In this document: piece after piece, positions 1 to 64,000 of the stretch
Layout: every line of letters begins with the position of its first letter
Position numbering within the stretch: the stretch's first letter is position 1
DNA from: Methanospirillum hungatei JF-1
GTDB lineage: Archaea; Halobacteriota; Methanomicrobia; Methanomicrobiales; Methanospirillaceae
Reading direction: 5' to 3'
Assembly: GCF_000013445.1 (NCBI RefSeq)
Contig: NC_007796.1
Location: 124,001 to 188,000, forward strand
DNA length: 64,000 nt
Program-made: the position numbers and the translations under genes
The notes under the pieces: generated by a model
What the model was told of the DNA's origin: nothing
Database searches by the model: none
What the model saw: the letters and a program-made list of their open reading frames with translations, nothing else

Positions 1-309
1 ATGGCATCGCTTGGGGAAGCAGGTGCGGCATTAACATCCGGGCAGGGTGCATCAATTGCCGGAGCAATGGGTGGAAGTATGTTTGTCTTTTCCAATTTTG
101 ATAAGGATGCTATCGGTTTTTATGTCATCATCATCATTACCATGCTCACGATCTCGAATGTGGTGGCCGGGAAGATTGTTTCGGGCGGGGATAATGCATT
201 AGTATATTTTTATTCAAGTCTTATCTGTTCTGTATCCGGGCTTCTTTACATAGTGGCTCCAATCATAACCGGAATATTCTTTATGATTCCCGTCTTTGAA
301 GGTGTATAA
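1..309 (+). CDS. arlJ: Archaellum assembly protein ArlJ/FlaJ, C-terminal end (partial at window edge)
   Basis: Polytopic membrane platform protein of the archaellum motor, related to type II secretion F/TadC proteins; it works with the ArlI ATPase. Only about the last 102 residues are present and the gene almost certainly begins upstream of base 1. Two long hydrophobic segments are visible (about residues 40-57 and 68-97), with a Gly/Ala-rich stretch before them as in the FlaJ C-terminal domain. It ends four bases before the next ORF and heads a same-strand run into cheF-cheY-cheB-cheA-cheD. Assignment rests on the hydrophobic pattern and the archaellum/chemotaxis context. Another T2SF-type membrane protein is the main alternative. 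Confidence 0.72.
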   Translation: MASLGEAGAALTSGQGASIAGAMGGSMFVFSNFDKDAIGFYVIIIITMLTISNVVAGKIVSGGDNALVYFYSSLICSVSGLLYIVAPIITGIFFMIPVFEGV

Positions 310-312
310 GCG

Positions 313-1410
313 ATGGTTGAACTCTCAGACTCTACCCGGCGGCTGGTCATATTTGTAGCAATAGTCCTTGGGGGTTCAGTTCTTCTTATCTTCGATATTC
401 CCGTCCTGTATCTGATGATGGGCGTCATTGGCATAGCCATCGTTCTGCTGGTCATTACCGGCACTATCATCCTGTCAGAATTAATTCAGGATTTGCGGTA
501 CTGGCTGAAAAGCAGGCCCAAAAAACCTAAAAAAGAGAAGCAGCCAAAAGAGAAAGGAAAAGAGAAGGCGAAAGGCGAAGGAATCTTTTCATCACTCTCC
601 GGTAAGATAAAGATACCATCTATCGCTCTCCCTGCAATAAAGCTCCCCGCACGGTCTGAAAAGTCCCGTGATGAGAAGAAAAAGGCCAAGGAAGAGAAGA
701 AAGGGAGAGAAAAGAAGGAAAAGTCTCAAATGCCTGAAAAAACGGCAGATAAAGAAGAGGAGATCGAAGAAGCGGGCGTGGCATCTGATAGTGTAAAATC
801 AGATGATACTACATTTGATGCCGACCTTCTGGAAGGTCTGGATCTTGATGACAGTCTTGACATCGATGCTGAACTTGACTCAGTAAATCCGGAGTTTGAC
901 AATATCCGGACTCCTTATGGAGAAGGGGAGGTCATGCCTGAGATCCCCTCCGATTCTGACGTGAAAAAGATGGATATCTCAACCCAGGATGAGGAAGAGG
1001 AGATTATCCTGGATGATGACCAGGGTCCTGACGAGATCGACGCTATCTACTCAAGTACCATAGACATAGGCTCTGACTCCGGCGGTGATGTGATCTCCAA
1101 TCTTGAAGGGGGAGATACGATCAGTTCTTCTGATCTTTCTACCTACAGTTCATCTGAAGATACTCCCTATATGTATGGTCAGGAGGATGACGACTCCGGC
1201 GGGGAAGAACAGTTTGAACTCAGTCAGATGAAGGGTGGGGGCGATGATGATCTTATCGCTTCACTGAAGGCTGATATCGAAGACCTGAAGAAGAAGGATG
1301 ATGATGTACTTCTGCGGGATTTGAAGGATGTTCATGTGACTGCTGAGGAACTTGCTGAAGAGCTTCAGGAGATCATGACTATCATCAACCGAAGAATAAA
1401 AAGAAGATAA
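313..1410 (+). CDS. Unknown membrane-anchored acidic protein between arlJ and cheF
   Basis: I do not recognise the family. The 365-residue protein starts with two closely spaced hydrophobic segments (about residues 10-27 and 30-56). A Lys/Glu-rich stretch follows (about 62-150, many KK/EK pairs), then a long Asp/Ser/Glu-rich probably disordered region (about 150-320). A C-terminal helix-forming segment (about 325-365) contains a VTAEELAEELQEIM-type sequence. The gene starts four bases after arlJ and lies 30 bases before cheF, so it is probably co-transcribed with both. A structural or scaffolding role at the archaellum base or chemosensory pole is possible, but that is inference from position only. 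Confidence 0.75.
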   Translation: MVELSDSTRRLVIFVAIVLGGSVLLIFDIPVLYLMMGVIGIAIVLLVITGTIILSELIQDLRYWLKSRPKKPKKEKQPKEKGKEKAKGEGIFSSLSGKIKIPSIALPAIKLPARSEKSRDEKKKAKEEKKGREKKEKSQMPEKTADKEEEIEEAGVASDSVKSDDTTFDADLLEGLDLDDSLDIDAELDSVNPEFDNIRTPYGEGEVMPEIPSDSDVKKMDISTQDEEEEIILDDDQGPDEIDAIYSSTIDIGSDSGGDVISNLEGGDTISSSDLSTYSSSEDTPYMYGQEDDDSGGEEQFELSQMKGGGDDDLIASLKADIEDLKKKDDDVLLRDLKDVHVTAEELAEELQEIMTIINRRIKRR

Positions 1411-1440
1411 ATACCACGAAAAGATATCTGAAAGGAGACT

Positions 1441-2262
1441 ATGGCAGAGGTTCCGGCAAAACTGGAAAAAGGCGGGTCATGGGTGACCTCACGAATCGAT
1501 ATCGGAAATGACGGTATCGTTCTCAAAGATCCATGGAATGTCACAGTCAGCTACCGGAGTATTGTTGATCTTCAGAAACGCGGACAGATGATCACGCTCC
1601 TCGTCACGATGCCGGACAAGACCGAGCGCCCGTACAAGATCGCATCGGTTGAAAAAGTCCTTACGATTCTTACCAAGAAGATCATCATGGCCTGTAATGC
1701 ATACAGGATCATGGCCCATTTCATGTCACCGGCTATCAGAGGTGGCGTTCTCGTAACTGATGCGAAATGGGAGAAGGGGGCTATTGCAGTTTTAAAGACC
1801 GGCATCTGGTTTGTAAGTCAGGATAAGCAGATTAGCGTGCCGTTAAAAGAGGTCGCAAGTCTTGAGCTGACAAAACGGGAATTACAAAAGAAGAAACTTG
1901 ATGTGATTAAGATCGACCACCTTGAGGGTGGCGAAGTTGTCACCAGTTTCATCCTCTGTCCGCTCTCAACTCTGCAGGTTTTATACAATTTCCTTCGTGA
2001 TGCAACCAAGGATATGGACATGAAAGGGTCTGAGCTGGATCAGCTTGATGCCCAGACTGCCCAGGTCGCCATGCTTATCTACAGCGGAATGGATACGAAA
2101 TCGATTGAAAACATGCTCAGCCTTCCGCCTGAAGAACTGAATGCAATATACGAGACTCTTTTAAAGTTAAAACTCGTGGATGTTGTAATGGTCAGAAAGG
2201 AAGTGCAACTGACTCCGAAGGGTGTCAGATACATCACCGACGCACTCAAGCCACCTTCGTAA
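1441..2262 (+). CDS. cheF: CheF, archaeal chemotaxis adaptor (DUF439)
   Basis: Archaeal-specific protein that links the bacterial-type Che signalling proteins (CheY, CheC, CheD) to the archaellum switch. The 273-residue product matches CheF in length and overall pattern: an N-terminal beta-rich domain, a repeated similar domain, and a C-terminal winged-helix-like segment (about residues 205-270, with EELNAIYETLLKLKLVDV and a GVRYITDAL end). It sits between the archaellum gene end and cheY, which is the usual CheF position in euryarchaeal che loci. A GGAG-type ribosome site (aaaggagact) lies directly before the ATG. Confidence 0.9.
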   Translation: MAEVPAKLEKGGSWVTSRIDIGNDGIVLKDPWNVTVSYRSIVDLQKRGQMITLLVTMPDKTERPYKIASVEKVLTILTKKIIMACNAYRIMAHFMSPAIRGGVLVTDAKWEKGAIAVLKTGIWFVSQDKQISVPLKEVASLELTKRELQKKKLDVIKIDHLEGGEVVTSFILCPLSTLQVLYNFLRDATKDMDMKGSELDQLDAQTAQVAMLIYSGMDTKSIENMLSLPPEELNAIYETLLKLKLVDVVMVRKEVQLTPKGVRYITDALKPPS

Positions 2263-2328
2263 GACCAGATATTCCACAATCCTTTTACCAATTAATATCG
2301 TTTAATTCATAGGAGGAACCGTTCACCC

Positions 2329-2691
2329 ATGGGACGAATCCTGATTGTCGATGATACATTGTTTATGCGGACCTTGCTCAAGAACATACTCAGCTCCGGG
2401 GGACACGAGATCGTCGGGGAAGCTGAAGATGGTGATATCGGCGTTACCAAATACCGAGAATTGAAACCTGACCTTGTTACGATGGATGTGGTCATGCCAA
2501 AGATGAATGGCATTGAGGCATTAAAAGCCATCAAAGCACTTGACGCCAATGCAAAAGTGATCATGTGCACGGCGGTTGGTCAGGAACAGATGGTGAAACT
2601 TGCAATTAAAAGCGGAGCGAGAGGTTATATTGTAAAGCCGTTCCAGGCTCCAAAGGTTCTGGAAGAAATTGGAAATGTCCTTGGTGCTTAA
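2329..2691 (+). CDS. cheY: CheY chemotaxis response regulator
   Basis: Single receiver domain of 120 residues. Canonical residues are present: acidic pair D8-D9 in ILIVDDT, phosphoacceptor D53 in VTMDVVMPKMNG, the conserved Thr/Ala region CTAVG, and the switch Lys in YIVKPF. It would carry the signal from CheA to the archaellum motor through CheF. An aggagg ribosome site precedes the ATG by about 10 bases, and cheB starts four bases after the stop. Confidence 0.95.
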   Translation: MGRILIVDDTLFMRTLLKNILSSGGHEIVGEAEDGDIGVTKYRELKPDLVTMDVVMPKMNGIEALKAIKALDANAKVIMCTAVGQEQMVKLAIKSGARGYIVKPFQAPKVLEEIGNVLGA

Positions 2692-2694
2692 CAC

Positions 2695-3723
2695 ATGATC
2701 AGGGTTCTCGTCATCGACGATTCACTCTTTATCAGGACTGTAGTACAGGACATGCTTTCCGATGATCCGGATATTCAGATTGTTGGTGTCGCATCTGATG
2801 GTCTTGAAGCGCTGGATAAGATCAGGGAACTGAAACCAGATCTTATCACCCTGGACATAGAGATGCCGAGGCTTGACGGATTGTCAATGCTTGAGAGGAA
2901 AAAGGAGATTGACAGGTTTCCTAAAACCTTGGTTTTAAGCTCTTTGACTTCTGAAGGGGCAGAGATGACAAAGCGGGCTATTGCTCTTGGTGCTGATGAC
3001 TTTATGCTGAAACCAAGAGGAATTAAGAATATCCGTGAGATTGGTGGAGAGTTAAAGCATAAAATAAAAAATATCTGTACGATCGCCTACATTACGGCAA
3101 AACCTGTACTAAAGGATAGTAATGCCAGGAATGTTGTGCTTATCGGTTCATCAGCCGGAGGACCACCGATGCTTGATACAATCGTGTCAAAACTACCCTC
3201 AGATCTGAATGCAGCGGTGATTATCACTCAGCACATGCCCAAAGGCGGATTTACTGCAGCACTTGCGGCGCGTCTGAACAGAATCTCACCATTGCAGATT
3301 CGGGAAACGGAGAACGGGGATGTTTTAAAAAACGGTACCGTTCTCGTCTCCAGAGCAGGATTTCATACCATTATTTCGTCTGTCCTTGACAAAGGTGGCA
3401 GTCAGAGTGGCAAAATTATCCTGACAGACTCTCCACCGGTTCATAATGTAAAACCCGCGGTAGATAAGACGTTCATCTCTGCAGCGCAGGTGTTTGGCAA
3501 TCACTGTGTCACCGCAATTTTATCCGGGATGGGAAATGATGGTGGCGAAGGTACCGAGGCGATAAAAAAGGCAGGCGGAGTCACGATAGTATGCAGGGAA
3601 GAGGACTGTCTTGTCTACGGGATGGCGCGTTCAGCATTATCCCGGAACTGTGTGGATCATGTGCTCTCTTTGCAGGCAATTCCTGAAAAGATCGTTGAAA
3701 CTATCAGGGCAATGAACGGGTGA
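2695..3723 (+). CDS. cheB: CheB, receiver-methylesterase
   Basis: Protein-glutamate methylesterase that demethylates (and may deamidate) chemoreceptors. The N-terminal receiver domain (residues 1-120) has LVIDDS and phosphoacceptor D54 in ITLDIEMPRLDG. The C-terminal CheB_methylest domain (about 145-340) shows the catalytic Ser in IGSSAGGPP, the His in ITQHMPKGG and the Asp in LSGMGNDGGEG. Length of 342 residues is normal. It is packed between cheY and cheA with three to four base gaps, consistent with one operon. Confidence 0.96.
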   Translation: MIRVLVIDDSLFIRTVVQDMLSDDPDIQIVGVASDGLEALDKIRELKPDLITLDIEMPRLDGLSMLERKKEIDRFPKTLVLSSLTSEGAEMTKRAIALGADDFMLKPRGIKNIREIGGELKHKIKNICTIAYITAKPVLKDSNARNVVLIGSSAGGPPMLDTIVSKLPSDLNAAVIITQHMPKGGFTAALAARLNRISPLQIRETENGDVLKNGTVLVSRAGFHTIISSVLDKGGSQSGKIILTDSPPVHNVKPAVDKTFISAAQVFGNHCVTAILSGMGNDGGEGTEAIKKAGGVTIVCREEDCLVYGMARSALSRNCVDHVLSLQAIPEKIVETIRAMNG

Positions 3724-3726
3724 ATT

Positions 3727-6700
3727 ATGTCTGATCTGGATGCATACCGGAGTCTCTATGTTGCAGAATCGCGGGAAAACCTTGAGGGTATTGTCAGCAA
3801 TCTTCTAGTTCTGGAAAAGGGTACAGATTCTCATGCGATAGATGAGATCTTCCGGTCTGCTCATTCACTCAAGGGCATGTCTGCATCCATGGGATTTTCA
3901 CACATGGAAGAGATCTGTCATGCTCTTGAGGATGTCTTCTCACAGATCAGGAGTGGCCGACTTGAGGTAACCCAGTCACTGGTTGATGATCTCCTCGGTG
4001 GTGCAGATGATATCGAACTGATGATTGATGAGATCGAGGCTGGTGGTGATGGACAGCTGGATCATAAGGACCAGCGGGTAAAAAGTCTGAAACGCTGGCT
4101 GTCAGCGGATGAAGAGAAGGAGGTGGTAAAACCTGCACCAAAGACCCCTGCACCTATAGAACCTCCCTCATCTGATACAGCTGGTGATATGTATGAAGGT
4201 CCTGCATATGATCAGGATTACGGGTCAGGTTGTCTGACATACACAATAACGTTCTCACTTGCTGACAATGTAGATAACAAAAACCTTCGTGGGATGCTGA
4301 TACTTCAGAATCTGGAAAGTATCGGCGAGATTGTTACCTGTTCTCCTGAACGGACTATCGTTGAGGATGATGAGAATTTCACCGGGAACGTCACCCTGGA
4401 ATTTCGGACAAATGCCGGAAAGAGTGCAATAGAAACCATTCTCGGTGTATCGGATATTAAAACCCGGACGATCTCTGAGCCTGCCATACCCGCTGAAGTA
4501 TCTGGTGTTCCCCAGGCGAAAGATGAACCTGCCATTCCTCTAACAAAGGGTCCTTCAGACACCGGTTTCAGGTATGAAATCCACGTGGAGATTTCGTCTT
4601 CGGTTGATTCACGTAATCTTCGTTCAATGCTGCTCCTTCAGAACCTTGAGGGGCTCGGAACCATTTTACATCTCTCTCCAAAGCGTGAGATCATCGAGGA
4701 TAGCGATACATACAACGGGGTTATGGATATTCTCCTCAGTACAGTCGAGCCACAGGAGAAGATCCATGCCCTGCTCAAGGGTTCAGATATCAAAAATTAT
4801 TCTGTCAGGGTAGAAGTACCCGAGATTTCAAAAGAACCCGGCGCTGCCTTGGAGGGTTCAGATAGTACCTCTTTTGCCGGAATCCGAGCATCATCAGCAG
4901 ATAAGGCAGAGAAAAAACGGGAAGTTAAAAATATCCGGGTTGATATTGACCGGCTTGACCATATGATGAACCTGGTTGAGGATCTGGTCATCAATCGTGG
5001 CCGCCTTGAGCAGATCGCCCAGCAATATAAGATTAAAGAACTCGATGAAACCCTCAACATGGTCGGCAGATCGGTATCTGATCTGCAGGTCATGATGATG
5101 GACATCCGGATGATTCCGCTGAATCATATCTTTAACCGGTTTCCACGAACGGTCCGTGACATTGCTGCCAAAGAAGGAAAAGAAGTTGACTTCGTGGTCG
5201 AGGGTGGTGACACGGAACTTGACCGGTCGGTTATGGACGGTCTGAATGATCCGCTTTTACATCTTATCAGAAACGCTCTTGATCACGGCATTGAACCACC
5301 GGATGTCAGGATAGCAAACGGGAAAAACCCGAAAGGCAGGCTGACCCTCTCCGCATCCAGGGACAAGGATAATGTCATTATTGTCATTGAAGATGACGGT
5401 GGCGGTGTCAACGTTGAGAAGATTAAAAAGAAGGCTATTGAACGGGGTCTTATCACCGAAGAGATTGCAGCATCAATGAGTGATCAGGATGCATATGATC
5501 TCCTCTTCCAGCCCGGGTTTTCAACGGCAGATAAGATCACTGATATCAGCGGCCGGGGGGTAGGCCTCGATGTCGTGAAGACCACAATTGCCTCATTACA
5601 GGGCACAATAAAACTTGAGTCTGTTCCTGGTCAGGGGAGCAGATTTGAGCTGGTCCTGCCTCCGACGATGGCAATTGTGATGGTAATGATGATCCGGATC
5701 AATGGGAAGCGGTGTGCCATCCCGATTACCAACGTTGCTGAGGTTGCAAGCCTTGCTGCATTCCCTATCCAGAACATCGGCAATGGAGAAGGTCTGCTGA
5801 TGCGGGATGAGATCATTGTTCTTTACCGGCTTGATGATATGTTAGGCCGATCCAAGTCAGAAGAGGTCATCGTCGTTCTTCAGAATGGGAACCGGAAGGG
5901 TGCCATCATCGCAGATCTCATTGAAGGGCAGCAGGAGGTGGTTATAAAACCACTTTCGAAGTTTGTCGGAGCATGTGAGGGTGTCAGTGGTGTTACGATT
6001 CCAGGTGACGGGGAAGTAGTGCCGGTTCTTGATGTGAAGGCAATTCTTCGGGAAGGAGGACAGAAATCCGGACGAAAATCAGGCGGAAGGAGGGTGAAAA
6101 AGATGATAAAAAATGTGATAGCAGACGGAGATCTGGCTATTAGTGAACAACAGGCCGATGAACTGAGGGAACTTGGAAATATTGGCGCAGCTCATGCTGC
6201 AACAACCCTGTCTACAATTCTGAGTACGATGATACAGATCCGGGTGCCTGAGATCATCCTGGTCAATCTTGCGAATCTGCGCAATTATCTTGATGATGTC
6301 ATGGCCGCCATGACGGTCTTTCAGATACAGGGCCAGATCAAAGGTGAAGGGTATCTTATACTGCACATTCCTGAGGATTCGATCATCAGGCTTACCAATA
6401 TCATGATTGGGACGACTGAGCTGAACCGGGAGATTGATGACATGGACCGGAGTGCCATCAATGAGATCGGGAATATTATGACCTCATCGTTCCTTGATGC
6501 ATGTGCCACTTTGCTGAATATCATCATGATCCCCTCCCCTCCCTCTATGGTCATTGATATGCCTCATGCTGCGCTTGAATCCATTATTGCTACCCAAGAG
6601 ATTAAGGAGAATGTTGATGAAGTGGTGTTGTTCAGGACTGAACTGACCTGTGCAACCCATGAGATTAAAGCAAATATAATCCTCCTTCCAAGCAGATCCC

Positions 6701-6759
6701 TGCTTGCAGAAATTTTTGCCAGAATGGAGAATGTCATAGCGGTAGCAAAATCAGGCTGA
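3727..6759 (+). CDS. cheA: CheA histidine kinase with duplicated middle domain and fused C-terminal CheC phosphatase
   Basis: Central kinase of the chemosensory array. Domains: Hpt/P1 (1-105) with phosphorylatable H46 in RSAHSLKG; two similar P2-like domains (about 169-250 and 281-362) sharing an NLRxMLxLQNLE core; P3 dimerisation (about 401-470); P4 ATPase (about 475-645) with HLIRNALDHGIE, EDDGGGV and ISGRGVGLDVVK; P5 CheW-like domain (about 648-775). After a basic linker (about 778-797) a complete CheC domain follows (801-1007), with both active-site pairs: E815/N818 in ELGNIGAAHA and E913/N916 in NEIGNIM. At 1010 residues it is far longer than a usual CheA (650-750). The reading frame is uninterrupted and the gene is tightly coupled to cheB and cheD. 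Confidence 0.95.
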   Translation: MSDLDAYRSLYVAESRENLEGIVSNLLVLEKGTDSHAIDEIFRSAHSLKGMSASMGFSHMEEICHALEDVFSQIRSGRLEVTQSLVDDLLGGADDIELMIDEIEAGGDGQLDHKDQRVKSLKRWLSADEEKEVVKPAPKTPAPIEPPSSDTAGDMYEGPAYDQDYGSGCLTYTITFSLADNVDNKNLRGMLILQNLESIGEIVTCSPERTIVEDDENFTGNVTLEFRTNAGKSAIETILGVSDIKTRTISEPAIPAEVSGVPQAKDEPAIPLTKGPSDTGFRYEIHVEISSSVDSRNLRSMLLLQNLEGLGTILHLSPKREIIEDSDTYNGVMDILLSTVEPQEKIHALLKGSDIKNYSVRVEVPEISKEPGAALEGSDSTSFAGIRASSADKAEKKREVKNIRVDIDRLDHMMNLVEDLVINRGRLEQIAQQYKIKELDETLNMVGRSVSDLQVMMMDIRMIPLNHIFNRFPRTVRDIAAKEGKEVDFVVEGGDTELDRSVMDGLNDPLLHLIRNALDHGIEPPDVRIANGKNPKGRLTLSASRDKDNVIIVIEDDGGGVNVEKIKKKAIERGLITEEIAASMSDQDAYDLLFQPGFSTADKITDISGRGVGLDVVKTTIASLQGTIKLESVPGQGSRFELVLPPTMAIVMVMMIRINGKRCAIPITNVAEVASLAAFPIQNIGNGEGLLMRDEIIVLYRLDDMLGRSKSEEVIVVLQNGNRKGAIIADLIEGQQEVVIKPLSKFVGACEGVSGVTIPGDGEVVPVLDVKAILREGGQKSGRKSGGRRVKKMIKNVIADGDLAISEQQADELRELGNIGAAHAATTLSTILSTMIQIRVPEIILVNLANLRNYLDDVMAAMTVFQIQGQIKGEGYLILHIPEDSIIRLTNIMIGTTELNREIDDMDRSAINEIGNIMTSSFLDACATLLNIIMIPSPPSMVIDMPHAALESIIATQEIKENVDEVVLFRTELTCATHEIKANIILLPSRSLLAEIFARMENVIAVAKSG

Positions 6760-6764
6760 ATTGA

Positions 6765-7265
6765 ATGAGCGAGACAATTACCGGCAGTGACCAGCGTGAG
6801 GTCATCATCATCGGTATTGGTGAATGGAGTACAGGGGATACTGTCATGACATCCATAGGTCTTGGTTCCTGCATCGGTCTTGTAATCCATGATGAAACAC
6901 GAAAGATCGGTGGTCTTGCCCATGTCATGCTTCCAAAATCAAGCGGGAAACCAAATGAAAGGGCGGGAAAATACGCTGATACCGCGGTTGAAGTTCTGAT
7001 TAAGGAACTTACGCAAAAAGGAAGCAAGGTAAGCAACCTGAAGGCAAAACTTGCCGGTGGCGCCTCCATGTTTCAGAACTTTTCAGGAAACCTGAATATC
7101 GGTGAGCGGAATGCTGAAGCACTCAAGGCCATCTTAAAAGAATTATCCATCCCAATTGTCCGGGAAGACCTGGGCGGGACCATTGGAAGGACAGTAACCT
7201 ATTATCCAAAAGAAAACGGCCGGTTAGTCATCAGGCAGGCTGACGGAACAACAAGAGAAATTTAA
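6765..7265 (+). CDS. cheD: CheD, receptor glutamine deamidase / CheC partner
   Basis: Deamidates receptor glutamines and, as known for Bacillus and Thermotoga, binds CheC and stimulates it. The 166-residue protein shows the family signature: catalytic Cys in [12 protein letters not shown], His in [11 protein letters not shown], and a later [11 protein letters not shown] motif. It starts five bases after the cheA-cheC stop. The neighbouring CheC domain, which is fused to CheA, is therefore the obvious partner. A T-run directly after the stop and the convergent TPR-CheC gene mark the operon end. Confidence 0.95.
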
Positions 7266-7275
7266 ATTTTTTTAC
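7263..7275 (+). terminator. T-run terminator after cheD
   Basis: The cheD stop is followed at once by a run of T (aaatttttttac). Archaeal transcription commonly ends at such T-runs without a required hairpin. It lies between two convergent genes. Confidence 0.45.
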
Positions 7276-8921
7276 ATCCCTGCCGCTGAATCTTCGATTA
7301 TCTTTTCAAGCATCTTAACGATATCAAGCAAGACCGGCGGGTTTGGCAGCATAAATATGTTCAGACTGAGCTCATGTTCATCACATATCAGTTCAGTCTT
7401 GAAAAAGACAACATTATCATAGAGAATATTGCTTTCTTTAATCACAAGATCAAAGACATTTTTCGGGAGATCAAAAATTGTCCTGGGTGGTGAGGGAAGC
7501 ATAATAATTCCCAGTAATTCTGCAGTGCCATCAAGAAAGGCCGATACCATGATGTTCCCTATCTCATTGATGGCACTCTCATCCATCTCATTAAGCGGCC
7601 GGTCAGGTTCAATGGGCAGTCCAAGCATGATACTGGTCATCTGAATGACTGACTCCTGTGGGACATGGAGGATGACATACCCGGCTTTTGCCATCTGACC
7701 TTCCATGGTAAAGACGACCATGGCAGAAAGGCCCTGTTCAATCTGCTCATTAATGGCATGAAGGTCTACGATACTTATCTCCGGAACATTCAGCATTATG
7801 GGGGTGTTCAGCATCGTGGAGAGCGTGGTTGCTGCATGAGAAGCACCAATATTCCCTAGTTCCCTGAGCGCATCTTTTTGATTATCATTCAGATCTACCC
7901 GGAAATCTTTGATTGATTTATCTTTCATAGTATTGGTTAGCGGTGCTGCCCCAGTCCGGGGAATTTGTTCCTCAGCCGGGTTCTGTTCAGTATCAGCGGT
8001 TCCATCTTCAGGGATCTCATCCTTGTATTGCATGAGGATGCTCATGACCGGATCATCAGCAGATATTCCGGGTTCCGGTACCGGCTTTGATGGTTTTTTC
8101 TCTGGTTCGCTGCTCTCTTCTGATGAAGGTTCCTGGTCAGAAGAGTACTGGGCGAGGATGGACATAACAATATCTGCTTCAGTCTGGGGTTTTTGAGGTT
8201 CAGATGGTTTTACCCCCGGAGTCTTTTCCTCTGGTACGGGTGATTCTTCATATAACTCATCATCAGTCAGTGCATGTGCAGTTCTTACCGGTTCAGAAGG
8301 AGTTTTATCAGATGGGGATGCGGTTTCCCGTTTAGGCTGGCCTTCAAAGGACTGGCATCGCTCCAGATGCTCTTTTGCCACCGGATCAGCCGCATAAATT
8401 CCGAGGGCCTCTTCAAATGCTCTGCACGCAAGAGAGTATTCTCCCAGTTCCTCGTATGAAAGACCAATTTTAATAAACGGTTCAATAAAATCCGGGTGAA
8501 TGGCGCTGGCGGATTCAAAATACTGGATCGCCGCATAGTAGTTTTTCTGGTCCATGAGGAGATTCCCCCATTGCATGTACCTGATATAAATCTCCTCTTC
8601 AGGCCTGGACCGGTATTTCGGACGGTATTGATCGGTTTTCACTCCGGGACGCATCAGGAGTGTGAGGTTTTTGCGTGCGACCGGGTTCTCTGGGTCAATA
8701 TCAAGTGCTGTCGTGAAACACTTTCTCGCATGGGAAAACCTTCCCATTTTTACATAGGTATACCCGAGATTTATTATCGCAGCAACATTATCCGGGTCCT
8801 GTGTGAAGGCTTTCCTGAATAAAAATGATGCCTGATCATAGTCCTTCCTTTCAAGGGCTGATTCACCCATACGGAGTAGATTTCTGACCTCCCGGCGTAA
8901 TGCGGCATCCATAGCAATCAA
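7272..8921 (-). CDS. TPR-CheC fusion protein
   Basis: The 549-residue product combines tetratricopeptide repeats with a CheC phosphatase domain. TPR units occupy about residues 15-190 (for example AAIINLGYTYVKMGRFSHA). A Pro/Glu/Ser-rich linker (190-335) holds two copies of a D-x-V-M-S-I-L-x-Q-Y motif (about 249-259 and 290-299). The CheC domain (341-549) has both active-site pairs: E354/N357 in RELGNIGASHA and E453/N456 in NEIGNIMVS. It is close in sequence to the CheC domain fused to CheA, so the two probably arose by duplication. It is encoded opposite the che operon and ends seven bases from cheD. A start at 8912 (MDAALRRE) is also possible. Its role is probably CheY-P dephosphorylation at a TPR-bound site (inference). 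Confidence 0.93.
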   Translation of the reverse strand: MIAMDAALRREVRNLLRMGESALERKDYDQASFLFRKAFTQDPDNVAAIINLGYTYVKMGRFSHARKCFTTALDIDPENPVARKNLTLLMRPGVKTDQYRPKYRSRPEEEIYIRYMQWGNLLMDQKNYYAAIQYFESASAIHPDFIEPFIKIGLSYEELGEYSLACRAFEEALGIYAADPVAKEHLERCQSFEGQPKRETASPSDKTPSEPVRTAHALTDDELYEESPVPEEKTPGVKPSEPQKPQTEADIVMSILAQYSSDQEPSSEESSEPEKKPSKPVPEPGISADDPVMSILMQYKDEIPEDGTADTEQNPAEEQIPRTGAAPLTNTMKDKSIKDFRVDLNDNQKDALRELGNIGASHAATTLSTMLNTPIMLNVPEISIVDLHAINEQIEQGLSAMVVFTMEGQMAKAGYVILHVPQESVIQMTSIMLGLPIEPDRPLNEMDESAINEIGNIMVSAFLDGTAELLGIIMLPSPPRTIFDLPKNVFDLVIKESNILYDNVVFFKTELICDEHELSLNIFMLPNPPVLLDIVKMLEKIIEDSAAGM

Positions 8922-8984
8922 TGAGTATGTGAAAATTCCCCGGAAAAATTACCGGGTATACAGGCTGATAGTAGAATTATTCTG

Positions 8985-9001
8985 TGTATAGATTATATAC
9001 A
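8985..9001 (-). promoter_or_regulatory. Palindromic TATA element upstream of TPR-CheC
   Basis: TGTATA-gatta-TATACA is a perfect 6+5+6 inverted repeat that also provides a TATA-like box, 64-80 bases before the TPR-CheC start. It could be the promoter itself or a promoter overlapped by a dimeric regulator site. Confidence 0.45.
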
Positions 9002-9030
9002 TTGCTCAATGGTCCTTTCCAATGCAGCAT

Positions 9031-9576
9031 TTACATGACAAATACAGCTGCAGCAAGAACGGTTGTCCACCGGCCGTCCGGGTCACCTTTTTCTGATGTG
9101 CATATATGTGATGTTTTGATTATCTTGCCACTTGCCTTGTAAATCTGCTCCCGCTCCTGCCATGCGGTGTCAGGATCAAATTCAATACCAAGGGTGGTTG
9201 CAAGCATGGTTGCTGCAAGATCCTCCGCATACTCTCCTGCCTGGAGCTGGGTCTCCCCATAGGAATGATGTTCTGAAAGATAGCCGTAGTGGTTTTTCTC
9301 CTCAGGAACAGCAAGACCTATCGCAGCACTCATCAGGCGGTTTGGTTCATTGGTGTCATTCCTGGCCATTACCGTATACACGATCTCTCCAGGTTTTAAC
9401 ATGCTCAGGCCTTCCTCCCGTGATATCTCGATGCAATTTGGAGGAAAAATACTTGAGACATTGACAATGTTAAACATCTCAATACCTGCTGATCGCAGTG
9501 CGGCTTCGAAGGATGCCAGCCGGTCTTTATGAACTCCAACCCCTCCGGTGAAGAAGACTCTCCGCGGGACCATCAT
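9031..9576 (-). CDS. pdaD: Pyruvoyl-dependent arginine decarboxylase
   Basis: Converts arginine to agmatine, the first step of archaeal polyamine synthesis. The 181-residue proenzyme self-cleaves between two serines to form the pyruvoyl cofactor; the site is visible in [10 protein letters not shown]. Other family signatures are [11 protein letters not shown] near the N-terminus, [15 protein letters not shown] and the C-terminal [12 protein letters not shown]. The frame opens at 9612, but the start at 9576 (MMVPRRVFF) matches the family length better. It is divergent from carA, and the neighbouring car and argG genes supply arginine, its substrate. Confidence 0.93.
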
Positions 9577-9714
9577 TCTATATCCATGAGCTGTGATTGA
9601 CCATAAAAACAATCCGTCTGTACAGGTATCAAAAAACAGTCAAAAATTGTGTCAGCACAGGTCTTCAGTCCGTGTGTCTGAATTACGTAGATAGAGCTTG
9701 ATGGTCCTATCCGG

Positions 9715-9732
9715 TTGTACCTTATAATCTTA
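9715..9732 (+). promoter_or_regulatory. Putative TATA promoter of carAB
   Basis: A TATA-like stretch (ccttataatcttatc) lies about 35-45 bases before the carA ATG in the pdaD-carA divergent region. The spacing fits an archaeal promoter with a short leader. Confidence 0.4.
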
Positions 9733-9760
9733 TCAGGCTAACACATATGGGATATTCACC

Positions 9761-10816
9761 ATGAAGGCAGTGCTCGGACTCGAGAATGGACGATATTTCT
9801 TCGGAGAGGGCTTTGGAGTTGAGGGTGAAACAGGAGGCGAACTCGTGTTTACAACCCAGATGACCGGATACATGGAAGCTCTCACTGATCCGAGTTATCA
9901 TGGTCAGATTCTTCTTTTCACCTATCCGTTAATTGGAAATTACGGCGTTGATCCAGAAAACTTTCAAAATCCGCGTGTCTGGGCAGGGGGGTGCGTTATC
10001 CACGAACTCTGCCGGAAACCCGCGCAATCACCTCCTCTCCACTCTTTTTTTGAAGAACAGGGTCTTCTTGGGATATCCGGGATTGATACCCGCCATCTTA
10101 CGATTAGCATTCGTGAACAGGGAACCGTTCGTGCTGCTCTTATCACCGGGAGTGATGATTGGAAGGCAGCGGTTGAGATGGCACGGAAAACCCCGGATAT
10201 CACCGCACAATCCCTCATTCCTGATGTCAGTTGTAAAAAACCATGGCATAATCCTGGTACCGGACCCAAAGTTGCTGTTCTGGATCTTGGAATCAAGACA
10301 AACATGCTTAAATCTCTCTCATCGCGTGGCGGCGACCTCTATGTCTTTCCTCATGATGCAAAAGCTGATGAGATTCTTGCCTGTCGTCCGGATGGGCTCT
10401 TCATCAGTAATGGTCCGGGCGATCCTAAACAGGCACAGATGACCATTGCAACGGTCCGCGAACTGATTGGCCAGATGCCTGTCTTTGGTATTTGTATGGG
10501 GAATCAGGTATGTGGTCTCGCTCTTGGTGCAGACTGCAAAAAGATGAAGTTCGGACACCGGGGTGCAAACCAGCCGGTCAGATGCATTGATGGGAGTATT
10601 TCCATTACATCCCAGAATCACGGATTTGTTGTTGACGGCGATACCCTTCCGGAAGGATGCAGAATTACCTATGTAAACTGCAATGACGGGACTCTTGAAG
10701 GTTTTGAGGATCCCTCACTTGGTATCTATTGCGTTCAGTTTCATCCGGAAGCGCATGCAGGACCGCATGATACTGAAGAAAAATATTTTGATACCATGTT
10801 TCGGAGGATGGTCTGA
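9761..10816 (+). CDS. carA: Carbamoyl-phosphate synthase small (glutaminase) subunit
   Basis: Hydrolyses glutamine and passes ammonia to CarB to make carbamoyl phosphate for arginine and pyrimidines. The 351-residue protein has the N-terminal CPSase_sm domain (GLENGRYFFGEGFG, TQMTGYMEALTDPSY) and a C-terminal class I glutamine amidotransferase domain. The nucleophile Cys is in FGICMGNQ and the catalytic His/Glu are in QFHPEAHAGP. The stop overlaps the carB start by one base (TGATG), so translation is coupled. Confidence 0.97.
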   Translation: MKAVLGLENGRYFFGEGFGVEGETGGELVFTTQMTGYMEALTDPSYHGQILLFTYPLIGNYGVDPENFQNPRVWAGGCVIHELCRKPAQSPPLHSFFEEQGLLGISGIDTRHLTISIREQGTVRAALITGSDDWKAAVEMARKTPDITAQSLIPDVSCKKPWHNPGTGPKVAVLDLGIKTNMLKSLSSRGGDLYVFPHDAKADEILACRPDGLFISNGPGDPKQAQMTIATVRELIGQMPVFGICMGNQVCGLALGADCKKMKFGHRGANQPVRCIDGSISITSQNHGFVVDGDTLPEGCRITYVNCNDGTLEGFEDPSLGIYCVQFHPEAHAGPHDTEEKYFDTMFRRMV

Positions 10817-13800
10817 TGCCACGGGATCCATCCATTAAAAAGGTCCTTCTCATCGGGTCAGGGCCGATTCAGATTGGCCAGGCAGCAGAATTTGACTTTT
10901 CAGGGTCACAAGCGTGTCGCGCTCTTCGCGAAGAAGGAGTTTCGGTTGTACTGGTGAACTCAAACCCTGCCACTATTCAGACAGATCCCGACATGGCTGA
11001 TGTTACCTATGTCGAGCCATTACAGGCAGATATCATTGCCAAGATCATTAAAAAAGAGAAGCCCGATGGGATTCTTTCCGGAATGGGGGGTCAGACCGGT
11101 CTGAACTTGACGGCAGAACTTGCTGAGATGGGTGCTCTTGAAGGGGTTAAGATCCTTGGAACACCTCTGAAAGCAATCTATGAAGGAGAAGACCGGGAGA
11201 AATTCCGTGACCTCATGAACCGGATCGGTGAACCAGTCCCTCGTTCTGTCATTGTCAGTTCCCTGGATCAACTGGAGCATGCAGCATCTGTTGTCGGTTT
11301 TCCGGCAATCATCCGTCCGGCTTATACGCTTGGAGGAGCTGGTGGCGGAATTGCCTACAATCTAGATGAACTCCGCCGGATAGTTGAGCTGGGTCTTGGA
11401 AAATCCCGTATCCATCAGGTTCTCATTGAAGAGAGTGTTGCCGGATGGAAGGAGATCGAGTTTGAGGTCATGCGTGATGCGAATGATACCTGTATTACCA
11501 TCTGTGGGATGGAAAATGTTGATCCCATGGGTGTTCATACCGGAGAGAGCGTGGTCGTTGCACCGATACTCACCCTCCGCGATGACGAATTCCATCTCCT
11601 GAGAAATGCTGCTCTCAAGATCATCCGAGCGCTTGATGTTCAGGGTGGCTGTAACATCCAGTTTGCCTTTAAGGGAGATGATGAGTACCGTGTCATCGAG
11701 GTTAATCCACGGGTTTCCCGTTCATCTGCTCTTGCTTCAAAAGCGACCGGGTATCCGATTGCACGGGTAGCATCAAAAATTGCAATCGGCCTCCGGCTTG
11801 ATGAGATCTTAAATACTGTCACCGGAAAGACGCCTGCCTCATTTGAGCCTTCGATCGATTATGTCGTCGTTAAAGTCCCCCGGTGGCCTTTTGACAAGTT
11901 TAAGACTGCTGACCGGACTCTTACAACCGCAATGAAGTCGACAGGTGAAGTGATGGCAATCGGCCGGTGTGTTGAAGAAGCCTTCCTCAAAGCACTCCGC
12001 TCACTTGATACCGATGTTGAACATCACACAGTCCTGTCGGAACTGAAAATGATCCTTTCACGGCCGACAGATGAGCGGTTTGGTGCCCTGTTTGACGCTC
12101 TTCGCCAGGGGATGACCCTGAATGAGATCGCAGAGATAACCAGGATAACTCCCTTCTGGCTTGAAAAAATTCAGAATATTGTTGAGATGGAGAAAGCCCT
12201 GACTGCACACCCTGATGATGCAACCATTCTCAAGGCAAAAGAATTTGGGTTTTCTGACCTTGAAATTGCTCAATATTCCGGAAAGGATGTTTCTGAAGTC
12301 GAATCAAAAGTTGGTCTTCCGGTATACAAAATGGTAGATACCTGTGCTGCTGAATTTCCTGCACAGACACCGTATTTCTATTCAACCTATGGGGATAAGG
12401 TCTGTGAAGTAACCCATTCTGACCGGAAAAAGGTCATGATTCTGGGTTCAGGGCCTATCCGAATTGGGCAGGGTATTGAGTTTGATTACTGCACAGTACA
12501 TGCGGTTACCGCTCTCAGGGAAGATGGTTATGAGGTTCATGTTGTCAATAACAATCCTGAGACGGTGTCAACCGATTTCGATACCTCTGACCGGCTGTTT
12601 TTTGAGCCAATGACGCTGGAGGATGTCTCACATATCCTTCAAAAAGATGATTATTACGGGGTCATGGTTCAGTTTGGTGGTCAAAACGCAGTTAATCTGG
12701 CAGTCCCCTTAAAGAATGAGATAGATCGGTTAAACCTGAAAACCAGGATTCTTGGAACAACTCCTGATGCCATGGATATGGCCGAGGATCGTGACCGGTT
12801 TAGTGTACTGCTTGATTCACTCTCCATTCCAACTCCTCCAAACGGATCTGCGTATAGTGAGCAGGAGGCATATGCAACAGCGGAACGAATCGGCTATCCG
12901 GTTCTTGTCCGTCCGTCCTATGTCCTTGGTGGCCGGGCGATGGAGATCGTGCATGATGATACGGAACTTGCAACCTATATGCGTGAAGCAGTTCGCGTCT
13001 CGAAAAGTCATCCGGTTCTTATCGACCGTTTTTTACAGAATGCCATTGAGCTTGATGTTGATGCGGTCTGTGACGGGACTGATGTTATCATCGGGGGAAT
13101 CATGGAGCATATTGAGACCGCCGGGGTTCATTCCGGAGATTCAGCCTGTGTCATCCCTCCGCAGTCCCTGTCTCCTGAAATTCTGGCTGATGTCCGTGAT
13201 TATACCAGAAAGATTGCTCTTGGCCTTGGAGTTGTCGGTCTTGTAAATATTCAGTTTGCAGTGCAGGGAAGCACGGTATATGTTCTTGAAGCAAACCCTC
13301 GTGCCAGTCGGACCGTTCCTTTTGTGGCAAAGTCAGTAGGAATACCACTGGCAAAGATAGCTGCGCGTGTGATGATGGGTGAACGACTTGCTGATATGCC
13401 ATACAAGGAGATTGAGGTCTCCCATGTTGCCGTGAAGGAAGTTCTGCTTCCCTTCAACAAACTCCCCGGTGTTGATACGGTCCTTGGGCCTGAGATGAAA
13501 TCCACCGGAGAGGTCATGGGGATCGATTATGACTTTGGCCGGGCATATTACAAGGCCAGTATTGCCGCTCATAACCGGCTCCCGAAATCAGGAAACGTCT
13601 TCATATCTGTAACTGATGACCTTAAGGATCAGATACTTCAGGTTGCAAAGACGTTTACTGAAAATGGTCTCTCTATTTATGCAACATCGGGGACTGTTGA
13701 ATTCTTTGCAGAAAGGGGTATTACGGCAAACCTTGTCAGAAAGATTGCCGAAGGGTCTCCGAATGTACTTGATATGCTAAGAGCCGGAGAGATCAGCCTT

Positions 13801-13986
13801 ATCATCAATAATTTCGCTGACAAGCAGTCACGCCATGATCATCAGCAGATAATGCGGGTCGCTGTAGATTATGGGACACCCTATATCACCACTTTGCAGG
13901 CGGCAGTCGCAGCTGCGGAAGCTATCAATTCAGTCAGGGAAGAGAACCTGACAATTGAACCACTACAGCATTATATCGGTCGCTGA
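10816..13986 (+). CDS. carB: Carbamoyl-phosphate synthase large subunit
   Basis: Synthesises carbamoyl phosphate from bicarbonate, ATP and CarA-derived ammonia. At 1056 residues it is full length, with the two homologous ATP-grasp halves. Each half begins with a GSGPI[QR]IGQ motif (about residues 12 and 539) and contains a typical RPxYxLGG motif. The C-terminal MGS-like allosteric domain (about 925-1056) is present. It follows carA with a one-base overlap. It ends about 80 bases before argG, across a T-rich stretch that may terminate part of the transcripts. Confidence 0.98.
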   Translation: MPRDPSIKKVLLIGSGPIQIGQAAEFDFSGSQACRALREEGVSVVLVNSNPATIQTDPDMADVTYVEPLQADIIAKIIKKEKPDGILSGMGGQTGLNLTAELAEMGALEGVKILGTPLKAIYEGEDREKFRDLMNRIGEPVPRSVIVSSLDQLEHAASVVGFPAIIRPAYTLGGAGGGIAYNLDELRRIVELGLGKSRIHQVLIEESVAGWKEIEFEVMRDANDTCITICGMENVDPMGVHTGESVVVAPILTLRDDEFHLLRNAALKIIRALDVQGGCNIQFAFKGDDEYRVIEVNPRVSRSSALASKATGYPIARVASKIAIGLRLDEILNTVTGKTPASFEPSIDYVVVKVPRWPFDKFKTADRTLTTAMKSTGEVMAIGRCVEEAFLKALRSLDTDVEHHTVLSELKMILSRPTDERFGALFDALRQGMTLNEIAEITRITPFWLEKIQNIVEMEKALTAHPDDATILKAKEFGFSDLEIAQYSGKDVSEVESKVGLPVYKMVDTCAAEFPAQTPYFYSTYGDKVCEVTHSDRKKVMILGSGPIRIGQGIEFDYCTVHAVTALREDGYEVHVVNNNPETVSTDFDTSDRLFFEPMTLEDVSHILQKDDYYGVMVQFGGQNAVNLAVPLKNEIDRLNLKTRILGTTPDAMDMAEDRDRFSVLLDSLSIPTPPNGSAYSEQEAYATAERIGYPVLVRPSYVLGGRAMEIVHDDTELATYMREAVRVSKSHPVLIDRFLQNAIELDVDAVCDGTDVIIGGIMEHIETAGVHSGDSACVIPPQSLSPEILADVRDYTRKIALGLGVVGLVNIQFAVQGSTVYVLEANPRASRTVPFVAKSVGIPLAKIAARVMMGERLADMPYKEIEVSHVAVKEVLLPFNKLPGVDTVLGPEMKSTGEVMGIDYDFGRAYYKASIAAHNRLPKSGNVFISVTDDLKDQILQVAKTFTENGLSIYATSGTVEFFAERGITANLVRKIAEGSPNVLDMLRAGEISLIINNFADKQSRHDHQQIMRVAVDYGTPYITTLQAAVAAAEAINSVREENLTIEPLQHYIGR

Positions 13987-14003
13987 ATACTCTATACAAA
14001 CTT

Positions 14004-14031
14004 TTTTTACGTGCGGTTTTTTCTTCTTCCG
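14004..14031 (+). terminator. T-rich terminator candidate after carB
   Basis: Two T-runs (ctttttttac and ggttttttctt) lie 20-45 bases after the carB stop and before argG, as expected for archaeal termination. Confidence 0.4.
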
Positions 14032-14066
14032 ACACTCATATGTAGGAGATAAACCGGTGAAATTTC

Positions 14067-15254
14067 ATGGGAAAAGGAACAGTAGTACTTGCATATTCCG
14101 GCGGTCTTGATACGTCAATCTGCATTCCTCTTTTAAAAGAAGAGTACGGGTATGACCGGGTTGTTACGGTAGCCGCTGATGTCGGTCAGCGGAAAGAGGA
14201 GATATCCATAGCCGAAGAGAAGGGGAAGAGATTTGCAGACAAACACTATACCCTGGATCTGATCGATCAGTTTGTTGACCGGTGCCTGATGCCTTCAATC
14301 AAGGCAAATGGTCTCTATGAAGGGTACCCGATGGGAACCTCCCTTGCCCGTCCGGTGATTGCCGAAGCAGTGGTTGAGATAGCAAAAAAGGAAGACGCTA
14401 CTGCGGTTGCACATGGATGTACCGGGAAGGGGAATGATCAGCTGAGATTTGATGTTGTCTTCCGTGCAGCAGATCTTGAAGTTATTGCTCCAATCCGGGA
14501 ACGTAACATGACCCGTGAGTGGGAGATTGGATATGCAGAGAAGCATGGAATACCGGTTCCTGTTGACAAGGAGAAACCCTGGTCTGTTGATGAGAATCTC
14601 TGGAGCCGCTCCATTGAGGGTGGGAAGCTTGAGGATCCGGCATTTCATCCGCCGGAGGAGATTTATGCATGGACGGTCTCACCGCTGAAAGCACCAGATG
14701 AGCCACAGGTCCTTTCAATTACATTTGAAGCAGGTATCCCGGTAGCTCTTGACGGAAAAAGGATGAAAGGGGCAGACCTTATCCGCACGGTAGGACAGAT
14801 TGCAGGAGGTCATGGTATCGGCCGGAATGATATGATGGAGAACCGTGTGCTTGGTATCAAGGCACGTGAGATATATGAACACCCGGCTGCCAATGTTCTG
14901 CTGACTGCACATGCAGATTTGGAGCGGCTTGTCCTCACCCGTGAAGAGTATGCATTCAAGCAGAGTGTTGATGCCAAGTGGGCTCAGCTTGCCTATTATG
15001 GTCTGATTTATGAACCGCTCTGGGATGCCCTGAATGCCTTTATTGACACCACCCAGAAGCGGGTAAACGGGACGGTTGATGTCCGGTTATTCAAGGGGTC
15101 AGTGACCGTGCTTGGTCGTTCCTCTCCTGATTCGTTCTACTCAATCGATGTCGCTTCATTTGATTCAACAACTATTGATCAGACTGATGCTATCGGGTAT
15201 TCCATGTATTATGGTCTGCAGGCACGTCTGGTCCGGAAAAAACAGAAAAAATAA
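14067..15254 (+). CDS. argG: Argininosuccinate synthase
   Basis: Joins citrulline and aspartate using ATP, the penultimate arginine step. The 395-residue product has the PP-loop ATP motif AYSGGLDTS at the N-terminus, the [14 protein letters not shown] signature and the later [19 protein letters not shown] motif. A GGTGA ribosome site lies about seven bases before the ATG. With carA-carB upstream and pdaD divergent, this forms an arginine-centred neighbourhood. A T-run directly after the stop probably ends the transcript. Confidence 0.97.
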
Positions 15255-15287
15255 TTTTTTCTTATTTGATTACTCCTGATACCTGAT

Positions 15288-15631
15288 CTATTCAGGCATT
15301 GTCCGTCCAATTTGAGTTCTATCAAAGTCGTGGTCATAACGTACCAATGTACAATTATATGTTTCACAAATTGCCATCTGATAAGCATCATGAAAATCCA
15401 AATTCCATTGAGCCATAATTTGAAGTGAGCATTGATGAGAATGTCATCTACAAAAACATCATACATCTCTTCTTTTTTCATACTGCAGAGGATAAGTCCA
15501 ATAGTGTATAATGAAAAATCTGTCAGACTGAGTTCATTCGTAGGTGTTTCATCTAACATTTTCCCTACAACATGAGAATGGCGTCTGTCAAGAAGGCGTT
15601 CAAGTCAGATATTTGTATCGAGAAGGAACAT
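15288..15631 (-). pseudogene. Broken PIN-domain (VapC-like) toxin gene
   Basis: Reading from 15631 gives MFLLDTNI, the standard PIN start. An in-frame TGA then stands where the family normally has Trp, followed by LERLLDRRHSHVVGK and LTDFSLYTIGLILC. After about residue 75 the frame shifts: another frame continues with LDFHDAYQMAICETYNCT, then VRYDHDFDRTQIGRTMPE and a stop at 15288. The catalytic acidic residues D5 and the later DFHDAY and HDFDRT aspartates are therefore split across frames. At least one nonsense change and one frameshift inactivate it. I see no antitoxin gene upstream. It lies just past the argG end and next to a tRNA gene. Confidence 0.85.
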
Positions 15632-15728
15632 TTATCATTCCAAAAACGAAAAAATCTGCACTGTAAAAGATTATAATAAGTGAAAATTTAAAAACTCATA
15701 TAAGAAAGAAGCGAATTAATCGCTCTGA

Positions 15729-15800
15729 CGTCCCGGCTGGGACTTGAACCCAGGTCAAAAGCTCCGCAGGCTTCTAGGATATCCACTACCCTACCGGGAC
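15729..15800 (-). tRNA. tRNA-Arg (anticodon GCG)
   Basis: The cloverleaf folds with acceptor GTCCCGG paired to CCGGGAC and discriminator G. The D-loop has AGTGGAT. The anticodon stem GAAGC/GCTTT encloses loop CTGCGGA with anticodon GCG, and the T-arm is CTGGG-TTCAAGT-CCCAG. GCG reads CGC/CGU, hence arginine. No CCA is encoded and no intron is seen. Confidence 0.93.
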
Positions 15801-15844
15801 CAGAAGTGCCTGTATATGTTATAGCTCATCACTAATGAAGGTAT

Positions 15845-16642
15845 TCATATCTCACTTTTGGTCTTCATATGCATCCTGACAATCATTCCGATGGTCTCAT
15901 TTTCAGAATCCCTGATAGAAGTTGACTGGATGACGACATGCCTGAATGAATTATCACTCATCTTCACAGCAATATGCTGCCTCACGCCAAGGACCAGGCT
16001 TTCCCGGATGACATCCTGAAAGGTATCGGTAAATACGGTATTCTGCCTGGTATCGTAAAAGGTGAGGTATTTACCGATTGGCTTTAAGATTATATCATTC
16101 CTGTGCACATTTAACAGGTGTTCCCCATAAGGATTGATAAATACAATTCTCCCTCGTTTATCAAGGATGAAATATGCATCCAGCTCTGACAGGGCTGCAC
16201 GTGCAATCCGTCGGATCTTCCCTCCTTTGTAATCTTTGGACCTCTTCAGGATTCGATCATTGTGCAGAGCAATCTCAATATTGGAGTAGAGGTCTTTTGC
16301 ATTGAATGGCTTGATGATAAAACTGGCCGGTTCAGCCATGGTCGCCCGCTCAAGGGTGGTTTCATCATCCTGACCAGACAGAAAGATTACCGGTATGTGA
16401 AAAATGGCTGTGATGAACTTGGTTGCCGTGATTCCATCTATCTTTCCTGCAAGGTTGATATCCATGAGGACGAGATCAGGAAGATGTTCAGCTGCTTTAT
16501 AGAGGGCATCCTCTCCGGTGGCAACCTTGGCACACACGACATACTCACGTTGAAGAAGAAATCTCTCGATAAGGGTTGCTATGATATCATCATCTTCAAC
16601 GATGAGTATCTCCGTCAGGGGACTTTTTCTTGTATCAAACAT
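15845..16642 (-). CDS. Response regulator with PAS output domain (REC-PAS)
   Basis: A 265-residue cytoplasmic signalling protein. The receiver domain (about 10-130) has ILIVEDDD, phosphoacceptor Asp in LVLMDINLAGK and the switch Lys in FIIKPF. A PAS domain follows (about 145-260, LDAYFILDKRGRIVFINPYG) and there is no DNA-binding or enzymatic domain. REC-PAS proteins are common in Methanomicrobiales; the PAS domain may bind a ligand or a partner kinase. It is followed upstream on the same strand by the glycosyltransferase operon but separated from it by 90 bases. No dedicated kinase gene is adjacent. Confidence 0.88.
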   Translation of the reverse strand: MFDTRKSPLTEILIVEDDDIIATLIERFLLQREYVVCAKVATGEDALYKAAEHLPDLVLMDINLAGKIDGITATKFITAIFHIPVIFLSGQDDETTLERATMAEPASFIIKPFNAKDLYSNIEIALHNDRILKRSKDYKGGKIRRIARAALSELDAYFILDKRGRIVFINPYGEHLLNVHRNDIILKPIGKYLTFYDTRQNTVFTDTFQDVIRESLVLGVRQHIAVKMSDNSFRHVVIQSTSIRDSENETIGMIVRMHMKTKSEI

Positions 16643-16732
16643 AAGGTGCCTGCCAGGAGTGCAATATATTATCGTGGACCTGTAATTATCAGTTGTTTAT
16701 GCCTGTTTATTAACTCTTGTTTTATATCTCAT

Positions 16733-17431
16733 TCACCGGTATTCCCGTTTGGTATATTGGTATTTTTCAGCATCTCCACCATGAAAGACGATATAAAACC
16801 ACTCGTAAATTGACTTAAGAGCACCAAACTGATCGTACCTCCGCATCGAAAAACTCACGAACAGTTTCCGATCAAATTTCACCTTTCCAATTCTTCTCAT
16901 CCGGTGGGCGATCTCAAGGTCATCGCCGGCATCTGAAACCCGGTACATACCGGCCTTTTTAAACGGTTCTGCTCTGAATACACTGTTACATCCCAGAGTG
17001 AAGAGTATTGTCCCGGTGAGGTATCCGATATGAGCAAAGCTATTGGCAAGAAAGAGATAAAACCGGTTTTTTATCGTCGCCTCAATCGGTTTTACTGGTC
17101 CGTAGAGCATGACAACTTCCGGGTCAAGAAAATCCTGTCTTATCCTGCTCAGCCAGTCAGGCGGAAGGATCGTGTCAGCGTCAGTTGTTGCGATTATCTC
17201 TCCCCTGGCGCGTAAAGCCCCGTCATTTCTCGCCCCTCCCACTTTCGGGCTGGTCTGGATGAAAACAAGATCTGCATATTTTTCAGCAATTTCGCGGGTC
17301 TTATCTTTTGATCCACCGTCAACCACGATGATCTCATACTCCTCCCGGGGAAAATCCTGCTGTACCAGGGATACGAGGCACCGTTCTATACGTTCTTCTT
17401 CATTAAATGAGGGAATTACTATGGATATCAT
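16733..17431 (-). CDS. Family 2 glycosyltransferase
   Basis: GT-A fold transferase of 232 residues that would use a nucleotide-sugar donor. The N-terminus MISIVIPSFNEEERIERCL is the GT2 start, followed by EIIVVDGGSKDKT and a metal-binding TTDADTILPPDW. A hydrophobic segment near residues 125-145 may touch the membrane. It overlaps the upstream GT1 gene by four bases and is the last gene of a three-gene operon. It is likely involved in surface glycan or glycolipid synthesis; the acceptor is unknown. Confidence 0.9.
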   Translation of the reverse strand: MISIVIPSFNEEERIERCLVSLVQQDFPREEYEIIVVDGGSKDKTREIAEKYADLVFIQTSPKVGGARNDGALRARGEIIATTDADTILPPDWLSRIRQDFLDPEVVMLYGPVKPIEATIKNRFYLFLANSFAHIGYLTGTILFTLGCNSVFRAEPFKKAGMYRVSDAGDDLEIAHRMRRIGKVKFDRKLFVSFSMRRYDQFGALKSIYEWFYIVFHGGDAEKYQYTKREYR

Positions 17432-18405
17432 GATGTTACCAGTTCTTCGTACAGGGAGAGATGGTCTCTGCAGACCTGCTTAATATCATACTTTGCTGAG
17501 TATTCTCGTGCCCGTGCTGCACAGGCATGCAACGTTTTCTCATCTGACAGTTCTGCATGAGCATCATCAGGTGTTCTGAAATAACGTACCGAGTCCTGGT
17601 AAACCTCATGGAATTCAGGGATATCACGTGCAATGACCGGGAGACCACAGGACTGCGCTTCAAGCACGGCAAGCCCGAATGTTTCGGCATAGGTTGGCAT
17701 CATAAAGACATCTGCTGCACAATATGCCTCTGCAATATCACGGACAAAACCAGTGAAAAGGACATTTTTCGGTTTTCGTTGCATCATCATTTTTATTTTG
17801 AAATAATCTTTGGATAACAGCCCGTATGGAAATCCCCCGACCCAGATAAAGCGTGTATCCGGATTCTTTGATGCAAGTTTCATAAAATCATAGATCCCCT
17901 TTCTCGGACTTACCTGGGCCACCGTCAGGACAACCTGTTCTTCGGGTGTAATCCCCCACATATCCCTGAATGCCTCCCGCTTATCAGGTGATGGGGAGAA
18001 GTAATCCCGGTCTATTCCGTTTGGTATTCTCGTGACAGGAACATCGGGGACCATCTCCTGCACCTCCTTTTCACAGGCCTCGGAGATGGTGATGATATGA
18101 TCAAATTTTCGGTAAATGTCAGGGTATCTTTTATTAATCGTCCTGGTAAGGGCCAGGTTCCCGATATTTACCCGGGGAGTTGAATGAGCAGTCAGGATCT
18201 TCTTACCTGATGCCAGCCGGCGGTTGAGGAGGGCAATCGGTCCGAACGTGTGGTAATGTGAGATATCTGCATGAAATTTGTACCGCTCCCAGGTCAGATC
18301 GATACCGTTCTGCTTTTTCAGACCACGGTAAATGGTTCGTGCAACGGTTGCGCATCCGATATACTTGAAGACAAACATGTCTTCCACGACAAAATTGATC
18401 TTCAT
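17428..18405 (-). CDS. Family 1/4 glycosyltransferase (GT-B)
   Basis: The 325-residue protein has a GT-B architecture: an N-terminal acceptor domain (SHYHTFGPIALLNRR, ITISEACEKEV) and a C-terminal donor-binding domain (VLTVAQVSPRKGIYDF). The usual nucleotide-sugar motif with the E(x7)E pattern is in PTYAETFGLAVLEAQSCGLP. It overlaps both neighbours by four bases, so it is translationally coupled. Donor and acceptor cannot be named from sequence alone. Confidence 0.92.
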   Translation of the reverse strand: MKINFVVEDMFVFKYIGCATVARTIYRGLKKQNGIDLTWERYKFHADISHYHTFGPIALLNRRLASGKKILTAHSTPRVNIGNLALTRTINKRYPDIYRKFDHIITISEACEKEVQEMVPDVPVTRIPNGIDRDYFSPSPDKREAFRDMWGITPEEQVVLTVAQVSPRKGIYDFMKLASKNPDTRFIWVGGFPYGLLSKDYFKIKMMMQRKPKNVLFTGFVRDIAEAYCAADVFMMPTYAETFGLAVLEAQSCGLPVIARDIPEFHEVYQDSVRYFRTPDDAHAELSDEKTLHACAARAREYSAKYDIKQVCRDHLSLYEELVTS

Positions 18406-19712
18406 GTCTGTCCATGTACAAAATTTAGAACTGAACGGATGATACCGTCCATATTCAGATACTCAAACTGTGAAAACCGACCGACCAGGGGGATGCCCCG
18501 GTTTTTGAAATATTCCCTGATTGTGGTGATATTTCTGATATAATCAAGATCATACACCACATATGCAAATTTATTCCGTGTTATTTGTGTGGCAATGACC
18601 CTATCCATCGTGAAAAGACCGAGAGAAGAGAGTGATGAGATGATATGATCCGTAACTTCTGCATCAGTCATGCGGGATATCTCATCACCTTCGTTGTAGG
18701 TGATCTCGGCAAGGATTGATGAACACCCATCAGGGGCGGTGGTATCTGAAAAGTTGGAGGGAAATGAGATCCGGTTCGCAAGAGAGGCACCGGCATCCGG
18801 AATATATGCCCATGAAAAGGGGGGAACAGTCCCTTGTATTCCGATCCCGATTGCCATAACCGAGTTATATTTCAGGTCAGCGACTGCTTTTCTCACCTCA
18901 TCGGGAATAGTATCAAGACATGGGATGAGATTTTGAAGGGGAATGGTGCTGATTATCTGGTCGGCTGACAGAGTACGTGTTCCATCAGAAACCACATACT
19001 GACCCTCCTGTCCTGATATTGAGCTGACCTGAAATCCGGTGAGAATGTTTTCTTTGATAGGGGCCGCAATGGCATGAATCAGCGCTTCAATCCCGCCAGT
19101 CACCGGGTATGAGAATACTGCCTGATGGGTATAGCCTTCGGTCTCTATTCCGACTGCAGACTTGATGATATCCTCAACAGGTGGTCGGGGAACTCTTCCC
19201 TCCATCCAGTGCGCCGACATGAGATGCGGGGGATAGTTCCAGATTTTTGTGTTGTAGGGGATCAGATATGCATCGGCAATACCTCTCCCGAAGGTCTGAA
19301 CTATCCACTCCTGGAAGTTTTGCGGGCTGTTATATTCACCTTTCTCCGAAGCGATGAGGGCTTTTATATACTCATGCAGGCAGGTGTAACAGTCTTCTTT
19401 TGGAAGCTCCGAGAGTGCATTTTCAAAGGGGTATTTGACATATCTTCCCTTATAGAGGATTTTGGTATTTCGAACCCTTTCAGCCCTGTTTTCACCAAGT
19501 ACATCGTGAATAAACGATAAAACCTCGATATCCCTTGAAAAGATAATATGCGATCCTCCGGTATCAAAGGTAAAGCCTTTTGTTTTTTGGGATCTGCACA
19601 ATCCTCCTGGACGTATCTCCTGCTCCAGAACGGTAACGTCCTTTCCTTGTAATGTAAGAATGCGTGCCAGTGTTAATCCACACAGCCCGCCGCCAAGTAT
19701 TAATGTCTTCAT
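18402..19712 (-). CDS. FAD-dependent oxidoreductase, protoporphyrinogen oxidase / UDP-galactopyranose mutase-like
   Basis: The 436-residue flavoprotein starts with the Rossmann dinucleotide motif LILGGGLCGLTLARIL and the following ExxxRPGGLCRS. The middle contains PYNTKIWNYPP and a SYPVTGGIEALIHAI stretch typical of the NAD(P)-binding_8/UDP-galactopyranose-mutase-like group. It is the first gene of an operon with two glycosyltransferases, so a role in supplying or modifying a nucleotide sugar or glycolipid is more likely than haem synthesis. That is inference from context. Confidence 0.82.
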   Translation of the reverse strand: MKTLILGGGLCGLTLARILTLQGKDVTVLEQEIRPGGLCRSQKTKGFTFDTGGSHIIFSRDIEVLSFIHDVLGENRAERVRNTKILYKGRYVKYPFENALSELPKEDCYTCLHEYIKALIASEKGEYNSPQNFQEWIVQTFGRGIADAYLIPYNTKIWNYPPHLMSAHWMEGRVPRPPVEDIIKSAVGIETEGYTHQAVFSYPVTGGIEALIHAIAAPIKENILTGFQVSSISGQEGQYVVSDGTRTLSADQIISTIPLQNLIPCLDTIPDEVRKAVADLKYNSVMAIGIGIQGTVPPFSWAYIPDAGASLANRISFPSNFSDTTAPDGCSSILAEITYNEGDEISRMTDAEVTDHIISSLSSLGLFTMDRVIATQITRNKFAYVVYDLDYIRNITTIREYFKNRGIPLVGRFSQFEYLNMDGIIRSVLNFVHGQT

Positions 19713-19861
19713 AATCTTGAAAATGGAATGGTGATTTTTGCTAAACCATGCATAATTCGGGATATCATGATATCATATCTTCAATATGTCAATACATGTA
19801 TGACATATAACACAAAAAAAAGACTGCCGGAATTTATGAGATATCAGAAGATCGGGAGATA

Positions 19862-20500
19862 TCAGAATCTGTCTTCAGCTTCATATTTCTCTTTTCGGGG
19901 ATTTAACCCAATAATCCTGCTATTATGTATGTTTGTAAGTGACTGCCTGATGAGATCGACAACACCTGTCTCAATTATCTCTCCATGTCCTGGATAGATA
20001 ATATGAAATTTTTTCTTTGCCAGTTCTTCAAATCCGTGAACAAATGTTTTTTCATACGTGTTATCAGTACCCCAGATCATCACCGGAGTATCACCGGAGA
20101 AGAGAATTTCTTCTTCAGGGCAGTAAATGCAGACTGAATCAGATGTATGGCCTGGAATTGAAACAATTTCAAAATGATAGCGGCCACAGCTGATAACATC
20201 ACCGTCGGTCAGAATCTGGTCTATTCCGGTTGTATAAGGTGATGATGCGTACACTACCGCCTGAAACTCTTCTTTAATCTCTTTTATCAGACGTGCGTGA
20301 TCGTAATGATTATGGGTGAGTAGTATTTTGCTCACCGGGCTTTTGCCAATCTCTTTTTTTCTCTCACGCAGGAATTCGAGGATTGCCGGATCACATCCGG
20401 TGTCGATGAGCACCCCGCCATAAGCCGCTCCGTCACAACAGCACAGCCATACATTGGATGTGTACACAGCACTCTTCTCGGTAAGATTGAAAATCTCCAT
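19862..20500 (-). CDS. Metallo-beta-lactamase-fold hydrolase (paralogue 1)
   Basis: A 212-residue MBL-fold enzyme with the metal site motif LLTHNHYDHARL, a later SIPGHTSDSVC, a metal-bridging Asp in FSGDTPV, and a terminal YPGHGE. It resembles the hydroxyacylglutathione hydrolase-like group, but the substrate is unknown. It is a tandem paralogue of the gene at 20504-21103, separated by three bases. Both share an xNLTExSxxYTSNVW N-terminus. Confidence 0.88.
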   Translation of the reverse strand: MEIFNLTEKSAVYTSNVWLCCCDGAAYGGVLIDTGCDPAILEFLRERKKEIGKSPVSKILLTHNHYDHARLIKEIKEEFQAVVYASSPYTTGIDQILTDGDVISCGRYHFEIVSIPGHTSDSVCIYCPEEEILFSGDTPVMIWGTDNTYEKTFVHGFEELAKKKFHIIYPGHGEIIETGVVDLIRQSLTNIHNSRIIGLNPRKEKYEAEDRF

Positions 20501-20503
20501 CTC

Positions 20504-21103
20504 TTACACAATCCTGCTGTGGCGAATGTTCCGGAGTGACTCTTCCATCAGATGGGGGACTCTGTAGGTTATCTGATCTCCATGTCCGGGGTATATGGTC
20601 TTTACTTCAGCTGATACAAAGAGTTCATATGCGTCCAGAAATTGCGATGTAAACTCTCCGTCATGCGAGTAAATCCTCATAGGCACATCTCCGGAAAAGA
20701 GCAGTTGTTCCTCTTCGCAGAGAATACATACTGAGTCGTCACTGTGACCTGGTGCATAGACTGCAATACAGGTTTGCTCCCCGATCTGAATCTTCTGCCG
20801 GTCAGCAAGTGGCGTGATATTGTCATTTCTGCTGAGTGGGTGAGCATATACCTGCGGGCTGTATTTTTCTCTGATTTTTGGCAACATGCCGGCGTGATCA
20901 AAATGTGAATGGGTCAGGACAACCTGGTCGACGGGACGTTTCCCAAGACCGCACCTGATACTTTCAAGTGATTCAAGGATTGTCGGGTCCCGTCCGACGT
21001 CGATGAGCGTATTCAGGTCTGATAATGCATGATATGTCCCGCAGATATGCCAGACATTGGATGTGTAATACTCACTCTGTTCCGTCAGGTTTCGTACCAG
21101 CAT
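20504..21103 (-). CDS. Metallo-beta-lactamase-fold hydrolase (paralogue 2)
   Basis: A 199-residue MBL-fold enzyme with VLTHSHFDHAGM, APGHSDDSVC, FSGDVPM and a terminal YPGHGD. The N-terminus aligns with paralogue 1 (RNLTEQSEYYTSNVW), which supports this start. Its first 32 bases overlap the end of the upstream cheR-like gene in another frame, so the three genes are probably one transcript. Substrate unknown. Confidence 0.88.
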   Translation of the reverse strand: MLVRNLTEQSEYYTSNVWHICGTYHALSDLNTLIDVGRDPTILESLESIRCGLGKRPVDQVVLTHSHFDHAGMLPKIREKYSPQVYAHPLSRNDNITPLADRQKIQIGEQTCIAVYAPGHSDDSVCILCEEEQLLFSGDVPMRIYSHDGEFTSQFLDAYELFVSAEVKTIYPGHGDQITYRVPHLMEESLRNIRHSRIV

Positions 21104-21713
21104 AGATCTCTTTTTTCCTGAATATCTGTGCGTTCATGACAATCTGATCAAAGAGCCCGTTCAGTTCATCTGGAAGTTTCTGTGTGTGCTCATGAAGCAT
21201 AAAACCCCCCTGTTCAAGGGCATTGTAGAACATCTTCCAGACCTTTAGTCGCTCTTCAGCAGAGAAATGGAGCAGAACATTTTTACAGATGATCATGTGG
21301 ATGCCGGTTCTGATGGGTTCAAAGGTCAGGAGATCGTGTTTTTTAAACTCAACCGCATTGCGGATTTCATCGGATATATAGACATAGCCGGGATCTGTAG
21401 GATCTGTTCTGAAGTATGCCTGAAAAATCTCGGGAGGGATACGCTGGAGGTCCTTTTCAGGATATCGTCCGGTCCCGATTATCTGCACGTACTGGTTATA
21501 CGTGTCTATATCGGTTGCGTAAATCTTCACATTCCTGAAGAGATGTGGCCCCATCCGCTCCCGCAGAAGGATGGCAAAGGTATAGGGTTCCTGACCCATG
21601 GCACATCCGGCGCTCCAGATGGTTATGGTCCGTCTGCTTTGCACAAAGGGCAGAAAATGATCAATTGCAAGATTTAACGTCTGGGCATCGCGAAAGAAGA
21701 ATGTGAACGCCAT
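21072..21713 (-). CDS. CheR-type methyltransferase lacking the N-terminal domain
   Basis: SAM-dependent glutamate methyltransferase catalytic domain of 213 residues. Motifs seen are TFFFRD at the N-terminus, the SAM loop IWSAGCAMGQEPY, IYATDID and the later MIICKNVLLHFS. The usual CheR N-terminal helical domain (about 70 residues) is absent. The stop codon of the upstream tRNA methyltransferase is in frame only 16 codons before the ATG, so it cannot be encoded as an extension. It lies about 13 kb from the che operon, with no receptor gene near. It may be the chemotaxis CheR in shortened form or a stand-alone methylase. Confidence 0.85.
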   Translation of the reverse strand: MAFTFFFRDAQTLNLAIDHFLPFVQSRRTITIWSAGCAMGQEPYTFAILLRERMGPHLFRNVKIYATDIDTYNQYVQIIGTGRYPEKDLQRIPPEIFQAYFRTDPTDPGYVYISDEIRNAVEFKKHDLLTFEPIRTGIHMIICKNVLLHFSAEERLKVWKMFYNALEQGGFMLHEHTQKLPDELNGLFDQIVMNAQIFRKKEIYAGTKPDGTE

Positions 21714-21761
21714 GATAACCTTCTCTGTGTTTTTCTGCTCCGATATTGCATACCCTCCCGA

Positions 21762-22715
21762 TCACCTGATGACAAGTATCCGGCGGGTAAGACTTTTATG
21801 TACGCGTTGTTCGAAATATCCGATGATCTCACAATGCTGATGAGCCAGCGGTCTGATGTCCTGATGGGTGACCAGAACAGAATGGTTGCCCTTCTTCACC
21901 ACCCGCTTTATCTCAGTGAGTGCCTGATGATAGAGATCATTGAGCCCGTTTCCAATAATGGTAACCGACTGGCCGTACGGAAGATCTGATACCACGTGAT
22001 CGATGGAGTTATCAGGGAACGGGAGGTGTCGGGCATCAGCAACTCCGGCCATTGCAGCGGAGAGGTTTTTTCTGCTTCCTGCAATCATCTCACGGTCAGC
22101 ATCAGTTCCTGCTGCATTGCATCCGATAAGTGACGCTTCAATTAATGTCCCCCCTGTCCCACAGAACGGGTCAAGTATCCATTCACCGGGCAGGGCTCCA
22201 GACATATTAATGAGTGCCCGGATCATCCGCGGCATCATGACACCCGGGTGAAAGAATGGGCGGTTTCCCGGTTTTCTGGTATGATACGGGGACCGGTCAA
22301 GCTCCCAGGTGAGTTCTCCGAAGTAGCATCTTCCTCCTGCAATAACTACTCTGAAGACTCTTTCCGGTGATGAGACTGATACCCGCCCTTTCACATGGTA
22401 GCCGATCAGTCGTTCAAGTTCTCCGGATGATGCGTCCATACCATGGTCTGCCATCTTTTTGACTCTGCCGCAGAAGGGTTCGGGTGATGTGATATCGAGG
22501 TCCTCCAACATCTGTATAAAAGACTCTTTATCTGCCGGACATGTCCCGATATAGGTCATTGCCGCGTGAGTATAGGCAAACCGGTTTATGATTTCTATGG
22601 ATGGTGCCTCAGCAATCAGTACCTGGGTATTCTGTTCGAAGACCGGAAGAATTGCTTTTACTTCTTCTACGGGGATTGCCGGGTGCTCCCCGGATAATTC
22701 AAGGATGAGTTTCAC
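21762..22715 (-). CDS. tRNA (guanine-10-N2)-methyltransferase, Trm-G10/Trm11 type
   Basis: The 317-residue protein has an N-terminal THUMP-containing region (about 1-150) and a C-terminal Rossmann methylase. The SAM motif is in LDPFCGTGGTLIEA, followed by GTDADREMI and the N-methylase catalytic motif DLPYGQS. This architecture matches the archaeal enzyme making m2G/m2,2G at tRNA position 10. It lies upstream of the cheR-like gene on the same strand, separated by 48 bases. Confidence 0.9.
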   Translation of the reverse strand: MKLILELSGEHPAIPVEEVKAILPVFEQNTQVLIAEAPSIEIINRFAYTHAAMTYIGTCPADKESFIQMLEDLDITSPEPFCGRVKKMADHGMDASSGELERLIGYHVKGRVSVSSPERVFRVVIAGGRCYFGELTWELDRSPYHTRKPGNRPFFHPGVMMPRMIRALINMSGALPGEWILDPFCGTGGTLIEASLIGCNAAGTDADREMIAGSRKNLSAAMAGVADARHLPFPDNSIDHVVSDLPYGQSVTIIGNGLNDLYHQALTEIKRVVKKGNHSVLVTHQDIRPLAHQHCEIIGYFEQRVHKSLTRRILVIR

Positions 22716-22743
22716 TCATGCTCCTATGGAATATTGAAAAAAA

Positions 22744-23106
22744 TCAGGCGGCAAATGCATTTTCTATGGTAGAGAGGATGACTTCTTTAGTAAAGGGTTT
22801 TACAATATATCCCTTGGCACCAAGTGAGAGTGCCTCCTGTACATGAGAGGACTGCTCAGAGGCTGTGCACATAAGAACGCGGGCATCAGGATCAATCTCC
22901 CTGATCTTCTTTAAAGCTTCAAGACCGTTCATATCAGGCATCAGAATATCAAGAATCACCAGATCAGGTTTTACCTTTTCGTAGAGATCTATGGCAATCT
23001 GACCTGTTTCAGCCTCGCCGACGATCTCATGCCCTCCTTTTGTGGCCATGATACCAACAAGCCGCCTCATGTATCCTGCATCATCAACAAGGAGGATCCG
23101 CGCCAT
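22744..23106 (-). CDS. Stand-alone CheY-like receiver
   Basis: A single receiver domain of 120 residues with ILLVDDAGYMRR, phosphoacceptor Asp in LVILDILMPDMNG and the switch Lys in YIVKPF. It resembles the cheY at 2329 and is encoded before the tRNA methyltransferase and cheR-like genes on the same strand. The cognate kinase is not evident. Interaction with the chemosensory system is possible but unproven. Confidence 0.92.
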   Translation of the reverse strand: MARILLVDDAGYMRRLVGIMATKGGHEIVGEAETGQIAIDLYEKVKPDLVILDILMPDMNGLEALKKIREIDPDARVLMCTASEQSSHVQEALSLGAKGYIVKPFTKEVILSTIENAFAA

Positions 23107-23174
23107 GTACTTTGTACTTTTTCTGCAGAAACGTTTAAGCGTTGTGATAGGTGAGGAGAGAATGAGGGGAGGGG

Positions 23175-24311
23175 TTATCCCCCTAGAATAGATTCGAAGA
23201 ACCCTTTCTTTTCATTTCCGGATCCTCCCGGGTTTTTTTTACCTTCAAGTTCGAGGATCTTTTCGTAGAGTTCCTTTAGTTCTCCGCTTACATGTTTTGG
23301 GATGGTGACTTCGACCTCAACCAGAAGATCTCCAGGTCTGCCCCTTTTTCTGACTCCCTCTCCTGATATCCGAAGTTTTTTGCCTCCCTGAGTTCCTGCA
23401 GGGACCTTAACCTCCAGATGTCTGCGGTCTATGGTGGTAACCTCAACAGTGGTTCCAAGCACTGCCTGAGCCGGGGTTATCTGAATCTTCGTCAGGAGGG
23501 TATCGCCATCACGATGGAACCGGGGCTCTGGTTTGACATGTATTTCAATATACAGGTCACCATTTGGTGCTCCATGATCCCCGGCCTCTCCATATCCCTC
23601 AAGACGGAGACGCATGCCGGTATCTACTCCGGGGGGGATATGGACTGAAACCTTTCTTCTGACTTTCTCATGTCCGGACCCTTTACATTTGGAACATGGT
23701 TTTTCTGCAACCTTCCCCTTGCCATGACAGAAATCACAGGTGGATTGTCTGACAAAATTTCCGAACGGGGTCTGGGTTGCCTGCCGGATCTGTCCAGTTC
23801 CTCCGCATTTTGGACAATTCTTTGTCTTTTTCGTCTCTGAACCTGTACCGTCACAGGTTGTACAGGATTCAGCATGCATGACCTCTATCTCACGGTCTGC
23901 ACCAAATACAGCATCCCGAAGGGAGACTTCGATCCGCATGAGAAGATCGTCTCCCCGTCTTGGGCCCCGCTGACGTCCGAATCCCCCGAAAATATCCCCT
24001 GCAAAGTCAAAGATATCACCAAAACCGGAGAAGTCGGCGTTGAATCCTCCGCCATATCCTCCACCGCCATACGATCCTTTTGAGGCGTTGGTAAAGGCTT
24101 CATGTCCCATCCGGTCATACTGCTGTCGCTTCTGTGCATCGGACAGGACACTGTATGCCTCGTTAATTTCTTTGAATTTGTCCTCTGCTCCCGGATCTTT
24201 ATTCACATCCGGATGATATTTTCGGGCCAGGCCCCGGTATGCCTTTTTAATCTCGGTATCATCGGCATTGCGGGACACGCCAAGGATATCGTAGTAATCT
24301 CCCGCAGCCAT
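23175..24311 (-). CDS. dnaJ: DnaJ (Hsp40) co-chaperone
   Basis: Stimulates DnaK ATPase and delivers clients. The 378-residue protein is a class I DnaJ: J-domain (1-70) with HPD in KYHPDVN; a Gly/Phe-rich region (about 75-115); a zinc-binding domain with four CxxCxGxG units ([32 protein letters not shown]); and the C-terminal substrate domains. It lies nine bases after dnaK. In archaea this trio is generally considered of bacterial origin (established view for mesophilic methanogens). Confidence 0.97.
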
Positions 24312-24320
24312 TTTTTATAC

Positions 24321-26153
24321 TCACTCCTTCTTTTCAGTGAAGTCTGCATCCACGACATTGTCATCAGAAGCAGAGGAGGAGCTGCCCTCTCCTTTCTGTG
24401 CTGCCTGCTCTGCCTGGACTTTCTGATATATCTTGGTGGTAACTTTAAAGACTGCCTCGGTCAGTTCTTCCATCTGTTTTTTAATGGCGTCAGAATCTGT
24501 TCCTTCAAGAGCAGTCTTCATCTTTGCGATCTGGTCCTGGATGTTTGTCTTGTCTTCCTCTTCGATCTTATCTTCACTCTCTTTCAGAAGCTTTTCTGCA
24601 GAGAAGACAGCCATATCTGCGTTATTGCGGATCTCAATCTCTTCTTTCTTCTTGTTGTCTTCCTCTTCAAACTTCTTGGCATCATCGACCATACGCTTGA
24701 TCTCATCATCAGAGAGTTTCTTACTGCCTTTGATGGTGATCGCCTGTTCATTCCCGGTTCCAAGATCTTTTGCCGTGACATGGATGATACCATTGGCATC
24801 AATGTCAAAGGTGACTTCGATCTGCGGGATACCACGAGGTGCCGGAGGGATACCGGTCAACATGAACCGTCCCAGGGTAAAGTTGTCATTTGCAAGTTTT
24901 CGTTCTCCCTGCACGACATGGATCTCAACAGATGTCTGATTATCTGCTGCAGTTGAGAATATCTGACTCTTTTTGGTCGGGATTGTTGTGTTTCTGTCGA
25001 TGATTGGGGTTGCAATGCCACCAAGTGTCTCAATGGACAAGGTCAGCGGAGTAACATCAAGGAGTACGATGTCACTCGTTTCACCGGCAAGTACGCCTCC
25101 CTGAATTGCAGCACCCACTGCAACACACTCATCAGGATTGATGCCTTTATCCGGTTCCTTTCCAAGAAGTTCCTTGACTTTCTGCTGGACAATTGGAACA
25201 CGGGTTGAACCACCGACAAGCAGGACACGGTCAATCTCTGATGGCTTGAGTCCTGAGTCGGAGAGTGCCTGCTTCACCGGTCCAATAGTACTCTCGACAA
25301 GGTCGGAGATGAGCTGTTCAAACTGGGCACGGGTCAGGTCGATGTCAAGGAATTTTGGCCCTGATGAATCGGTGGTGATGTAGGGCAGGTTGACATTGGT
25401 CTTCTGTTTTTGTGAGAGTTCTATCTTGGCATTCTCTGCTGCATCACGAAGACGCTGCATTGCCATTGGATCTTTTGAAAGGTCAATACCCTCTTTCTTT
25501 TTGAATTCGGCAACGAGGTAATCGATGATTCGCTTGTCAAAGTCATCGCCACCAAGATGGTTATTTCCCGAAGTTGCCTTTACTTCAAAGACACCATCAC
25601 CAAGGGTCAGGATAGAGACATCGAAGGTCCCACCACCAAGATCGTAGACGAGGACGGTGTGATCATCTTCTTTGTCAATACCATATGCCAGTGCCGATGC
25701 GGTCGGCTCGTTGATGATACGAAGAACTTCAAGCCCTGCAATCGTTCCTGCATCCTTGGTTGCCTGTCTTTGTGCATCGTTAAAGTATGCAGGGACAGTA
25801 ATGACTGCCTTTTTGATCTCTTCCCCAAGGTATGCTTCTGCATCGGCTTTCATCTTCTGCAAAATCATTGCAGAGATCTCCTGAGGGGTAAAGCTCTTCC
25901 CGTTGAGTTCGATCTTTTTGGAAGTTCCCATATCACGTTTAACAGATATGACGGTGTTCTTGTGATTGGTGATCGCCTGACGTTTTGCAAGGCTTCCAAC
26001 AAGCCGCTCACCCTCTTTTGTGAATGCAACAACAGACGGAGTGGTTCTGCCTCCTTCTGCATTGGGGATAACGACTGGTTTTCCACCCTCCATGATAGCC
26101 ATACAGGAGTTCGTTGTTCCAAGATCGATACCGAGAATTTTTTCGCTTGCCAT
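24321..26153 (-). CDS. dnaK: DnaK (Hsp70) chaperone
   Basis: ATP-driven chaperone of 610 residues. The N-terminal ATPase domain shows [31 protein letters not shown] and [13 protein letters not shown]; the substrate-binding domain begins after [17 protein letters not shown]. The C-terminal lid is followed by a Ser-rich tail ending in ADFTEKKE. It is the middle gene of the grpE-dnaK-dnaJ operon, 24 bases after grpE. Confidence 0.98.
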
Positions 26154-26177
26154 AATGAATTTCCTATATATGAATGA

Positions 26178-26729
26178 TTACTTCTGTTCGACTGGTGCTG
26201 TACCCTGCGAGACAACAACCTGGGCAGGACGGATCACTTTGTCCTGCAGGCAGTATCCTTTGCAGACCTGATCGCAGATAGTTCCCTCATCAACATCTGA
26301 TGGGATCATCGCGATCGCTTCATGGCGGGTTGGATCAAATTTTTCACCGACTGACTCGAATGATTCGATTCCCTGTCTCTTCATTACCTGAATCAGCAGC
26401 TTCTGTATCTGAGCAAGCCCTTCGTGTGCTCCGCCCTCTGCCTCTAAGGCACGGTCCAGACTGTCTGCCACTTCAAGCATGTCACGGGCAAATTGTCCGA
26501 TAGACTGAGCAATCCGTTGTTCTGTATCCCGGACGGAACGTTTTCTGAAATTTTCAAAGTCAGCTGCAAGCCGCAAATATTTGTCATTGAGGTCATCATA
26601 CTCTGACCGGAGTAGTTCAAGGGGACTTTTCTCCTCTTCCGGGGGTGATCCTTCCGGAATCAGGGCATCCTCTCCTTCCTGATTCATTTCTGATTTTTTC
26701 TCAAGATTGGTATCTGCGGAATCGTTCAT
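26178..26729 (-). CDS. grpE: GrpE nucleotide exchange factor
   Basis: Releases ADP from DnaK. The 183-residue protein has an acidic disordered N-terminus (1-40), a long coiled coil (about 45-110, with LAADFENFRKRS) and a C-terminal beta domain (about 120-183: GIESFESVGEKFDPTRHEA, VISQG-like VVVSQGTAPVEQK). It is the first gene of the heat-shock operon; the upstream AT-rich region supplies the promoter. Confidence 0.96.
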   Translation of the reverse strand: MNDSADTNLEKKSEMNQEGEDALIPEGSPPEEEKSPLELLRSEYDDLNDKYLRLAADFENFRKRSVRDTEQRIAQSIGQFARDMLEVADSLDRALEAEGGAHEGLAQIQKLLIQVMKRQGIESFESVGEKFDPTRHEAIAMIPSDVDEGTICDQVCKGYCLQDKVIRPAQVVVSQGTAPVEQK

Positions 26730-26756
26730 AGAGGTTCACCATAATTGTTGTAATGT

Positions 26757-26775
26757 GGTTCTATATATATGTATC
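26757..26775 (-). promoter_or_regulatory. TATA promoter of grpE-dnaK-dnaJ
   Basis: On the minus strand the sequence ACATATATATAGAACC lies about 30-45 bases before the grpE start. It is a strong TATA-box candidate for the heat-shock operon. Confidence 0.5.
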
Positions 26776-27226
26776 TCGTTCTACCTGATGTCTATGTATT
26801 AATGTATCATCACTGAAAATCTTAAATTCTCCAAATATCTCAATTAATCAAAATTTTAGCCATTAAAATCTAATAAAAATTATGCGAGAGTATTTACTTG
26901 AAGTTAGTGTAAAAGCATACTCATCTCCTTTGTATGAAACCCAAAAACGCGCCGGTAAAAAATCAAATAATAATGGTTTAAATTAGAAAATCTCTTTGCT
27001 ATATATCTTATTGATATACTCCCCGTCAACTGCGGGGAGGTATCGCACCATCGTGTCACCCGCAGGAATAGTGGTAACCTGCCATAAACGATTCGGTTTG
27101 AAATTCACAGAAAAAGTGCATATTGGATTTAAAAATCTTAATCTCCTGCAAATTCTTTCGCGCTCCAGTGGAAATGAAGGGGTCAGTTAATTCATATGCC
27201 CGAAACCGTCTGCACCCCCTCTCGTG
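26776..27226. other. Intergenic region of about 450 bases without a convincing gene
   Basis: AT-rich sequence between the grpE promoter and the end of the peptidase gene. A short frame on the plus strand (26996-27190) has no recognisable motif. The only clear structure is a perfect 7-bp hairpin, CTCCCCG (27019-27025) with CGGGGAG (27033-27039), and a weaker GCAGG/CCTGC pair at about 27062-27082. It may hold the remains of a mobile element end, but I cannot support that further. Confidence 0.4.
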
Positions 27227-29167
27227 CTACCCTGACAGAATCCTCCCAATACATCCTGGGACATATGACCAGTTCGTATCCGCAGTCTTCTGGTGATTAT
27301 GGTTTATTATATCATGAAAATCAGGCGTATCTGTATGGAGGAAATGAGTGAGCCTGATCTCTGATCTGCTTTGGGGATCTGCCGGAAGAATGATCTGATG
27401 GATAAAAGCATCCCATGTGGACCGGTTCAATATTCCGGATTCTCTTACTTTTGAAAACAGAATCATGGCGTAGAGCTGACCGACAGGATATATCCAGTAC
27501 ATTCCTGCAGTATCTCCAGTCAAATGCGGGGACTGAAGAAGATAACCCCCATGGTCAGTACTATGTATTCCAGTTATTTCTGTATATATTTCTGCGTATG
27601 CTTCTCCAAATGAAATGGAATCAGGGGATTTTGTAAACCGGTAATCAAGAATGCCTATTGCCATGTCTTTCCCCAGGTTCAACCGTCTTTCTGGAGAATA
27701 TGGATCGGACATTATTGAATATTGCATAATTTTGTCTCCGTTCTGAGGTTCCAGGGGGGATTCCGGAGCCATGAGGATGCTTAGTATTTCCGGAGAAAAT
27801 GCCAGATATTCAAAAAGATGTGATAAAGCTTCGGTCAGTTCTACGGGCATTATGGTTGGCACCGAAGATGTTTGATCAGAACTGGCAAGGATCCTGGTAT
27901 AGAGATGACCCAGTTCATGGAATAGTAAGGAATATCCTTCTTTTTCGAGTCCATTTCGAACAGTATTGTGATCCAGAATGCCACTCACGATAAATACTGG
28001 TGCAGGAAGACCCCCTTCATCTTCTCTTCCATCCCCATCTCCGGCTATGAGTGCAGTCATCCACTCTTTGGTTTTCCCTGGCCTTTCTTCCAGATCAAGA
28101 TAGAACCATCCTTTCGTATCATTTGTCTTTTCATCAGCAACCCGGAAGAGGAGAACATCTGGAGCGTACCCCCGGGCATCTGCCACGAGTTCAGTTCTGA
28201 CACCAAACAGGCAGGAGAATAATGCGATGGTTCGGGATATCGTAACATGGAGTGGTAATGAAAAATCTCTCGTATTTGGGGAGTCATTTCTCTGTTGCGA
28301 GGTGATGAGCAGATCCGTCTCATAATCAAATACTTCTTTTGCCATTGGATCTCTGGTTCTCTTTCTTTGGAGAAGATCAGACGCCACCGGTTTTACCAGG
28401 TCTTTCACAAGGGGCGTGATCTCATCGAGCATGGATGAAATGTCTGTCCCGTTTATTCTCCATCCCTGTTCATCTGCTTTCAGGTCGGTCCAGGTTGTAT
28501 ACCCAAGAAGGGATGCGATAGAATTTCGAAGAATCGCAGTTTTTGTGAATATATTGAGATTTTCTGTAAGAGGGTGTTTTTCCCTGATATGCATCATGTA
28601 CTGGTTCTGCAAGGATCCAAGTTCCTGATAGAGAGATGATAATCGTGTTTTCTCTTCTTCAGATCTGAGGGCACCACCACATCTGAAAAACCGGATTTCC
28701 TGATCATACAACCATCTCCCATACTCTGACTCCGGTTTTGTATCTAATATGGAGCGGTACAGTTCATCATGTGATGAAAGGTTCCTGATGTATGTATCCC
28801 GTTTCTCTGCTGCCATGAACGCTGTGTTCTGAAGATCCCGGTCCGGATACAAACTGGCAAGGGTCTGATATTTTAAAAGACGGTTATCAAGTCTGGTCAG
28901 AATCTCTTCAAGACGGAGTATTGTATTTGTTTCATTCCGTTCACAGGCAGGAAGAGAGAGAAGAGATGCAATTTCCTGGTCAGTCTGGGAGAGTGCACTA
29001 TGTACTTCCTCCTCAATCGCCTGTGCAGTCGATGGAAAGGTAATGGCTGGCTTTTCTCCGGAAACAGAAAGGGAATTATCGATTCGATCTCCAGATACCT
29101 GGCTATAGAGAAGGGTAAGGAGTAATAAAAGAACAATTAAAAAGTCCTTTTTATTCAGATTCTCCAC
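27227..29167 (-). CDS. Secreted M3-like zinc metallopeptidase
   Basis: A 646-residue protein with an N-terminal signal segment (KKDFLIVLLLLLTLLYSQVSG). Most of the protein is helical as in oligoendopeptidase F/thimet peptidases. The zinc motif HELGH occurs in LLFHELGHLYTRI (about residue 420), followed by the third-ligand candidate region ELTEALSHLFEYL. Unlike classical M3 enzymes, which have HExGHxxH, no second His follows. Most M3 peptidases are cytoplasmic, so export is unusual. Substrate unknown; it could degrade peptides outside the cell. It is divergent from the ferritin-like gene. Confidence 0.82.
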   Translation of the reverse strand: MENLNKKDFLIVLLLLLTLLYSQVSGDRIDNSLSVSGEKPAITFPSTAQAIEEEVHSALSQTDQEIASLLSLPACERNETNTILRLEEILTRLDNRLLKYQTLASLYPDRDLQNTAFMAAEKRDTYIRNLSSHDELYRSILDTKPESEYGRWLYDQEIRFFRCGGALRSEEEKTRLSSLYQELGSLQNQYMMHIREKHPLTENLNIFTKTAILRNSIASLLGYTTWTDLKADEQGWRINGTDISSMLDEITPLVKDLVKPVASDLLQRKRTRDPMAKEVFDYETDLLITSQQRNDSPNTRDFSLPLHVTISRTIALFSCLFGVRTELVADARGYAPDVLLFRVADEKTNDTKGWFYLDLEERPGKTKEWMTALIAGDGDGREDEGGLPAPVFIVSGILDHNTVRNGLEKEGYSLLFHELGHLYTRILASSDQTSSVPTIMPVELTEALSHLFEYLAFSPEILSILMAPESPLEPQNGDKIMQYSIMSDPYSPERRLNLGKDMAIGILDYRFTKSPDSISFGEAYAEIYTEITGIHSTDHGGYLLQSPHLTGDTAGMYWIYPVGQLYAMILFSKVRESGILNRSTWDAFIHQIILPADPQSRSEIRLTHFLHTDTPDFHDIINHNHQKTADTNWSYVPGCIGRILSG

Positions 29168-29253
29168 GGTTCTCCCTCTTGATCATTGAATGGATACTCT
29201 GAATCGATGGATACTTATAGCCTTAATGAGAATAGTCCATTCAGGGAAGATCT

Positions 29254-29748
29254 ATGGGATCACAAGGACGTAAAATTGTCGGCATGGATGTTGATGAGTT
29301 GATCTCTCTCCTCAACAAGGCACTCGCTGATGAATGGCTTGCATATTACCAGTACTGGGTCGGTTCAAAGGTTGTGAAAGGACCAACCAAGGATGCTGTT
29401 ATTGCCGAGCTGGTCCAGCATGCAACAGAAGAACTCTCACATGCTGATATGATAGCCCTCCGGATCGTTCAACTGGGAGGAACCCCGGTTCTTGAGCCGA
29501 AGGAATGGTACAATCTGACTAATTGCGGGTATGATGCACCGGTTGATCCCTATGTGAAGGCCGTGCTTGAGCAGAATATCAAAGGGGAACAGTGTGCTAT
29601 TAAGACGTATGACAAACTGATGAAGATGGTTGAGGGCAAAGACCCGGTTACGTACAATATGATTCTCACCATCATCACTCAGGAAGTTGAGCATGAAGAG
29701 GATCTTCAAAGTCTCCTTGAAGATCTTGAAATGATAATGAAAAAATAA
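29254..29748 (+). CDS. Ferritin-like di-iron protein (Dps/rubrerythrin-related)
   Basis: A 164-residue four-helix-bundle protein. Metal-ligand positions are visible as E in LADEWLAYYQY, ExxxH in ATEELSHADM, E in NIKGEQCAIKTYD and ExxH in QEVEHEED. This is the pattern of ferritin-like Dps/bacterioferritin relatives in anaerobes. Likely roles are iron storage or oxidative protection. A start at 29284 (MDVDELI) is an alternative. A TATA-like acttatagcc lies about 40 bases upstream. Confidence 0.85.
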   Translation: MGSQGRKIVGMDVDELISLLNKALADEWLAYYQYWVGSKVVKGPTKDAVIAELVQHATEELSHADMIALRIVQLGGTPVLEPKEWYNLTNCGYDAPVDPYVKAVLEQNIKGEQCAIKTYDKLMKMVEGKDPVTYNMILTIITQEVEHEEDLQSLLEDLEMIMKK

Positions 29749-29759
29749 ATTTTTTTTGA

Positions 29760-30284
29760 TTATCTTTTCACCTTTTCAATATAGGTTTCTATTTGTTCAC
29801 AAAAGACGTATAGATCTTCCAGGTGGTTTTTCAGAATATAGTATCCTGTTTCATCATCGATCTTCCCATTGCGATGGACAAGAATATTTCGATAACTCTT
29901 CATTTTTTCATCGTTTCTGAAAAATTCTGATCAATAATTCCTTTTGAGCACAGATTCTCTATGATGTCTTCATCATCTTCAGGCACTCCAAAACGTAAAT
30001 CCCTGTTTATGATGGCGCAGATATCAAAAGCCGTCTTGATGGCATATTCCAATCTCTTGAGGATAGCTAAAACCCCCCTTTGGTGATCGCAAGTTTATAA
30101 AGTATTTGTAAACCCACATTTGTTGGAAGGGAGTTATTAGCTAATCTCTCTTATAAATACCCTCCTTTACAATGCCCATATTTGAAAATTGTTGATATTC
30201 ACAGTCGGGAGGAAAATTCTCTTTTATTATCTCTATTGAATTCTCTATCTCACGTAAACGGATTCGAATTTCTTCCAATCTCAT
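29760..30284 (-). pseudogene. Broken hepT (HEPN toxin) gene with insertion and frameshift
   Basis: From 30284 the frame reads MRLEEIRIRLREIENSIEII and on to FSNMGIVKEGIYKR, the DUF86/HepT N-terminus. It is then interrupted by a 90-bp insert (30059-30148) with stops. After the insert the HepT sequence resumes (LEYAIKTAFDICAIINRDLR, GVPEDDEDII). A one-base loss in an A-run (ATGAAAAAATG, about 29910) shifts the frame before MKSYRNILVHRNGKIDDETG, which contains the RNase motif RxxxxH. It ends at 29760. The start is eight bases after the intact mntA stop, in the normal mntA-hepT order. The toxin should be inactive. Confidence 0.88.
30059..30148. mobile_element. 90-bp MITE-like insert inside hepT
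   Basis: The insert has imperfect terminal inverted repeats of about 22 bases: GAGGATAGCTAAAACCCCCC at the left end, and the complement of the right end reads GAGATTAGCTAATAACTCCC. It is flanked by TCTT on both sides (30055-30058 and 30149-30152), a likely 4-bp target duplication. Removing insert plus one TCTT restores the hepT reading frame at KRLEYAI. It has no coding capacity and no transposase of the same type in the window. Confidence 0.75.
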
Positions 30285-30292
30285 TTTTTTAT

Positions 30293-30700
30293 TCAGGCTA
30301 TGAATCGTTCTCCGGTATAGTCGTCAAGATGAGGTTTGAACAGATTGTATTCCCGGATGGTATCATATGCCAGGTCATACACTTCATCTTCATCCTGCAT
30401 ATACAAGAACACCCCTCCCAGTACTGACTTTCGGATATAAAGAGGCAGGTTTTCAAAGATGTTTAAAGCTATCTTTTCTGGTAGCTCGGACAACAATGAT
30501 ATTCGATACAATTCTGCTTCTAATCGCTCCATGGTACATGATATAGTGATATCGATGTCTGAGTGGATGGTACTCTCCCCGGTGGCGACTGATCCATAGA
30601 GTGCAATAAATCTTATCTTTGAAAAATCAGTTGAATTTTTCATTATTTCGAGGGCTTTTTGAATGACATCCTTGTTCGTATCTTTTATTGCAGGGTTCAT
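30293..30700 (-). CDS. MntA-like nucleotidyltransferase antitoxin
   Basis: A minimal nucleotidyltransferase of 135 residues with the catalytic signature GSX10DXD visible as GSVATGESTIHSDIDI. In HEPN/MNT pairs this enzyme AMPylates or otherwise neutralises HepT. It is intact, but its partner hepT directly downstream is broken, so the antitoxin survives without a toxin. The rest of the protein is helical (ELYRISLLSELPEKIALNIF). Confidence 0.87.
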   Translation of the reverse strand: MNPAIKDTNKDVIQKALEIMKNSTDFSKIRFIALYGSVATGESTIHSDIDITISCTMERLEAELYRISLLSELPEKIALNIFENLPLYIRKSVLGGVFLYMQDEDEVYDLAYDTIREYNLFKPHLDDYTGERFIA

Positions 30701-30816
30701 GAGGATCTTGGATAATAATGATCACCGGTACTGAAGAATACATAATTCAATCTTCATGCCATGGTTTTTCATACCATAGGAGAACATATACCCTTGTAGG
30801 TGTAAGATCCTCGCAC

Positions 30817-30828
30817 TTGGTATACCAA
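30817..30828. promoter_or_regulatory. 12-bp perfect palindrome before the PEGA gene
   Basis: TTGGTATACCAA lies 30 bases before the PEGA protein ATG. It is a candidate operator for a dimeric regulator, though it could be chance. Confidence 0.3.
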
Positions 30829-30857
30829 TATCAAAATCATCATCTGGGGAGGGTACT

Positions 30858-32096
30858 ATGAGGAAATATATCACACAAAAAGGAATTTTTCTGGCACTCA
30901 TCTGTATTATATCTGGTATCAGTGGTGTCGGATATGCTGATCAGGGAGATAATTTGTATTATGACCAGCAGGGTTCAGGTAGTGCAGAACCCTTTTATCC
31001 GTCATATGTCCCCTCCCCTGATACAGATCTTACTCCGGACCAGGATATGCAGATTATCACTATCCAACCAGGAATGGAGTATGTGTATACCGACCCTTCA
31101 CCATCCCCCGACTTTTCACCTCCTTCCTCGTCGATACCAAATCAGCCGGTCTTCTCACATGATCCGGTTGGGAGTTCATATCAGGATCCGGGAACTGCAG
31201 AGCCCTATTATCCGTCCTCTCCTCCTTCCCCAGGAAATACCTATGAAGATCCGGTGCAGGTTGTACCGGTGACGACCCAATACCCGGACCCCGGTATCGC
31301 GGTTCCGTATTATCCCGCATACCCGCCTGAACCAGAACCGACTCAGTATATCCCTCCACGTGAATACTCTTCCCCGGTGTATATCCCGTCTCCCCGATAC
31401 CAGGAGCCAGTAGTTATCCACACATGGTATGATGACCGGTACTATCGCCCATCCTATTATGATCCATATGATCGAAAATGGGAGTATTACTCATACGCAG
31501 ATGGTACTTTGAAAGTATCCAGTACTCCATATCAGGCTGAAATATATCTGGATAACCGGTTCAGAGGCTATACTCCGTATTCCGGCTACCGAACCATTGA
31601 AAATCTCCGCCCTGGCACCTATACCCTCCGTCTGAAAACTGCCGGCTACTATGATTATTCAGAAGATGTGTACGTGTCACGGGGCAGGACAACTTACGTT
31701 GATGCTGACATGGTAAGAATCGGGGAACGGTACCAGAAAGCAGGATCGATATCTGTTCAATCTGAACCCCCGGGTGCAGGTGTGTATCTGAATAATGAGT
31801 ACCGGGGCTTTACACCGGTTGTCCTCACAGGAGTATCTCCAGATGAACACACCCTCCTTGTGCGAAAGGACGGGTTCATAGACTATGTCAGCAAGGTGCA
31901 GGTTATGGATAAACAGACGATCAGCATTTCTGCGATATTAAATCCGGCGCCGGTACCTGCAACCTTGACTCCTGTTGCCCCTCCAGTGGAGAGTCCTGTT
32001 CCAACTCCTACCAAATCCGGATTATTTGAGGGTATTGTCTGTATTTCAGTTCTTCTCAGTGCGCTTTTCATGGTCCGGCACCGGTCAGATCCATGA
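30858..32096 (+). CDS. Secreted membrane-anchored PEGA-domain protein
   Basis: A 412-residue surface protein: signal peptide (1-27), a long Pro/Tyr/Ser-rich stalk (28-210), two PEGA domains (about 215-285 and 292-360), a short Pro/Thr linker and a C-terminal transmembrane segment (about 386-404) with a positive tail. The stalk holds three related units, GSGSAEPFYPSYVPSP, DPGTAEPYYPSSPPSP and DPGIAVPYYPAYPPEP. The PEGA repeats carry the pattern YLDNRFRGYTP and YLNNEYRGFTP. It is likely part of the cell envelope or sheath surface. A ggggagggt ribosome site precedes the ATG. Confidence 0.85.
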   Translation: MRKYITQKGIFLALICIISGISGVGYADQGDNLYYDQQGSGSAEPFYPSYVPSPDTDLTPDQDMQIITIQPGMEYVYTDPSPSPDFSPPSSSIPNQPVFSHDPVGSSYQDPGTAEPYYPSSPPSPGNTYEDPVQVVPVTTQYPDPGIAVPYYPAYPPEPEPTQYIPPREYSSPVYIPSPRYQEPVVIHTWYDDRYYRPSYYDPYDRKWEYYSYADGTLKVSSTPYQAEIYLDNRFRGYTPYSGYRTIENLRPGTYTLRLKTAGYYDYSEDVYVSRGRTTYVDADMVRIGERYQKAGSISVQSEPPGAGVYLNNEYRGFTPVVLTGVSPDEHTLLVRKDGFIDYVSKVQVMDKQTISISAILNPAPVPATLTPVAPPVESPVPTPTKSGLFEGIVCISVLLSALFMVRHRSDP

Positions 32097-32177
32097 AGGC
32101 CCGGACACCTTTTTTCGAAAGCTTCTAGACCTTCAGACAGAGAAAGTACTAGGATAACAGCAGGAAGTCGGTGTAGA

Positions 32178-32399
32178 GTGAGTACAAACCCTGAAAAACA
32201 TCCTAACCGTCCCCATTGTCTGTACCTGTGGTTTCTACACGGAATGCCGGTATGTTCTGAAGAGAAAAGCAATCGGCAGTGTCCGTATCCATTCTGGAAA
32301 TGTCCGGTAAAGCAGATGCAGCCAGATCAGATTCATATGATGGCTGCGGATGTGGTATCTGATGTATCTGATAGTGCCAGAGTGTCCTTGAAAACATAG
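32178..32399 (+). CDS. Possible small Cys-containing protein (uncertain)
   Basis: A 73-residue frame starting with GTG has four Cys in the first 42 residues (HC, VCSEE, QCPYP, KCPVK), a spacing that could bind metal. There is only a weak ribosome site (aggaagtc) and no recognised family. It lies in a 340-bp gap after the PEGA gene. It may be a remnant or chance frame. Confidence 0.3.
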   Translation: MSTNPEKHPNRPHCLYLWFLHGMPVCSEEKSNRQCPYPFWKCPVKQMQPDQIHMMAADVVSDVSDSARVSLKT

Positions 32400-32440
32400 A
32401 TCTACAGAACTCAATAATCCCGCCGAATCTTTGGGCCGGC

Positions 32441-32899
32441 CTACCGGGCTAAGGCCACCGTCTCTCCATATTGAACGACATGGCCCTTCATTGCCTGAAT
32501 GAGTTCATCTTTTGTTGATCCGGCTGGCAGATCCAGCATGGTATCCAGACCATAAACTCTGAACTGATACCGGTGCATCTCACCTTCAGGCGGGCAGGGT
32601 CCCTGATATCCGATGGTGCCATAATCATTTCTTCCCTGCACGGCCTGTACCGGGTATGTTACCTGCGGCTCTTTTGGAATACCTTCCGGGATTCGGGAGA
32701 GGGGGGGAAGGTTCCAGACAATCCACGGAGTAAAGGAACAGCATGATTTGATGAACGGATTAAACACCATGATAGCGACAGAGGTGGCATTCAGGTTTTT
32801 AATATTCAATGCTGGAGTCCGGTCTTCTCCTTTGCAGGTATACGAATTTGGAAATTCCAGAAAATCAAGGGTTACAATTATTGAGGTTATGGTGGTCAT
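32441..32899 (-). CDS. YbhB/YbcL-type PEBP (Raf kinase inhibitor-like) protein
   Basis: A 152-residue single-domain protein. PEBP signatures are YTCKGEDRTPALNI near the N-terminus, WIVWNLPP in the middle, and GYQGPCPPEGEMHRYQFRVYGLD at the C-terminal half. The prokaryotic family function is not settled. It is cytoplasmic, with no signal peptide, and precedes no obvious operon partner. Confidence 0.9.
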   Translation of the reverse strand: MTTITSIIVTLDFLEFPNSYTCKGEDRTPALNIKNLNATSVAIMVFNPFIKSCCSFTPWIVWNLPPLSRIPEGIPKEPQVTYPVQAVQGRNDYGTIGYQGPCPPEGEMHRYQFRVYGLDTMLDLPAGSTKDELIQAMKGHVVQYGETVALAR

Positions 32900-32912
32900 G
32901 CTGGATCATACC

Positions 32913-33647
32913 TCATATCAGCGTGCCAGGAAAAAAACCTAAGCCTCCGGCGGTAATGAGATCCTTACGGTTTTCTGCCCTGATTATCTGCGGGATATCT
33001 CCCCATATGATACTTTGTTCTCCAAACACGGCGAATATTCCGTCGATATGAGAATCCACCCTGTCAAGGCATGACTGATCGGCAATTGTCAGGACATTGC
33101 AGACGGCTGTTGCAACGGCATCTGCGAGAAGAGGATCTCTTGAGAAGACCGTTACGCTGTCTGCCGTTCCAAATGAAAAGGAATGACCAACCGTTGCTGA
33201 TGAGGTGCATATCCCGTATATCTCATTTTTAGGTGGGATAAAAAATGCATATTTGCCAGATAATGGAGAATTTCCCGCATACAGGCCCACCCGTACCGGC
33301 CGGTCTGTTATCATCGCAATATCTCCTCCATTATCAATGATACAAAAGGATGCTCCCTTTTTTTGTGCTGCGCTCACTCCGGCATGGGCAATCGCTCCGG
33401 CAACCGCTGCCATTGGCCCCACGCCCGCTTTCCATGCGGCAGCAGCCATGTTCTTAATAATATCCGGGCCCTGTGTGATAGTCAATGGTTCAAAACTGGA
33501 ATTAAAAAAGGGATCCTGAATGATATACCGCTCAAGTTCGTATCTGGCCGTTCGGATTCCTTCACAAGCGGTTTCAATCACCAGCTCTTCATCGGCCAGA
33601 ATTGTGGCAATTGTCTCCCTGAGCTCAAAATGATGACGGAGGGTCAT
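32913..33647 (-). CDS. UPF0280 family protein (COG2122, ApbE-like), homocysteine operon
   Basis: A 244-residue protein with the UPF0280 hallmarks AAVAGAIAHAGV, DNGGDIAM and GTADSVTVFS. It is related in fold to FAD:protein FMN transferases (ApbE). In methanogens it is encoded with the DUF39-CBS and NIL-ferredoxin genes used for homocysteine formation, as here (five bases after the ferredoxin gene). Published genetics in Methanosarcina link this COG to sulfide-dependent homocysteine synthesis (from memory). Its exact reaction is not fixed by this sequence. Confidence 0.88.
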   Translation of the reverse strand: MTLRHHFELRETIATILADEELVIETACEGIRTARYELERYIIQDPFFNSSFEPLTITQGPDIIKNMAAAAWKAGVGPMAAVAGAIAHAGVSAAQKKGASFCIIDNGGDIAMITDRPVRVGLYAGNSPLSGKYAFFIPPKNEIYGICTSSATVGHSFSFGTADSVTVFSRDPLLADAVATAVCNVLTIADQSCLDRVDSHIDGIFAVFGEQSIIWGDIPQIIRAENRKDLITAGGLGFFPGTLI

Positions 33648-33652
33648 TCAGG

Positions 33653-34036
33653 TTAGTAACTTAATGATAATGCTGCATGGGGACAACTGATAATACACCG
33701 TCCACAGAGGATACATCTCTTCGTTTCAACATGTAATTTCCATTCTTCATCAAAGGAGAAGACTCTTTTTGGGCAAATAGAAATACATGCCCCGCAGTCA
33801 ACACACTCCTCCTCATCATGTCTGATACCTTCCTCGAGAATTCTGACCTCAGCACCAAGGCTTCTCATCCGCTCGCTGACCAGGATGCAGCTTTCGTCTG
33901 GGACATCCACAAGGGCTTCTTCTCCTTCATGCGCATCAGATCGTGCCCGGTCAACATTGATGAGAACGCCGGTTTCTTTGACCACCTGGGCAATAATCGG
34001 CTTACTCTCATGAATAAGCCTGACTAATAACTTCAT
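33653..34036 (-). CDS. NIL-domain di-cluster ferredoxin, homocysteine operon
   Basis: A 127-residue protein with an N-terminal NIL substrate/ligand domain (about 1-75) and two 4Fe-4S motifs (CVDCGACISICPKRVF and CILCGRCIISCPHAALS). It likely supplies electrons for reductive sulfur transfer to form homocysteine with the DUF39 protein. It overlaps that gene by four bases, so the two are translationally coupled. Confidence 0.93.
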   Translation of the reverse strand: MKLLVRLIHESKPIIAQVVKETGVLINVDRARSDAHEGEEALVDVPDESCILVSERMRSLGAEVRILEEGIRHDEEECVDCGACISICPKRVFSFDEEWKLHVETKRCILCGRCIISCPHAALSLSY

Positions 34037-35544
34037 GGTCTTCCTCCGCCGGGTTTGAACAGTTTCCCTAAGTCACTTGCATGAAGAATGGCAATACACT
34101 GGTTTTGTGCATCAACAACCGGTAATGCACTGATGCGGTGATGTTCCATCTTCTGAGCAGCAATATCAATCGGTTCATCGGCCAACGTGGTGATCACATT
34201 TCTGGTCATGACATCCTGGACTTTTACCTTTCGTTCAGGCCGTGCAACAGCCTTGGCAATATCAAAGGTGGTTACAACACCAGTGAGCCGTCCCTGTTCA
34301 TTCAGAACCGGCAGGTGATTTGTCTCTCCCCTGAGGAGTTTCTTTGCTGCCTCTGTGATCTCCTGATCTTCCTTGATGGTGACCACTTTTCGTTGCATGA
34401 TCTCCTGAACCAGGACTACCTTTCTTGTTTCCCTCATTGGTTTTGCCTGTTTTGAGGGATCAAGATACCGGGTAGGGAGGCAAAGGGTCATTTGTCCATC
34501 CTCAATCCATCGTTTTAAAGTGTTTGCAACCATCTTTGCCCGGCGGAATGATGACAGGGATGAAGTCTTAATCTCTTCATTATCGAGTTCGATGGTTCCT
34601 GACTTCAGTTCAGCATAACTGACCTGACCAAGAACCGGTCGGCTCCGTGAGGGGACTCCGTAATCCTTGATACTGACCATAATATCCTCATCACGAACCG
34701 CAGTGCGCCTGACAGTTTCGATATCAAGAACCGGCAGGGGAATACCGACACCAAGGTAGAGGGTCGGGCCGTACCGGTACATATATGCAGCCCTGAGAAA
34801 ATCGGTGTTCATGTCATTCATATCGGCCGTGGTCATTAAAGTGGCAAAGTTCCCTGCCGAGGAGTGCTGAGTTCCTTCACCAATCACCATGCCCTGAGCT
34901 CCGCCAAGGAGGATTGGAACACCACTTCCGATTAGCCGGAGGTTTGGATCATTGCATATGGGATTTAATGTGCCGGCTCCGGAAAAGGTAACGTTTCCAT
35001 TATGCGGAAGAAGGGTTCCCATGTAGGTATATAACGTATCTTCAGAGGTGTTGACTGCAGCATCATACCGCTGGTACGCATTCCGGGGATTGACCATAAT
35101 GGCCTGGTTTAAATCTTCCAGTCGCACCTCGGTTGTGATACTCCGCCGTGGATAGCAGTCTGATCCTGAAGACTGGGCTCGAAGTTCGATGGCTTTCCCA
35201 GATATAAAATCCTCGATAACATGGGCTCCACCATAACTTTCCATTCTGGTTACTGACTTGTTTGTCGCACCGATGTAAGTATCCACAGCTGCAATACCGC
35301 CATATGCCTCGACATCGTTCAGCCAGAGTCGTTCCATCTTTATTGGAGGCTCTGCATGACCGAAATTCAAAAAGGCACCAGAGGAACACATAGCCCCAAA
35401 GGTTCCGGTGGTTACAACATCCACCTCCTGGAGTGCTCCTTCTTCTCCGAGTTCGCTGACGATGTCCGGCATCTCATCGGCAGTGACCACCCGGGCTGTT
35501 CCATCACGAATACGCCGGTTGATCTCATCGATGGACTTTTCCAT
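34033..35544 (-). CDS. DUF39-CBS homocysteine biosynthesis protein (aspartate-semialdehyde sulfurtransferase)
   Basis: A 503-residue protein with the DUF39 (HcyS) domain in residues 1-360, including CSSGAFLNFGHAEPP and GGAQGMVIGEGTQHS. Two C-terminal CBS domains follow (about 380-500). Homologues in methanogens convert aspartate semialdehyde with a sulfur source to homocysteine. The conserved Cys residues at CSSG and SGSDCYPRR are candidates for sulfur carriage. It is the first gene of the three-gene operon with the NIL-ferredoxin and UPF0280 protein. Confidence 0.92.
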   Translation of the reverse strand: MEKSIDEINRRIRDGTARVVTADEMPDIVSELGEEGALQEVDVVTTGTFGAMCSSGAFLNFGHAEPPIKMERLWLNDVEAYGGIAAVDTYIGATNKSVTRMESYGGAHVIEDFISGKAIELRAQSSGSDCYPRRSITTEVRLEDLNQAIMVNPRNAYQRYDAAVNTSEDTLYTYMGTLLPHNGNVTFSGAGTLNPICNDPNLRLIGSGVPILLGGAQGMVIGEGTQHSSAGNFATLMTTADMNDMNTDFLRAAYMYRYGPTLYLGVGIPLPVLDIETVRRTAVRDEDIMVSIKDYGVPSRSRPVLGQVSYAELKSGTIELDNEEIKTSSLSSFRRAKMVANTLKRWIEDGQMTLCLPTRYLDPSKQAKPMRETRKVVLVQEIMQRKVVTIKEDQEITEAAKKLLRGETNHLPVLNEQGRLTGVVTTFDIAKAVARPERKVKVQDVMTRNVITTLADEPIDIAAQKMEHHRISALPVVDAQNQCIAILHASDLGKLFKPGGGRP

Positions 35545-35639
35545 AATGGTTACCTGATTGGAGATGAAAGGTGTTATAGGTTTAGTTTTGCTTCTGATGG
35601 GAAAAAACGGACTTCGTTCTTTTAAAGCCAGAAAAAATA

Positions 35640-37283
35640 TTATTGGAGGACGGCACCAAGGTCAGCAGGGCCGACTGCAGCAGCATACCTGGCAAGGACG
35701 CCAGTAAGCGGTCTCTTGAGTGGTTTCCATCCCTTCTTCCGGTTCTCGATCTCATCAGCAGAAATATTCAGATTCACCGTCTTGGTAAACAGGTCAATAG
35801 AGATCTGGTCTCCATCCTTTACAAAGGCAATCGGACCGCCTGCCGCTGCTTCAGGTGCCACATGGCCGATACATGGTCCCCGTGTTCCGCCAGAGAACCG
35901 CCCGTCAGTGATAAGAGCGACCCTGCTGTATCCAAGTCCGACGAGTGCCGAAGTGGGTGACAGCATTTCAGGCATTCCTGGCCCGCCTTTCGGACCCTCA
36001 TACCTGATGACGATGATATCCCCCTCTTTTATCTCACGTGCAAGGATTGCTTTCATTGCCAGCTCTTCCCCGTCAAAGACACGGGCCGGTCCGGTATGCT
36101 TCCACATCTCATCCTGAACTGCCCCGCTTTTAATGACCGCCCCGTCTGGTGCAAGGCTACCGGTTAGGATCATCAACCCTCCGCTTTGGTGGACTGGCGA
36201 TTGTTCGGGTCGAATAACAGACTCATCTACATATTTGACTGAATCGGCGATAGTGTAGATATCCATGCCGGATACGGTCTGACAATTTTCAAGATGGCTC
36301 CTTATCTGCCTGAAGACTGCCGGAATTCCTCCTGCATGGTGGAGAGCTTGCATGGAGTGAGGACCAGCCGGCATCATTGATGCGATATGTGGTATCTGCT
36401 CTGATAACCGGTTAAATTCCTGCAGGTCAAAAGGTACTCCTGCTTCAGTTGCAATAGCCATCAGATGAAGGACGGTATTGGTTGAACCACCCAGGGCCAT
36501 ATCAACCCTGATAGCATTTCGAAGGCTTGCCGGGGTGATGATATCACGGGGAAGGATCTGTTTTCTTACCAGATCCACAATCCGTTTTCCGGTTCTGTAT
36601 GCAAGCCGGATTTTATCTGCATAGACTGCCGGAGTTGCGGCACACCCGGGAAGTGACATGCCCAGGGCTTCAGTCATACATGCCATGGTATTTGCAGTAT
36701 ACAGGCCCTGACATGAACCACACCCTGGCATCGCAGCAGTTTCAAGTTCGGTGAGTTCCTCCTCCGTCATGGTCCCTCCTGCCACCTTTCCGACTCCTTC
36801 AAAGACATCAGTCAGTGAGAGTTCACAGCCGTGGAGATTTCCAGGAAGCATATTACCCCCGGTCAGGACAATGGCAGGGATATTACATCTTCCTGCAGCC
36901 ATGAGCATACCAGGAACAATCTTGTCACACGTGCAGATGCAGACAATACCATCAAACTTGTGGGCCTGTATCATGAGTTCGACTGAATCTGCAATATTTT
37001 CCCGTGATGGGAGGGAGTACCGCATTCCTTCATGCCCCATGGCAATGCCGTCACAGATGCCGATGGTATTAAATTCAAAAGGAGTTCCTCCTCCGGCAGT
37101 TATCCCTTCTCTGACCCGTTCACCAAGAACCCGGAGATGGGTATGGCCGGGAACGATGGTGTTCCAAGAGTTTGCGATACCGATAAAGGGCTGGTGCATC
37201 TCACTCTCATCTATCCCGAGAGAACGGATGAGGGAACGATTGGGAGCCCGGGCATATCCTGCCTTGACATCATCACTCCGCAT
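35640..37283 (-). CDS. ilvD: Dihydroxy-acid dehydratase
   Basis: Dehydrates 2,3-dihydroxy-isovalerate and -methylvalerate in valine/isoleucine synthesis; contains an iron-sulfur cluster. Cluster Cys residues are seen in [11 protein letters not shown] and [16 protein letters not shown], and the C-terminal signature is [13 protein letters not shown]. The frame is open further upstream to 37361, but the family normally starts [17 protein letters not shown], so I use 37283 (547 residues). 37292 is the next possibility. Confidence 0.96.
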
Positions 37284-37330
37284 AATACTCATGAACAGAT
37301 AGGAGATGTCACTAAATAAAGGAAAGGTAG

Positions 37331-37361
37331 GTGGTGCAAAATAGGGTGTCAAATGCACCAC
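37331..37361. promoter_or_regulatory. 8-bp inverted repeat in the ilvD / Cys-cluster gene divergent region
   Basis: GTGGTGCA (37331-37338) and TGCACCAC (37354-37361) form a perfect inverted repeat with a 15-base spacer between two divergent starts. It is a plausible shared operator or a hairpin. Confidence 0.4.
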
Positions 37362-37385
37362 TTAGATCGGTGAGATTCAGATCAC

Positions 37386-37889
37386 ATGGTGCATATCAAT
37401 CGAAAACCTATACTGAGTATGGTTTTTACCTGTGCTCAATGTGGTCAGTGCTGCATGTACCTGGGAGACTATATTGTCATTGATGCAAAGACCGGGCCAT
37501 ATACCTTTTCCTGTTCCTGTGTTTCAACAAACACTCCTTTTCATGCCGTCGTTGATGAGGATAAACGAAAATTTTTTGATAACGATGAGTTTCCCCGTGC
37601 TCATCCTCATGCCTGTCCTTTTCTCCGACCGACTAATGACGGGAGGATCGTCTGCACCATTCATGAGACCAGCCCTGCCCAGTGCAAGATATACCGGTGT
37701 GTGGTAGTGCGAATTTACTCCGGTGAAAAACAGGTGGGGTATATCACCGGTATGGGTGCACTTCATTCAGATGATCCGGATTTGCGTTCCCTCTATGAAT
37801 TATGCGCCAAGCAAATTCCGCAGGGGGATGAGGAACGGGATGAATGGTTTGCCCGGTACTTTGAAAAACATGGGTACAGGACTGAATAG
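37386..37889 (+). CDS. YkgJ-family Cys-cluster protein
   Basis: A 167-residue protein (or 156 from 37419, MVFTCAQCGQCC) of the YkgJ/UPF0153 family, proposed to bind Zn or Fe-S. The conserved Cys motif CAQCGQCC near the N-terminus is followed by HACPFL, CTIHETSPAQCKIYRC. Function is unknown in any organism I can name with confidence. It is divergent from ilvD across the inverted repeat. Confidence 0.85.
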   Translation: MVHINRKPILSMVFTCAQCGQCCMYLGDYIVIDAKTGPYTFSCSCVSTNTPFHAVVDEDKRKFFDNDEFPRAHPHACPFLRPTNDGRIVCTIHETSPAQCKIYRCVVVRIYSGEKQVGYITGMGALHSDDPDLRSLYELCAKQIPQGDEERDEWFARYFEKHGYRTE

Positions 37890-37894
37890 TGGTA

Positions 37895-38470
37895 TCACCG
37901 CGAGTCAAGCCACGGACCTACATCTGCAGCATGGAGAATCTTTACTCCGATATTTTTCATGTCAAGCACGTTGGCTTCATGGATCTCTTTTGTCTGTGCC
38001 CCGGTTGCGTCATCGACGAGGATCGTTTCATAGTTAAAAGCCATTGCATCAAATACCGTAGTCCGGATACAGTTCGGTGTCTGGATTCCTCCCACAACAA
38101 CGATGTTTACCCCGAGGGTCCGGAGCATCAGGTCAAGGGTAGTTCCAATAAAGGCACTCATCCGTACCTTCTCGATCAGGTGCTCACCTGGGACTGGTGT
38201 GAGTTCATCGATAACCGCAGCACTATGTGACCCCCTGACTGCAAATGGTTTGTCTTTAAACAGGTCAGCCCTGAACCATTCAACATCTGAACCATCCGGT
38301 TCATGAACCCTGACGATATGGAAAACCGGGAGATGTTTTCCGCGAAATAGAGAAAGCAATTGAGTAAGGGGGGTGATGACTGCCTGTGCTCCGGCAACAG
38401 GGAGAACTGCATGAGCTGAGGCAAAATCATTCTGCATATCGATGATGAGGAGTGCAGGTTTTTGTGCCAT
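37895..38470 (-). CDS. Isochorismatase-family cysteine hydrolase
   Basis: A 191-residue alpha/beta hydrolase of the isochorismatase/nicotinamidase group. The catalytic triad is visible: Asp in LLIIDMQNDF, Lys in IEKVRMSAF and Cys in GGIQTPNCIRTT. The conserved cis-peptide neighbour region GGIQTPNC is intact. Substrate unknown: nicotinamidase or a related amidase is possible. It ends five bases from the convergent Cys-cluster gene. Confidence 0.9.
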   Translation of the reverse strand: MAQKPALLIIDMQNDFASAHAVLPVAGAQAVITPLTQLLSLFRGKHLPVFHIVRVHEPDGSDVEWFRADLFKDKPFAVRGSHSAAVIDELTPVPGEHLIEKVRMSAFIGTTLDLMLRTLGVNIVVVGGIQTPNCIRTTVFDAMAFNYETILVDDATGAQTKEIHEANVLDMKNIGVKILHAADVGPWLDSR

Positions 38471-38686
38471 ATATATGGATGGGATTATGGTTTCATCATA
38501 GTTGTGACTGGGTCACTGAGAAAGCGATTATCAAGATACGTCTTCAGGTGGAGAGTAAAAATAGTTTTTTTGGGCAGTATCATCCGGAAATTGTTCGAAC
38601 CATAAGTTGGTTAAATACTAGGCAATGATGTGATATCCATGAGGTTTTTCGATATTGCCATATGGAAAAAATGATGAAGTATTACT

Positions 38687-39004
38687 ATGAGTACAACCTC
38701 TCCCTCATCCCTTCCAATTGTTCTATCAGAATTGAATAGCCATATTGATAAGATAAGGGGGACGTATGGGGTGACAAGACTTGGAGTCTTTGGCTCTGTC
38801 AGCCGGAGAGAGGATACTCTGGATAGCGATATTGATATTCTGGTGGATTTTCCCCCTGAAAAAGGGATATACAGGAAATTTATTCATTTGGCAGATGAAC
38901 TGGAAGAAATTTTTGGCCGGTCAGTTGATCTTGTAACCGTAAAATGATTATCCCCATTTATACGACCATATGTTGAACGAGAGGTGATTTGGGTTTATGG
39001 ATGA
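38687..39004 (+). pseudogene. MntA-like nucleotidyltransferase gene truncated by an in-frame TGA
   Basis: The frame encodes an MNT-type nucleotidyltransferase (GVFGSVSRREDTLDSDIDIL catalytic signature) and stops at 38945-38947 after DLVTVK. Beyond that TGA the same frame continues with LSPFIRPYVEREVIWVYG to a second TGA at 39002-39004. That matches the usual C-terminus of this family, so the first TGA is a nonsense mutation. The catalytic part is intact and a shortened 86-residue protein could still be made. Confidence 0.72.
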
Positions 39005-39479
39005 TATCATATTCCTTTCTCACATCCTGGAAGAGACTCGGGTTTTTCTCTCAAGGATGGCTCTGATCCTTTGTATCGTCCTTTGCATGATTGGACCCAT
39101 TCAGGCAGAACGGGTATTCTTCTCTGATGGCACGTTGTACAATGGTTCTCTATCGAAAGATGATATTCTGAAACAGTTTGAAGAATACACCGGTGAGGGA
39201 CCGGTGATTGTGTTTCATGATCTCATCTGTCAATCATGTCAGGATGCGATGGATTATTTCAGGGAATTTGAGCAGATTTACCCGGAAATCCCTATTGTAT
39301 ACTATGACCTTCATGGCAACACGACCAATAAACTGCTATTTGAAGAGTACATGACGATCTATCACCAAAAAAACCTCCTTGCACCAACCGTTTTTGTGGG
39401 TCCTGCAGGGATTGAAGGGAATGAGTCAATACGGCTGGTCTTTGAACCGTTTGCTCTATTATATGTAGATAATCAGTGA
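38997..39479 (+). CDS. Thioredoxin-like secreted protein with a hepT-like start fused in frame (chimera)
   Basis: From 38997 the frame begins with MDDIIFLSHILEETRVFLSR, which looks like the start of a DUF86/HepT partner expected after the mntA-like gene. From 39057 (MALILCIVLCMIG) it becomes a signal-peptide protein with a thioredoxin-like domain: CQSC redox motif in HDLICQSCQDAMDYF, followed by VYYDLHGNTTN and PTVFVGPAGIEG. The secreted protein start at 39057 is preferred (140 residues). Homologues often continue into membrane segments, so this copy may be truncated. It may have arisen by deletion joining two genes. Confidence 0.6.
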   Translation: MDDIIFLSHILEETRVFLSRMALILCIVLCMIGPIQAERVFFSDGTLYNGSLSKDDILKQFEEYTGEGPVIVFHDLICQSCQDAMDYFREFEQIYPEIPIVYYDLHGNTTNKLLFEEYMTIYHQKNLLAPTVFVGPAGIEGNESIRLVFEPFALLYVDNQ

Positions 39480-39567
39480 ATTTTATAAAACAATATTTCG
39501 TGTGGCGTTTCAAATCGTCAGGAATTAGTCTCTTAAAAGCGCACCACGCTATAAGAATTGTGATACC

Positions 39568-39750
39568 ATGTCCCCAATAAGCGAGAGAGTGACCAGGAAG
39601 AAGAAGATAGATCCACTCCTTCGCACATTCGGATGGGACATTTTTTTTACGATCATCTTGAGGTTGAACGGGCATTTGAAAGCGGTCTTAGTCAGATGAT
39701 CACCGATTTCAATATGGCAATCTGTGCAGAAGGATGAGTTATGGGGTTAG
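39568..39750 (+). other. Short gene remnant resembling a type I restriction subunit start
   Basis: MSPISERVTRKKKIDPLLRT at 39568 resembles the N-terminus of type I restriction R subunits or related proteins, but the frame soon leaves any recognisable sequence. Another frame continues with EVERAFESGLSQMITDF to about 39737. It is a remnant at best. Confidence 0.3.
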
Positions 39751-40324
39751 GTAATATATACTGCCGCCAATATGTCTGTGGTTTAGATGAGATCAGAGGA
39801 ATAACATGAAAATCTGTAGTCTTTCACTCAAGGGATTTCGTTCTTTTAAAGATATTTCATGGTCACCCGAAAGTCTTAACATAGTTATTGGACCGAATGG
39901 AAGCGGGAAATCAAACCTTCTCAAATTACTGGATATGATTCGTCTGTATGCTGATGGAGAATTCAGAGATTATGTCCTTCGTGAAGGAGGGAGGGATCAG
40001 ATTCTTTGGGATAATCAGGCAGAGAAAATAGAGATTCATATCAACTTTTGCAGAGATGGGGACCATGAACAAATCGCCTCTTTCGATCTTGAATATTCTC
40101 TTCAGATTAGGAAAAAGGGATATGAGGGAGATTTTCAGATCGAACAAGAATTTTTACGTACTATACATGTTCCTTCTGAACTTCATGAATCTGTCACTTT
40201 TTAGAACGAAATCCTTCACTCTCATATTTCCGTAATAATGTCGACGCTGATTCAATCTCGATGGAAATTGAATCCACCGAGACACTTTTATCACAATTAA
40301 AAACTCCATTTACAAAAGATTCTA

Positions 40325-42066
40325 GAGGGTGTTGCATGACTAAAATTTGGAAAATTTTTGGTAAGTACTTTTTCTTATCAACATCTTTAGAAAATTGTCT
40401 CCGATCATTCTGCCCAAAGATGATAATGCATCGGACAATATTGAATAAGGTATTCTAATACCCACTCCCTTATTACAGATAATATGCCGCTTCTTTTGCA
40501 GGATCAGTTCTCTGAATTTCTTCAACTCCCCTCTTGAACAGACCTTCCGAAGATTCTGTGTTAAACAAATCAAACTCCATTCATCCTGACAATGTGATAT
40601 TCCCCTTCTCTGCAATTTTCTTAAATTGCGATTTTCTTTAATCCATCCAAATGCGGGTTCAACAATCGTTTTTCGTTGTGAATATGTCTTTTTGGCACCA
40701 TACGGAGTCATTGTCACTTCCATAATCCCTTTAGCAATAGAAGCGGGTGTTGGAATATTATCATCTTGAATGAGATTTCTCGTACACCAATCACCAATAG
40801 ATGCTAACGTTGGAATACTGCAAATGCCATCAAAAAGTTGATCGGAAATTCGTTCAAGTTCAAGTAAACTTCTCTCGAGGCCTCTAATACTGAAAATATC
40901 TGGTTCATGGCATGTAGAACAGAGAAATCCAATATCCTGCTGTTTCATATACAGATAGTTTTCATAGCTCCAATAACCAGCATCAGTAAGTAAATTAAGA
41001 TATTCAAGCGATAAGCCGGTTAATTGAGCAATTTCCTCTAATCTTTCATAACATGGTTGAAGTAATCTGTAATCAACGGGTGAATTACTTAAAAACGGAA
41101 CCAGAATATAGCCATCCTGGTTTACAATTATCTGGCCATTATATCCTTGAATACAACCAGGCCCACTTTTCATTATTGAACTATCAGGATCTGTAGTGTT
41201 TGCAAGACTTTGTTCATCAGGGTTTTTTGCAGGCTTTTTAGGTTTTCTACCTCGTTTCCTTTTTCCAGACTCTCTCTCCTCTTCCTCCCTTTGGGCAATC
41301 TTCTCTTCCTTTTTTTGGGATTTCTCCTTATGTTCAGCCTCAAGTCGTTCTTTTGCTTGAATGAATCGTTTTATCCTTTTTGAGTGAGTCTTAAAATCAT
41401 CGGGAACCTCGTTACCTGATTTATCCGGGCCATAAAGACGATCCTCGACATCATCTTTTTCTTGGACTTCCTTTAGATATTTTTGAATTTCTCCCTCAAT
41501 CTTTTCATATGGCATGTTCGATCCAAGTGAAGCATTCGCCTTTAGTTTTGTTCCATCCAAGGCGAGAAGGACGTTATTGATTAATCCTGCTTCATTAAGG
41601 AGAGTCAATACTGGAATGAAAAGTTGTCCAATAAAAGAACTGTTTTTCTTGATAAATCGCGAGATTGTGGAATGGTCTGGGAGAGAATTGCGGGTTACTA
41701 TTCTAAATCCTACATCGTATCTGCATTTATTCTCTATTTGACGGCTTGAACGAACTCCATTAAAATATGAGTAAATGATCAAACCAGTCATTATTTCTGG
41801 ATGATAAAATGCCGCACCTTGGCCGTCTTCCCGGTATTCCTTATATAATGGGGATAGGTCGAGAATTGAGATTAAATCAATTAATATATGACAGAAATCA
41901 TCACTCGGAACCCAGTCTCTAATATCCTCAGGGAGAAGGTAAAGTTGTTCAAAATCCCGACCTATCGTATTATACATTGAGTATATGTTGGACGTACTAA
42001 GGTAAAGTACTTTTGATTGACCTTAGTTAAAAAATTATGGGGGGATCTGAGTTGTGCAACACCCTC
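40325..42066. mobile_element. IS1182-like insertion sequence
   Basis: 1742-bp element bounded by inverted ends: GAGGGTGTTGCA at the left and its complement TGCAACACCCTC at the right. It is flanked by TCTA at 40321-40324 and 42067-42070, a likely 4-bp target duplication. One transposase gene fills it. It disrupts the AAA ATPase gene. Confidence 0.9.
40340..41977 (-). CDS. IS1182-family DDE transposase
   Basis: A 545-residue transposase of the IS1182 group. The N-terminal DUF772 region has HPEIMTGLIIYSYFNGVRSS and SLPDHSTISRFIKK. Catalytic acids are the D in LLALDGTKLKANAS, the D in LLTDAGYWSYENY and the E in IVEPAFGWIKENRNLRK. A Lys/Glu-rich insertion (about 195-250) separates them. The frame is complete, so the element may still be active. 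Confidence 0.93.
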   Translation of the reverse strand: MYNTIGRDFEQLYLLPEDIRDWVPSDDFCHILIDLISILDLSPLYKEYREDGQGAAFYHPEIMTGLIIYSYFNGVRSSRQIENKCRYDVGFRIVTRNSLPDHSTISRFIKKNSSFIGQLFIPVLTLLNEAGLINNVLLALDGTKLKANASLGSNMPYEKIEGEIQKYLKEVQEKDDVEDRLYGPDKSGNEVPDDFKTHSKRIKRFIQAKERLEAEHKEKSQKKEEKIAQREEEERESGKRKRGRKPKKPAKNPDEQSLANTTDPDSSIMKSGPGCIQGYNGQIIVNQDGYILVPFLSNSPVDYRLLQPCYERLEEIAQLTGLSLEYLNLLTDAGYWSYENYLYMKQQDIGFLCSTCHEPDIFSIRGLERSLLELERISDQLFDGICSIPTLASIGDWCTRNLIQDDNIPTPASIAKGIMEVTMTPYGAKKTYSQRKTIVEPAFGWIKENRNLRKLQRRGISHCQDEWSLICLTQNLRKVCSRGELKKFRELILQKKRHIICNKGVGIRIPYSILSDALSSLGRMIGDNFLKMLIRKSTYQKFSKF

Positions 42067-42730
42067 TCTATTCCCTCAAAATTACAGAAGTTAATTTCTT
42101 CCTGGAGAATTTTTCAGTCATAGATACTTCTCCCCATTCACCGATTCGCAAACCGACGATATCAAGATGTGATACTGCCCTTTTCTTAGATGGAAGTAAC
42201 CTCATCTCAGTGCGTCACACTCTCTATACAACCAACCGTGAATTTGAACGATCAATAGACCTTGCAATGGTTGCAGCATTTGGAGAAGATTACGATAAAC
42301 TTGTTTTTCCCCCAGCTGCGGATAAACAGATCCAGCTCAGGATCAGGTGGAAGACTCTTAAACAGGAGCGATCTGCATCAGATATTTCAGATGGAACCCT
42401 CCGGTACCTGTTTCTGCTCACAATTCTGGCTCACCCTGATTCTGGTTCTTTGATAGCAATTGACGAACCGGAAACCGGCCTTCATCCTGCTATGATGCGG
42501 ATAGTTGCAGAATACGCAAAAGAGATGTCACAACGAACACAGGTTATTATTCGCACTCATTCATCTGAATTTTTTACGGCCTGTGGGGGGTTTATTCCGA
42601 GCACTTTAATTATTGAATGGAAAGAGGGTGCATCTGTGATGCGACAAGTTTCCGAAGAGAAGCTTAAATATTGGCTTGAATATTATACGCTTGGGTCCCT
42701 CTTTTTCTCAGGTGAGCTTGAGGGGATGGA

Positions 42731-42865
42731 ATGAGATTTATCCTGATTGTTGAAGGCGATACTGAAAAAAGGTCAATTGAGGGGCTGATCAGAAAGCATC
42801 TTGCAGAAAAGACCAGGCAGAATATCCGGGTAACAGCGATTTATATCAACGGGTATGGGAATTAA
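42731..42865 (+). pseudogene. DUF4276-like (TOPRIM-fold) gene, truncated
   Basis: Starts four bases inside the ATPase end (ATGA overlap) with MRFILIVEGDTEKRSIEGLI, the DUF4276 start containing the conserved EGxTE. The frame ends at residue 44; only short pieces can be recognised downstream to about 43000 (for example VIDFYDRR). AAA ATPase plus DUF4276 pairs are found in defence-type loci (inference from family knowledge); here both are broken. Confidence 0.72.
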
Positions 42866-43075
42866 GTCCTGATGGGAAGGGTGGATCCACAGAAGGTATA
42901 CGAAAAATGTCCGAATTATCGTGCGATGATTGATTTTTTGTTTCACTTGTTTGAACTGGTTGTGTGATTGATTTTTATGACCGACGTTGTCGGCAAACTC
43001 TGGGGTTTTTATAATGCGCCCGGATAAAATCACTCCTTCAGTCTTACTTTCAAAAAAAAGGATTTTTTCGCTATC

Positions 43076-44284
43076 TCACTCCTCTCTCACACACCCACAT
43101 TTCCGTGCCATCTCTGCAACCGCCGCTGCCACCACCTGGGCAACCCCCCGGTCCAGGGGATCCGGAAGGATTTTTTCCGGTGTCGGATCTTTCACATACA
43201 GGGCAATAGCATGAGCTGCAGCAATCTTCATCTCCTCACTTATTTTCGTTGCACCTGCATCAAGAGCCCCTCTGAACACACCCGGAAACACAAGGACATT
43301 ATTTACCTGGTTTGGGAAGTCCGACCGGCCGGTACCGATAATTGCAGCTCCCCCTGCTCGGGCTTCATCAGGCATGATCTCCGGAGTCGGGTTTGCAAGA
43401 GCCAGGACAATCGGATCCGGATTCATCTGCCGCACCATATCAGCCGTCACCAGGTTTCCTGATGAAACTCCGACAAAGACATCAGCCCCCCGTAATGCAT
43501 CGGAGAGCGTTCCGGTCCTGAGCATCTTGTTCGTTTCATCACCGAGCAGGTATTTGTAGATATTATGATAGAGCCCGTGACGTCCCCGGTAGATGATCCC
43601 TTCTCGGTCACAAACGATGAGTTCTTTTACTGCTGTACATGTCTCCCCTTCATATCCGATACATTTCAGCAGCCGGCAGATGGCATATCCTGCAGCTCCA
43701 GCACCTGATACCACGACGGTGAGGTCTTTGAATTTTTTTCCGGTCACCTTACAGGCATTTATGAGGGCTGCAAGAACTGCAATGGCAGCACCATGCTGAT
43801 CATCATGCATCACCGGAATACCGAGATTTTGAAGTTCCTCTTCAATCTCGAAACACCGGGGAGCCGCGATATCTTCGAGGTTAATTCCCCCGAATACCGG
43901 TGCAATGCTGCGTATATGACCGATCAGATCATCATGGTCTCCGTTAATACAGATGGGAAAGGCATCAATCCCGGCAAACTCCTTGAAGAGAATTGCCTTC
44001 CCTTCCATAACTGGAATTGCCGCTGTCGGACCAATATTTCCAAGTCCCAGGACGGCAGTTCCATCGGTGATGATAGCGATGGTATTACGTTTTAATGTAC
44101 AGGAAAATGCCCGTGTTTCATCCTCGGCAATGTACCGGCAGACATGAGCAACACCGGGAGTATAGGCAAGTGAGAGGTCCTCTCTGGTCTGCACCGGGAC
44201 TTTAGACTGAACAGCAAGTTTTCCCTGATGTTCCAGGTGCAGTGCCAGTGATTTCTGTGCGATCTCCTCACGGTCAATATCCAT
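43076..44284 (-). CDS. NAD(P)-dependent malic enzyme
   Basis: Oxidative decarboxylation of malate to pyruvate, or a related malate dehydrogenase reaction. The 402-residue protein has the short malic-enzyme architecture: SLAYTPGVAHVC, DGTAVLGLGNIGP, EDIAAPRCFEIEEEL, MHDDQHGAAI and the Rossmann motif VVSGAGAAGYAICRLL. There is no phosphotransacetylase domain. In methanogens it could serve pyruvate supply. Gene stands alone. Confidence 0.94.
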   Translation of the reverse strand: MDIDREEIAQKSLALHLEHQGKLAVQSKVPVQTREDLSLAYTPGVAHVCRYIAEDETRAFSCTLKRNTIAIITDGTAVLGLGNIGPTAAIPVMEGKAILFKEFAGIDAFPICINGDHDDLIGHIRSIAPVFGGINLEDIAAPRCFEIEEELQNLGIPVMHDDQHGAAIAVLAALINACKVTGKKFKDLTVVVSGAGAAGYAICRLLKCIGYEGETCTAVKELIVCDREGIIYRGRHGLYHNIYKYLLGDETNKMLRTGTLSDALRGADVFVGVSSGNLVTADMVRQMNPDPIVLALANPTPEIMPDEARAGGAAIIGTGRSDFPNQVNNVLVFPGVFRGALDAGATKISEEMKIAAAHAIALYVKDPTPEKILPDPLDRGVAQVVAAAVAEMARKCGCVREE

Positions 44285-44347
44285 GAAATGAGAGTCTCAT
44301 CGGTTGGATATCAATGTTTGGAAATGTCAAAGAAAGAAAAAAAAGGA

Positions 44348-45247
44348 TCAGGGTTCGCGGTAGGGATTGACAATTCGTATTGTTGGTTTTGCACTCTGAC
44401 CGTTCTGCCGTGGTGCTGCGGTCTGGAATGTCTGCTCTTCAGACATAATACTTGACTTACTGACAACCATGTATCCCCGTGAATCAAGGGCATACTGAAC
44501 CCCTTCCTGCAGCGTTGCGCGGGTTACGATATCCTTCAGGTCGATACCAAGTTTTACCATCATCATGGCTACTTCAGGTTTTACACCGGTCATGATAACC
44601 TGGGAGCCCAGAAGTTTGACTGCCGTGGTTGCCTTGATGATATGAGTTGCCACCATCTCGTCGATGTGGGTGATTCCTGTCCCGTCCATGATAATTGATC
44701 TGGCCCGTTCACGGCTGATGGCATCCAAGAGTTGCTCGATCATCTTATTTGCCCGTTCGGCATCGAGCGTTCCAATCATGGGGAGGACAAGGATCTCATC
44801 CCATATCTTGGTAATCGGAGTGGAGAGTTCAAGAATTGCAGCATTCTTTTCACGGATGGATATCTCGGCTGCCAGCTGATCACTGATATCTTCAAACCTA
44901 ACCAGGATCTGATCCTCATTTGAGGAGCCGTACCGTCTCATCACCCCGGCCTTTACAATGAAGGTCTTTTTCCCCTGCGGGATGGGGATCTCGACCTCAA
45001 AGTGTTTGACCTCATTACCAGCATTTTTCAGGCTTTCCAGGGTCTGTCTGATCACCGGAATATTCAGGATTCCATTTCCGATTTCATAGACTGATCTGCC
45101 TTCGATATCTGCCCTATTCACCCCGAACGTCTGATCAAAAGCACGGTTACCAAAGACAACTGCATATTTTTCATTTAATACAAAAAGAGGTTCATCAATC
45201 GACTGAATTATCTCAAATGGATCAACATTGAGGGTCCTGGTTGACAT
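44348..45247 (-). CDS. PAS-STAS regulator (RsbR-like)
   Basis: A 299-residue cytoplasmic protein: an N-terminal PAS domain (about 10-130, DEPLFVLNEKYAVVFGNRAF) and a C-terminal STAS domain (about 145-260, PITKIWDEILVLPMIGTLD, SIIMDGTGITHIDEMVATHI). A short tail rich in Ser/Gln/Arg follows. In bacteria, RsbR-type STAS proteins form stressosomes. In STAS of this type a Thr/Ser is phosphorylated by a partner kinase; DGTGITHID contains candidates. No partner kinase lies in the neighbourhood. A 370-base region before it contains the candidate RNA at 45363-45488. Confidence 0.88.
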   Translation of the reverse strand: MSTRTLNVDPFEIIQSIDEPLFVLNEKYAVVFGNRAFDQTFGVNRADIEGRSVYEIGNGILNIPVIRQTLESLKNAGNEVKHFEVEIPIPQGKKTFIVKAGVMRRYGSSNEDQILVRFEDISDQLAAEISIREKNAAILELSTPITKIWDEILVLPMIGTLDAERANKMIEQLLDAISRERARSIIMDGTGITHIDEMVATHIIKATTAVKLLGSQVIMTGVKPEVAMMMVKLGIDLKDIVTRATLQEGVQYALDSRGYMVVSKSSIMSEEQTFQTAAPRQNGQSAKPTIRIVNPYREP

Positions 45248-45362
45248 ATAGATGATCTATTCTCACCGGTTGATGTTATTACTTTTCATTAGATATCTAC
45301 ATCACAGATACAACGGAGATCCTGATTACGTATGACAGAAAATAATCGGAACGAATTTACGT

Positions 45363-45488
45363 AAAAACCGGGGGTTGCCCCGGTCCGGAGGAGGATAGCG
45401 ATAATGAACGCTGTAAGTTCGGAGCATAGGTTATCCGGCGACCAAACCGGAAATCTCTCCTGCCACCCGGGGGGATGGCGGTGTGATA
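45363..45488 (-). ncRNA. Candidate structured non-coding RNA
   Basis: On the minus strand a GC-rich block with several hairpins stands in an AT-rich gap. From 5' to 3': GCCATCCC/GGGTGGC, CCGG-TTTGGTCG-CCGG, a GGATA/TATCC helix enclosing AGCG-TTCATTAT-CGCT, and a terminal ACCGGGG-CAAC-CCCCGGT hairpin followed by TTTTT at 45363-45367. A TATA box lies about 25 bases upstream of the expected start. The terminal hairpin plus U-run looks like a terminator. I do not recognise the family. It may be a small RNA or a leader of the PAS-STAS gene, which starts 116 bases further down. Confidence 0.6.
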
Positions 45489-45508
45489 AGTAATACTACT
45501 CACCACAA

Positions 45509-45524
45509 GGTTATATAATTAACG
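45509..45524 (-). promoter_or_regulatory. TATA promoter of the candidate RNA (shared 16-mer)
   Basis: Minus-strand CGTTAATTATATAACC, identical over 16 bases to the promoter of the mevalonate regulator at 48950-48965. The TATA core TTATATAA is placed about 25 bases before the GC-rich RNA block. Confidence 0.55.
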
Positions 45525-45618
45525 TAAGTTCCATCGACATATCACGAACGTGCCTATATGTGGGAGGTATGGACAATACTGAAAAAAGAGAAAAAAAGGT
45601 AATACGGGGGTTAAATGA

Positions 45619-46008
45619 TTAAGCCGGGACAAATTTCGTCCCATAGAAGATTGCGCCGCTGGATCCGTCTTCTCCCAGTTTTCTGAAGACCCGTCTGACT
45701 GGCATACCAATATACACCTGGTCGATATCACAGACAAGGTGAGAGGTAAGCCGGGTTCCTTCATCCAGCTCGATGATGGCAAGCACATACGGAGTCAGGA
45801 GTTTGAAATTACCTGATGAACTCCGGATGATAGAGTATGTGACTACCTTTCCGGTTCCTTTAAACTGGTGGTCTACGATCTTACCTTCACGTCTGCAATC
45901 CGGACAAAATCCCCGGGGCGGGTAGAAATATTTTCCACAGGTCGTACATCGGGTTCCAATTAGATTATACCGGTTCTGCTGTTTTCTCCAGAATCGTGCG
46001 ACTGACAT
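45619..46008 (-). CDS. DUF35 OB-fold/zinc-ribbon partner of thiolase-HMG-CoA synthase
   Basis: A 129-residue protein with an N-terminal rubredoxin-like zinc ribbon (CTTCGKYFYPPRGFCPDC) and a C-terminal OB fold (VTYSIIRSSSGNF, ELDEGTRLTSHLV). In archaea it bridges acetoacetyl-CoA thiolase and HMG-CoA synthase in a channelling complex (established for a methanogen complex). The frame is open to 46056, but start 46008 (MSVARFWRKQ) has a GGAGGG ribosome site inside the thiolase end and fits the family. Confidence 0.93.
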   Translation of the reverse strand: MSVARFWRKQQNRYNLIGTRCTTCGKYFYPPRGFCPDCRREGKIVDHQFKGTGKVVTYSIIRSSSGNFKLLTPYVLAIIELDEGTRLTSHLVCDIDQVYIGMPVRRVFRKLGEDGSSGAIFYGTKFVPA

Positions 46009-46009
46009 C

Positions 46010-47173
46010 TTATACCCTCCCAAAGATATGACAGACAACGGTGGCTCCGGTACCACCCACGTTATGGGTCATTCCGATTTCAGTATCGATCTGTCTTCCC
46101 TTTGCATCGCCACGAAGTTGTTTGACCGTCTCATAAACCTGTTTAACGCCGGTTGCTCCGACCGGGTGACCACATGCCTTCAGACCGCCACTTGGGTTGA
46201 TCGGTATCTTTCCACCAATTGCAGTCTGTCCCTCTTCGGTCAGTTTGCCTGCTTCACCTTTCTTACAGAATCCAAGATCCTCAATTGCACAGATCTCAGC
46301 AATGGTGAAACAGTCATGTACTTCAACAAATCCGATATCTTTCCGTTCAACTCCGGCCATCTGAAATGCCCGGTTACCAGCAGCAACGGTTGCATCGAGG
46401 GTACAGATATCTTTCCGGTCATGCAGGGCGATGGTACTTGATGCCTGTCCAGCTCCAAGGACCTTGATCGGAGTGTCGGTAAATTCCCGTGCCCGTTCCA
46501 GGGGAGCAAGGATGACTGCTGCAGCTCCGTCGGTCACCGGTGAACAATCAAAGAGCCGGAGCGGATCTGCGACAAGTGTTGAATTGATAACGGTATCAAG
46601 GGTGATCGGTTTTCTGAACTGGGCATTTGGATTCTTTGCACCGTTATCATGGTTTTTAACGGCGACCTGGGCGAGTTGCTCTCTTGTCAGGCCGTACCGG
46701 TGCATATACTCCGTTGCAATCATTGCATACAGGCCGGGGAATGTAATACCTGCTATTCCTTCCCATTCCCGGTCTGCTGCTGCGGCAAGAACATCAGTCG
46801 TAACTTCGGTTCCTACGTCAGTCATCTTCTCAACACCGGCCGCGACCACGATATCTGACATACCTGATGCAACGGCGGTGTATGCCTGTCTGAATGAGAG
46901 ACCTCCTGATGCACAGGCTGCCTCAACACGGGTTGCCGGGATATTATCTGTTGCGAGACCTGCATAATCTGCAATCAAAGCCCCGATATGTTCCTGCTCA
47001 ACAAACCTGCCGGCACTCATGTTTCCGACAAATATTTCGTCTATCTGTTCACCGGAGAGGTTTGCATCCTCAAGGGCAAGAGCTCCTGCCTCGACAAAGA
47101 GGTTACGGAATGACGATTCCCACTTCTCTCCAAACTTTGTACAGCCTACGCCGATTACTGCAACTTCTCTCAT
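46010..47173 (-). CDS. Acetyl-CoA C-acetyltransferase (archaeal thiolase)
   Basis: Condenses two acetyl-CoA to acetoacetyl-CoA, the first step of the mevalonate route to archaeal lipids. The 387-residue protein shows the nucleophile Cys in [14 protein letters not shown], the [19 protein letters not shown] motif seen as [17 protein letters not shown], and the C-terminal [14 protein letters not shown]. It overlaps the HMG-CoA synthase gene by four bases and is followed by the DUF35 gene. Confidence 0.95.
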
Positions 47174-48222
47174 TCCATCATCACCACTTTGCCTTTGTGT
47201 TTTGCATAGACTGCATAGTCTACGATCTTCTTGTCTGCGAGGAGAGCAGAGACCGATGGTGCAGCATCACGGTTAAAGAGGTCAGAATTGATAACATCAG
47301 TGACGGTGATGTCAAACGAGTCACTCCCGGAGCCAGACCCGTATGAAGTCATGAAGATCCGGTCTCCTGGTTTTGCGATATCCAGAACCGATGAAAGACC
47401 GACCATGGAGGCACCGGAGTAGGTATTTCCAAGATAGGTGACCGCAAGACCAGGTTTTATCTGCTCCATGGTAAATCCGAGCATTGATGCTGCCTGGACC
47501 GGGAATTTACCGTTTGGCTGGTGGAAAACTGCATAGGTATAGTCAGATGGCTTTGTTCCCATCTTTTCAAGCATCATCTTTGAAGCACCAATGACATGCT
47601 TAAAGTATGCAGGCTCTCCGGTAAACCGTCCTCCATGACGTGGATAAGGCTTGTTTTCACGTCTCCAGAAGTCAGGGGTGTCGGTGGTAAATGAACAGGT
47701 ATGATTGATTTCGGCGATGGGATCGTCGTTTCCGATGATCATCGCTGCTCCACCGGCTGCAGCGGTATATTCGAGTGCATCTCCCGGTTCTCCCTGGGCA
47801 ACATCTGCACCGACTGCAACAGAATAAGTAACCATGCCGGATTTCACGAGACCCATCGAGGTCTGAATTGCGGCTGTTCCTGCCTTACAGGCAAATTCGT
47901 AATCTGCAGCGGTCATGACGGGGGTTGCCCCGATTGCTTCTCCGACGGTAACAGCCGTAGGTTTCACCGCGTAAGGATGCGACTCTGATCCAACATATAC
48001 CGCTCCAATGTCTGCAGGGTTGATTACTCTCCGCGCCATTGCTGCACGGGCAGCTTCAACGGAGATGGTGATCGTGTCTTCATCCATATCTGGCAGTGCC
48101 TTTTCAAAGACACCAAGGCCACGGGAGATTTCAGTGCCATTTGCACCCCATACCCGGGCAATCTCTTCTACTTTGATACGGTACCGTGGGATATATGCAC
48201 CGTACGAGATGATTCCTACCAT
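47170..48222 (-). CDS. Hydroxymethylglutaryl-CoA synthase
   Basis: Condenses acetoacetyl-CoA with acetyl-CoA to HMG-CoA for isoprenoid lipids. The 350-residue protein starts [16 protein letters not shown]. Conserved regions are the nucleophile Cys in [13 protein letters not shown], the His in [12 protein letters not shown] and [16 protein letters not shown]. The frame opens earlier at 48273, but 48222 has a GAGGGAAG ribosome site and matches the family. It overlaps the end of the HTH regulator by seven bases. Confidence 0.96.
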
Positions 48223-48926
48223 TTTTCTTCCCTCAGTCTCTCCACGATATCTTCGATGCCCTGTGTGGTACACATAAGGGTGATATTATCCTTCTCGGCC
48301 ATTTTTGGCACAATCGGATGCACATCACCAAGGCTGATACCGTGAAGCACTACGCACCGGGGCTTGAAGGGAGTAACCCGGATAGCCACCATCGGTGACT
48401 TTCCATTAGAAACTCCGGTAAAAATGAGCGCCCGCTCAGTACTCCAGCCGTATATCCGGTTAAATTCGCTTGCGGTCAGGTTCATTATCGCCCGGAGACT
48501 GTCAATTACCGTGTATCCATAAATGCTCAGATGCACCGGACCGGTAATGATATCAGCACCAATGACACTGGCGAATGTTGACAGATTAATGGGACTTTTA
48601 TAATCATGGAGATCATAAATTACACCGTCCCCCATCTCTGCAAAGAGGAGGGATGCATATTTATGGATATACTTCCCGCCCTTTCCTTCATCAATGGCTA
48701 GAATACTGTCAACAATTCGTCCGATAATGGCAGTGCCCGGACTTTTTCTCCTTCCGCTTTCATAGTCACTAATGACTGATGGCGATACACCAAGGTACTC
48801 GGAGAGTTGTCCCTGAGATATGTCAAAACTCAGTCGCCATTTCTTCAGGGTTTTTCCCGGAGAATCAGAGAGTGTTATCTCCCCCGCCATCTTCTCCGCG
48901 AGTCGATGACGAAGTCCCGATTCCAT
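48216..48926 (-). CDS. HTH transcriptional regulator of the mevalonate operon (COG1709-like)
   Basis: A 236-residue protein with an XRE-type helix-turn-helix at about residues 30-65 ([30 protein letters not shown]) and a C-terminal domain of the archaeal COG1709 type ([32 protein letters not shown]). It is upstream of, and overlapping, the HMG-CoA synthase gene in the same direction, so it may regulate isoprenoid synthesis. The ligand is unknown. The TATA box lies so close (about 30 bases) that the mRNA is probably nearly leaderless. Confidence 0.9.
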
Positions 48927-48949
48927 GCCAGTACACTATGATGGAGAGT

Positions 48950-48965
48950 GGTTATATAATTAACG
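48950..48965 (-). promoter_or_regulatory. TATA promoter of the mevalonate operon regulator (shared 16-mer)
   Basis: Minus-strand CGTTAATTATATAACC, 24-39 bases before the regulator start. It is identical to the block at 45509-45524 before the candidate RNA. Confidence 0.6.
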
Positions 48966-49002
48966 AAGATCAGTTCGACAAAGAGCGATAATAGATGAAT
49001 TA

Positions 49003-49317
49003 TTAGGTTTCCTCATATGCTCTCTTTCTCTTCATTAAATTCTCTTTCTGCTTCTCAAGCATCTTCGCTGCCTCCTCTTCAGAAACATCAGGATCGCGGA
49101 ATCTGAAGTATTTTTCACAGGGCATCTCATTACAAAATCCGCAATGTGCGAACTTTTTTTCATTTGCACAACATTCATGAACCGGGCAGACATCAGTGTC
49201 TGCAAATTCTGTCCAGAAGACGCTCCCGTCTGACTCATCACATCCCGGACAGTCTCTCTCAAAATGATCACACTCATCACAGTACATCCCACAGACAGTA
49301 GGTATCTCCCTGGTCAT
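49003..49317 (-). CDS. DUF3795 Cys-rich protein
   Basis: A 104-residue protein with eleven Cys in the first 68 residues (CGMYCDECDHFERDCPGC, CPVHECCANEKK, CGFCNEMPCEKY), the DUF3795 pattern that probably binds metal. Its C-terminus is charged and helical. It is present in many methanogens and anaerobes; function unknown. Confidence 0.85.
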   Translation of the reverse strand: MTREIPTVCGMYCDECDHFERDCPGCDESDGSVFWTEFADTDVCPVHECCANEKKFAHCGFCNEMPCEKYFRFRDPDVSEEEAAKMLEKQKENLMKRKRAYEET

Positions 49318-49493
49318 GTATGATGTCTCTGTTTTTCCTGGTAATGAAGAGTAGGTTCAGAATAAAAACGATTCGTATAATGATTTATTTCGACAAATGC
49401 ATGAAATGATTCCAAACCAGGGACCTGAAAAAATTTATTTTTTGGTACATCTATATACGATTTTGTCTGGTATCCAGACAAGAGGAGATGTAC

Positions 49494-49964
49494 ATGGCAA
49501 TCATCAAACGTGATCCGTTCCACATGTTCAGGGGTGAACTGGATAATATGTTTGCCGAGATGGAAAACAGATTTCAGTCACTCCTTCCCTCTTATCCTGC
49601 ATATTCACAGAGAGGGCGTGAACTTTCTCCTGTTTTCTCCGGTGGATTCACCGTGGATGTAAAACAACAGGATGATCAGGTTATTGCAAAAGCTGATCTT
49701 CCGGGTTGTAATAAAGAGGATGTTAAAATCCGCCTGGTCAGACCAAACCTCCTTCAGATCTCCTGTCAACGGACCGATGAGAAAGAACAGGAAGATAAGG
49801 ACTTTTTTATTCGGGAGCGGTTCTATGGTTCGGTCAGCCGGAGTGTTCCCCTCCCTGTTGAGGTTTTAGAAGAAGGAGCACAGGCCAAGTTTGAAAACGG
49901 GGTATTAGAGGTTATTTTCAAACGGGCAGAGAAAGAGAGTGGCGGGGATATCCCGATTCAATAA
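49494..49964 (+). CDS. Hsp20/alpha-crystallin small heat-shock protein
   Basis: ATP-independent holdase of 156 residues. The alpha-crystallin domain (about 50-145) includes VDVKQQDDQVIAKADLPGC and the C-terminal AKFENGVLEVIFKRAE. A tail IPIQ resembles the usual I-x-I motif. A frame start at 49488 exists, but the gaggag ribosome site at 49482-49487 is correctly spaced for the second ATG at 49494. Probably under its own TATA promoter (ctatatacg about 40 bases upstream). Confidence 0.95.
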   Translation: MAIIKRDPFHMFRGELDNMFAEMENRFQSLLPSYPAYSQRGRELSPVFSGGFTVDVKQQDDQVIAKADLPGCNKEDVKIRLVRPNLLQISCQRTDEKEQEDKDFFIRERFYGSVSRSVPLPVEVLEEGAQAKFENGVLEVIFKRAEKESGGDIPIQ

Positions 49965-49970
49965 TTTTTT

Positions 49971-50690
49971 TCACGGATGGATATAAGTAAACCCGGTTAC
50001 CGGCTGGATTGATATTGTCACGTTCTCAATTGTATAATTCAGGGCATGCCCGCCGGATGTGTTATCAGCGGATATAAAGTGTTGATGGAAACCGGCCACA
50101 TTTACACCTGCCATCCAGTCCGGGAACCAGAACCCGGTCAATGTCCCGATAACCGGGCCAAGGTCAAAGACTGATTGATTTTGAATTACTTCTGATAATG
50201 GCGGGTAAGGAGGACTCTGTGAGGGAACACTGCGTGCCTGCATATCTGCAAAATCTCCGGTAACTTTCACGGCATAGATAGTATCATCATCAGGGAATAA
50301 GTCGGTGATGACTGTATAGACCTCTGCTTTATCCAGGGTTTCATTCACCTGGTGAGTGATGGTTGGGTTGAAGTGGATGATGTTTGCAAAACAGACTTTT
50401 GTGTCATCTGATGGCTCATATACTACTCCGTCGTGGGTTATCTGCCAAACCGTCCCGTCAAGCATGAGTAGTTCTCCATCCATGTGTTCATACCCTCCGA
50501 TCCCGAATGTTCCGTTATTTTTAAGGTCACCAACCGTTACGACTCCGTCATACTGACCGTCAGCTAGGAGTGAGTACGCTGATACATGGAAGAGGTTCGA
50601 GGATGGAGTATCATTAATTACTGCTGATCCAGGGACCATGAAAAAGAGAGCTATACAAAGTATGACTGCTACCTGATGGGGATGTACCAT
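49971..50690 (-). CDS. Secreted acetolactate decarboxylase
   Basis: Decarboxylates alpha-acetolactate to acetoin. The 239-residue protein has a signal peptide (1-24, VAVILCIALFFMVPGSA) and the family signatures FGIGGYEHMDGELLML, GTLTGFWFPDWMAGVNVAGFHQHFIS and TSGGHALNY. The metal-binding His residues in GFHQHF and GGH are intact. Export is unusual for a methanogen and its role is unclear. It is convergent with the Hsp20 gene. Confidence 0.92.
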   Translation of the reverse strand: MVHPHQVAVILCIALFFMVPGSAVINDTPSSNLFHVSAYSLLADGQYDGVVTVGDLKNNGTFGIGGYEHMDGELLMLDGTVWQITHDGVVYEPSDDTKVCFANIIHFNPTITHQVNETLDKAEVYTVITDLFPDDDTIYAVKVTGDFADMQARSVPSQSPPYPPLSEVIQNQSVFDLGPVIGTLTGFWFPDWMAGVNVAGFHQHFISADNTSGGHALNYTIENVTISIQPVTGFTYIHP

Positions 50691-50983
50691 ACTAAGTACC
50701 TTATCACTCGGGATACTTCTCTTTTTTTAACACTTATTCCGATGATGTATCTATAAATGTAACACCCGGAGCAGTCACCTCATGTGCAAAAATGTCAATC
50801 CTGGTAATATCCAGGCCAGACTCCAATGTCTGGGATATTGAAAAATGACACCTTTTTTATTTCAATACTACCGATGAACCCCTTATGGTAAAAATGTCGA
50901 TGAGGACCAGAATGAGAAGATTAGAGGCTCAATTCTTAAATAGTATCCCTCTGATCACTCAACTTACTTTTTTTATGCTTCAC

Positions 50984-51520
50984 CTACATTCGTTCCAGAA
51001 GAGGATGTGCGTTGTTTATGACATGATCCCCGGTAATGGTTGTCGTATCGGCAAGGATAACTACTCCTGACTGCAGGTCAGAGTTTAAAGCAATAGCTGC
51101 CTGGTGTGCGTTGGTTTCTCCTGATTTAGAGAGGATGATGGTCCCGTCACGGTTATAGAGAATATCCCAGAATAATCCTTGTTTCATAAGTGGCGGTCCT
51201 TCTGTAATGATTGCATACGGTTTGTAAGTCATCACAATTGCGTCAGATAACGATGTGTCAATAAAGCCAAGTTCAGCAGCGAGAAGTATCGCCATATCAT
51301 CTGCGTTTGAATGGAATCCGCCGGTTGCAGTCCAGAAGTCATTGAACCTGATGAGAATTGCTTCATCGGTTGGATACTCATAACCCGGTCATTACCTTAG
51401 AAATCGACCCAATATCAAAAATTTTTCCATTACCGGGGATGTTTCCCGCCCTCGTCCGTAGGTTTCCATATGTATATGTGGTATACTCCCTTTTTTGCTC
51501 AGTACCAGTTTTGTCACCAG
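50984..51520 (-). pseudogene. Broken class C beta-lactamase-related serine hydrolase gene
   Basis: From about 51520 a frame encodes YTYGNLRTRAGNIPGNGKIF followed by DIGSISKVMTG, with the serine hydrolase SxxK motif. It then meets stops. A shifted frame resumes immediately with GYEYPTDEAILIRFNDFW and ATGGFHSNADDMAILLAAE, which lies far downstream in intact homologues. About 130-150 residues, including the Tyr-x-Asn motif, are missing between them. The C-terminal part (MAILLAAELGF to the stop at 50984) is intact in frame. No start codon fits the 5' end. Confidence 0.8.
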
Positions 51521-51627
51521 GTATATGAATCTTAAATAGCAGGGTGAAAGTGAAAAGTGAATTTTTTATTGAAAATATGCGTATTTATGTGTATAATGGG
51601 CATTATTTTCAAAAATCTCTGCACCTG

Positions 51628-51966
51628 TTACGTGAAGACAATCCGGTGGATAATGACGATACCAATTAGCCAGACAAGATATGCTCCAGCAATTCCCATA
51701 AAAAAAGAAACGTGTTCCAAGAGGATATAGAGGGAGAGGATAAATACAAGGGTTGGAATTGCAAAATAGAATGATCCCAGGGTTAATTCTCTGGTTACGT
51801 CCTGACCAGATTCAAAGGTGGTAAAGAGAAATGCGATGGTGGTAGTAATTGGTGCTGCAGCAAGTATCCCCCCATATTTTGGGTCCATATGCTGGACTAT
51901 CAGAGTCACTCCGACTATGATGAACCCGGCGGTTAGGAATTTGATGATGGTATACAGATAATCCAT
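51628..51966 (-). CDS. Small DUF3147-type membrane protein
   Basis: A 112-residue integral membrane protein with four hydrophobic segments (about 4-24, 28-50, 62-80, 86-108). The signature QHMDPKYGGILAAAPITTTI matches the DUF3147 group. Start at 51966 (MDYLYTIIKF) is preferred because a TATA box (CCTTATATA) lies at 51992-52000, right before the alternative start at 51990. Function unknown. Confidence 0.8.
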   Translation of the reverse strand: MDYLYTIIKFLTAGFIIVGVTLIVQHMDPKYGGILAAAPITTTIAFLFTTFESGQDVTRELTLGSFYFAIPTLVFILSLYILLEHVSFFMGIAGAYLVWLIGIVIIHRIVFT

Positions 51967-52099
51967 GGTACTGGTACCATGTGAATACATAGTATATAAG
52001 GAGAAAAACCGGGATTGACATCACATCACCAGAACCCCACCTCATACCAATACATGCGCAAACAGATAATAATGGGAAAAAACGTACCTGATCCGGTTC

Positions 52100-52855
52100 A
52101 TGGATGAACTTTTTGTCTTCGGAGCGGCATTTTTAGCCGGACTGATCAATGCACTCGCAGGGGGAGGCACTCTCGTGAGTTTTCCGGCGTTGCTTGCTTT
52201 AGGTATTCCCCCGGTTACAGCAAACATTACCAATACCCTGTCGCTCTGCCCTGGATATTGTGGCGGGATGATTGCCCAGCGGAAAGAATTTGCCTTTCAG
52301 AAGAGCAGAATTCATCAGATCCTTCCAATCTGTATTGCAGGTGGTCTTATTGGCGGTTTTCTCCTCATCCATTCTGATGAATCATCGTTTCGGACACTCA
52401 TACCATATCTTATTCTCTTCGCTACAGTTCTGCTTGCAGTGCAGGATCGGACAAAAAATTTTTTGATACATGGTTCATATCACATAGACCACCCCCGGCT
52501 CGTGTCCGGCGGGGGATTCCTTCTCTTGTTTCTTGCGGCATTATATGGGGGGTATTTTGGTGCCGGAGTAAGTGTTATCATCATTGCCGTCCTGGGTCTC
52601 CTTTATGACGACTCGCTTGTCAGTCTGAATATTCTCAAACTTATCATTTCATTCAGTGTGAACCTGGTGGCTTCACTCTACTTCATCTTCACCGGCAGTA
52701 TTTTGTGGGCACTTGTGGTTATCATGAGTATTGGGTCAGTTTTCGGCGGTCTAGTCGGAGGCACGTTTGTTGAAATGGTTCATCCTGAAATTTTCAGATG
52801 GATAATTGTCGGTCTAGGCCTGTGTATTTCTCTTTGGTATTTTATATGTGGGTAA
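52100..52855 (+). CDS. TauE/SafE-type membrane transporter
   Basis: A 251-residue polytopic membrane protein with about eight transmembrane segments in two similar halves. Typical TauE motifs are FLAGLINALAGGGTLVSFPALLALG at the N-terminus and ALYGGYFGAGVSVIIIAVLG in the second half. The family exports organosulfonates or related anions; the substrate here is not known. Confidence 0.93.
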   Translation: MDELFVFGAAFLAGLINALAGGGTLVSFPALLALGIPPVTANITNTLSLCPGYCGGMIAQRKEFAFQKSRIHQILPICIAGGLIGGFLLIHSDESSFRTLIPYLILFATVLLAVQDRTKNFLIHGSYHIDHPRLVSGGGFLLLFLAALYGGYFGAGVSVIIIAVLGLLYDDSLVSLNILKLIISFSVNLVASLYFIFTGSILWALVVIMSIGSVFGGLVGGTFVEMVHPEIFRWIIVGLGLCISLWYFICG

Positions 52856-52937
52856 ATTTCTACTCAATCATGCCTGACTCTCATCATCAGAGGATATATC
52901 TATAGCTCTGCACCAGACTGTATATAGAAGGGATCAG

Positions 52938-53324
52938 ATGACTGATGCATTGAAAATCCTCGTTGTTGATGATCATCCTGACATTTGTCTGGCAGTACAG
53001 GCAATACTGGAGGAAGAATCCTGGACTGTCCTTACGGCAAATGGCGGGGAGGAGTGTATAAAAATATTGGAGGATGGTTTCTCCGGATTGATTCTCCTTG
53101 ATATCATGATGCCTGACATGGACGGATGGGAAACAATACGAGAGATTGAGTCACGTGACTTGTACCATAAGATCATCATCTGTATGCTTACTGCTAAGGA
53201 TAACCCGGATGAAGGAATGATTGGCATTGAAAAGTATGTGTCTGATTACATTACCAAGCCAATTGTCCCCGAACTTCTGGTAGAACTTGTTGCGATGTGG
53301 ATGCAAAATATTCCTGAAACCTGA
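52938..53324 (+). CDS. Single-domain response regulator
   Basis: A 128-residue receiver with ILVVDDHPD, phosphoacceptor Asp in LILLDIMMPDMDGWE, CMLTAK and a switch Lys in YITKPI. It lies 18 bases before a histidine kinase gene, so the two are probably a cognate pair. No output domain. Confidence 0.92.
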   Translation: MTDALKILVVDDHPDICLAVQAILEEESWTVLTANGGEECIKILEDGFSGLILLDIMMPDMDGWETIREIESRDLYHKIIICMLTAKDNPDEGMIGIEKYVSDYITKPIVPELLVELVAMWMQNIPET

Positions 53325-53342
53325 AAAAGATCATTTAATTTT

Positions 53343-55532
53343 ATGATCCCCTCCCTCTTTGCGCTATCCTTCTCATCAGATCCAATCTTCCAGTCAAAAT
53401 TGCATTCATATCTGGAGCATGAAGGGATTCATGTCGATACTCTCCTCATGAGAAGCGAAGCCCTGAAAAATATTCCATTTCATCGGTATGATGTGCTCAT
53501 CGTAAATACGGAGAGTAGTGACCGATGTGATGATGGGTTTGATGAAATCCGAAGAAATAATCCAGATATTATTATAATTACATTTTCATCTGATAATGTC
53601 GTGGTAGAAAAAAATCCAGGGAATTTTAAGAATTCCTGGTATTTTCATATTAAAACAGATAAAAACCAGCTTCTTTTTGAAGATCTTATTCACACCATCT
53701 ACCATGGTGTTATTCAGCGGGGATTTATGCACCTGCAGGGAGAGGTATCTGATCTATTTTCTCTCGTACAAGGCATTTCTGACCCATTTTTTATAATGGA
53801 CAATAAAAGGGAGGTTCACATCTGGAATAAAGGGATGGTGAATCTGACGGGGTATTCTGCTTTTCAGATTCTCGGCAAAGACCAAAATGTGCATTCACTT
53901 CCGTTTTTCAAAAATTATGAACCAATTCTGATAGACTTATTGGTGGATTATCATAATGCCGTCAGGAATCAGTATGAACCTCTCATCTCCATCGGAAATA
54001 TTTGGGTCATCAATGATTATTTTCCGCATCTTAACGATGGAAAGGGCGCTCATCTCCGGCTGTATGCTTCACCATTGTATGATCAGTCGGGAGGGTTGCG
54101 TGGAGCGATTATGTCTGCACAAGATATTTCATTCGTTATCGGCTTTCCTGGGTATTCGTCTGGAGCCCCTCATCACAGATCCCCGCTTCAAAAAGAGATT
54201 ACTCCCTGTAATTATTCAAATATGATTATAAATGGTTTTGTTCGGAAAAATATTGAGAAGAAGACGTTATCACCCGTATATGATCTGTCAGAGAACAATA
54301 ATGACAGAATCAATTCATTCGATGATACAGAAATATCTGATTTTATATTCTTTTTTTACCGGTTTGTGGAGACTGCACATATTCCTATCATTGGCTGGGA
54401 TGCATCATATGCAATAACGCTCTTTAATCTTGGTGCTGCCAGACTTACCGGAATTTCTTCTGATAAAGTACTCGGCCAGAAAATCTTTACGTTGTTTCCT
54501 GACAGTCAGAGAGATCGATCACTGAGCCTGATTCAGCAGGTCCATGGACCTGAACCGGCTCTTCTCAGTGCCATGATTCCCATAGTCCAGAAATCAGGAG
54601 ATATTCGGTCTGTTGTATGGAATTTTGAGCGTTTTAACGGACCAGACGGGGGGCCATTATTAATCATTGGGATTGGACAGGATATCACCGAACAAGTCTG
54701 GGCGGTCGAATATCTGAAAAAATATATTTCAGAACTGACTGAGAAGAATGATGAGTTAAACCGGGTGAAAAGCCAGCTCTCTGAAATTAATAAGCATCTG
54801 GATGATATTGTTGAAAAACGGACGAAAGAGATTGAAGATCTATTAAAACAGAAGGATGAGTTCATCACCCAGATAGGTCATGATCTGAAAACTTCCCTGA
54901 CTCCGGTAATTGCAATTCTTCCGGTATTAAGAAGAAAAGAGAGTGACCCAAAAAAGATTCAATATCTTGATATGGCGATTCGGAATGCTGCACAAATGCA
55001 TGATCTGCTGATCAGTATTCTTCAGATGGCTCGTCTGAATAAATCATATCTCCCCGGTATCGGGACCTCTCTTCCGATTCGTGAGATGATTCATGAGTTG
55101 ACTGTAAATTTCGAATATGAGATATTAAAAAAACGTCTGATCATCACGAATGATATTCCTGCGGATCTTGAAATCAGAATGAGCCCGATCGATTTTGATA
55201 CTATCTTTGGAAATCTCCTGGATAATGCGATAAAATTTTCAAATACCGGGGGGAGTATTACTTTTCAGGGAGAACGAACTGAAAAGGGAATTATTATCAC
55301 AATCAGGGACCATGGTATTGGGCTGCTTCCTGGAGAAGAAGAACACATCTTCGAAAAATTCTATAAAGCTGACAGTTCACGACATGATGGAAAATCATAC
55401 GGGCTTGGTCTTTCGATTACCCAGAAGATCGTTGAACGGAACGGAGGAATAATTCAGGTAAAAAGCGATGGACGGAATACCGGGACGACATTTACCCTGA
55501 TATTCCCTCGTTTAAAAACCCTCCACTCATAA
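53343..55532 (+). CDS. PAS-PAS sensor histidine kinase with degenerate receiver-like N-terminus
   Basis: A 729-residue cytoplasmic kinase without clear membrane segments. The N-terminal 120 residues are receiver-like (YDVLIVNTESSD), but the phosphoacceptor position is Asn. Two PAS domains follow (about 135-265 and 340-455), then a coiled-coil (about 460-505), a HisKA domain with H513 in QIGHDLKTSLTP, and a HATPase domain (NLLDNAIKFS, IRDHGIGL, GKSYGLGLSIT). The upstream single-domain regulator is its probable partner. A linker of about 75 residues between the PAS domains is low-complexity. Confidence 0.92.
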   Translation: MIPSLFALSFSSDPIFQSKLHSYLEHEGIHVDTLLMRSEALKNIPFHRYDVLIVNTESSDRCDDGFDEIRRNNPDIIIITFSSDNVVVEKNPGNFKNSWYFHIKTDKNQLLFEDLIHTIYHGVIQRGFMHLQGEVSDLFSLVQGISDPFFIMDNKREVHIWNKGMVNLTGYSAFQILGKDQNVHSLPFFKNYEPILIDLLVDYHNAVRNQYEPLISIGNIWVINDYFPHLNDGKGAHLRLYASPLYDQSGGLRGAIMSAQDISFVIGFPGYSSGAPHHRSPLQKEITPCNYSNMIINGFVRKNIEKKTLSPVYDLSENNNDRINSFDDTEISDFIFFFYRFVETAHIPIIGWDASYAITLFNLGAARLTGISSDKVLGQKIFTLFPDSQRDRSLSLIQQVHGPEPALLSAMIPIVQKSGDIRSVVWNFERFNGPDGGPLLIIGIGQDITEQVWAVEYLKKYISELTEKNDELNRVKSQLSEINKHLDDIVEKRTKEIEDLLKQKDEFITQIGHDLKTSLTPVIAILPVLRRKESDPKKIQYLDMAIRNAAQMHDLLISILQMARLNKSYLPGIGTSLPIREMIHELTVNFEYEILKKRLIITNDIPADLEIRMSPIDFDTIFGNLLDNAIKFSNTGGSITFQGERTEKGIIITIRDHGIGLLPGEEEHIFEKFYKADSSRHDGKSYGLGLSITQKIVERNGGIIQVKSDGRNTGTTFTLIFPRLKTLHS

Positions 55533-55686
55533 ATAATTGACTCATTGTATCATTTTTAGAATACTAGCAGATAGTTACACAATATATGGTTTGGATAAAA
55601 AGGACATTTTTTCTAATTTTCAAAAAATCAGTCTTCTTAAAATAGCATAAAGGACAATAGGTAACACCAAAACATTACTGAGAAAT

Positions 55687-56196
55687 ATGGTCCGGGTCCT
55701 AATTGTTGAACGTGTTCCATTTATGCGAAATATTACTCGTTTTGCGCTTGAATGTAGTGGTCACGAAGTAATTGGTGAGGCAGTTGACGGTCAGCAGGCC
55801 CTTGATTTATACTATCTTTACACACCAGATCTCGTAATTTTAGCTCTTGTCCTGCAAAAGGTACAGGGTATTCAGGTATTACGTCGAATAAAAGAGACAC
55901 ATCCCGATTCAAAGATAGTCATCTGTTCTGCTATAAAAACACAGCGAATGATCGATCAGGCGATGGAATATGGGGCTGACTCATATGTAATTAAACCTTT
56001 TCAGATCTATAATTTTATCTCTGAAGTGAACCGGGTAATGGGAATAAAAACCACACCTCAGGGGCTGGCTCAGGAACAACTCCTCTCACAACGTGAAGAA
56101 CTTGAGCAGATAGCTGCAAAAGTACTTACAAGGACGATATCCAGAGAGGAACTCCAGAGTTTTATTCAGAAAGTTCAGGGTTCCTCGCATCAGTGA
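55687..56196 (+). CDS. Atypical pseudo-receiver protein with C-terminal helical tail
   Basis: A 169-residue protein aligned well with CheY (MVRVLIVERVPFMRNITRFA), but the acidic pair D-D is E8-R9 and the phosphoacceptor position is A53 (LVILALVLQKVQG). The switch Lys is kept (VIKPF, K103). A helical tail (about 120-169, QEQLLSQREELEQIAAKV) replaces any output domain. It cannot be phosphorylated in the usual way. It may bind CheA-type or kinase partners as a decoy or work as a scaffold. It follows the histidine kinase by 150 bases. Confidence 0.9.
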   Translation: MVRVLIVERVPFMRNITRFALECSGHEVIGEAVDGQQALDLYYLYTPDLVILALVLQKVQGIQVLRRIKETHPDSKIVICSAIKTQRMIDQAMEYGADSYVIKPFQIYNFISEVNRVMGIKTTPQGLAQEQLLSQREELEQIAAKVLTRTISREELQSFIQKVQGSSHQ

Positions 56197-56249
56197 TAAT
56201 GGAAAATCCATCTTTTTTGGTCAGAATTCATCAGGATCGAATCTGAAGA

Positions 56250-56852
56250 AATGAGAAAGATCTGACTGATGAAAATGGTGTTGTAATCTGTGCTGAAAAG
56301 ATCATGGCCACTGATAATGGCGGGGTTTCTTTTATTATCTCTTTCATAATCCTGCTGCAGACAATACACCAGAATTCAAGATCTCATATGAAAAACCCGC
56401 ATCTTCCAGCCTTGTGGTCGGAACCGGTATCTATCTCCCTGATGTTTCGGTTTCTTTTGCAGAGGAGAAGCGGGAAAAAATGAAAAAATGGATGGAGAAG
56501 CTGTTCACTATGTTTATGAGCAGGGGAGGGATGCGGGCATTCGTGAATTCAATGATCCGAGCGGGACCTTTTCAGATCCAGAGATGTTCATCTTTGCCTT
56601 TGATATGAATGGGACACTCCTTGCAAATCCGTATTTCCCAGGTCTGGTCGGACAAAACCGCCTGAATGATCGCGATCCGTACGGGAAATACCCGGTGCAG
56701 ATCTTATGGCCAATGGAGAACAAGGCGTTGGATATACCTACTATTTCTTTGCCGATCCGGATTCTGACTATGAAATCCGTCTGAAACTTGGATATACCGA
56801 AAAGACAGAGGAAGAATTGATCATTGGTGCAGGCATATTTCCTAAATCCTGA
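56250..56852 (+). pseudogene. Cache-domain sensor gene with several frameshifts
   Basis: Cache-type sequence is spread over three frames: GVVICAEKIMATDNGGVSF, then YYLFHNPAADNTPEFKISYE and SLVVGTGIYLPDVSVSFAEE, then EAVHYVYEQGRDAGIREFN and MFIFAFDMNGTLLANPYF, then YTYYFFADPDSDYEIRLKL, ending EELIIGAGIFPKS at 56852. At least three shifts, one in a T-run near 56331, separate the parts. The repeated GxGIYLP/GAGIFPK ends suggest two Cache modules. The original protein was probably a secreted or receptor-type sensor. Confidence 0.8.
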
Positions 56853-56901
56853 TGAATTATTATTCACATTTTAAGTGTATCAAAAAATGGATGGAGAGGT
56901 C

Positions 56902-57615
56902 TCAATACCCCAGTTGTGCAGGTATCTCTCTTGCTTTTTTCTCTTCACCCTTTGGAACCGGAACAGTTATGGTAAAAGGATCATAAATCTTTGCCCCGGT
57001 GATCTGGTAGAATCTGAAGAGAAGGGCAGGTTCATCCCCTTCCTGGTATGATACGCCGGTAAAACCATATAAAAATCCGGAATATGGGTATACTGCACCT
57101 TCATAGATGAGCCCTTTCGTACTAATCCATGCCTCTGCCGGCATTTTAGCTTTTCTATCTCTGAAAAACCCGGGAGTAATTTTCGCAACGACAAACATAA
57201 ATGCCGCTATCCCCAGAAGAACAAAGCCGGTCTCTACTCCCCCTTCCGGTACAAAAAGTATGAAAAAGAGGGCAAACAACAGAAACATACCATCTATAAT
57301 AACCAGGAGGGCTGCATTCCTCTCTTTATGCTCCTCATATTCACGTTTCAGAATACGGTCATACCAGGCAGGATCATAGGTCCAGTGTGCCAGGAGATTC
57401 GCATCGGTCACCACGGCATCAAATGCCCGGGACATCGGATAGAATATGAGGCCTGCGACAGCCAGCGAGGAGAAAAACAGGAAGATACTCAGAAACATCA
57501 GGGCACACCCGCCATCAAAGCAGGGAATGACGGTGAGTCCGACAAGAAATAGGAAGATAGAAAATCCGGCGAATAAAAAGCACTGTATTATCCGTTTTTT
57601 ACTGATGTTTTCCAT
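56902..57615 (-). CDS. Membrane protein of unknown function (four TM segments)
   Basis: A 237-residue protein with hydrophobic segments at about residues 9-30, 35-58, 101-122 and 130-150. The cytoplasmic or external C-terminal part (150-237) contains KAMPAEAWISTKGLIYEGAVYPY and ends in a basic stretch. I recognise no family. The adjacent Cache remnant is on the opposite strand. Confidence 0.7.
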   Translation of the reverse strand: MENISKKRIIQCFLFAGFSIFLFLVGLTVIPCFDGGCALMFLSIFLFFSSLAVAGLIFYPMSRAFDAVVTDANLLAHWTYDPAWYDRILKREYEEHKERNAALLVIIDGMFLLFALFFILFVPEGGVETGFVLLGIAAFMFVVAKITPGFFRDRKAKMPAEAWISTKGLIYEGAVYPYSGFLYGFTGVSYQEGDEPALLFRFYQITGAKIYDPFTITVPVPKGEEKKAREIPAQLGY

Positions 57616-58165
57616 GTCTGGTGATGAAAAATTGGAGATGTGAGTATTTATGAATTTACCTTACCGGGACCAGTCGGGGTGCATGAAAGAACAGGAAATC
57701 AACATGTACTCCGTTTTAATGGATAATATAGCCATTCTCCTTATGTGTGAATGAATTGAAGCTCTTATTAACTGTGTTTCATGTAGAAATGGGGAACATG
57801 ATGCCCTTACTGATATAAATACTTCTATTACACTTGAATTGAAAGATATCGGACGGATGGATGCCTTGTCATCGAATCACCGGATCCTGTCTCCAAGAGC
57901 ATGGATACGAAGGCCCTTATCACCGGATATCTCCCTTATGAAGCCGACTGGCCCCCCGACGTGCGGGTTATTGCCGATACTCCTTCGCAACAGACATCAA
58001 AAGGGCAGACCATCAGGCCTATTCCATACGATGGTGACTCCTCTGACTGACTTAAAAACAGGTTTAAAGGGTGAATCATGAGAGTAATAAAAACTTTACA
58101 GGTTGCATAGCAGATCATATTTTTTATGGGGTATCTTTCAGAGTATGTATAAACGAGGTATGCAT
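57616..58165. other. Intergenic region of about 550 bases with one gene fragment
   Basis: No intact gene is seen. On the plus strand a frame from 57901 encodes MDTKALITGYLPYEADWPPD to a stop at 58048-58050 (49 residues). This looks like the C-terminal end of a lost gene but has no ribosome site. Upstream, LINCVSCRNGEHDALTD in another frame may belong to the same remnant. The rest is AT-rich and includes the leader of the next gene. Confidence 0.35.
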
Positions 58166-59215
58166 ATGCAGGATGTGAAGATTTCTGGAAGAACAGGTTT
58201 TATAATTGTGTTCCTTCTCCTCTCCTCATACGGAGTCTGTGCAGCAGAATCAGGAGATCTATTGGGTGGATCCGGATACGCATATCTGGTTCAGGAAGAT
58301 CCCTATTTTACCTTTGGGTACCCTGCCGGTATGACGCTTCAGGTAACTGCTGAAGATGGACGAAACACATATCATCTTCAGACAAAAAAAGACCCGCCGG
58401 TTACGTTCGTGGTGACCTCAATGGAGAACCCTGAATGGCTTGTCTTACCGACAGAAACGCTGCTGAACTATGAAGAGTCAGCACGAATGAAATTTATCGT
58501 CAATGAATCGCACAATCTCACCTGGGGGAAGGATCAATACAGCCAGGATGAGAACCGCTCAACCTGCTTTCGGTCATATCTTGATGAAGACATGGGAGAA
58601 CTTGTCTTTTCTTCCATCATGAGTACACAGGACGATGTCATCTATGCCCTTCTCCGCGAGCCTGTTGGGTTATATCAGACAGAATATGGGAATTTCACTC
58701 TGAAATCTCTTTTAAGTGTCAGGCCACGGGACCCACACCAGAGTTATAATTTCACTCCGGTTGATCTGGATGCTGATCCAAGTGTTTTTCTAAACGCGAT
58801 AAATTCTTCATCAGGGACGAAGGATTTTGCGTATGATCCGTATACCGGTCTCTATAGGGATACTGATACCGGGTATTATTATATCCCGAATCTGGGAGTT
58901 TTTTTCGATCCCACGACGAATAAATTCTATTATCCGTCAGAATTTGGAAATTATAGTGAAAACTTTTTCCAGAACTATGAAGGGCAGTATATTCCGTCAG
59001 GGACGCTTGGCGGGTATTATGATGGCCTGTATGCAGGATATGATGCATCTGATATCATTCATGATACGTATCAGAACCGTCAGAACGTATATGATGCGGC
59101 AAATGCCATGTGGCGCGATTATATTCGTGACGACCAGTACTATGGGGTGGATGACTCCGGATATGCAGAGCCTATCGATACCGTTCAGGAATACCAGGAT
59201 TATGGGTTATCCTAA
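58166..59215 (+). CDS. Secreted protein with aromatic OCRE-like repeats
   Basis: A 349-residue protein with a signal peptide (about 5-27, FIIVFLLLSSYGVCA). Residues about 35-190 have no clear fold assignment. Residues about 221-279 contain short Tyr-rich repeats: YDPYTGLYRDTDTGYYY, then FFDPTTNKFYYP and NYEGQYIPSG, similar to the OCRE motif known from eukaryotic splicing proteins. The C-terminus is Tyr/Asp-rich. The frame opens earlier, but the gagg ribosome site at 58155-58158 points to 58166. It is probably a cell-surface protein; function unknown. Confidence 0.8.
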   Translation: MQDVKISGRTGFIIVFLLLSSYGVCAAESGDLLGGSGYAYLVQEDPYFTFGYPAGMTLQVTAEDGRNTYHLQTKKDPPVTFVVTSMENPEWLVLPTETLLNYEESARMKFIVNESHNLTWGKDQYSQDENRSTCFRSYLDEDMGELVFSSIMSTQDDVIYALLREPVGLYQTEYGNFTLKSLLSVRPRDPHQSYNFTPVDLDADPSVFLNAINSSSGTKDFAYDPYTGLYRDTDTGYYYIPNLGVFFDPTTNKFYYPSEFGNYSENFFQNYEGQYIPSGTLGGYYDGLYAGYDASDIIHDTYQNRQNVYDAANAMWRDYIRDDQYYGVDDSGYAEPIDTVQEYQDYGLS

Positions 59216-59272
59216 TCACTTTTTTGGATCTTTGACCTGCGAAAAAAGGGAGTAGTATAAGAGATCCAGAGT

Positions 59273-59482
59273 TCAGGCTATCTTTTCTGCAGCCATTTCA
59301 ATATCTTCTTCTTTGAGAGTTTTTCTTCCCGCGTGTGCGGCAAGTTTGACTGCCTCTTTTACCAGTTTTCCTAAGTACTCTTCAGTCTTTGCCACAAGAA
59401 TCTCTGATGCATCGCTTCCGACACGCTCAGCACCACTGCTCTTTGCAACCCGTACAACTGCTGCAATCGGTAAGTCTGCCAT
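59273..59482 (-). CDS. Archaeal histone
   Basis: A 69-residue histone-fold protein that wraps DNA as dimers and higher multimers. It has LPIAAVVRVAKSSGAERV, the central LVKEAVKLAAHAGRKTLKEED and the C-terminal IEMAAEKIA. The frame opens at 59533, but M at 59482 (MADLPIA) is the family start. Its promoter has TATA-like sequence 30-50 bases upstream. Confidence 0.95.
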   Translation of the reverse strand: MADLPIAAVVRVAKSSGAERVGSDASEILVAKTEEYLGKLVKEAVKLAAHAGRKTLKEEDIEMAAEKIA

Positions 59483-59665
59483 AGTTTTTACCTGGATATA
59501 AATATTGTAGCACTCATATAAAAAAAATTGCATCGAAAAGCCATTTCAGCCCAGGAACCGTGATGAAACCGTGGTCTTTGGTTCCCTGACTCATATGTCA
59601 GATCACTTTCACCCTGTTTACCTGAACTTCTTATAGTTGTGAAAATAAGGGCATAAGAATAAGAT

Positions 59666-60217
59666 ATGAACAAGAAGTTTATAAGTATTCCAAATGATTC
59701 TTTCACGATTCTGGTTGGATTCAGTGATTTTCTGAGTAGAATGCTCGCCGATGTTCCAGTGAAATTCAGGCAGGGCACCATTGTGTACATTCACTCCGGC
59801 GGTGGAAACCTGTACCTGCAATCGTCTGCCGGTGACAAGAGCCGGATTGTATTCAGGCAGGAGCGCAATATCATCGATATAATCACGATGCTTGAGAGTG
59901 ACCCCGCCAGATTTATCATCCTTGCGTATGATCCTGCATGGTTTCGTCATAATGAGGAGTATATCGGACCATTTGGCTATGTGTGCCGGAAACGTTCCGG
60001 GAACCGTCAGGAGGTTCTCCTAATTTCAGAAACATTTGATTCAACCATCTCGGACCTTGAATCAATTGCTGACAAGCTGGTCTGCGTTCAGGAACGTCTC
60101 ACCTGGTCATATCGTGGTTCCGGCGATCCATTCCAATGTGTACATGACAGTTCCCCTGCGGGAAGTATTTCAAATACGGAGGTGAAAAAGAGCGGGCAAC
60201 AATGCCTGATATGGTGA
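59666..60217 (+). CDS. Hypothetical protein, unknown family
   Basis: A 183-residue protein I do not recognise. It is mixed alpha/beta with no Walker A motif, no signal peptide and no membrane segment; a strand-rich part VGFSDFLSRMLADVP and TIVYIHSGGGNLYL is followed by FIILAYDPAWF and an Arg-rich stretch. It might be a degenerate RecA-like domain, but I cannot support that. It lies between the divergent histone gene and the AAA ATPase gene. Confidence 0.6.
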   Translation: MNKKFISIPNDSFTILVGFSDFLSRMLADVPVKFRQGTIVYIHSGGGNLYLQSSAGDKSRIVFRQERNIIDIITMLESDPARFIILAYDPAWFRHNEEYIGPFGYVCRKRSGNRQEVLLISETFDSTISDLESIADKLVCVQERLTWSYRGSGDPFQCVHDSSPAGSISNTEVKKSGQQCLIW

Positions 60218-60313
60218 TTCGGCTATCTGCTTTTGAGGGTATTTCGTGAATTCTGGGAAATGAAATCCAAACTTTTTTCTATTTTATTGTATTACATTAC
60301 CTAAGGTGGGGGT

Positions 60314-61597
60314 ATGAAGGTAAAGGATGTTCTTCTGGAACAAAAAAAAGAACTGATTCTTCGGCTTCAAAGTCAATACATACCCCGTTCTGTAGAAATT
60401 AAAAATCCAGATAGCAATTTGATTAAAATTATCATTGGTCCCCGAAGAGCGGGAAAGTCATTTTTTGTAATGAGATACCTGCTTGATACCGTTCCTTTTG
60501 GGTATGTGAATTTTGACGATGAACAACTTACTGATCTGGAAAAAATTCCTGATATTCTGACGGCTATCAATGATATTTATGCAGGCTCGAGAACAATCCT
60601 GATGGATGAGATACAGAATATTTCCGGTTGGGAACTTCTTGTGAACCGTCTGGCCCGTCAGGGGTATAATCTATTTATTACCGGAAGTAATGCTCATCTC
60701 CTCAGTAAAGAGCTTGCAACGCACCTGACCGGAAGACATTCGGTCACAACAATATTTCCGTTTTCATTTCAAGAATTTCTGCAAATGAAAAATAAAGACC
60801 TGACAGAGGCAGAATATCGTGAATCCCTGGAGGAGTATTCCCTTACGGGGGGTTTTCCAGAACCTCTTTTAGCCTTTATTGACAAAAAAGATTATCTCAT
60901 CCGCCTTTTTGATGCGATAATCTACAAAGATATTATCAGAAGATACAATATCGGCTATCCTCAGGGTTTGGGTGACCTTGCCCATTATCTGTGTAGTACA
61001 ATCTCGAATGAATACTCTGTTCACAGCCTTACAAAAATTTCCGGGTGTAAAAGTGATAAGACAGTAAAAAAATATCTGGATTATCTGGAACAGACGTTCT
61101 TATTTTTTTCTGTACCCCGGTTCTCCTTTAAATTTAAAGAACAGGTTTCTTCTCATAAGAAAATTTACTGCATTGATAATGGTTTTATTACAGCGAAAGG
61201 GTTTTCCTCCTCGAGAAATAGTGGACGACTTCTGGAGAATATTGTTGCAGTCTCACTCAAGAAAGATGAGTTATCCGGCCTGATTAATTTTTATTATTGG
61301 AAAAATGCTCAACAGGAAGAGATAGATTTTGTAGTCCGTGTATATCACAAAATTATCGCTCTTGTTCAGGTATGTACAAAAATGGATGATACAAACACGA
61401 AAGAAAGAGAGGTACGTGCCCTTCTAAAGGGAGCACATGATCTAAAATGCTCCAACCTTGTCATGTTGACCATGTATGAAGAGGGTGAACAACAGGAGGA
61501 GTGGTTTGGCTATTCTGGTGTTATCAGATATATTCCTCTATGGAAATGGTTATTGTTACCGGCTCATGAGAAACTCGGATACTCTCTTTCCTCATAA
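60314..61597 (+). CDS. AAA_14/DUF4143 ATPase
   Basis: A 427-residue P-loop ATPase. Walker A GPRRAGKS at about residue 42, Walker B ILMDEIQNISGW, sensor-like FITGSNAHLLS, arginine region HLTGRHSV, and a C-terminal DUF4143 domain (about 200-410) with a nuclease-like IDNGFI and EEIDFVVRV pattern. The family is widespread and of unclear function, possibly in defence or in nucleic-acid handling. It precedes mntP by about 20 bases. Confidence 0.9.
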   Translation: MKVKDVLLEQKKELILRLQSQYIPRSVEIKNPDSNLIKIIIGPRRAGKSFFVMRYLLDTVPFGYVNFDDEQLTDLEKIPDILTAINDIYAGSRTILMDEIQNISGWELLVNRLARQGYNLFITGSNAHLLSKELATHLTGRHSVTTIFPFSFQEFLQMKNKDLTEAEYRESLEEYSLTGGFPEPLLAFIDKKDYLIRLFDAIIYKDIIRRYNIGYPQGLGDLAHYLCSTISNEYSVHSLTKISGCKSDKTVKKYLDYLEQTFLFFSVPRFSFKFKEQVSSHKKIYCIDNGFITAKGFSSSRNSGRLLENIVAVSLKKDELSGLINFYYWKNAQQEEIDFVVRVYHKIIALVQVCTKMDDTNTKEREVRALLKGAHDLKCSNLVMLTMYEEGEQQEEWFGYSGVIRYIPLWKWLLLPAHEKLGYSLSS

Positions 61598-61618
61598 CCA
61601 CCAACAATACCTGAGATC

Positions 61619-62197
61619 ATGGATTTGATTTTCACCTCTGTTCTCATCGGTATCGGCCTTGCAATGGACTGTCTTGCTGTTTCCTTTGCGGTTGGTGCAC
61701 ATCAGAAGACGTCCCGGATACGAGCGGCTTTCATCCTGGCACTTTTCTTTGGGGGATTTCAGGGTGGCATGACTCTGCTTGGGTGGCTCCTCGGCTCTGG
61801 ATTTGCTGATGCCATTGCTGCGTATGATCACTGGGTTGCAGCCGGGCTTCTTTTCATCATCGGCGGTAAAATGGTCCTTGACGGGATTAAAGACGGGCAT
61901 GAAGAAGAAGCGCCGGATGTTTTTAACTTTGTTGCAGTATTCATTCTTGCAGTGGCAACCAGTATTGATGCTCTTGCGGTCGGTCTGAGTTTTTCACTGC
62001 TGCATATTGTCCCGCTCATTCCGGCACTCATCATCGGTCTGATATCTGCGATTTTCTCTGTCGGCGGTGTATATTCCGGGGGAAAGATAGGACATATACT
62101 TGGAAAGCGGGTTGATATTCTTGGAGGTGTTATTCTGACTCTTATCGGGATCAGAATCCTCCTTGAACACCTGGTCTGGAACGGGGCCGGAGCATAA
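61619..62197 (+). CDS. mntP: MntP-type manganese efflux pump
   Basis: A 192-residue membrane protein with six transmembrane segments in two DUF204 repeats. Conserved Asp motifs are GLAMDCLAVSFAVG in the first half and ATSIDALAVGLSFS in the second. The family exports Mn2+. It is convergent with the GntP-type permease gene. Confidence 0.93.
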   Translation: MDLIFTSVLIGIGLAMDCLAVSFAVGAHQKTSRIRAAFILALFFGGFQGGMTLLGWLLGSGFADAIAAYDHWVAAGLLFIIGGKMVLDGIKDGHEEEAPDVFNFVAVFILAVATSIDALAVGLSFSLLHIVPLIPALIIGLISAIFSVGGVYSGGKIGHILGKRVDILGGVILTLIGIRILLEHLVWNGAGA

Positions 62198-62211
62198 CCC
62201 ATCCATTCTGA

Positions 62212-63459
62212 CTACAGATATCCGGAGAGGATTTGGATAATAACTCCTGAAAACCCGATAATGAGACCGATTCCAGCCAGAGGGAGGGTATAATTATTAA
62301 TAACACCGGTTGTTTCATCTCCGGTGAATCGTTTCACCAGCCAGAAGTAGGGATCGCTTACAAACGACACCATACATGATCCCCCGGCGATCATCAGGAC
62401 CAGGGCTGCCGGCTGAATATCAGGAAAATCTGAAGCTTTTGCCAGGATCTCTGCCGTTGTTGCAGCCGATACAACCCGTGATCCGGACGCTGCCTGGAGC
62501 GCTGCAGCAAGAATAAAAGGAAGGAAAAGTGCAGGAATAGATCCGGATACGAACCAATAGATCTCCTGTGGGAAGGATCCGGCGGCGATAACCGCTCCAA
62601 ATGCTCCGGCACCACAGAGATCAAACATGATCAGCCCGGCATATTTTGTCCCGTCATGAATACCGATATCCCGTGCCTCTTTCCCGACTGATACCATGGC
62701 CACAAGCAGACCACAAAAGAGGGCTATGGAGATTATGGAAAAGAATGAGATGGCTGGAATCAGAAGTCCGAGTCCTGCCAGGAGAAAAGGGGTTATCACC
62801 GGAGCCCATGCTTTCACCCGTGAGTGCTTTTTTAGTGGGATTCTTACCTCTGATTCAAGACCCCCTGTCTTTTTTCGTGCATACAAAAGCAGCAATACAA
62901 GCATAATCACGGCAACAGGAATAAGGACCAGATCCAGAGCCCAGGGATCTGCAAGAGAGGGCAACAGGGTCACCATGACCGGGACCACTGCCGGAGAAGG
63001 GTATATGAGAACAAAGGATATTATCGAAGCAATTGCTGCAATATACAAGTATGGTGACGCTGATTTTTTACCGACTGTCTGCTCAATGACCGGCGCGATG
63101 AGAACAAAGGCAGTATTACAGCACATGAGCGGAAGAGACAGGATCCATCCCCCTATCCCTGCCGTATTCTCCGGGCTTTTCATGAATCGGGAGATATCAT
63201 CCACAATGGTGTCGATGTACCCTGACCGCCTGAGCATATGGGCGATACAGACTCCACAAAAGACCATGATCGCAAGAACCTGAAATATTTTCGCAGCCCC
63301 TGATACGATCCCCAGATACAAAACAACCGGGTCATTCCCATCAAGGATTCCATAGATGAATGCTGCAGAGATAAGGGTAATAAATGGAGAGATCCTGAAT
63401 CTGACAGTCAGAATGAGAATATATACAAGGATTCCTCCAAAGATGAGAATTGAGTTCAT
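62212..63459 (-). CDS. GntP-type permease
   Basis: A 415-residue integral membrane protein with about 11-12 transmembrane segments. Family features are LIYPSPAVVPVMV, AALQAASGSRVVSAATTAEI, LMIAGGSCMVSFVSDPYFW and NYTLPLAGIGLIIGF, typical of gluconate/H+ symporters and related organic-acid permeases. The substrate is not defined by sequence. Confidence 0.88.
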   Translation of the reverse strand: MNSILIFGGILVYILILTVRFRISPFITLISAAFIYGILDGNDPVVLYLGIVSGAAKIFQVLAIMVFCGVCIAHMLRRSGYIDTIVDDISRFMKSPENTAGIGGWILSLPLMCCNTAFVLIAPVIEQTVGKKSASPYLYIAAIASIISFVLIYPSPAVVPVMVTLLPSLADPWALDLVLIPVAVIMLVLLLLYARKKTGGLESEVRIPLKKHSRVKAWAPVITPFLLAGLGLLIPAISFFSIISIALFCGLLVAMVSVGKEARDIGIHDGTKYAGLIMFDLCGAGAFGAVIAAGSFPQEIYWFVSGSIPALFLPFILAAALQAASGSRVVSAATTAEILAKASDFPDIQPAALVLMIAGGSCMVSFVSDPYFWLVKRFTGDETTGVINNYTLPLAGIGLIIGFSGVIIQILSGYL

Positions 63460-63517
63460 TCGAGCCGGTTGATAGAGGCATGTGTTCTAGAAGTCCTGGC
63501 CTGGTTATTACCTTGGA

Positions 63518-64000
63518 TCAGGATATCTTTTTTATCCGGAACACTCCCCGGGGGATGGATATCAAAAACCGGGCTCCCTTTCCCGGTTCTCCATTTTCAC
63601 AGATTTTCATATCGGTAATTGACAAAATCTCCCGCACCAGAAACAGTCCGATTCCTCCAACAAGCCCAGTTCTCCGCTCAAATATTTTTTCTTTCCGATC
63701 AGATTCGACCCCAATCCCGTTGTCCTCAAGGATCAGGGATACTTCGTTTTCAGAGGCTTTAAAATAAAACTGATACTTGGTTGCATGAACGCTGTGATAT
63801 TTGATATTTTCCAGCAGGTAAAAAAATGCATCTTCAAGTAATGGATCTGCGAAAATTTCCAGTCCTTCAAGCGTAATGCTTCGTTCATACTCCGACATGT
63901 CAAGATGAGAAACGGCAAAAACATAGACTTCCATGACATTCTGCCATTTTGGCGGATGAATACCCATGTTCAGGTACTGCTTTGCCAGGTGTAAAATCCG
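63518..64000 (-). CDS. Sensor histidine kinase, C-terminal part (partial at window edge)
   Basis: The frame is open through base 64000 and ends at 63518. It contains the last part of a kinase: a helical region (RILHLAKQYLNMG), then a HATPase domain with YLLENIKYHS, ILEDNGIGVESDRKEKIFER and VGGIGLFLVREIL. The N-box is YLLEN rather than the usual N-rich form. The sensing domains lie outside the window. Confidence 0.85.
   Translation of the reverse strand, partial: RILHLAKQYLNMGIHPPKWQNVMEVYVFAVSHLDMSEYERSITLEGLEIFADPLLEDAFFYLLENIKYHSVHATKYQFYFKASENEVSLILEDNGIGVESDRKEKIFERRTGLVGGIGLFLVREILSITDMKICENGEPGKGARFLISIPRGVFRIKKIS

Follow-up and report, generated by a model that had tools for sequence, protein, structure and literature searches.

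In Methanospirillum hungatei JF-1, the chemotaxis kinase CheA and a complete CheC domain are encoded by one gene, and the product is probably an array kinase with a covalently tethered CheC, derived from a single ancestral fusion. The gene was identified in a 64,000-nucleotide stretch of the genome (the window; NC_007796.1, positions 124,001 to 188,000), and its domains, its neighbors and related genes elsewhere in the genome are listed in Table 1.

Table 1. Features of the cheA-cheC locus and related genes of M. hungatei (positions in the window, unless a locus or contig handle is given).
Feature	Position	Strand	Basis or remark
cheF (archaellum switch adaptor), upstream of fusion	1441..2262	+	PF04283
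cheY, upstream of fusion	2329..2691	+	Pfam
cheB, upstream of fusion	2695..3723	+	Pfam
cheA-cheC fusion gene, 1010 aa: P1-P2-P2-P3-P4-P5-linker-CheC	3727..6759	+	uninterrupted ATG-TGA frame
P1 (Hpt) domain, residues 7-105	3745..4041	+	PF01627
First P2 domain, residues 171-250	4237..4476	+	best of two PF07194 stretches
Second P2 domain, ~residues 281-362	4567..4812	+	second PF07194 stretch
P3-P4-P5 kinase core, residues 403-776	4933..6054	+	PF02895, PF02518, PF01584
Basic P5-to-CheC linker, residues 777-802, about 30 residues	6055..6132	+	variable, low-complexity; dN far over flanking domains
Internal Shine-Dalgarno-like sequence AAGGAGGGTGA inside linker	6087..6097	+	ranks first among 50 in-frame starts (anti-SD pairing, -12.1 kcal/mol)
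Candidate internal start codon ATG (Met793) of free 218-aa CheC	6103..6105	+	
CheC domain, residues 803-1010, active-site pairs E815/N818 and E913/N916	6133..6756	+	both CheC repeats in Pfam
cheD, 5 nt past fusion gene	6765..7265	+	PF03975; NCBIfam CheD matches
Convergent gene, TPR repeats fused to second complete CheC	7272..8921	-	PF07719/PF00515 and PF04509
Free CheC, 218 aa	G000:C1:1296061-1296690 (L180 6038-6694)	-	inside fused-CheC clade
Hybrid CheA-REC kinases (two)	L186 1773-4169; L187 1585-3879	- (both)	CheW and Pfam scans
CheX-like proteins (two), close to sensor kinase, about 2.95 Mb	L188 1475-2086 and 3624-4223	+	

According to Pfam, the CheA core domains P1, P3, P4 and P5 occur in canonical order, the class II architecture of CheA, with core boundaries at residues 403-460 (H-kinase_dim/P3), 508-646 (HATPase_c/P4) and 653-776 (CheW/P5). 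The first-pass annotation had described one 1010-residue frame encoding P1-P5 and then a full CheC, and the Pfam domains and the unbroken frame agree with it; a stop codon or frameshift at the P5-CheC junction was looked for and found neither in the M. hungatei frame nor in its fused relatives. CheA core and CheC within one polypeptide constitute the CheA-CheC/CheX fusion architecture. While this layout was right, the annotation had overlooked a duplication of P2. The second P2 resembles the first in fold in a full-length AF2 model, the pTM of which (0.28) is too poor for placing CheC relative to the kinase. For the predicted autokinase activity and phosphotransfer to CheY, P1 residue H46 and the P4 motifs are invariant across 8 fused homologues.

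The predicted fold of the C-terminal part of the fusion is confirmed as that of CheC. An AF2 model of residues 780-1010 (pLDDT 83.9) has 1xkr and 2f9z as its closest PDB structures (Foldseek E about 1e-16; TM 0.83 by target vs 1xkr), and the CheC part matches Thermotoga maritima CheC (1xkr) across its full length (phmmer 2.9e-21). It consists of two CheC repeats, each with the E-x-x-N pair that characterizes CheC phosphatases. These pairs lie at 815/818 and 913/916, as had been claimed, and are invariant in the 8 fused homologues; the corresponding columns show no variation across the 26 CheC domains aligned. Between Methanospirillum species, the P2 domains (dN 0.21-0.38) and the linker (0.16-0.20) have higher values than CheC (0.042-0.074), P3-P4 (0.041-0.047) and P5 (0.028-0.043) (ranges from three species pairs; dS was saturated, so dN alone was used rather than dN/dS). 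The CheC values are close to those of the kinase core and therefore indicate kinase-like purifying selection on the CheC domain, so that the fused CheC, evolving as slowly as the kinase core, appears to be functional. We infer that the fusion protein hydrolyzes CheY-P and docks CheD.

A flaD-like gene, like cheF, cheY and cheB, is found upstream of the fusion. Downstream, cheD is encoded next, as the first-pass annotation had it, and is the next gene in every fused locus covering that side. The CheD motif reads SIGLGSC, with a Ser six residues ahead of the catalytic Cys, a position at which Thr is presumably the usual residue (T. maritima triad). The convergent TPR-CheC gene is kept throughout the genus Methanospirillum and in G017, a related metagenome-assembled genome (MAG); its CheC forms a clade of its own (100/100), and it is a candidate motor- or complex-localized phosphatase. 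Besides this adjoining protein, the other CheC-type proteins of the genome are one free CheC and two CheX-like proteins; in the first of these two (L188 1475-2086), the first half no longer contains its E-x-x-N (ELITIG). A search with H-kinase_dim suggested that the fusion is the sole CheA of the genome; CheW/Pfam scans reveal two hybrid CheA-REC kinases as well, in agreement with the 3 CheA counted in the M. hungatei genome paper (PMC4704411). Each hybrid adjoins an MCP, both are without P2 or CheC, and they probably belong to non-archaellum chemosensory systems.

The search for such fusions that the first-pass annotation had called for was run on 232 Methanomicrobiales genomes. The fusion is present in 12/12 Methanospirillum species genomes and in G017, G020 and G027, which are Methanospirillaceae and Methanomicrobiales MAGs representing three sister lineages; two further single-contig genomes are among the carriers. 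In G002 and in half of G011 the gene lies only partly on the contig, and the fusion was scored where the junction was sequenced. No fused frame was found beyond these lineages among the 232 genomes, nor elsewhere in the phylum in 393 sampled genomes at E <= 1e-65, a cut-off that very divergent fusions outside Methanomicrobiales could escape. In other genera (G227, G054, G042, G057, G221 and G222), long matches scored high for open frames but contain stop codons, and they were rejected as fusions. The G017 protein (L050 5939-9310, + strand) is 1123 aa long, with a longer P1-P3 stretch and possibly extra P2 copies.

In the unfused Methanomicrobiales relatives examined, cheA and cheC are separate and adjacent, 1-30 nt apart, and cheD follows cheC where the locus was mapped further; the fused locus keeps this ancestral order, cheY-cheB-cheA-cheC-cheD. 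The two genes share a frame with one intervening stop codon in genera g5 and g12, Methanolinea (G077, G078) and G039/G044. The cheA stop of genus g5 (L087-L098, L117), an amber codon retained by many species, is a TAG followed by GAG or GTG and overlaps the Shine-Dalgarno sequence of cheC (TAGGAG/TAGGTG). Its conservation is attributable to this double use, and TAG read-through from cheA into cheC was rejected on the same ground. The fused proteins form one clade in the kinase-core tree (94/77; 92% of bootstrap trees), and the fused CheC domains cluster as well in the CheC tree, in agreement with the CheA tree. The simplest reading of these sequences is a single fusion event in the ancestor of Methanospirillum and the three sister lineages. 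Comparative genomics shows that it arose by removal of the stop codon, or of the frame break, that had separated the neighboring cheA and cheC genes of the archaellum-linked che operon.

CheA-CheC most likely acts as the receptor-array kinase, with CheC attached to the C-terminal end of P5 through a linker that is flexible and basic. Such a tether would keep CheC at the site of CheY-P production and of contact between CheD and the receptors; CheC would then remove CheY-P locally and bind CheD in a CheY-P-dependent manner, feeding output back on receptor activity. This action on CheY-P and CheD at the array is extrapolated from the CheC/CheD biology of Bacillus subtilis and T. maritima. The other CheC-type proteins (TPR-CheC, the free CheC and perhaps a CheC made from an internal start) would be left for the cytoplasm or motor, a plausible division of labor. 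H. salinarum has three CheCs with distinct partners, one of which is CheF near the motor (PMC3579733), and co-localized kinase and phosphatase sharpen the response of E. coli (PMC2673030). The intact kinase-core and CheC domains with their catalytic residues, the CheC fold, the clade-wide retention and the adjacent cheD argue for an array tether. Against it, the linker is only about 30 residues long, most of the phosphatase activity may come from the other CheC-type proteins, and CheC is a weak phosphatase in B. subtilis (PMC3513319). The built-in balance of CheY phosphorylation and dephosphorylation in one molecule that the first-pass annotation proposed is plausible and matches the proposal published for the CheA-CheC/CheX proteins of Leptospirae (PMC10542144); a fixed 1:1 ratio of kinase to phosphatase is improbable, because of the other CheC-type proteins and an apparent internal start of the CheC part.

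This putative internal start consists of a Shine-Dalgarno-like sequence and start codon conserved in the linker of the Methanospirillum genes; the M. hungatei DNA at 6085-6105 reads GGAAGGAGGGTGAAAAAG-ATG. Ranked against every ATG, GTG and TTG codon in frame within its fused gene, the linker site came 1-3 among 29-57 starts in 11/11 Methanospirillum genes having the linker, at -8.5 to -12.1 kcal/mol vs -4.6 to -9.9 for the annotated che starts of M. hungatei. Codons 789-790 coincide with the Shine-Dalgarno sequence, which is why these columns were picked for a codon test within one alignment of ten Methanospirillum species: R789 (AGG) is the sole single-codon column among 39 conserved Arg columns, V790 (GTG) is one of two among 53 Val columns (the other is V12), and the adjacent Lys and Gly codons vary. 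The start codon shifts between 793 and 794 across species, yet one is always retained. Most species have little structure at the site (z up to +2.5), although A-richness may account for this. The G-R-R-V-K-K peptide itself favors codons of this kind, and synonymous shuffles, an independent test that is less sharp than the codon columns, gave p = 0.008 for M. hungatei and 0.04-0.27 for the other species, which are not independent. The ancestral cheC ribosome-binding site is complete and in frame in G027, but the internal site is weak in G020 and absent from G017, which has no start in its linker. Given the Shine-Dalgarno/ATG pair with its synonymously near-invariant codons, the gene may also make free CheC, a prediction likely enough to test.

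The genome also contains a free CheC of the same length as Met793-1010, which together with its orthologues nests inside the fused-CheC clade of the CheC tree. It starts at the same Met; its N-terminus MSSKIITDGTEIL aligns with the linker after Met793 MVKNVVTDGDLVI, and it shares 13 linker residues that are not found in operonic CheCs of unfused relatives. The nesting and the shared linker stretch therefore indicate that it is derived from the C-terminal portion of the fusion protein, beginning at the internal start. Its first active site is ELGD vs ELGN, an N-to-D change seen in M. hungatei only, among the orthologues checked. It may thus be, at somewhat less than an even chance, that the gene is nested, yielding full-length CheA-CheC and a free CheC of about 218 aa in a ratio set by initiation in the linker; this is compatible with the array tether, and both can hold together. 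A fuller history, held a shade more tentatively still, is that the cheA stop was lost while selection kept the old cheC ribosome-binding site in the linker, setting the ratio of tethered to free CheC per transcript, and that the released part was later duplicated as the free CheC with its linker-remnant N-terminus.

It is less likely that the main role of the fused CheC is to anchor CheD, in which case it would hold CheD at the array and free it to the receptors according to CheY-P, while TPR-CheC or free CheC hydrolyze CheY-P. The weak phosphatase activity of B. subtilis CheC matters little for chemotaxis and is far outweighed by its binding of CheD, which matters most (PMC3513319); these data make CheD tethering at least as likely a reason for the fusion. 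The constant position of cheD beside the fused gene and the VIDM aspartate on the conserved face of CheC (Asp944 here), invariant in 26 CheCs, are consistent with an anchor. On the other hand, the fused CheC retains all four catalytic residues without exception and one is lost from the M. hungatei free paralogue, so the fused copy looks to be the more intact enzyme. A neutral fusion, in which adjacent co-translated genes were joined with function unchanged, is unlikely: cheA and cheC are indeed adjacent and often one stop codon from joining, but every species of the clade has kept the fusion, and the re-creation of a free CheC by duplication of the fused domain suggests that the fused form could not do everything. 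A sequencing or assembly artefact joining two genes is effectively ruled out, as 15 genomes from many sources carry the same fusion with intact frames.

The first-pass annotation held that CheC is normally a separate protein. This is true of the other Methanomicrobiales loci examined but not everywhere, since CheA-CheC/CheX fusions, with a proposed dual kinase/phosphatase function, have been reported, only for Leptospirae (F1 CheAs; Berry, Andrianova, Zhulin, 2023, PMC10542144). Compared by description, these proteins likewise carry a CheC/CheX-type phosphatase domain on CheA in one polypeptide; they are bacterial, however, and a linker, an operon origin and a possible internal start are absent from their description (PMC10542144). 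The in-operon origin within Methanomicrobiales argues for an origin independent of the Leptospirae fusions. Stand-alone archaeal and Thermotoga CheC (1xkr, 2f9z) has the same two-fold CheC with two E/N pairs and CheD nearby but, unlike the fusion, is a separate protein without an attached kinase. In E. coli, the phosphatase CheZ is likewise held at the kinase array, through the short form of CheA (PMC2673030), and cheA makes two products via an internal start, as proposed for cheA-cheC; however, CheZ is unrelated to CheC and held non-covalently, and short CheA is a CheA without its N-terminal part rather than a free phosphatase. FliY is also a CheC-like fold fused to another domain, and internal initiation yields a C-terminal product from the gene for Spa33 and perhaps from that for T. 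maritima FliY (PMC4832279). FliY and Spa33/FliN-type proteins are motor or secretion C-ring components in which no kinase is involved. CheA3 of Rhodobacter sphaeroides has, to our knowledge, no CheC domain. As proposed for the fusion, it is a chemotaxis kinase that is also a phosphatase, going by a title cited in PMC10542144.

The survey that reported the Leptospirae fusions covered archaea and makes no mention of an archaeal case (PMC10542144); the M. hungatei genome paper gives che gene counts and leaves the fusion unmentioned (PMC4704411), as does the main text of a survey of archaeal two-component systems (PMC5847659). An archaeal CheA-CheC fusion thus appears to be undescribed so far, and the Shine-Dalgarno/ATG pair in the linker, the distant free CheC nested in the fused clade and the convergent TPR-CheC are new here.

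Chemotaxis systems are considered to follow a general rule of design by which the phosphatase is kept near the kinase or motor (PMC2666748, PMC2673030), and in this clade of swimming methanogens a covalent tether of phosphatase to kinase has evolved. Living relatives show all the intermediate states: genes out of frame, one stop apart, fused and released again. If the nested reading is true, this would be a gene fusion in which a signaling phosphatase continues to exist both fused and unfused. The effect of the position of the phosphatase, and the role of CheC as phosphatase or CheD anchor, would be testable by shifting one stop codon or internal start.
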